From a virus: a DNA stretch of 26,264 bases. Below the pieces are notes generated by a model. It saw only the letters and a program-made list of their open reading frames with translations. It was not told the origin of the DNA and did not search any database. Both the position numbers and the translations under genes were made by a program. Positions 1 through 26,264 of this stretch are shown here, piece after piece (position 1 is the stretch's first letter; each line of letters begins with the position of its first letter). The stretch covers positions 1 to 26,264 of IMG/VR virus record IMGVR_UViG_3300020471_000020; one strand, written 5' to 3'.

Positions 1-2719
1 TTTGACCAATGATTGCTTCAATGCCTTTGCCGTCTGCAACTTGCTTTTTAGAAATAATCCTGACGTCATCAGGATTATTTTTGTTTTGTACAATAAGTCT
101 TTTGTCGCCTCTAGTAACAGGAGCTACATTTGCGTCTGGAGTTTGTAGTGTGGTTTGATTCTCAGGCAATTCATCAATAGTGCCATCTCTTACTCTACGT
201 AAAATTTCTAATAATTTTTCTACATCTCCATTTTCTAAACCTTCTTCTATAGCTTCTGCACTATTAAGTTTTCTTGGTAGCTTATCTTGTTTAACTTCTT
301 TAGTAGCCTGACCAATTAATCTAGCTGTGTCTTCTCCGTCTGGAGCATTTAATCCTGTTCTTTTAAAAGCGGCTTCTTTGTTTAAGAATACTTTTCTTGT
401 GTATCCGTCTGCATAAAGTTTAGAACCTATTGGAGCTTTTACTTCTTTGCCAGTTTCGTCTATAGCTCTCATTGCTGAGTTATTATAAAAAGCCACAAGT
501 CTATTTGGCGAGTCTCTTCTAGCTTCTTTAGATATTGAGTATGCTTTTTCTCTGTCTGCATATTTAGTATTGTCTGCTCTACCAGGAGTTCTACCTATTA
601 CACCTGATTTTCCTGTCTTTTTAAGTATGCCTTGTATCTTGCCGTCTTCTTCTCTGCCTGCGCCAATTCTTTCTCCTGCTCTTTCTATTGATTCGCCAGT
701 AGTTCTTGCTTTGCCTTGCACATTTTTTCTTTGACTTCTAAAAGCCACTCTTGCTTTTGCTTCAACTACTTTTGTAATTTTTAATGGAGAACCTTCTGGT
801 GCTTTGGCTGCTTGATTTTTAAATCTTTGTAGTATCTTTTTATATTGTTTTATTTCGTCTGGAGTTAGTTGCTCCTCTGCAATCCATTCTCTTTCTGGAA
901 GCATGCTATCAGCAAGTTTATCTAAATCAGTATCAATTTTTATTGTGTTTTTTGGATATTTTATTTTTTTGTCATTTGCTCCTCCTTCAAAAGTTCTTGC
1001 AAGAGCTTCTCTTTGTTCATCTGTTGGTTTTTTACCAGTTGTGACTTCCATAGTTTTCATAAGGTTATCAAACTCGTCTTGACCTTCTATAAGTATTTCA
1101 TCTTTAAATTTTTGAGTTTTTTTGAATTGCTCAATACGTCTTTTAGCAGTATCAACTGTTAATTTTTTTCTATTATAGCCTCCTTCTTTAGCAACTTCTT
1201 CTGGGTTTAACCCAGCTTCGTCAAGCATGTCGTAAACCTCTTCGGTCATTTGCTTGCCTAATCTTTTTAAGGCTGCTGCTCTATTTGCTTTTTCTTCTTC
1301 TATTGTATCAAATACCACTTTTTCAATAGGGTTTCTTTTAGGCTGAGTAGTATCCGTTTCAGGAGCGGCAGTTTCAGGAGCGGCAGTTTCAGGAGCGGCA
1401 GTTTCAGGAGCAGTTGTTTCTGCTTCTGTACCAGGAGGACTTACTACTTGTGGTCCAGAAGGGTCATCAGTAGGAATACTACGAACTTTTTTACTGATAG
1501 CATTGTCTTTTAGAAAACTTAATATCGCTTCTAAGTCTCCTTCAAAATCTTCAGCTTCTCCTTTTTTAATATTCTCTACAATATTTTTTAAATTATTAAG
1601 TGCAATACGTTCTTTTACTGCTTTTTTTCTAGCAATTTCAGAGCCTACTGATTCTAATTTATTTATGTAATCTGTTGCTTTAGGTTCTATAACATCATCA
1701 AAATTTTTAACTTCTTGTAGTATTGCAAGAATAGTATTTTCTTCGTCTATATCTGCACCACCTTTAGCCATGTCGTCTATTTTAGTTTTCTGTGCTTCTA
1801 TAAGTTGGTCTATTGTAATTTTTGGTTGAGGTACTACTTCTTCTGTTGTTTCTGGAATAACTTCGTCTGCCTGTTCCACAGGAGGTTGACCATAAACATT
1901 TACGTCACCACTCTTTGCTAAAGCGTCTGGTGATAGTGCGGCTATCTGTTCTCTTGTTAAGCCTTTAGCCAATAAACTTTGTACAGTTTGCTGTCCTGCA
2001 CCTGCTCCTGCCAATGCAGACGGAATACCTAATGCTCCACCTGCAACACCACCTATAGTTGCACCTAAACCTACTGATGTAGCAAGCTCTCCTTTACTAA
2101 ATCCTTCTTGTAAACCAAGTTGTATGTCTCTTGCTTGTGATGCTGTATTAACAATACCTTCTTGTGCGCCTGATATACCACCTTCATAAAGTGCGGCTTT
2201 TCCTGTACCACGTGCAACTGCTCCTAATGCACTTTTGCCAGCAATTACGCCTGCTTTAGCTGTGTTAAAAGCGGCTCCTACTGGTATGAGGTTGAGAGGG
2301 TCTGAAATTAATGCGCCTGCAATGTCTGGGAGAGCAGTAGCGGCTCCTCTCCCACCTTCCTGCCAGAACATAGGTAGTTGTTGCCAGACAGACTCAATCC
2401 TTTTTGCACGTTCTCTGGATTCAGTCCCCATTCCCCAAGGCTCAAATGCACCACCTATAGCAGAAACTGTATTAAGTTCTCTCCAAGTTGAGTCAGAATA
2501 AAAAGCATCTATAAGTGCTTCGTCTGACCAATGTATATTTCTACCTTCTCTTTCTTCGTAGTAGTCTCTTAGGTCTTGAAGAAATCTTGGGTCTTTTAAT
2601 ATTTTCTTTGGGTCTATAGAGCCACTATAGTCTACTTGTTCATTTACAGGATTTGTAACATTATCAAGACTGTAGTCTATGTTGTTGAAATAAGGTTGAT
2701 TAAAGAATTTTTCTGCCAT
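1..2719 (-). CDS. Very large internal virion (ejection) or polyvalent protein, N-terminal part, 3' end outside window
   Basis: An open frame runs without a stop from an ATG at 2719 to the left edge (about 906 codons), preceded by a good ribosome site (GGAG, 7 nt upstream). It is the last of four large coiled or helical genes after the tail module, the position of ejection proteins in short-tailed phages, and is probably much longer than seen. Residues 1-125 are polar with several Trp. Residues about 131-147 hold a DIAGALISDPLNLIPVG stretch that I associate from memory with very large phage virion proteins. Residues about 175-242 are Gly/Ala-rich with GG pairs and could form a membrane-active segment. 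After this come acidic/basic helical stretches, an APETA repeat at about 435-455 and a Lys/Arg-rich part. I noticed no cysteine. No enzyme domain is recognised in the visible part; a lytic transglycosylase or other domain could lie beyond the edge. Confidence 0.72.
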   Translation of the reverse strand, partial: MAEKFFNQPYFNNIDYSLDNVTNPVNEQVDYSGSIDPKKILKDPRFLQDLRDYYEEREGRNIHWSDEALIDAFYSDSTWRELNTVSAIGGAFEPWGMGTESRERAKRIESVWQQLPMFWQEGGRGAATALPDIAGALISDPLNLIPVGAAFNTAKAGVIAGKSALGAVARGTGKAALYEGGISGAQEGIVNTASQARDIQLGLQEGFSKGELATSVGLGATIGGVAGGALGIPSALAGAGAGQQTVQSLLAKGLTREQIAALSPDALAKSGDVNVYGQPPVEQADEVIPETTEEVVPQPKITIDQLIEAQKTKIDDMAKGGADIDEENTILAILQEVKNFDDVIEPKATDYINKLESVGSEIARKKAVKERIALNNLKNIVENIKKGEAEDFEGDLEAILSFLKDNAISKKVRSIPTDDPSGPQVVSPPGTEAETTAPETAAPETAAPETAAPETDTTQPKRNPIEKVVFDTIEEEKANRAAALKRLGKQMTEEVYDMLDEAGLNPEEVAKEGGYNRKKLTVDTAKRRIEQFKKTQKFKDEILIEGQDEFDNLMKTMEVTTGKKPTDEQREALARTFEGGANDKKIKYPKNTIKIDTDLDKLADSMLPEREWIAEEQLTPDEIKQYKKILQRFKNQAAKAPEGSPLKITKVVEAKARVAFRSQRKNVQGKARTTGESIERAGERIGAGREEDGKIQGILKKTGKSGVIGRTPGRADNTKYADREKAYSISKEARRDSPNRLVAFYNNSAMRAIDETGKEVKAPIGSKLYADGYTRKVFLNKEAAFKRTGLNAPDGEDTARLIGQATKEVKQDKLPRKLNSAEAIEEGLENGDVEKLLEILRRVRDGTIDELPENQTTLQTPDANVAPVTRGDKRLIVQNKNNPDDVRIISKKQVADGKGIEAIIGQ
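1356..1415 (-). repeat. 15-bp tandem repeat encoding APETA
   Basis: Three perfect head-to-tail copies of a 15-bp unit (1356-1370, 1371-1385, 1386-1400) are followed by a degenerate fourth copy. The unit is a multiple of three and reads APETA on the minus strand, so copy-number change keeps the frame. It probably forms an extended Pro/Ala/Glu/Thr linker between two helical regions of the large virion protein. Confidence 0.9.
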
Positions 2720-2748
2720 TTGGTACTCCAGTATCCGTTATGGTTTAT

Positions 2749-5181
2749 TTATTTTGTTAAGTAATTACTGTCTGCAAAAATATCTGGTTTATTTTTAACA
2801 TCATCATTTTCAATATATTCTATTGGGTTATCTAAAAATTTTCTTATGTCGTCTTTATTTTGAACAACTCTAAATAAAAATCCTGGGTCAAATATTTGTT
2901 CTTGTATTATCTGAGCATCTGTTGGTTTAATTTTCAAAATTTTAGATTTGTCTAATCTACTATTCATATCTAAAAAATTTGCAGGACTCCTCCCATACCA
3001 ATAAGATGCACCTCCAGGAAAAACATTATAAGGGGTACGGACATTAATATCTGTAAAACCCATATCATTTAGTGTTGAAACAAGTTGTCTGGCTCTATCA
3101 TAAAATAAAACTTTTAGTTCTTTTTGAACTTCAGCTGCACTTGTATCATCTTGATTAGCTTTGTTAGAAATAGCTGTAACTTCGTCATCTAAAACAATTT
3201 GTGATGGTTGGTTTGCATTAAAACTTGTAACAGCATTGTTTTCTTTTAAATCTAAGACTTTATCTTTAAGCGTATTAAGTTTGTCATATAATTCTTGACC
3301 CAGTGCATTTGCTTCTGTCTGATTCCAGACGTCTGGCTGTCCGTCTATTACCCATATATTTGCATTTTTCCCTGCTGAATTAATTGCATTACTAACTTCT
3401 GATTTAGTAGCATCTATCATGTTAGTAATTGCATTAAGTTTAGATAAAGTAAGATTATCTATTTGACCAGAATTTATTGCACTTTCCATTTCTGAAATAT
3501 TAGATTGTATTTTATCAAATCCATAATCAAATGATTGGTTAAATGTACCTTTCCAACTTGAAAATGTTTGCCTATCAGGAAGGTTTTGAGTAGCCATATC
3601 TGTAAGCTGTTTTTTTCTTTCACCCCAATTAGTCATGTTTGTACCTAGTACACTCTTAAAATATGACTCAAGCTCTCGGACACTTCCACCCTCTTTAGGT
3701 ACATACTCCTTAATTGCTGCAGCTAATATATCTAAATGTGAGTTGGTCAAATAAAAATTTTCAGCAATTCTATTTATTGCCTCAACCATGTTGCCACCAG
3801 CAAGTTTACCATCTTTCATTGTTGTGTTTATATAATTGCCACCTTCAAAAATTGTTTTTACTTTGTCTTTGCTTGCTTTTTTCTCAGCTTCTATCTGTGG
3901 TTGAATATTACCTAAATTCTTATCTCTAAATTGAGCAAAAGCGTCTTGTTGTAAGTCATCTATTGCTTGTGTTTGCTGAGTTATAAAAGCCGTAATTTCT
4001 GCCATTATCTTGTCTCTGTTGGCTTTACCAGAACCTACTCCAAAATTTCTATCAAAGTAATCATCATCAAATTTTGTTATTAATACTTCATTAGCCAACG
4101 CTATTAATCCAGCAGGACCTTTATTTTTAAAAGAAAGTAAAGCAGTTTTATTTAATTCGCCACTTGGAGTAAAAATACGACCCAAAAGTTCGTTGCTTAT
4201 GTCATTAATTGTTTTTCTGTCAAAGTCATCTTTTTCTCTTCTTTTCTTTTCCCATGTAGCAAGAAGATTACTGTAATTAGCATTCACTAATATATTTATA
4301 GTTGCATTGTCTATAGGTAGTTTTCTTTTTGCGGCTTCAGTTGTTATAAAATTTGTTACTTCGTCTTTTATTTGTTGTGCTGTTTTTGTTCCAGATAACC
4401 AATCTTCTTCGTAGGTTTGCATTTGGCTTTTTATTATTTCTGATTGCCTATTTAAAAATTCATCACCTTCTATAACCATATCTTTATTAAAATCAGCTTT
4501 AACTTGTTCAAATACCTCTGCAATTTTCCATTTTGGAATTTTGGTCTGCGCTTGTATTTTAAGAACTTCTTGGTCGGTTAATTTAAACTCCTCGCCTTTG
4601 TCTCTTTTTGATTCTAAAAAACCACGTGATAAAACCTTAACCTCTGGAACATTCTTAGTAAATATGTCTTGTCTTATTGAATTTGCATTATCTATTGAAA
4701 AGACGCCAGCAATAGTATCTTTCATGTCCATATCTAAATCTGTTCCTAGATTGTCACTAAGAGTTTTCATATATTGGGCTTCAAGTTTTTCTAATAAATT
4801 CTTTTGAAGTTCCTTTGGACCACCTAAAAATTCTTGATTTTGCATTTCATTTGTTAAAAATGCTTGTGCCTGTTCACGTAATTTTTGTCTAATTTCATTT
4901 TTTTCATTAAAAATATTAAATTGATTTTTAAGTTCTTTATCTTTTTTTGCTTCTAAATTTGATGTTGCAATGCCTTCTAATACGGAAGTACTAGGAAGAC
5001 CTGCTCTTAAATAATTCCTGCCACCACTTAATGCGTTTATCTGGTCTTGCATGTCTTCTAGCGTAGCGTAAGGGTTGTCTTTCCTAAACTGTGCAAAAGT
5101 ATCTGCTATGTCTTTTCTTGTTGCTCTGTCGTCTTTTCTTTGTTGACGAAAACCACTTGCTATTGCGCTAAAATCTACCAT
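2749..5181 (-). CDS. Putative internal virion protein, 810 residues
   Basis: I do not recognise a named family. The product is 810 residues, mostly charged and predicted helical, with no signal peptide, no obvious membrane segment and no cysteine. The N-terminus (about 1-60) has Arg/Lys/Asp-rich helices. The middle (about 90-450) is Gln/Glu/Lys-rich with coiled-coil character. The C-terminal 150 residues are more mixed, with several aromatic residues around a GGASYWYG stretch. It starts 5 nt after the stop of the 498-residue gene and is followed 29 nt later by the giant virion gene. Size, composition and position match T7-like internal core or ejection proteins (gp15/gp16 role), but this is inference from context. 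Reading frame and gene reality are certain; function is moderate. Confidence 0.72.
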   Translation of the reverse strand: MVDFSAIASGFRQQRKDDRATRKDIADTFAQFRKDNPYATLEDMQDQINALSGGRNYLRAGLPSTSVLEGIATSNLEAKKDKELKNQFNIFNEKNEIRQKLREQAQAFLTNEMQNQEFLGGPKELQKNLLEKLEAQYMKTLSDNLGTDLDMDMKDTIAGVFSIDNANSIRQDIFTKNVPEVKVLSRGFLESKRDKGEEFKLTDQEVLKIQAQTKIPKWKIAEVFEQVKADFNKDMVIEGDEFLNRQSEIIKSQMQTYEEDWLSGTKTAQQIKDEVTNFITTEAAKRKLPIDNATINILVNANYSNLLATWEKKRREKDDFDRKTINDISNELLGRIFTPSGELNKTALLSFKNKGPAGLIALANEVLITKFDDDYFDRNFGVGSGKANRDKIMAEITAFITQQTQAIDDLQQDAFAQFRDKNLGNIQPQIEAEKKASKDKVKTIFEGGNYINTTMKDGKLAGGNMVEAINRIAENFYLTNSHLDILAAAIKEYVPKEGGSVRELESYFKSVLGTNMTNWGERKKQLTDMATQNLPDRQTFSSWKGTFNQSFDYGFDKIQSNISEMESAINSGQIDNLTLSKLNAITNMIDATKSEVSNAINSAGKNANIWVIDGQPDVWNQTEANALGQELYDKLNTLKDKVLDLKENNAVTSFNANQPSQIVLDDEVTAISNKANQDDTSAAEVQKELKVLFYDRARQLVSTLNDMGFTDINVRTPYNVFPGGASYWYGRSPANFLDMNSRLDKSKILKIKPTDAQIIQEQIFDPGFLFRVVQNKDDIRKFLDNPIEYIENDDVKNKPDIFADSNYLTK

Positions 5182-5186
5182 ATTTT

Positions 5187-6683
5187 CTACCTAAATAAAT
5201 CAGTTATATAATTGCCTGTTTTTTTGCCCAAACCAAAAAGGAACTCGTCAAACTTTTTTCCATAGTCTGTTGTTGAAGCGTCTGCTCCTATTTCAGCCAA
5301 GTCTGTGCCAAATCCAGAACTTGCATTTGCTAAGTTTGTCATAGCGTTTGTATAACCACTTGTTGCGCTACTTAATAAGTTTTGACCAATACCCAATGCG
5401 TTGCCCATGTAAGTACTTGCGTTTGGTGTTACAATCGGTGTCGCACCAGTAATAGCAGACTTAACATTAAAGCCTTGGTTTGTTGATAAAGTTGGTATGT
5501 TTCTGTATTGTGCCAAGCTTGCAATAGGTGATAGACCTGAGTAAATAGCAGAAGACATATTTACAGGTGAACTATAGTTTCCTGCTGATAATACGTTTCT
5601 ATCGTAGACACCAGAAGGTAAAGAGCTTGCCATATTGTAAATGCCAAGACTTGATGGCATGTCTCTCATGTTCATCATCTCATTAATACCTGCACCACCT
5701 ATTCTTGCAGTCTCATCTAATATTGCACCACGTCTTCTAAGCACAGAATCTAAGTTTGCGTTGAGTGCTTGGTTCTGACCAGTTATGTATGCCAGTGCAT
5801 CATCTCCTGCTCTCATTCTTGCACTTTGATATTCGTCTGCAAGTCTTCTTGCTATTTCGCCACGAGCATCAGTTGCTGTAGAACTTGCGTCTATGCCACC
5901 TCTTATAAGGTCTGCTTCATTAACAGACGCAACTGCTTCGGCTGCTCTGTCTATATCGCTTTGATATGCCTTTGTTCGTCTAGCTGTCTCTGCGTTTAAG
6001 TCGCCTTGAGTTATTCTTTGTACTTCTGGGACGTCTCCAAGCTTCGCTGCAGTTTCGCTTAGAGCAGTTCTTAGACCATCTATGTTGTTCATTATTCTGT
6101 CACGGAAAGCCATTTGCTCTGCTTTTTCACCTTCAGCCATAGCTTTAGCTTCTTGGTATTCTTGCATCTGGAAATCACGCTCTATCTTTCTAAGTTCCTG
6201 CGCTTCTAAAAATCTTCTCTTGTCTTCGTCTGCTTCTCCTTGTGCTATACGCTGTGCTTCTTTTAACTGTTGTATTGCAAATGCTCTTTCTGATTCTGAT
6301 AACGCTTCGTTTTTAAGAAGTCTTTCCATTCTAAAAGCGGCGAGCTTGGCTGCTTCTTTGTCTTCTTTTATCTGTCTTTCTATCGCTTCTCGTCTTTCTT
6401 CAAGAAGTATTTGTTTGTTTTTCTCTAGCTCGTCTAATTGGAACTGTCGTTCCTCTTGAGCCATAAGCCTGTTCATTTGTTCTATTTGTCTGAGGTAAGC
6501 ATTCTCTTCCATGCTTTGACGAAATGCATCTTGAGCCAACCCAAGGTTGGCTCTTTGTAATCCCATCTGTTCTCGGAACATATACTCTTGGAGTTGCCGT
6601 GCTTCTTTGGCACGTTTGTTTTGTTGCATCATTCCGATGCCTGACATGCCCATGCCCAATAGCTGTAAACCGAAACTTGCCAT
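5187..6683 (-). CDS. Putative internal virion protein with long N-terminal coiled coil, 498 residues
   Basis: Residues 1-19 form a short Met/Gly-rich hydrophobic helix (FGLQLLGMGMSGIGMM). Then comes a long, highly charged coiled coil (about 20-215) dense in Glu, Gln, Lys and Arg, a second helical part to about 325, and a Ser/Asn/Gly/Ala-rich C-terminal region with a terminal charged helix. This design (hydrophobic N-terminus, coiled coil, flexible tail) resembles T7 gp14-type proteins that enter the host membrane during DNA ejection. That comparison rests on architecture, not alignment. There is no cysteine. It lies 3 nt after the 619-residue gene and 5 nt before the 810-residue gene, so the three are surely co-expressed. 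Confidence 0.72.
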   Translation of the reverse strand: MASFGLQLLGMGMSGIGMMQQNKRAKEARQLQEYMFREQMGLQRANLGLAQDAFRQSMEENAYLRQIEQMNRLMAQEERQFQLDELEKNKQILLEERREAIERQIKEDKEAAKLAAFRMERLLKNEALSESERAFAIQQLKEAQRIAQGEADEDKRRFLEAQELRKIERDFQMQEYQEAKAMAEGEKAEQMAFRDRIMNNIDGLRTALSETAAKLGDVPEVQRITQGDLNAETARRTKAYQSDIDRAAEAVASVNEADLIRGGIDASSTATDARGEIARRLADEYQSARMRAGDDALAYITGQNQALNANLDSVLRRRGAILDETARIGGAGINEMMNMRDMPSSLGIYNMASSLPSGVYDRNVLSAGNYSSPVNMSSAIYSGLSPIASLAQYRNIPTLSTNQGFNVKSAITGATPIVTPNASTYMGNALGIGQNLLSSATSGYTNAMTNLANASSGFGTDLAEIGADASTTDYGKKFDEFLFGLGKKTGNYITDLFR

Positions 6684-6686
6684 AAT

Positions 6687-8546
6687 TTATGCCCTTATAA
6701 TATTTTGACTAAACGCTGATGCTGCAGGTAATCCAGTATCTGTAAACTCATCTTCGTCATTTAACATTGCTAAATAAGTCTGCAAAGCAACTGGGTCTTG
6801 TAATGCAAATTCTGGGAACTGCGCTACACCACCTTCCATCATGGATAATATGTCATCTCTCTCCTTTTGTTTTCTAAGCTCCACGTTTCTTTCATCTTGT
6901 TCTAGTCTGTATTGCTGAGAATTTAACTCATTACTAATTGCATCTATTTCATCTAATGCTTGCTGTGCATTAAATAATTCTACTTGGTCTTGCATGGCTG
7001 TTAGCTCTGCATTAGGGTCTGCTAAATCTGCTGTGCCATAATACTGAGCGTTAAGTATTTTATCTCTTAGAGCCTGTGCTTGAGTTTCTATTTCATTTCT
7101 TTTGTCACTTAGCTCTGTAAGTTTTTCGTCAACACTTGTAAGACCTAAAGCAATTTGTGCTTTTATGTCGTCTACTCTACCACCTGTAAACTCTGATAAA
7201 GCACCCCTTTGTTCTCTTAGGTTTGATTGCACGTCTCTGATGCCTGCTTCGTCTGACAGTTCAAGACCTTCTAACGCAGGTCCGAAACCTTCTACATTAG
7301 ACAGTATGTTGTCTAGTGCCGTCTGCCTCTCTGATTGTAGGTTTGCCAATGCAGTTTCGCCTTGGGTTAGTGGGTCATCTACATTACCAAAATCAAAATC
7401 AAGCTCAGAAGTAAATCCTGCTCTGTCTGCTTTTAAATCTCTTATGGCGTCTGCAATCGCATTAAGATTGTTTGCGTTATAAATGCTACCAGTTTCTGCT
7501 GCTGATTCGATACCTCTTGCTGTATCAAGAAGATTTTTTTCCATGTCTGATATTCTTTGTAACTCAGCATCTCGTTTATCAGATAGCCTGCCTACATCTC
7601 TTGATACGCCACTGAGTTCTGCAAGCTCATCGCCAAAGTCGAAACCTAGTTCACTAGAAAATCTACCAGATTTTTTCTGTAAGTCTGATATTTCGTCTCG
7701 CAGTGCCTGTATCTTGTCAGCGTCTGCTATGCCCATTTCGCCTAAACGAGTTGAATAGTCATCTACATTAGTAAGTATACCTGATTCAAAGTCAGATATT
7801 CTATCAAGCTCTGCTTGTCTTTTGTTTCTTAAGTCTTGAAGACCTGTTGTTAAAACTCCTTTTTGAGTATCAAAAGTTCCAAAACCACCTGGTAACATTT
7901 GGTCTAAGATAGATGAACTAAATCCAGTTTTTCTTGCTTCAAGTTGTGCAAGCTCTCTTTCTAACTGGTTCATTCCTCTTTCGTCTGCAATGCCTAGTTG
8001 ATTTAGTCCTGTGCTTCCTAGTGACAAGTCTCCTAATAATTGGTTTCTGAAATCTGTAATACGTTTTTCTTCTGCGTCTCTCTGAGATTTCATAGTGCCA
8101 AGTTGACCTAACTGACTTGATGCAGAGCCAACTAGCTGATTGTAAAGATTTGTATTTACTTTATCTAATGTTGGTATGTCATTAATTGTTACTGTGCCAT
8201 ACTCTGTGTCTATTGTTTTATCAAATATTGGTTTGTCTGTATCGAATAGACCAAGCTGACCTAATCCAGTTTGATAACCTGTTAAATCTGTTTTGTACTG
8301 ATTGTATTTGTTTTCATTAATAGACGTAGTAGGGTCGTCAAAGAAATCTACAAAACTTGTGTTAGCAAGATTTGACCTCATATTTCCTAAGTTTGTAGAA
8401 AACCCAGATAAAGACTCATTATACTTTTTAACTGCTTCGTTATAGGCGTCTGCTTTATCTTGATAGTCTTTTGCTGTTTCTTTGGCTATCTCGCCTTTTT
8501 CTTTAGAATAATCTGGTGGTGGTGCTGGATCGTTATCTTTACCCAT
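6687..8546 (-). CDS. Putative internal virion protein with tandem coiled-coil repeats, 619 residues
   Basis: The start at 8546 overlaps the end of the GNAT-like gene by 8 nt, indicating translational coupling. The N-terminus is Pro/Asp-rich (DPAPPPDYSKEKGE) and leads into a helix. From about residue 145 to 490 the protein is built of tandem units, each with an R-x-A-E-x-x-R-I-x-D-F/M helix, an LG-x-x-GIAD-like turn, a second helix, and a G-F-S-S-E-L/F-D-F-G loop. The C-terminal 130 residues are Gln/Glu-rich and end in a mixed tail. No cysteine is present. No enzymatic motif is seen. Position among virion genes suggests an internal or ejection protein; the repeats suggest an elongated structural role. 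The exact function is unknown. Confidence 0.72.
   Translation of the reverse strand: MGKDNDPAPPPDYSKEKGEIAKETAKDYQDKADAYNEAVKKYNESLSGFSTNLGNMRSNLANTSFVDFFDDPTTSINENKYNQYKTDLTGYQTGLGQLGLFDTDKPIFDKTIDTEYGTVTINDIPTLDKVNTNLYNQLVGSASSQLGQLGTMKSQRDAEEKRITDFRNQLLGDLSLGSTGLNQLGIADERGMNQLERELAQLEARKTGFSSSILDQMLPGGFGTFDTQKGVLTTGLQDLRNKRQAELDRISDFESGILTNVDDYSTRLGEMGIADADKIQALRDEISDLQKKSGRFSSELGFDFGDELAELSGVSRDVGRLSDKRDAELQRISDMEKNLLDTARGIESAAETGSIYNANNLNAIADAIRDLKADRAGFTSELDFDFGNVDDPLTQGETALANLQSERQTALDNILSNVEGFGPALEGLELSDEAGIRDVQSNLREQRGALSEFTGGRVDDIKAQIALGLTSVDEKLTELSDKRNEIETQAQALRDKILNAQYYGTADLADPNAELTAMQDQVELFNAQQALDEIDAISNELNSQQYRLEQDERNVELRKQKERDDILSMMEGGVAQFPEFALQDPVALQTYLAMLNDEDEFTDTGLPAASAFSQNIIRA
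7139..8081 (-). repeat. Four tandem protein repeats of about 82-87 residues
   Basis: Within the 619-residue protein the motif R-[DQ]-[AT]-x-x-x-x-I-x-[DN]-x begins at residues 156, 243, 325 and 407 (spacing 87, 82, 82). The companion motif [GRE]-F-[ST]-[SG] occurs near 208, 295, 377 and 452. The repeats are diverged at DNA level, so this is an old protein-level duplication rather than a recent DNA repeat. Confidence 0.75.
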
Positions 8547-8988
8547 TTAGAGTTCTCCTATCTGTATACCATTTTGGTGTGTCTTCATCTCTTAAAAGAC
8601 CATAAATAATACCATCTTCATATTGACCATTTTCATTTTGAAAAAATTGTCTGGCTCTTCCCTCTTCTTTAAAGCCCATAGATTTATTAAGTTTACGTGA
8701 CTTTCTGTTTGATTCTCTAACTATACTTGATACTCTGTTACAGCCACAAGTATCCCATACATAATCAAATAAATGAGTTATAAAACGCCTTTGCCACCAT
8801 CTTGGATTAGTTGAAACTGCCTGTACTTGAATATCATTCTTAGAATAATTGGTAAAAATAACAGCACCAATAAGTTTTCCATCTTCTTGGAAGCCAAAGC
8901 ATTGAGGGTTTTGCCACGTAGCTCCATCTAAAAATTTACTAGCCCAATTTGCTACTCTTTTATTTTCGTCTGTTATCATCATTATCAT
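8539..8988 (-). CDS. GNAT-fold acetyltransferase-like virion-cluster protein, 149 residues
   Basis: The pattern is that of the GNAT fold: an N-terminal helix, a beta strand with the sequence GFQEDGKLIGAVIFTNY, the long motif A strand-helix (VSTNPRWWQRR then THLFDYVWDTCGCNRVSSIV), then RESNRKS and a KSMGFKEEGRARQFF strand typical of the GNAT C-terminal half. The usual Q/R-x-x-G-x-G/A acetyl-CoA loop is not intact: RWWQRR occupies that place. I recall this in the GNAT-like proteins found among podovirus internal virion genes. Whether it is catalytic is doubtful; a structural role is possible. The start at 8988 overlaps the fibre gene stop as TAATG; the codon run MIMMI offers alternative in-frame starts two or three codons later. 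Confidence 0.8.
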   Translation of the reverse strand: MIMMITDENKRVANWASKFLDGATWQNPQCFGFQEDGKLIGAVIFTNYSKNDIQVQAVSTNPRWWQRRFITHLFDYVWDTCGCNRVSSIVRESNRKSRKLNKSMGFKEEGRARQFFQNENGQYEDGIIYGLLRDEDTPKWYTDRRTLNG

Positions 8989-10550
8989 TAAGTAGATACC
9001 ACACTTGCCGCTATTGTTAATTCAAGATTACTGCCACTAGAATTATTTGTTACAATAAAACCTATTGATTTACTTGCTGACGTTGCGTCTACTTCTATAG
9101 CTGTAGATAAAGTTATGTCTTGAGGGGTTGATGTTACACTGTATGTAGTACCTTGACCAACGCCATTGACAGCTAGCTGTAAAGATAATGTGCCAGAAGC
9201 AGTAAATACGTTTAAGCCATTTATCTGTATCTTTTCTTTAAATATTCTTTTTACTACCACTGTTGCATTAGAAGGAGTTGTACTATGAAAATAAAAACTT
9301 GTTGTTGACAGCGATGTAGGTAATTGGGTTGAGGGCAGACGTCCAGTACTGTCGAGAGTAGCAACACCATTCGCTGCCCCCTTTTGAGTTACAGCAATAA
9401 CGCTTGATAAATCAATCGTGCCGTACTGTAATGCTGTTCCTGTTCCATTTACTTTAACAAACTTTCCTGCGTCTGCTGTTGCAAATGTAGGCAAAGAACT
9501 TTCTGGAGATGTTTGAAGAAACTGAGTTCCATCATAAAACTTTAATACGTTAGGTGTCTGTGATGTATCAAGAAATAAATCGCCAGTTGCAGGACCTGCT
9601 GGCGTAGAACTTGCGACTGTCAGCTTTGCTTTTGCCGCTAAGCCTGTTGATAAACCTGATACTTTAGCTTGTGCTATAGCACCATCAGCTATTCCTATCT
9701 TATCAAATCTTAGAAGACCAGTTGCTATGTCAGCATATGTTGCTTCCATAAGAAGTCCTGTTACAGCATTTTCTGCTGTGTTCTGAACTGTGATAATAGT
9801 TACAGTATTGCCACTTGCTATTGAAGAACCAAAGGTTACTGTGTTGTTATCAGGCTGTGTTGTATAGTCGTTTGACCCACCTTCTCTTTGTAGTATACCA
9901 TTTTTATAAACTTGAAGAGTTTGGTCTTCTGTATGTGTAAAGTTAAAAACATTCTGTGCGCCAGTTGTTACAGTATCTGACCTTGTAAATCCTGTTATCG
10001 CTGTTGAACGAACTTTATATATACTTACAGTTGCTGCGTTGGCTAATGCAGAATTAAATGTCACTGCTCCTGCACTGCCTGTACCAGCAGTTGGGCTTGA
10101 CGTATAATCAAAAGAACCACCAGACCTTTTTAAAACACCATTAACATATACAACAAGCTCGTCTGTGCTGTTATGAGCGTAATCAATAACTGTTGTTGAA
10201 TTGTTTGCTGTTACTGTATCTTGTCTTGAGTGAAAAATAGGTGCGCCAACAGTACCTGCTGTTGAGCCGTCTGCACCTTTTATACTTGACAATGTAGCAA
10301 GTGTTAGCCACCCAGTATTGTTGTCTGTGTATGAGCCAACTCTGTATTGTAGACCTGCACTTGAGTCTAATCTCATTTCTACAGGACCTGTCCAGTTGCC
10401 TGCCGTATCAAAAATCTTGGCTAATAGTTCGCCAATAGTATTATCTCCAAGTTCGGCTGAGTTTAAATATCGAGTAAGATTTTCAAACTCGGTATTTATG
10501 TTGCCACTTGAACCATAATTTTGTGGGTATTGTTGTCTTAATCTTACCAT
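8988..10550 (-). CDS. Tail fibre protein, 520 residues, next to the tail nozzle gene
   Basis: Residues 1-90 form an adaptor similar to that of the 913-residue fibre: both have a T-[IL]-[GS]-[ED]-L-L helix, an F-D segment, then two strands ending in x-L-Q-[YF]-R-x-G. Two beta-sandwich repeats follow (about 111-180 and 191-255). Each has a strand with V-Y-V/K-NG and a GG-S-x-DYT turn. A short linker, an AGPATGDLFLDT segment and a GVATLDSTGRLPSTQLP turn common in fibres lead to a C-terminal beta domain (about 410-520). CpG content is even along the gene, unlike the mosaic fibres further right. It begins 1 nt after the nozzle gene and probably encodes the fibre attached to the tail. Receptor unknown. 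Confidence 0.85.
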   Translation of the reverse strand: MVRLRQQYPQNYGSSGNINTEFENLTRYLNSAELGDNTIGELLAKIFDTAGNWTGPVEMRLDSSAGLQYRVGSYTDNNTGWLTLATLSSIKGADGSTAGTVGAPIFHSRQDTVTANNSTTVIDYAHNSTDELVVYVNGVLKRSGGSFDYTSSPTAGTGSAGAVTFNSALANAATVSIYKVRSTAITGFTRSDTVTTGAQNVFNFTHTEDQTLQVYKNGILQREGGSNDYTTQPDNNTVTFGSSIASGNTVTIITVQNTAENAVTGLLMEATYADIATGLLRFDKIGIADGAIAQAKVSGLSTGLAAKAKLTVASSTPAGPATGDLFLDTSQTPNVLKFYDGTQFLQTSPESSLPTFATADAGKFVKVNGTGTALQYGTIDLSSVIAVTQKGAANGVATLDSTGRLPSTQLPTSLSTTSFYFHSTTPSNATVVVKRIFKEKIQINGLNVFTASGTLSLQLAVNGVGQGTTYSVTSTPQDITLSTAIEVDATSASKSIGFIVTNNSSGSNLELTIAASVVST

Positions 10551-10551
10551 T

Positions 10552-12063
10552 TTATGTCCTCACAGTTACTGCAAATCCTATAACTCTTAATAATCCTGCG
10601 CCACCAGTTGTTGTAATACGATACTGTGCGGCTTTATATCTATGTTTCCAACTTCTTTCATATTGACGTGATAATGGCACATCTTGGAAGTAGTTGTCGT
10701 CCGATGTGTCATCAACCTCTATAACTAATGAACCTATTGTACGCCCATATAAATCTTGTGCATCTAAATTAATTATGCCTTTGCCAGATGCTTGTAAAAC
10801 TATACTATGTGTTTCTTTTGTTTCTTCTAAACTTCCATGCCAAAGTAGTGGTGTAGTTATAGCTAATGAGGGAGTTACAGCGTCTTTATCTATTTCTTCT
10901 GGCTGTAAAATTTCATATATACCACCTGTAGTTCCAAGGATAAGCTTACCATTTAGAAAGTCGCCACATCTAGCATTTAAAAAATCGCCTTGACTGTACT
11001 TAGGTTGAGGCTGTCCACCTTCTGGGTTCATAGATAATGTAAGTCTTTTGCATAAAAAATCACCAGACTGTGGGAAAAATACATGGTATTGTGCTGAGTC
11101 TTGGTCAAAGACGGCAGTTATTTTTTCTGGGTCTGGACAAGAAGCAAACAGTTCTCTGTATAATATATCTACTTTATCTGAAAGACTGTATGAGTAAACA
11201 AGAAGTCCGTTGTCTTCTGACCTTTTAACTGAGTGTATTCCAGAACGTGAACAGAATAATAAGTCTGTTCCTGCGTTTTGTATGGTGTTGTGACTTATAC
11301 AGCCAATGTTTACGTAAGCATTGTCATCTAGTAGCCAGTTGCTGATGCTAGGGTCTATCTTATAAATGATGGCTTTGTCACTTGTAAACACTACAAGTCT
11401 GTTTTGTTCGAATGTTCCAAGACCTGTTATCTTGTCTGCTGTACCTAGTAGGTTTGCTATATCTACAAATCCTGCACGTAAGACGTTTGTACTTGTTGGT
11501 TCTTCATCGTCTGGAAAGATTTCGTCTTGGTCTACACGAGAAAAATGAACTTGTGTTTCTTTACCATTAATACCTGCTACCACCAGACGTCTTTGTATAG
11601 ATGTGCAGAATGCAGGTTTTAATTCGTTGATTGCTCTTGATTGATTTCTTTTAAATATTGTGCCGTCATACATGTACATAGGTCGTTCTCTGCAAGCAAA
11701 CTGAACCTTTTGATTGAATACTGTACTTGATACAATAGCTGTTTTAGGGTGTACGTCTTCTAAAACGTGGTCACTTTCAGACCTAAACGAAATGCCAGAA
11801 CCTGTTTCTTCTACAAATACTGTCTGTGTTGAATTAAAATATCTAACGTGATTGACGATTGTTGTACCTTTTCTTAGTTTGGCAGACGGCTCTCTTACTA
11901 TCTGTCCTCGCCAATCACATGTAGCATTGTTTAGTTTTGCAAGATGTTGTTGTTTGCCTGTATCAAGAGACGTAATGTCACGAGACGTATCCAAACCTTG
12001 GAAGTCTTCATATGGGAAAGTTTTAATCTTTACTCCACCTGGCGATTTAACAGGGCTTGTCAT
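10552..12063 (-). CDS. Tail nozzle / stabilisation protein, P22 gp10-like, 503 residues
   Basis: The 503 residues are beta-rich with propeller-like repeats. They include RRLVVAG, VHFSRVDQDEIFP, NRLVVFTSDKAIIYKID and GCISHNTIQNAGTDLLFCSR followed by SGIHSV, a sequence style I associate with the P22 gp10 stabilisation protein and T7 gp12-like nozzle families. These close the tail tube below the adaptor. Length fits gp10-like proteins. It contains about eight cysteines, in contrast to the internal proteins downstream. It starts 7 nt after the adaptor gene and is followed 1 nt later by a fibre gene, the expected tail order. The family assignment is from motif recognition without alignment. Confidence 0.8.
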   Translation of the reverse strand: MTSPVKSPGGVKIKTFPYEDFQGLDTSRDITSLDTGKQQHLAKLNNATCDWRGQIVREPSAKLRKGTTIVNHVRYFNSTQTVFVEETGSGISFRSESDHVLEDVHPKTAIVSSTVFNQKVQFACRERPMYMYDGTIFKRNQSRAINELKPAFCTSIQRRLVVAGINGKETQVHFSRVDQDEIFPDDEEPTSTNVLRAGFVDIANLLGTADKITGLGTFEQNRLVVFTSDKAIIYKIDPSISNWLLDDNAYVNIGCISHNTIQNAGTDLLFCSRSGIHSVKRSEDNGLLVYSYSLSDKVDILYRELFASCPDPEKITAVFDQDSAQYHVFFPQSGDFLCKRLTLSMNPEGGQPQPKYSQGDFLNARCGDFLNGKLILGTTGGIYEILQPEEIDKDAVTPSLAITTPLLWHGSLEETKETHSIVLQASGKGIINLDAQDLYGRTIGSLVIEVDDTSDDNYFQDVPLSRQYERSWKHRYKAAQYRITTTGGAGLLRVIGFAVTVRT

Positions 12064-12070
12064 CTAACCT

Positions 12071-12709
12071 CTAACTGGAACTGCCAGTATAAGACGTGCT
12101 TGTACTGCTACTTGTATTCCTATTAAGTAGTTCAAGATTAGCATAAGGCTCTGACCTGTCATAATCTTCCTTCTCTTTATACCTAATTGTGTATCCGTTT
12201 AGACGTCTCCACAACTGTTGGTTTAAAGTTCTATGATACATAGGCATATAAAACTGTAGCTTTTCACTACCTTGTTGCATTGCATAATGGTAAAGAATGC
12301 CTTGTACAATGATTACGTCATCTATTTCTCTGACATCATCAAGACCTTCATAGTAATCAAAAGTTACTGGTACAACAATATTTGTGCCAGAACTGTCTGT
12401 GTCGTTTTTAGTAGGTGCGTAAGGGTGCATTCTTATATCGTCTATAACCATGTTTGCAAATTCTATAAACATTAGAAGGACGTCTCCGTCTACAGTGCCT
12501 GGTGAAAACTCACCATATCTTCTAAGTGCAGACATGCATAAAGTTCTCAAAGGTGAGTAGCCAGATTTTATGTGGGGGTTAGCATTACTTTTCTCTGTAA
12601 CAAGTTTCTTGCTTTCGGAAGTATGCGTTGCTCCTGACATAACACTTCCGTCTGTCATAGTATGTGTGTCGCCTGTCCATACTCTTCCGTCTGGTAGGTA
12701 ATATGTCAT
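12071..12709 (-). CDS. Head-tail adaptor (tail tubular protein A / gp4-like), 212 residues
   Basis: The N-terminal 40 residues are Thr/Ser/Gly-rich and extended (YYLPDGRVWTGDTHTMTDG). A helical core follows (about 48-190), with LRTLCMSALRRYGEFSPG, a helix containing LLMFIEFANMVIDDIRMHPY and a helix around GILYHYAMQQGSEKLQFYMP. The end is a Ser/Thr-rich tail. A helical bundle with a DIRxHPY-type segment and this length between capsid and nozzle genes matches adaptor proteins that form the ring under the portal. It lies 3 nt after the 95-residue gene and 7 nt before the nozzle. Placement is the main evidence. Confidence 0.72.
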   Translation of the reverse strand: MTYYLPDGRVWTGDTHTMTDGSVMSGATHTSESKKLVTEKSNANPHIKSGYSPLRTLCMSALRRYGEFSPGTVDGDVLLMFIEFANMVIDDIRMHPYAPTKNDTDSSGTNIVVPVTFDYYEGLDDVREIDDVIIVQGILYHYAMQQGSEKLQFYMPMYHRTLNQQLWRRLNGYTIRYKEKEDYDRSEPYANLELLNRNTSSSTSTSYTGSSS

Positions 12710-12712
12710 ATG

Positions 12713-13000
12713 TTATGCCTTTCGTTTTATTCTGCCATTTAAAAAGAAGTGGTGCTTTTCAAATCTTTCTGCATCTGAAGCTTTTACTTTCCATTCGCAA
12801 CGTCCAGAACTTTCATTTCTTGTGCTTCTAATATCTGCACATTCAAACATATAAGGTTCTTTTTCTCTGCTTTCATATATAACATATGAAGATGAAGTCT
12901 TTGGTTGCTCCCATGCTTCGTTTACATCTGGGGTACTTGGGTCATCTGCTTTAAGTGTGCCGTCTTCGTTTCTAGCTCTTACTTTTTTTGCTTTCGCCAT
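12713..13000 (-). CDS. Small conserved-type phage protein after capsid gene, 95 residues
   Basis: A Lys-rich N-terminus (AKAKKVRARNEDGTLKADD) leads into a PSTPDVNEAWE segment and a small beta-rich domain with two cysteines (residues about 54 and 68) and a basic C-terminus (NGRIKRKA). A strong ribosome site, GGAGAG, sits 4 nt before the ATG. It is the first gene after the capsid terminator, between capsid and adaptor, where head-completion or decoration proteins are often found. I do not recognise a named family, and the role is unknown. Confidence 0.7.
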   Translation of the reverse strand: MAKAKKVRARNEDGTLKADDPSTPDVNEAWEQPKTSSSYVIYESREKEPYMFECADIRSTRNESSGRCEWKVKASDAERFEKHHFFLNGRIKRKA

Positions 13001-13074
13001 TTATCTCTCCAAATTTTTCTTCGTATAAAGCTCGCCAGGTGGGTTGTTTTATACCTCTGTGTATGATTATACCC

Positions 13075-13114
13075 TAAAAAAACATAAAAAGGGAACATAA
13101 AATGCTCCCTTTTT
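13075..13114 (-). terminator. Intrinsic terminator after major capsid gene
   Basis: On the minus strand a 9-bp stem AAAAAGGGA/TCCCTTTTT (13106-13114 with 13086-13094) encloses an 11-nt loop and is followed by a T-rich run (ATGTTTTTTT). It starts 26 nt after the capsid stop codon. The rest of the gap 13001-13139 holds the ribosome site of the next gene and nothing else I can support. Confidence 0.8.
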
Positions 13115-13139
13115 ACATCGTAGGAATATCAATCTCCTA

Positions 13140-14330
13140 TTAGGCTGTGCCTGCCCAGTTCTTAACATAAGCATGAACTTTATCTTGTAAGAGTTCTAAT
13201 CCACACTCAGTTAAATATTCACTCTTTTGTGAATCGGCATCTACTGCTTGTCGATTCTCTAAGAGTTGGGTATCACGACCTTCTAGGTAACGATAAACAA
13301 GATATGGGAAATCAACAATAACCATTGCAGTTTTCATATGAGCTAACTGACGGAACTGTGGGTGTAAGTGTACCATCAAGTCACCTGCGAAAGTGCTGTA
13401 TTGTGTTAGGTTGATGCCATAGCTACCTTCTATCGCTGTTGGTTGCCAACGTGCTTTACCTATTTTTTGTAGTAGAGCTGCACATGTTTCACCGACAAAA
13501 GCTATCTTTTGCTTTGAACCATACTTAAATACAGTAGAAATCAAAAGCTTATCTAAGCCTTCTTCAGTCATATTGTTTGCAGAACTACCACCATAAGTGC
13601 TGCTACTTGTTGCCAAGTCTACCACGTTAGTTAGTGAGTTAGTTAAACCACCAGTATATCTAGTTGGACTTGCAGTTGAACCACTTGCTTCGTGCTTGTT
13701 GCCGAAGAACATAGCTCTTTCGATGTCAGACATATGTAATTTTAATGCCTTAGTCATTGCTTCGTCCATCTTATCACCAGTTCTTAGATAGGTGCTTGCT
13801 AAAGTATTAGATACTTGGAAAGCAGTTCTAAAAATCTGAGTGAAGTTGTTGGTTACTGTAGCATCAAATGTGATTGCTGTTGGTGATGTTGCACCTTCAG
13901 CTGCGGCATATCCTGCCACAAACAGTACAGCATTATCTGCAATTTGATGTGAAGTACCACCAATGTTACGAGTAACAGCAAGAGTTGTAGCTGTTGTGTC
14001 AGCAGTTGCCTGCATAACTTCACCAGTAGTTTGGTTAATAATGATTGCACCTTTAATTGCAAACTTATTGTCGTCTGCTGCATCTATTGTTATTGATGCT
14101 GTAGACGTTGAGTTTACTGCTCCATTAACAGTCATAGTTCTGTCAGGCAACTCGTCTCTGAAGTTCTTGTATTCAGGGTCGTCTGTTGGCTCTGATGAAC
14201 CCATTGCTAACATAGCGTTTAATGGTGCGTTACCATTTGGTTCTAAGAGAGTAAATAACTCTCTGTAGTTTTTAGGACGGAAGTCCGAACTGAACTCACC
14301 TGTCCCTCTCATGCCTTGAATAGGGGCCAT
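13140..14330 (-). CDS. Major capsid protein, HK97 fold, SU10/DUF5309-like, 396 residues
   Basis: The 396 residues follow the scaffold gene. The N-terminus (GTGEFSSDFRPKNYRELFTL) and the line around NAPLNAMLAMGSSEPTDDPEYKN resemble the DUF5309 (SU10-type) capsid family. A beta insertion (about 68-150) with ITIDAADDNKFAIKGAIIIN and a GEVMQATADT strand corresponds to the family's extra domain. Then come a long helix (KMDEAMTKALKLHMSDIERA), a KQKIAFVGETCAALLQKIG segment, and a strand pair with AMVIVDFPYLVYRYLEGRDT near the C-terminus. A strong ribosome site precedes it, with terminators on both sides, so it is probably expressed as its own high-level transcript. Confident from motifs and position. 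Confidence 0.88.
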   Translation of the reverse strand: MAPIQGMRGTGEFSSDFRPKNYRELFTLLEPNGNAPLNAMLAMGSSEPTDDPEYKNFRDELPDRTMTVNGAVNSTSTASITIDAADDNKFAIKGAIIINQTTGEVMQATADTTATTLAVTRNIGGTSHQIADNAVLFVAGYAAAEGATSPTAITFDATVTNNFTQIFRTAFQVSNTLASTYLRTGDKMDEAMTKALKLHMSDIERAMFFGNKHEASGSTASPTRYTGGLTNSLTNVVDLATSSSTYGGSSANNMTEEGLDKLLISTVFKYGSKQKIAFVGETCAALLQKIGKARWQPTAIEGSYGINLTQYSTFAGDLMVHLHPQFRQLAHMKTAMVIVDFPYLVYRYLEGRDTQLLENRQAVDADSQKSEYLTECGLELLQDKVHAYVKNWAGTA

Positions 14331-14338
14331 TTTAGTTT

Positions 14339-14344
14339 CTCCTT
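14339..14344 (-). promoter_or_regulatory. Strong ribosome binding site of capsid gene
   Basis: Perfect AAGGAG, 8 nt before the ATG at 14330. It is the best-spaced strong site I see in the window and fits a highly made virion protein. Confidence 0.8.
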
Positions 14345-14404
14345 AAAAAACAAATTAAAAATTTTAAGCGAGTTTCACGGAAATGCCATCGTTAATCTCA
14401 TATC

Positions 14405-14416
14405 TAGCCGTAGCGA
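14405..14416 (-). repeat. Copy 1 of a 12-mer shared by capsid and scaffold leaders
   Basis: The minus-strand sequence TCGCTACGGCTA occurs 75 nt upstream of the capsid start and again 18 nt upstream of the scaffold start (15650-15661). I noticed no third exact copy. It lies in the untranslated leader between the putative promoter and the capsid gene. Function unknown. Confidence 0.7.
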
Positions 14417-14424
14417 GATACTTT

Positions 14425-14454
14425 ATTATTATATAATTATTATCCGTCTGTCTA
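14425..14454 (-). promoter_or_regulatory. Putative sigma70-like promoter for capsid gene
   Basis: On the minus strand TAGACA (14449-14454, one mismatch to TTGACA) is followed by an AT-only stretch offering AATAAT at 18-nt spacing (14425-14430) or TATAAT at 15-nt spacing (14428-14433). It lies just after the scaffold terminator and about 95 nt before the capsid start. An AT-rich leader can mimic a promoter, and a phage polymerase promoter would look different, so confidence is modest. Confidence 0.4.
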
Positions 14455-14460
14455 CCCTTA

Positions 14461-14489
14461 TAAAAAAAGACCCTCTAAAAAGAGGGTCT
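14461..14489 (-). terminator. Strong intrinsic terminator between scaffold and capsid genes
   Basis: A perfect 9-bp stem AGACCCTCT/AGAGGGTCT with a 4-nt loop is followed on the minus strand by seven T. It starts 49 nt after the scaffold stop. The rest of the 14331-14537 gap holds the possible promoter, the 12-mer and the ribosome site of the capsid gene. Confidence 0.9.
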
Positions 14490-14537
14490 AGTTCAAGAGG
14501 AAATATTAGTGTATTGCTAGGGGTGCTTTTATGCTTT

Positions 14538-15632
14538 CTAACTATATCCTTTCTTAGACATTACTTGATTTGTAAATCTATCAAAGGTGTTAGGAGCATC
14601 TCCTTGTGGGCTTGCCATGTCTCCTGCATTAGCAGTTTGACCTACGCTACCAGTAAACGCTTGTCTTTTGCCCATGATTTCTCTCAGTCTAGCCATCTCT
14701 GGCGATGACTTGTTGTTTTTGTAATCTGTCATTACTTTGATTGTAAGCTGTGGGTCTGCAAAGTCTTCCATTGTATATCCACGTTCTGCTGCAAACATCT
14801 GAAACTCTTGTGCGTCTCCGTCTGCCAGACCTAAAGCTTGCTGAACTCTGTCTAAATTATTTGCGATTGTTTGTTTTGCTGCTGTTATTTGTGCATTCTC
14901 ACCAGTTTGGAAACCTGCTTTCGCTGCGTCTGCCATACCTGCACTTTGTGCTACGACCTGACGTAACATGTTTTTCATCATTGCAAGTTCTTGTTGCATA
15001 GCACCAACATTACTGTTTCCCTGTGCAGACATATTCATCATGTCTCTAAAGCCAGGTGGTAATGTAACAGCGTTGTCTTCTTCCCATTTCTTGAGAGACG
15101 CTTCCATGTCGCCTGATTTTAATGCTTTATCTTTCTCATAAACGCCTGGCTTGTCGCCTTGAGTGTTACCCATTGTAGGATTTGACTCTCCTGCTTTTGA
15201 AATATTTGCCAGTTGTTCTGCTATTTGTTTGGTTGATACACCAGGATTGGCTCTCATGTATTGGTCAATTACGTCTGTAATTGGTTTATATACTGCATTC
15301 TTATGGTTGAGTGCCGAATACCTTTCGAATGTAGATTTAATTTGATTAGGCGTAAGTTCTCTTTTTTTCTTGTTACCTTCTTTGTCTGTTTCACCAAAGT
15401 CTATTTCGTAGACTATAGCTTCTGCGACCATCTTATCTCCTTCAGTATCAGGCGAACCTTTAGAAGCAGCTTGCTCGGTGGCAGTATCTTTTGGTTTTGG
15501 TGCTTGTTGTTGTGTTGCAGGAGGAGCAGGTTGTTGTGTTTGCGCCTGTTGCGTTGGAACGCCCAACTGGTTTGAAGCAATTCTACTGATTGCGTCTGCT
15601 GCCATTTGAGGGTCTTGCTTTTGTATAGCCAT
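14538..15632 (-). CDS. Scaffolding protein, 364 residues
   Basis: Directly precedes the capsid gene, the usual place for scaffold. The N-terminal 70 residues are low-complexity Gln/Pro/Ala/Thr (QTQQPAPPATQQQAPKPKD). The remainder is charged and helical, with LTPNQIKSTFERYSALNHK, a helix with QELAMMKNMLRQVVAQSAGM, a QTIANNLDRVQQALGL coiled segment and a Lys/Arg C-terminal part (MARLREIMGKRQAF, ending MSKKGYS). A basic helical C-terminus is typical of scaffolds that bind capsid. No cysteine was noticed. The ribosome site is AAAGGA, 9 nt before the ATG at 15632. Family by context and composition. Confidence 0.8.
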   Translation of the reverse strand: MAIQKQDPQMAADAISRIASNQLGVPTQQAQTQQPAPPATQQQAPKPKDTATEQAASKGSPDTEGDKMVAEAIVYEIDFGETDKEGNKKKRELTPNQIKSTFERYSALNHKNAVYKPITDVIDQYMRANPGVSTKQIAEQLANISKAGESNPTMGNTQGDKPGVYEKDKALKSGDMEASLKKWEEDNAVTLPPGFRDMMNMSAQGNSNVGAMQQELAMMKNMLRQVVAQSAGMADAAKAGFQTGENAQITAAKQTIANNLDRVQQALGLADGDAQEFQMFAAERGYTMEDFADPQLTIKVMTDYKNNKSSPEMARLREIMGKRQAFTGSVGQTANAGDMASPQGDAPNTFDRFTNQVMSKKGYS

Positions 15633-15649
15633 TTTGTTTTTTCCTTTCT

Positions 15650-15661
15650 TAGCCGTAGCGA
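15650..15661 (-). repeat. Copy 2 of the 12-mer, upstream of scaffold
   Basis: Identical to 14405-14416. Here it sits 3 nt after the stop codon of the 95-residue gene and 18 nt before the scaffold ATG, just upstream of the ribosome site. Confidence 0.7.
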
Positions 15662-15664
15662 AGA

Positions 15665-15952
15665 TTAAGTTTCAGTTATATCTATATTACTCTTTTTTTT
15701 GTTTTCGTCTACCTTTTCTAACGCAATTTCATTCTCATAGCGTATTTTTAAACGATTGGGCATTTCGAGTAACTGTTTTCCTGCCCATATTGCACCTCGT
15801 CTAAAGTTAATTTCTTCCAAATCCATCTTAGGACTTTCAGCGATACTCATGGCAGACGTTACTATTTCTTCTTCCATGATTTCTACTATTAACTTCCAAC
15901 TATTAGATTCTAATAACTTTGAAAGATTTTGTAACTTTTGCTTTGGTGTCAA
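15665..15952 (-). CDS. Small phage protein preceding scaffold, TTG start, 95 residues
   Basis: Helical protein with LLESNSWKLIVEIMEEEI near the start, then EEINFRRGAIWAGKQLLEMP followed by N-R-L, and a Lys/Glu-rich tail. The W-x-L-x-x-x-x-E-x-E-I, RG-x-I and LL-x-x-P pattern fits, from memory, a widespread small phage family of unknown role near capsid genes. The likely start is TTG at 15952, immediately after the TAG of the 41-residue gene with zero spacing. An AGGG about 8 nt upstream serves as ribosome site. The first in-frame ATG inside the gene would remove about a quarter of the protein, so TTG is preferred. Confidence 0.68.
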   Translation of the reverse strand: MTPKQKLQNLSKLLESNSWKLIVEIMEEEIVTSAMSIAESPKMDLEEINFRRGAIWAGKQLLEMPNRLKIRYENEIALEKVDENKKKSNIDITET

Positions 15953-16078
15953 CTATTTTCCCTGACGTTTACCCATCTTCTTGCTTTTTCTGATGATAGG
16001 CTTGCCTGCCCTAAAAGCTTTTACCTTGCTAGGTACAGGTCTTGTTATTACTTTTTTAGTATCTAATTGCATACCCAT
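15953..16078 (-). CDS. Very basic 41-residue protein
   Basis: A short ORF from ATG 16078 to TAG 15953 fills the otherwise empty gap between two genes. Its ribosome site is strong (TAGGAG, 6 nt before the ATG). The product begins MGMQLDTKKVITRPVPSK and ends in KSKKMGKRQGK. It has about a dozen Lys/Arg and almost no acidic residues, with no hydrophobic segment. It resembles small basic peptides seen in many phage structural operons. A nucleic-acid contact or minor head role is conceivable, but I cannot assign one. Reality is supported by packing, ribosome site and exact abutment with the next gene. Confidence 0.65.
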   Translation of the reverse strand: MGMQLDTKKVITRPVPSKVKAFRAGKPIIRKSKKMGKRQGK

Positions 16079-16087
16079 AGTATACTC

Positions 16088-16291
16088 CTAAGTTAAAACG
16101 ATTGAAATTACAAGTCCAAGAATAGATAAAGTTGTAACAGCCTGCATGCCTTCTAGTCGCCACATACGTTTATCAAGGCTATCAAGTTTATCTTGAACGG
16201 CTTGGTATCTAACAGCACACTCACGTTCATGTGCTTCCAGATTCATTTGAACAGCCATCTCTGGCTTTATTGTTGTTTTAAGTCTTGGCAT
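16088..16291 (-). CDS. Coiled coil plus C-terminal membrane helix protein, holin/XhlA-like candidate, 67 residues
   Basis: Residues about 10-47 are a charged helix with heptad character (LEAHERECAVRYQAVQDKL, then LDKRMWRLEG). Residues about 50-66 form one hydrophobic segment (AVTTLSILGLVISIVL) ending the protein. This coiled-coil plus terminal membrane helix layout matches XhlA/hemolysin-like holin accessory proteins. One membrane helix alone is also compatible with a spanin-like or virion membrane anchor. The start overlaps the previous stop as TAATG. No endolysin is present in this window to confirm a lysis role. Confidence 0.55.
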   Translation of the reverse strand: MPRLKTTIKPEMAVQMNLEAHERECAVRYQAVQDKLDSLDKRMWRLEGMQAVTTLSILGLVISIVLT

Positions 16292-16518
16292 TATAGTTTA
16301 TCCATCTCTGTTTTTATTTGCGACCATGTAACACCAAACTTGCTTGGGTCATTACTTGTTGTAGCATTGTTGTCATCATCTACACTTACAACTTTATGAA
16401 ACCTAGCTAAAAATTCTTTTTCGGTTTCTGGGTTATTGCCATGTATTGTCCAACCACTTATTTTAAGATTTTTCATAGCTTGTGAAAACTTACTTATTTC
16501 TGGTTTAGGTTCTGACAT
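16291..16518 (-). CDS. Small conserved-type phage protein, 75 residues
   Basis: Soluble 75-residue protein with LKISGWTIHGNNPETEKEF, VVSVDDDNNATTSNDP and FGVTWSQIKTEMDKL. From memory, the combination GWTIHGNP, VVGVDD and FGVTWSQV recurs in small proteins next to fibre genes of marine phages, without known function. The ribosome site AGGAGA is well spaced. It overlaps both neighbours by 1 nt (TAATG at each end), tying it to the last fibre gene and the holin-like gene. Confidence 0.7.
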   Translation of the reverse strand: MSEPKPEISKFSQAMKNLKISGWTIHGNNPETEKEFLARFHKVVSVDDDNNATTSNDPSKFGVTWSQIKTEMDKL

Positions 16519-17093
16519 TATTTTATCTCCTGTACTGTAAGACTTGTAATGGTTGTTGCTGAATATCCAGCATTAGCATCATTATATTGATAGTTTACAG
16601 TTATATCGTATGATGATGAATCATGTAATGATGAACCTTTAATTTTGTAAGTTGTAGCTGAAGTTGTGCCTGGGTGGTCTAATAATACAATCGTTGCTTG
16701 AGTGCCGTCCCATTGTTTATACCAATGGTGAGCTGCACTTCTTTGTCTAGTTTGGTTAGTATCTCCAATGCCAACTACTGTACTGCTTGAATTTGTTACA
16801 TCAGTTTCACTTTGTCCAGATACAGTTCTTGTAACTTTAAAATCCCAATGCCCATTTCCACCACTTGTTACATAAGCCATAATTAAAATTTTGCTCGATG
16901 ATGCTGATGGAGTAATAGCTTGTGATAAAATATCTACATAAGATGTGCTTTCTATTAACTGTTTGTCTGTTTTATTTGCTTGTAGTGTTTGTAATACAGA
17001 ACCTGTTGGAAGAGCAGACGTTATTGAGCCTAGCTGAGTTGGAGTTATAGTATTATCTGCAATACTTGATGCTGTTATTTTTGATAGTGCCAT
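16518..17093 (-). CDS. Small tail fibre / adhesin, 191 residues
   Basis: The N-terminal 25 residues (MALSKITASSIADNTITPTQ) share the LSKI-x-x-x-x-IAD-x-x-[IV]T anchor with the 378-residue fibre. The rest is a beta domain with GSVLQTLQANKTD, STSYVDILSQAITPSASSSK, ILIMAYVTSGGNG, VVGIGDTNQTRQRS, DHPGTTSATTYKIKGS and a terminal ITSLTVQEIK. This order of elements is one I know from many marine phage fibres, where the middle is variable and the frame conserved. CpG is low along the gene. It is probably an oligomeric tip protein. Receptor unknown. Confidence 0.78.
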   Translation of the reverse strand: MALSKITASSIADNTITPTQLGSITSALPTGSVLQTLQANKTDKQLIESTSYVDILSQAITPSASSSKILIMAYVTSGGNGHWDFKVTRTVSGQSETDVTNSSSTVVGIGDTNQTRQRSAAHHWYKQWDGTQATIVLLDHPGTTSATTYKIKGSSLHDSSSYDITVNYQYNDANAGYSATTITSLTVQEIK

Positions 17094-17105
17094 ATTGTTT
17101 CCTAA

Positions 17106-17732
17106 CTATGAGTAGTTACTCCCTTTAATTCCGTATAAAGCTACTTTCCCTACTGCTTTTATATTACCACCTACAAAACCTACTCTTATATTATTAATTG
17201 CAGTAGTTACTGCTATAGACGAACCACCTCTCCATGCGTATTCATCAACACTATGTTTACCACAAGTTTGGAATAACATATATTTGTAATGTGATGTATT
17301 TCTTAAACCAAATAAATGACATTCCATAGTTACACCTCTATTAGAGTCATTCCCAGTATCTGTTGCTACTTGAATATAATTATTAGTGCCAGCTTCTGGT
17401 CCTTGTGCTTGATTTGCGGCTAATCTTAGATAACTTCTTGCATGACCAGAAGTGGCATAATTAGAACCATTATCACTAGAACATTGAATAATTAATTCGT
17501 CATCATCAACTGTAGAAGTTAAATGTTTGCCTTCTATAATATAATCATCGTATGTATTTGTTATATGTGTATTATCAAAAGATACATTCGCTGTATCAAC
17601 ACCTAAAGAAAAACTGTGTATTAATATTCTTACACCATTTGGCATATGAGTAGCATTTAATGTAGGGATTTTAGCAGTAGGAACTGTTGTGCCACCCTGT
17701 AATAAGTCTGCTAGATTTCTTGCTCTGCTCAT
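17106..17732 (-). CDS. Small tail fibre / adhesin, 208 residues
   Basis: It begins MSRARNLADLLQGGTTVPTA, an anchor type seen at the start of many phage fibre proteins and distinct from the other anchors here. A beta-rich domain follows: NTYDDYIIEGKHLTSTVDDD, ELIIQCSSDNGSNY, YLRLAANQ, a Cys-containing GVTMECHLFGLRN strand, and the closing strand KAVGKVALYGIKGS. The YDDY start and YGIKGS end bracket a domain I recall as a recurring fibre tip fold in phages. It starts 3 nt after the chaperone-like gene. Low CpG, as in its neighbours. Confidence 0.75.
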   Translation of the reverse strand: MSRARNLADLLQGGTTVPTAKIPTLNATHMPNGVRILIHSFSLGVDTANVSFDNTHITNTYDDYIIEGKHLTSTVDDDELIIQCSSDNGSNYATSGHARSYLRLAANQAQGPEAGTNNYIQVATDTGNDSNRGVTMECHLFGLRNTSHYKYMLFQTCGKHSVDEYAWRGGSSIAVTTAINNIRVGFVGGNIKAVGKVALYGIKGSNYS

Positions 17733-17735
17733 GTT

Positions 17736-18065
17736 TTATTCCTTTGGATTATCATCTTTAATTTTTTTTATTCTTTTTTTCCAAGCATCTATATCTTTAT
17801 AAATTTCATCTAATTGCTCACCTATATCACCATAGGCTGTTTTTCTAATTCGTCTTACGTCATTATTCGCTTCTTCTGTTTTGGCTTTTGTTTCGTAGGA
17901 TTTTAATTGTTTATCAGTAGGTTTATCTAATCCATCTACATTCCATGAATAAATATAATCTCCATTTCCATCATTCTGTAAATGTATATTACCTTGTTCA
18001 GCTTCCCAAGTTTTTGAGTTTGCTTCTAAATATAATTTTACTTTTGTATATAGTTGTACTGCCAT
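17736..18065 (-). CDS. Tail fibre assembly / XkdW-like chaperone candidate, 109 residues
   Basis: The N-terminal half (about 1-55) is a small beta region (VKLYLEANSKTWEAEQGNIH and YIYSWNVDGLDKPTD). The C-terminal half is a charged helix, RRIRKTAYGDIGEQLDEIYK, followed by W-x-x-x-I-x-x-I-K and a PKE end. The Y-x-x-I-x-x-QLD-x-x-Y signature followed by W-x-x-I-x-x-IK-x-x-x-P matches what I know of XkdW-like and fibre-assembly helper proteins. It sits between two fibre genes with 3-nt gaps, the expected place for a dedicated chaperone. Whether it serves one fibre or the whole cassette cannot be told. Confidence 0.65.
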   Translation of the reverse strand: MAVQLYTKVKLYLEANSKTWEAEQGNIHLQNDGNGDYIYSWNVDGLDKPTDKQLKSYETKAKTEEANNDVRRIRKTAYGDIGEQLDEIYKDIDAWKKRIKKIKDDNPKE

Positions 18066-18068
18066 AAA

Positions 18069-19415
18069 TTACCCTATTAAAAACCCTTGCCAATTTTGAC
18101 TGCTTGAATTTGAACCACTAAATACATTAGCATTTGTCAAACTTTCTGAATAACCACTTCCTTGAAATACATGAAGTTCTATTTTGTCATTTGCAGCTAA
18201 AGTCATTATAGTTGTTGCTGTTAAAGTATGTGTTATATTAATTTCAGTTGATTGATGATATGGGTGTTTAAAAATATTCATACTTCCACCAGTAGATTGT
18301 TTTTTCCAAACTATCCCTATTCCAGCACCAGCAACCATAGTTGATAATGTTACAGTACAAGTCATTAAATAAGTGCCAGCTACTGGTGCTGTAAATTGGT
18401 CTGTGCTTATATCAAAATCATCATTATGGTCATGTACTTTTGTATCCCAAAGAGTTGTTTTTGTTAAAGTACTATTAGATATAGCTTGGGTTGTACTTGA
18501 TGTAACTTCGAATAAAGGTTGTAGTGGTGTAGTTATAAAACCATCTTTATGAAAAGTTGCTATAAATTTATTATCAGTTTGATTGTATATATCCCAATTA
18601 GTATGACCAGATGCAGAGCCTGCTCTCCACATTACACCACCACTATTTGCAGTGTTATCATAACGTATATAAGGTCCATTTCCAGCTTCGGCTTCTATTC
18701 TTCCAAAACCTTTGACATGAAAATCATCTTGTGGACTATTTGTATTAACACCTACTCTATTGTTTCCTGCATCTATTTTTAATACACCTGAGTCAAACGA
18801 TACGTCTCCAAATATGCCACCACTAAAATAAGCATTACCACTAAATGTAGTTTGACCACTAAAAACTGTAGTTCCAGAAACTGTGCCTCCAGACGATTTG
18901 TCTAATCCATTAGAAACAAGCACAGACTTGTAAGCAATAATTATTATTTCGTCTGACGCACTAGCGTTTGTTACTAAGACGACAGACGTGCCGTTAGACG
19001 CAGTAAAGTCTGACTCATCAAGACGTACACCATTCATAAAAACGTCTATGTTACCTGCTGTATAACTAAGTTCTAATCCATTTGCGTCATTGTTTTGAAA
19101 TGTATCCTGACCACCTGTTGCAACAAACTTAAATCTGTTTATGTTTGTATATGTTGTTGGCACGTCTACTGACCTGCCAAGATAACGAATGACGATTGTG
19201 TCTCCGTTTGGTACGTTCTCTGTAAATGTTATTGTAGTGCCTACTGCTGAATATGCAGTTGTAGGTTCTTGGACTACGTTACCTACTGTTACAATTATAC
19301 TGTCGCTGTCTGGTACAAATTGATTAAGTGTAAATGTGGCTGTAGAGCCATTAGCTGTTGTTATTGTTTGGCTTTCTACTGCTCCAAAATTTGGTGATGA
19401 CCCTATATATGGCAT
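18069..19415 (-). CDS. Tail fibre with two N-terminal beta repeats and C-terminal C1q-like domain, 448 residues
   Basis: The start MPYIGSSP is shared with the 403-residue fibre (MPFIGAQP). Two beta-sandwich repeats (about 12-80 and 95-164) carry FTLNQFVPDSDSIIVTVGN and NIDVFMNGVRLDESDF. A spacer around 175-210 has triplet-like Ser/Gly/Phe repeats, and a DAGNNRVGVNTNSPQDDFHV stretch common in fibres follows. Residues about 299-448 look like a C1q/TNF-type jelly roll: FTAPVAGTYLMTCTV, IVWKKQS, TLAANDKIELHVFQG, and a terminal WQGFLIG matching the C1q F-x-G-F-L ending. CpG falls sharply after about residue 200. The start overlaps the previous gene by TAATG. Confidence 0.82.
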   Translation of the reverse strand: MPYIGSSPNFGAVESQTITTANGSTATFTLNQFVPDSDSIIVTVGNVVQEPTTAYSAVGTTITFTENVPNGDTIVIRYLGRSVDVPTTYTNINRFKFVATGGQDTFQNNDANGLELSYTAGNIDVFMNGVRLDESDFTASNGTSVVLVTNASASDEIIIIAYKSVLVSNGLDKSSGGTVSGTTVFSGQTTFSGNAYFSGGIFGDVSFDSGVLKIDAGNNRVGVNTNSPQDDFHVKGFGRIEAEAGNGPYIRYDNTANSGGVMWRAGSASGHTNWDIYNQTDNKFIATFHKDGFITTPLQPLFEVTSSTTQAISNSTLTKTTLWDTKVHDHNDDFDISTDQFTAPVAGTYLMTCTVTLSTMVAGAGIGIVWKKQSTGGSMNIFKHPYHQSTEINITHTLTATTIMTLAANDKIELHVFQGSGYSESLTNANVFSGSNSSSQNWQGFLIG

Positions 19416-19618
19416 TAGTCTGCTTCCTCTATTGTTAATTCACCTGCATCAACTTGTCGTTTTATTTCAGCATAAAATCTATTATCTTCGTCTAGTGGTA
19501 CAAGCCATACAACACCATCTATTGTTGCTTTAATACAAACATTTGTTTTATTATCTTGTCCTTTGCCATATTTAGCTGATGTTATATTATATTGGTCAGT
19601 CCTATGGAAATTCTGCAT
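19415..19618 (-). CDS. Small accessory protein between fibre genes, 67 residues
   Basis: Begins MQNFHRTDQYNITSAKYGKG and has a short beta pair (NVCIKATIDGVVWLVPLDED) followed by a helix, NRFYAEIKRQVDAGELTIEE. The VPLD-x-x-NR-x-YAEI-x-RQV pattern is one I recall in small proteins and domains next to marine phage fibre genes, possibly assembly helpers. It overlaps the end of the 378-residue fibre by 17 nt and the start of the next fibre by 1 nt, so translation of the three is coupled. Function unknown. Confidence 0.7.
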   Translation of the reverse strand: MQNFHRTDQYNITSAKYGKGQDNKTNVCIKATIDGVVWLVPLDEDNRFYAEIKRQVDAGELTIEEAD

Positions 19619-20738
19619 CTACTTGCCCTCTTACATTTAATCCTCTTCTTGCAGCATTTCCATTATTCGTCATTCTAATAAACGATAAACATACTGCGTT
19701 AGTGTCATAAGAAATGTATCCTCCAAGCCCATCTACAGTACCATTTTCTACTGGTGTACCTGAATAAGCTGGCGTTGCTCTCATTGGTACTGGAAAATTA
19801 ACCGAACCTATAAAATCATTTGCATTACCATCTGGCGCCATTAAATTACCCATAAAATTATTTGTTGTATTTGGTTTATAAAAATATCTAAAACATCTTC
19901 TATGGTTTTCATCTGGTGTTTCGTGCTTGTAAGGTGTAGCTGATTGACCTACCTCTAATTGGCAACCAGTAACATCAAAAGTTCTACCATTTGTACTACC
20001 CCAATTTTGCAAAAAATCTATTGTATAATCTTGACCAGCAACTGCATACCAACTTGATGTATTAGCATTACTACCAGTAAAACTTGGTCCATAGTAAGGT
20101 ACTATATAAACAATCATACCAGGACCGGTATTATTATCAATTACTAAACTCGAATCTCCATTAAATGTAAGAGAAACTTTTGTCCAAGTGTTTGCTTGTA
20201 AAACAAAAGTTTGTGTTCGAATTTTATTAGGTGACATATCAGTTGTAAAAAGAAAAGAATGATAAGTTCCTGCTAAACTAGACCTAGCCCAAAAACTATA
20301 AGTTAAATAACTAGAAGATGATTTATAATTCCAACCACTTCTCAATATATTTCTTGCCTCTATTTGTTGAGTAAGTTGTGCATATGAAGCATCATTTGTA
20401 GACGAAGATGTAACTTCGGCTCTTGTAAACTGAGAAAATCCATGTTGATATGGAGCATCAGATGTTGCAGTACTTTGTTGAGATTGTGTAATAGCAACTT
20501 GAGAACCATGCCATGACCATCTATCAACAGTCTGTATTCCATTTGAAGTTGAGCTACTCGCTCTCTGTGCCACAACCATATCACCATTAATTAAAATATT
20601 TTCCGTATTTAAACTTGTAGAAGGAACAAAATCACCACTTACTGTTAAATTACCTGCAATGGTTGGATTGTTTTCTATTTTAGCACCAGTTACAGCATCG
20701 TCTGCAATTTGATTTGTACTTATTTTTGATAGTGGCAT
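19602..20738 (-). CDS. Tail fibre with carbohydrate-binding-like domain, 378 residues
   Basis: The anchor MPLSKISTNQIADDAVTGAK is followed by a triplet-like spacer (NPTIAGNLTVSGDFV). A long beta domain (about 46-265) begins ENILINGDMVVAQRA, continues TVDRWSWHGSQ, YLTYSFWARSS, TQTFVLQANTWTKVSLTFNG, and closes VTGCQLEVGQSATPYKHETP. This order is typical of jelly-roll, carbohydrate-binding-module-like domains in phage tail proteins. The following ENHRRCFRYFYKP and the NFPVPMRATPAYSG strand form a second C-terminal subdomain often attached to them. It probably binds a surface glycan. CpG is low over the whole gene. Confidence 0.82.
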   Translation of the reverse strand: MPLSKISTNQIADDAVTGAKIENNPTIAGNLTVSGDFVPSTSLNTENILINGDMVVAQRASSSTSNGIQTVDRWSWHGSQVAITQSQQSTATSDAPYQHGFSQFTRAEVTSSSTNDASYAQLTQQIEARNILRSGWNYKSSSSYLTYSFWARSSLAGTYHSFLFTTDMSPNKIRTQTFVLQANTWTKVSLTFNGDSSLVIDNNTGPGMIVYIVPYYGPSFTGSNANTSSWYAVAGQDYTIDFLQNWGSTNGRTFDVTGCQLEVGQSATPYKHETPDENHRRCFRYFYKPNTTNNFMGNLMAPDGNANDFIGSVNFPVPMRATPAYSGTPVENGTVDGLGGYISYDTNAVCLSFIRMTNNGNAARRGLNVRGQVDAEFP

Positions 20739-20752
20739 TATTTATTCCTCCA

Positions 20753-21964
20753 TTATGCTTTCTCCAATGCTTCTATTCTTTTTATTAAATCTGCAATAAT
20801 ATTATCTTTAACTGTTGAGCCATCATCTATATGTTTTGATACTTCACCATCTTCATTAACATCAAGTGTGCCTTTATAAATTAATTTTTCGCCAGTAAGT
20901 TTTTCAACTTGTCTAATTACTTTTGTCATATCAGCACTAATAAATGTTCCAGATTTAATTTTTTCTTTAATTTTATTACCTTCTTCATCTTTTTCTATAA
21001 CTTCTCTTTCAAATTTATCTGATTTATAACACCATGCACCAGTTTCACTTGCACCATCTGGAATATAATCAAAGTTATGAGGAGATAATTGTGTTGAATT
21101 GTTACTACTATCTATTGCAAAAACATCTCCTTGTTCTGCTCTTAAAACAAAATGATTGCCACCACCATTAGCAGAGGAATTAACACCAGCTTCCATAAAC
21201 CCATGTCTTGTACCACTTCTAAACATCATAAATTGTGGTGTACCACTGCCAGAAGATGTATTTGCTTTCATCTCAAAAGTACAACTTGTATCATGTCTGC
21301 TAACTAAAGCACCAAGTGTTGTTGTTTGTAAAACAGTATTATTGTCGTACTTTGCAAAGAAAGCACCATTCTTATCTGCACCAAACAAACCTTCAGTATT
21401 GTCTGCACTTGTAAATCTAACAACATCAGTAAATATTTGCATAGAATTTGCTGTGCTTAACATACAAGCAACACTGTTGCCACCACCACCATTATGAAAA
21501 ATTTTAAATGCACCATTACCTAATTGTAATGTGTCATCAGTTCCAGCAAAATCATTAGCACTTCCAATTTTTACATTTTGAGAACTATCTATAGTTACAG
21601 CATTAGCATTAGCATTATCATCAATACCAGTTGAAGTAAAATTAGATATTGTTCCTGATAATGCTCCACCAGTTTTTCTAAGTGCGCCTGTGTCTATGCC
21701 TGTCTGCTGTGCAAGATTACGATAGACTACGTAGAAGTCTCCAGATGGTGGAGCTTCGCTAAAGCGAAGCGTAACGCCATCACTTAATATTGTGTATGAT
21801 GTTGTTGGTTGTTGTTGTACGTTTGAAACAAATACTTCAATGTCTTCTGGATTAGATACATGTTTGTTTAATGTAAAATCTACAATATTTCCGTTAGCAT
21901 TTGTAAATACTTGTGATGTTGCTTTAGCAAACGTTGTTGCTGGTTGTGCGCCTATAAATGGCAT
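20753..21964 (-). CDS. Mosaic tail fibre / tailspike-like protein, 403 residues
   Basis: Residues 1-90 are one MPFIG-type beta adaptor (FTLNKHVSNPEDIEVFVSNV, PPSGDFYVVYRNLAQQ). The distal part has KTGGALSGTISNFTSTGID, LQLGNGAFKIFHNGGGGNS and beta-rich turns to about 300. The C-terminal region has TQLSPHNFDYIPDGASE, WCYKSDKFEREV, MTKVIRQVEKLTGEKLIY and a final helix IIADLIKRIEALEKA. The last part resembles C-terminal ends of fibres that trimerise through a coiled coil, but the S74 self-cleaving chaperone motif is not recognised. CpG is nearly absent after residue 95. The start overlaps the previous gene by TAATG. Confidence 0.78.
   Translation of the reverse strand: MPFIGAQPATTFAKATSQVFTNANGNIVDFTLNKHVSNPEDIEVFVSNVQQQPTTSYTILSDGVTLRFSEAPPSGDFYVVYRNLAQQTGIDTGALRKTGGALSGTISNFTSTGIDDNANANAVTIDSSQNVKIGSANDFAGTDDTLQLGNGAFKIFHNGGGGNSVACMLSTANSMQIFTDVVRFTSADNTEGLFGADKNGAFFAKYDNNTVLQTTTLGALVSRHDTSCTFEMKANTSSGSGTPQFMMFRSGTRHGFMEAGVNSSANGGGNHFVLRAEQGDVFAIDSSNNSTQLSPHNFDYIPDGASETGAWCYKSDKFEREVIEKDEEGNKIKEKIKSGTFISADMTKVIRQVEKLTGEKLIYKGTLDVNEDGEVSKHIDDGSTVKDNIIADLIKRIEALEKA
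21753..21770 (-). repeat. Perfect 8-bp inverted repeat inside fibre gene
   Basis: GCTTCGCT and AGCGAAGC separated by 2 nt. It lies in the adaptor-coding part of the 403-residue fibre, about 75 nt upstream (in coordinates, to the right) of the CpG junction near 21680. Not followed by a T run, so not a typical terminator. Confidence 0.6.
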
Positions 21965-22323
21965 TAGGTCATCTCCATTATACTAAGTGCTATATCTGCT
22001 GCGCCAGACGCTTGAAGTGTTATGCTGTCTGTGTCTTCCAATACAATCTTGTTACCACCTAAAAATTCCTGTGTGCCTCCGACAGGTACAGGTCCGTCTT
22101 TTACAAGGAAGACGTCTGTGTTTGCTCCATTGGCAGTAGTTCCTGTTGGTACTCTGCTTTGAGTGTTGGATATAAGTTTTACCTGTATAGTTATTCCAGA
22201 AGTCGTTGTGTTGCAAACCATCAAGCCAAGGACTACAGTTGCGTCTACTGAATTACCTGCTTCGTATATCGTCAAAACACCTGTCACTCCTGCTTTTGTT
22301 ACTGTTTTAAATGTGTTTGGCAT
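21964..22323 (-). CDS. Small beta-rich virion-type protein, 119 residues
   Basis: A 119-residue beta-rich protein (VTKAGVTGVLTIYEAGNSVD, VVLGLMVCNTTTSGITIQV, VFLVKDGPVPVGGTQEFLGG, KIVLEDTDSITLQASGAADI). From memory, this arrangement is common as a small protein beside marine phage fibres and may be a fibre-base or decoration protein. It starts 3 nt after the large 913-residue fibre and overlaps the next fibre by TAATG. CpG content is like the native structural genes, not the distal fibre segments. No catalytic motif. Confidence 0.7.
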   Translation of the reverse strand: MPNTFKTVTKAGVTGVLTIYEAGNSVDATVVLGLMVCNTTTSGITIQVKLISNTQSRVPTGTTANGANTDVFLVKDGPVPVGGTQEFLGGNKIVLEDTDSITLQASGAADIALSIMEMT

Positions 22324-22326
22324 AAA

Positions 22327-25068
22327 TCACCCCAATGCTATTGCTAACGCTGTTACGTCATCTACTGTTGATATAGTTTTACCCTCTACTGCTAGTACTC
22401 CAGCACTTGCTCTTGTTAATGTTGTATCTGAATTTTGAACATTAATGCTACCAGTTGTGTCTATAGTTGTAACTGCTAAAGAGTCACCACTAATTACTCC
22501 TGTTGCAGTTACTGTAACTGCATTTAATGTACCACTGGTTTTAATATTACCAGTTACATCTAATGGAACAGTTGGACTTGTATTAAGTATTCCAACATTA
22601 CCATTCTGGTATATTGTAACTGCTTCAAGAGATGCTTCACCACTTTGTTGATTGTCAGTAAAAATAGAAAGTGAATTAGCATTTCCAGTACGGCTTCCCA
22701 TATATTTAACATTGAAACCAAAGGTAGTTGCATCATTGCCTGTACGAATTAAGCTAACATCATTGTTTGAAGAATTGCCAAAATCTAATTCTCCAGTAAC
22801 TTCTAATTTTCCAGTAACTTTTACTCCATCAGAAGTAGTATTAAATCTTGTACTAGCACTTCTTTGAATGTATGTTTCAACACCATTAATAATTAAACTT
22901 CCAGTACCATTTTCTGATATATAAGTATGACCAGTATTGCCATTGTGAAAAATTTCTAAATCATTGCCAGCACCAAAGACTAATTTAGAATTGTCACCAA
23001 ACTCTAATGAATTGTCTGATTTATCCCATGTTAAGTCATAGCTACTTATAGTACCAGCAAAAGTTACATCACCAGTAAATGTGCCACCTGCTAATGGCAT
23101 CTTTGTTGCTAATGAGTTTGTCATTGTGGTTGAGAAGTTTGCGTCATCACCCAGAGCTGCGGCTAGTTCGTTAAGAGTGTCGAGTGTGCCAGGTGCTGAG
23201 TCAACAAGGTCTGCTAGTTCTGACTGCACGTATGCTGTTGTTGCTATTTGTGTTGTGTTTGTATTAGCTGCGGCAGTTGTTGCTGTTGGTGTTCCTGTTA
23301 ATGCAGGTGATGCTAATGGTGCTTTGTCGTTTAATGCTGTCTGTAAACCATCAACATTTGATATTACATGATTGTGACTGTCGTCTGCTACTGTGACTGA
23401 AATTGATGTAGTCCCAGAACCACTGACATCTCCAGTTAATTGAATTGTTTCATTCCCACTTAACTTTGTGTCTGCATAGGCTTTAATAGCCTTTGCAGAC
23501 GCTAGTGTGTCGTCACTTGAAGATACGCTTGATAAGTCGGTGTCGAGTACTCCAGTTTTTAAATCTGCTACATCAATGTTTGAGATTGAGTTGCCAGTAC
23601 CTTCGACATCGAAGGTTTTGTTGGTGAGTGTTTCTGTTTTACTCGCTGTAGATTTTGCATCTAATGTTGTTTGTAAATTATCTATATTAGATATTACATG
23701 GTTGTGACTATCGTCTGTTACTGTAGTTGTAAAAGTTACATCACCAAGATTTGTTAATGTGCCACCACCAGTTACGTCTCCCTGTAATGTTATTGTCGGT
23801 GATTTAGTTACGTTTACAAACTTTGAACTGGCATTGTTGTATTGAATAAACTGATTGTTGGCTATAGAACTTATAGTTACGTCTGATAAACTATCAAGGT
23901 CGCCTATTGCATTTGCTGTGTTCTGTGCGGCTGTTGCACTGTTGGCTGCTTCTGTAGCGTAATGCAATGCAGAATATAATCCAGACGTACCACCATTTGT
24001 AGATGTTAGTGTGAATGCAGTGTTATGTGCTGTATTTGCGTATTTGGCTGCATCGTCTTTATGGTCAGACGCTGTATTTTTGTAGTTGTTCGCTGTATTA
24101 GCATGACCTGCTGCTGAGACATTCATTGCTAATGCTTGTTCTGAATAGTATTTAGCTGAGAAACTAGAACCTGATACAGATGTTGTCGATGTAAAAGACG
24201 AACCACCACCTAATGCCCATGCCTTTGCAGAACCAGATGATAATGTTGTTGTTGGTGCAGTTGCGTGGTTTGATGCTGTATCTTTGTGACCTGACGCTGA
24301 TGATGCTGAGTTAGATGCTTCTGTTGCGTAGTGTAGGGCAGAGTAAAGACCAGATGTTCCACCATTCGTTGATGTTAAACTGAATGTTGTGTTGTGTGCA
24401 GTTAATGCGTATTTGGCTGCGTCTGCACGTTGGTCACTTGCCAGACCTGCCTGAGTGGTTGCTGTTGTTGCATTGGCACTTGCTTTTGCATTATAATGCA
24501 GTGCTGAGAAAAGACCTGATGTACTACCATTAGTACTGGTTAGGGAGAACGAGGTGTCTTCTGCTGTGATTGCGTACTTGGCTGCGTCTGCTCTGTGGTC
24601 GCTTGCGATTGCGGCTTGGGCTTGCGCTCCTGATACATCGACAATCTTCTTCGTGTTTGACGAACTGATGAATGCAGATTCCGAGCCGAAGGTTGAAGCT
24701 GATGAAAGACCATGTACTAAGTATACGTCACTATTGGCTACAGTTACAAGGTCAAAGTTGTTGTAAGATGTTGATGTGCTGAACGCTCCTTCTACACTGA
24801 AAAAACTTGTTACATCTACGAAGCTTGCACTTGAGTTTGAGAATACGCCTGCTCTAAATTGTAGGTTGCTTGTTGTTGCGTTGTATCTAAACTCAAAATT
24901 TTCTGAACGGAATGTACCACTGTTAGCAGGGTCAAATAAGTCATCGAGTAAGTCTGATAATGTACGACCACCTATTTCGGCTGCTTCCATATAGGTGTCG
25001 AGGACGTGTTCGCCTGTGTTAGCAGAAAGAAATCGAAGTTGTTCGCCAGTAGGTCTTGTCTCTGCCAT
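22327..25068 (-). CDS. Large tail fibre, 913 residues, with adaptor, repeats and acquired-looking distal part
   Basis: Residues 1-90 match the adaptor of the 520-residue fibre. Residues about 140-390 are an Ala/Ser/Thr/His-rich shaft with three diverged units of about 40 residues starting near 158, 213 and 336 (DAAKY, then LTSTNGGTSGLYSALHYATE). Residues 420-585 contain two copies of a DDSHNHVISN unit (452, 562). Near 583-615, APLASPALTGTPTATTAAAN and TTQIATTAYVQ are typical of phage fibres. The distal third (about 660-895) has LVFGAGNDLEIFHNGN, HTYISENGTGSLIING and NVGILNTSPTVPLDVTGNI, fibre motifs known from marine phages. CpG drops abruptly near residue 660. The start overlaps the upstream stop (TAATG). 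Confidence 0.87.
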   Translation of the reverse strand: MAETRPTGEQLRFLSANTGEHVLDTYMEAAEIGGRTLSDLLDDLFDPANSGTFRSENFEFRYNATTSNLQFRAGVFSNSSASFVDVTSFFSVEGAFSTSTSYNNFDLVTVANSDVYLVHGLSSASTFGSESAFISSSNTKKIVDVSGAQAQAAIASDHRADAAKYAITAEDTSFSLTSTNGSTSGLFSALHYNAKASANATTATTQAGLASDQRADAAKYALTAHNTTFSLTSTNGGTSGLYSALHYATEASNSASSASGHKDTASNHATAPTTTLSSGSAKAWALGGGSSFTSTTSVSGSSFSAKYYSEQALAMNVSAAGHANTANNYKNTASDHKDDAAKYANTAHNTAFTLTSTNGGTSGLYSALHYATEAANSATAAQNTANAIGDLDSLSDVTISSIANNQFIQYNNASSKFVNVTKSPTITLQGDVTGGGTLTNLGDVTFTTTVTDDSHNHVISNIDNLQTTLDAKSTASKTETLTNKTFDVEGTGNSISNIDVADLKTGVLDTDLSSVSSSDDTLASAKAIKAYADTKLSGNETIQLTGDVSGSGTTSISVTVADDSHNHVISNVDGLQTALNDKAPLASPALTGTPTATTAAANTNTTQIATTAYVQSELADLVDSAPGTLDTLNELAAALGDDANFSTTMTNSLATKMPLAGGTFTGDVTFAGTISSYDLTWDKSDNSLEFGDNSKLVFGAGNDLEIFHNGNTGHTYISENGTGSLIINGVETYIQRSASTRFNTTSDGVKVTGKLEVTGELDFGNSSNNDVSLIRTGNDATTFGFNVKYMGSRTGNANSLSIFTDNQQSGEASLEAVTIYQNGNVGILNTSPTVPLDVTGNIKTSGTLNAVTVTATGVISGDSLAVTTIDTTGSINVQNSDTTLTRASAGVLAVEGKTISTVDDVTALAIALG
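23929..24597 (-). repeat. Three diverged repeats in the fibre shaft
   Basis: Units at about 24468-24597, 24304-24432 and 23929-24063 encode residues with DAAKY, a Thr/Ser strand, NG-S/G-TSGL and SALHY. The second and third are nearly identical in their central SGLYSALHYATEA part while the first is diverged. They likely extend the shaft of the 913-residue fibre. Confidence 0.75.
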
Positions 25069-25469
25069 TACTTATAATACCCCATATCTTTCATTAATCT
25101 TATCAGTTTTGATTTTGTAAGTGAATATTTTTCTGCTGTAGTTACTTTGCTTTGTTGCCTTTCAACCTCAAGTATTCTTGTTTTGCACTCTTCGATTGTA
25201 GCTTCTATTGACTTGAACATTTCCATGATGGGTGTCAGTTCTTCTTTAAAATCGTTTTTAGAGACTTCCTGTCGCTCGTTTACGTATTGTATTATCTTTC
25301 CCTCTACTACTTCGATTGCCTTGTCTCTCTGCTTTCCCTGCTCGATTGAGGCATCTATTTCGCTTTTGTTGTTGATAATTAGTTCTGCATTGGCGTCAAG
25401 AAGCTTCTGTGTTTCTTCTTTGAAGAGTTTAAATTTTTCTTCTACAAAATTTATAACTTCTTTATCCAC
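25068..25469 (-). CDS. Coiled-coil protein after portal, 133 residues
   Basis: Almost wholly helical and charged: FVEEKFKLFKEETQKLLDAN, then IEQGKQRDKAIEVVEGKI, IEATIEECKTRILEVERQQS, ending with a basic KSKLIRLMKDMGYYK. No membrane segment and one cysteine. The start overlaps the end of the portal gene by 8 nt and the stop overlaps the 913-residue fibre by 1 nt. In T7-like phages scaffold follows portal directly, but a clear scaffold exists elsewhere here, so this is more likely a fibre-associated or small virion protein. I do not recognise a family. Confidence 0.7.
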   Translation of the reverse strand: MDKEVINFVEEKFKLFKEETQKLLDANAELIINNKSEIDASIEQGKQRDKAIEVVEGKIIQYVNERQEVSKNDFKEELTPIMEMFKSIEATIEECKTRILEVERQQSKVTTAEKYSLTKSKLIRLMKDMGYYK

Positions 25470-26264
25470 GTTGATTACCTCTCATTGGAACAAGGTTGCC
25501 ACGCTCTACTTCTCTGCTTACGTCTTCGCCAGGTTTGACAGATGCACCACGCATCTTTTCCATAATTTGCATTTGCTGTGATGGTGTCGGACCTTGTTTT
25601 CGAAGTTGCTCTTGGTTTACTCTGAACCTGTCGAGGTCTGTTATACCCATTGCACGTATGGCTTCTTCTGCAATTTGTCCTGCATTGTATTCCATTGTTA
25701 AGCCTGTCTGGTTCATTATCTGTAGCATGTTCATCCAGGTTTCTGCGTTGCGTGTGGGTTCAAGGGGAAGAGTCCCATCTATTACTAGATAGTCAATGTC
25801 CCCTTGAAGGTCTTTAGATACATCGAAGTCCATGTATCCATCTTCTACCATGCCTTCTAATTGTGACGGCATGTTTTCTTTTTCAAGCTTGACAGAACCA
25901 GAAAGTGCGAGAGCGTCTTGTATATTGGCTACCATCATACGAACCATAGGACGCATTGTTGTTGCTGACATCACACGTGCCAGTACACCAAGACGTTGTG
26001 AGCCGAGTTGTGTCAGACGCTGTATCTCTGTTGCTGTTCTTACGTCTGGTGTCGGTACGCCTTGTTGTGCATCAGATGCGGCTGACACACGTTGTTTGAG
26101 TTCTGCCATTGCACTTATATCGCTGAAGTGTCCACGTGTTACGTCTGGAACTTGCGCTATGAATACGCCATCGCCTGGCTTAGAGCCTGGCAGAGTTCGG
26201 ACGACACCCCAAGGATTTCTGTCCACAAGGTCTGGTACAGACACTTGTGTAGGGTCAACGAATA
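25462..26264 (-). CDS. Portal protein, C-terminal part, 5' end outside window
   Basis: The frame is open to the right edge: upstream of a GTG at 26244 it continues as FVDPTQ, so the gene is truncated by the window rather than starting there. Visible features are LVDRNPWGVVRTLPGSKPGD, a VTRGHFSDISAMAELKQRV helix, the segment PDVRTATEIQRLTQLGSQRL followed by a long helix with MRPMVRMMVANIQDAL, and a C-terminal helical part ending in a Met/Gln/Lys-rich tail. The R-T-A-T-E-[IV]-x-x-L, then G-x-R-L pattern is typical of the stem/crown helices of podovirus portals. It lies upstream of head and tail genes as expected. Terminase should lie beyond the right edge. Confidence 0.78.
   Translation of the reverse strand, partial: FVDPTQVSVPDLVDRNPWGVVRTLPGSKPGDGVFIAQVPDVTRGHFSDISAMAELKQRVSAASDAQQGVPTPDVRTATEIQRLTQLGSQRLGVLARVMSATTMRPMVRMMVANIQDALALSGSVKLEKENMPSQLEGMVEDGYMDFDVSKDLQGDIDYLVIDGTLPLEPTRNAETWMNMLQIMNQTGLTMEYNAGQIAEEAIRAMGITDLDRFRVNQEQLRKQGPTPSQQMQIMEKMRGASVKPGEDVSREVERGNLVPMRGNQRG

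Follow-up and report, generated by a model that had tools for sequence, protein, structure and literature searches.

The 403-aa gene of an uncultured virus contig very probably encodes a tail fibre of modular build, from a marine podophage of the CRP-810 type that combines native T7-gp17-like adaptors with exchangeable tips from CpG-poor phages. We analysed the whole virus record IMGVR_UViG_3300020471_000020 (26,264 bases; from here on, the window) and compared it with five near relatives from IMG/VR (loci L003-L007), giving six genomes with the window. The fibre genes are referred to as slots A (913-aa fibre), B (403-aa fibre), C (378-aa fibre), and D (448-aa fibre), and the features of this region are as follows.

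23131-25068, minus strand: native anchor of the 913-aa fibre (codons 1-646), from 94-96% DNA identity to relatives over most of it and from change-points.
22372-23130, minus strand: CpG-depleted tip of the 913-aa fibre, from CpG deficit and homology breaks.
21964-22323, minus strand: 119-aa gene between the 913-aa and 403-aa fibres, of native composition (CpG) and conserved in relatives.
21665-21964, minus strand: native, T7-gp17-like adaptor of the 403-aa fibre (residues 1-100), from homology, fold match, and backbone-like codon usage.
21665-21690, minus strand: composition step and recombination joint (codons 93-100 of the 403-aa fibre), from CpG, codon model, and DNA homology.
20753-21664, minus strand: exchangeable, CpG-depleted foreign tip of the 403-aa fibre (residues 101-403), from CpG, homology loss, and codon usage.
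20707-20747, minus strand: downstream homology patch (90-97% identity), the start of the next fibre gene after the 403-aa fibre.
19602-20738, minus strand: 378-aa fibre-like protein (phrog_4492, tail fiber), nearly all exchangeable, with only the first ~41 codons common to relatives.
18732-19415, minus strand: native anchor of the 448-aa fibre (residues 1-228), from homology, CpG, and similarity to the 403-aa adaptor.
18069-18731, minus strand: tip of the 448-aa fibre, CpG-depleted and bearing a C1q-like head, from CpG, the end of homology, and a Pfam C1q match (residues 309-434).
17736-18065, minus strand: 109-aa small gene of the XkdW/phrog_9114 type after the 448-aa tip, from Pfam/PHROG match; absent at that place in relatives.
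16518-17732, minus strand: two more fibre-like genes (208 and 191 aa), mildly CpG-poor, with patchy homology to relatives.

An earlier reading of the sequence alone had counted about 11 CpG dinucleotides in the adaptor part of the 403-aa fibre and about 2 in its distal part, and the exact counts are indeed 11 in 21681-21964 and 2 in 20753-21680, which correspond to observed/expected ratios of 1.05 and 0.09, respectively. That reading had allowed that amino-acid composition might explain the step, which was not the case: when the protein was held fixed and synonymous codons were drawn at window usage, the 310 distal codons were expected to contain 25.0 ± 4.2 CpG, and none of the 5000 draws gave a count as low as 2. 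Likewise, shuffling synonymous codons within the gene reproduced the step in 0 of 3000 trials. The best CpG change-point lies at codon 93 (support 82-112) and that of the codon model at codon 95, matching the break proposed near residue 95. When the whole record was scanned with 341 sliding windows of eighty codons, the three most CpG-depleted all fell inside the 403-aa tip. With the codon usage of the non-fibre genes of the window as the reference for observed/expected CpG, residues 101-403 contain 2 CpG compared with 25.3 expected. Over both references, the adaptor contains 11 compared with 6.6-7.7 expected; it is near the backbone CpG level, not clearly CpG-rich, and the depletion belongs to the tip. 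A hairpin (GCTTCGC TTTA GCGAAGC) that holds 4 of the 11 adaptor CpG was dropped as the cause of a CpG-rich adaptor, being conserved only in near relatives and one of 22 such inverted repeats in the window. Further, the compositional change is broader than CpG alone: between adaptor and tip, third codon positions go from 17% to 5% C and from 29% to 52% T, and TpG is raised in the distal part (1.48 vs 0.96).

Comparison with the five relatives supports the proposal that a foreign tip was joined to a native anchor. The adaptor is 95-97% identical in all five, the tips are 24-34% identical (a value from forced global alignment, near the level of unrelated sequence), and DNA homology ends at the joint. 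The two halves have different histories rather than a shared one, the adaptor being kept in the relatives and the tip not. A search of IMG/VR with residues 1-94 returned 38 loci, five of them at 96-98%, and a search with residues 101-403 returned only two matches, both partial. Four of the five relatives lose homology to the 403-aa fibre at 21665 (residue 100), the fifth does so at 21562, and identity to all five returns after the tip at 20743-20774, which is the start of the next fibre. The 448-aa fibre loses homology at 18732/18733 in all four relatives that cover the region and regains it at 17732-17736; in the 913-aa fibre, the break lies at 23052-23072 or earlier, and matching sequence reappears at 22363-22371, shortly ahead of the stop codon. 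The DNA flanking the fibres in L003-L007 is mostly 89-99% identical to the window, and downstream of the tip swap identity is back to 98-99% in three of the five relatives. We conclude that the step is a recombination joint and that the region is a row of fibre slots with repeatedly swapped tips, rather than the site of one foreign acquisition. Neither a diversity-generating retroelement nor an invertible fibre switch fits: the variation consists of whole-tip replacement, not scattered substitutions, and the PHROG matches of the window, which is a fragment, include neither a reverse transcriptase with a template repeat nor inverted fibre copies with a recombinase.

The identity of the gene is indicated by its N-terminal part. 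The 403-aa protein matches "tail fiber protein" in PHROGs over residues 1-134 and no Pfam family, the adaptor included, and the first 93 residues of the 448-aa fibre are 43% identical to its adaptor. An AlphaFold2 model of the adaptor from 20 sequences is of moderate confidence (pLDDT 74.5), and Foldseek matched it to 8vbx, 8es4, 8i4m, and 7boz (E 2e-4 to 9e-3, TM ~0.5-0.6), structural matches that are the fibre/nozzle adaptors of PhiM1, HRP29, cyanophage P-SCSP1u, and T7 gp17. A profile search gave the cyanophage fibre 8i4m (7e-8) and the K1 depolymerase 9k4a (2e-11). By sequence profile and by fold, the N-terminal adaptor is thus homologous to the solved adaptors of podophage fibres, as in fibres of the T7 gp17 type. 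From the modelled fold, the adaptor presumably docks the fibre onto the tail; by analogy, the tips would bind receptors and set host range.

The same compositional contrast is seen across slots A, B, C, and D in the six genomes, where observed/expected CpG is 0.99-1.44 in anchors (that of slot C being too short to test) and 0.08-0.67 in tips. Within the window, codons 661-900 of the 913-aa fibre contain 2 CpG compared with 19.4 expected, the 448-aa tip 3 compared with 13.0, and the 378-aa tip 14 compared with 24.6; the 119-aa gene contains 9 compared with 7.7. The change-points fall close to the joints: 93/95 for a joint at 100 in the 403-aa fibre, codon 218 or 251 (CpG and codon methods) for a joint at 228 in the 448-aa fibre, and codons 642 (CpG) and 646 (codon model) for a joint at ~666-672 in the 913-aa fibre. 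Among the relatives, step positions in slots B and D are mostly consistent, but the slot-B step of L003 is not significant and the slot-A change-points lie elsewhere. At the opposite extreme to the tips is the C-terminal part of the portal gene (25825-26244), which is CpG-enriched (34 vs 18.7 expected), with CGN at 14 of its 20 Arg codons.

We scored each segment under codon-context tables of several marine phages, with the sibling G006 standing for the phage's own backbone. All 17 anchors scored best under their own backbone codon usage, and 22 of 23 tips, which are not independent samples since some are common to relatives, scored better under another marine phage, 16 of these under contig G001. 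The G001 table gains +630 nats in total over the tips, and beats the own backbone by 45 nats for the 403-aa tip; for the slot-A tips of L003, L005, and L007, it is no better than the own backbone. G001 carries a siphophage-type portal, terminase, and tape measure, is CpG-poor throughout, and has a similar fibre array. A pure AT bias without a CpG effect was rejected, as G001 and a second siphophage contig, G002, have nearly equal GC3 but differ in CpG (0.27 and 0.70, respectively), and the tips prefer the CpG-poor G001. Because the gain under G002 is only 382 nats at near-equal GC3, CpG carries signal beyond AT-richness. We note, as a counterpoint to the swap reading, that some non-fibre sequence is CpG-poor too: the second half (from about codon 413) of an 810-aa non-fibre gene (2749-5181) is CpG-poor and G001-like (+16 nats), the sole such non-fibre gene in the window.

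The tips are most economically explained as coming from a pool of CpG-poor donors that resemble SAR11 phages. Among named phages, the distal half of the 403-aa protein matches Pelagibacter phages only, mostly via a motif of ~30 residues, and the two Pelagibacter phages sampled have CpG ratios of 0.32 and 0.49. A stretch of the 403-aa tip matches another phage, L041, at 83% DNA identity, with the adjoining 119-aa gene only 65% identical and no adaptor match seen there. The tip matches found are partial, none being a donor that carries the whole 403-aa tip, and a search of bacterial genome contigs with the whole 403-aa protein gave no relative. An independent case is provided by G002 (contig IMGVR_UViG_3300030102_005174; loci L048 and L090), a different siphophage with a fibre array at 46687-54764. 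Six forward-strand genes of this array prefer the G001 codon table, a 105-aa small gene among them does not (-5.3), and every G002 gene outside the array prefers the table of G002 itself. Because the array alone has the G001 codon usage and CpG poverty, and one array protein is 98% identical to that of G001 when common backbone proteins are 28-85% identical, we conclude that a whole fibre array was transferred to G002 from a CpG-poor lineage. Separately, a protein of ~134 aa is 66-73% identical in podophage G006 (19718-20122) and siphophages G002 (13483-13911) and G001 (24437-24850), and a few other non-fibre proteins are similarly common to the three; because of these shared proteins, there is a hint that their hosts overlap.

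Three other explanations of the step are each less likely than tip exchange. The first, which we consider unlikely, is that selection or mutation acts on the tips themselves, such that CpG or C-ending codons are avoided, for example to escape restriction that recognises CpG or through cytosine deamination as tips move between hosts, and the depletion would reflect the tips rather than a donor lineage. Every tip tested in the six genomes is depleted whatever its sequence, as this would predict, and the raised distal TpG points the same way; CpG at codon junctions of the tips is also below the level given by their own codon usage (88 vs 155, z -7.5), but junction CpG is avoided in anchors too (z -5.1), and third-position C drops regardless of whether the next base is A, C, T, or G. 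Moreover, other adaptor-bearing fibres often have tips at 0.96-1.2, with several such cases leading us to discard a general CpG deficit of fibre tips, and in G001, a phage that is CpG-poor as a whole, this composition is that of the ordinary genes. The second, a constraint on coding or expression by which less codon-optimised tips rich in Gly, Ser, Thr, and Asn would carry fewer CpG without foreign origin, is very improbable. The amino-acid make-up of the tips does differ and backbone genes vary in third-position C and CpG; however, our tests keep the amino acids fixed, the tips are replaced among relatives, an expression difference is excluded because anchor and tip form a single reading frame, and a 5' ramp is excluded because the codon position of the step varies from fibre to fibre (~95, ~220-250, and ~645). 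An assembly chimera, in which the adaptor of one phage was joined to the tip of another, is exceedingly improbable: the contig is uncultured and conserved adaptors are typical places of misassembly, but the joints are in frame in three of its fibres, and five other contigs have the same architecture with different tips, with 98-99% identity downstream in three.

Returning to tip exchange, the tips of the relatives are themselves mosaic. The first ~114 tip residues are common to L004, L005, and L006 at 91-92%, with L005 diverging afterwards; the end of the L004 slot-B tip recurs in slot D of L005 (77%), and most of the L005 slot-B tip is present in G002 (78%), which has a siphophage backbone. 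As judged from these shared sequences, tips have evidently moved between slots, and between podophage and siphophage backbones. A family search with the slot-B fibres of the relatives gave only a sub-threshold C1q match. Tip and small partner gene appear to travel together, because ~104-aa genes (phrog_6228) come after slot B in four of the relatives and, in L005, after slot D; in the window, the 109-aa small gene probably moves together with the 448-aa tip. Small genes outside the ORF list, of 75, 67, and 61 aa and without a family match, also lie after fibre tips (window 16291-16518 and 19415-19618; L004 5890-6075). The small partner genes seem to change slot too, because that after the last fibre of the window resembles one after slot C of L004.

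Homology and composition show that the adaptor was inherited with the backbone; we propose that the last ~300 residues were acquired by recombination from a CpG-poor, AT-rich phage pool like contig G001 and the SAR11 phages. Exchange would likely take place during co-infection and be homologous or homology-assisted, as the shared breakpoints suggest; with conserved adaptor DNA upstream of each tip and the conserved start of the next fibre downstream, a tip could be replaced in frame as a cassette, sometimes together with its small partner gene. Because the tips still lack the codon usage of the recipient, the composition step marks the joint. We infer that tip replacement is faster than codon-usage adjustment. 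More tentatively, and at slightly less than even odds, the tips could be a gene pool of their own that circulates among podophages and siphophages, with CpG-poor (SAR11-type) phages as its main reservoir and a turnover in CRP-810-type phages that outpaces codon adjustment. If true, a codon/CpG step inside a gene would, without any alignment, reveal a recent receptor-binding swap and its donor in any uncultured phage. Such swaps are usually recognised only with close relatives at hand; here, the step by itself located the joint to within a few codons for the 403-aa fibre and to within ~25 codons for two other fibres, after which the relatives confirmed it, and it points to a donor pool. Single contigs from uncultured phages could be screened simply in this way for recent swaps and for lineages that may have donated the tips.

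The nearest known backbone is that of Roseobacter phage CRP-810, the founder of a marine phage family with predicted hosts among Roseobacter, Sphingomonadaceae, and SAR11 (PMC11288001). The major capsid proteins are 81% identical, blastn matches cover capsid, stabilisation, and tail genes, and the order terminase, portal, small gene, large fibre, 119-aa gene is found in CRP-810 and in G006, the near relative of the window; homologous core virion genes in the same order, as judged from pairwise matches and gene order, place the window in the CRP-810-type family. It differs in composition (GC 37-39% and CpG 0.57-0.64 here, compared with 53% and 1.21 in CRP-810), and no comparable row of fibres is annotated in CRP-810. 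Like T7 gp17-type fibres, those described here have an N-terminal beta adaptor of matching fold and an unrelated distal part; unlike them, the adaptor has no Pfam match and there are several fibres per genome rather than one. In Alteromonas phages A5 and V22, a fibre and a small chaperone gene are common to distantly related, morphologically distinct phages (PMC10579305). There, the whole module is shared and the small gene is a chaperone, whereas here it is mostly the tip alone, with or without the small gene, that changes while the adaptor stays, and any chaperone role of the ~104-aa genes would be hypothetical. A close parallel is with metaviromic islands, where fibre and C1q genes vary between marine phages that are otherwise near-identical (Mizuno, Ghai, and Rodriguez-Valera 2014, PMC3909814); T7-like fibres there keep the N terminus and have unrelated C termini, C1q heads are hypervariable, and XkdW and fibre-assembly genes are present too (PMC3909814). 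The window and its relatives are likewise near-identical genomes with abrupt homology loss confined to host-recognition genes or their distal parts, and share the conserved fibre N terminus and the swapped C terminus, so that the present case belongs to this kind. In contrast to the islands of that paper, the text of which contains neither "GC content" nor "recombination" (PMC3909814), the window has a row of fibres, each split at reproducible joints that coincide with a codon/CpG step. In a limited literature search, we found no paper that used a CpG or codon-usage step within phage fibres to locate a joint or donor. Overall, we conclude that tip swapping itself was already known and that this is an unusually clear example of it; the novelty lies in a codon/CpG step within a gene, located at the joint and indicative of a donor pool.
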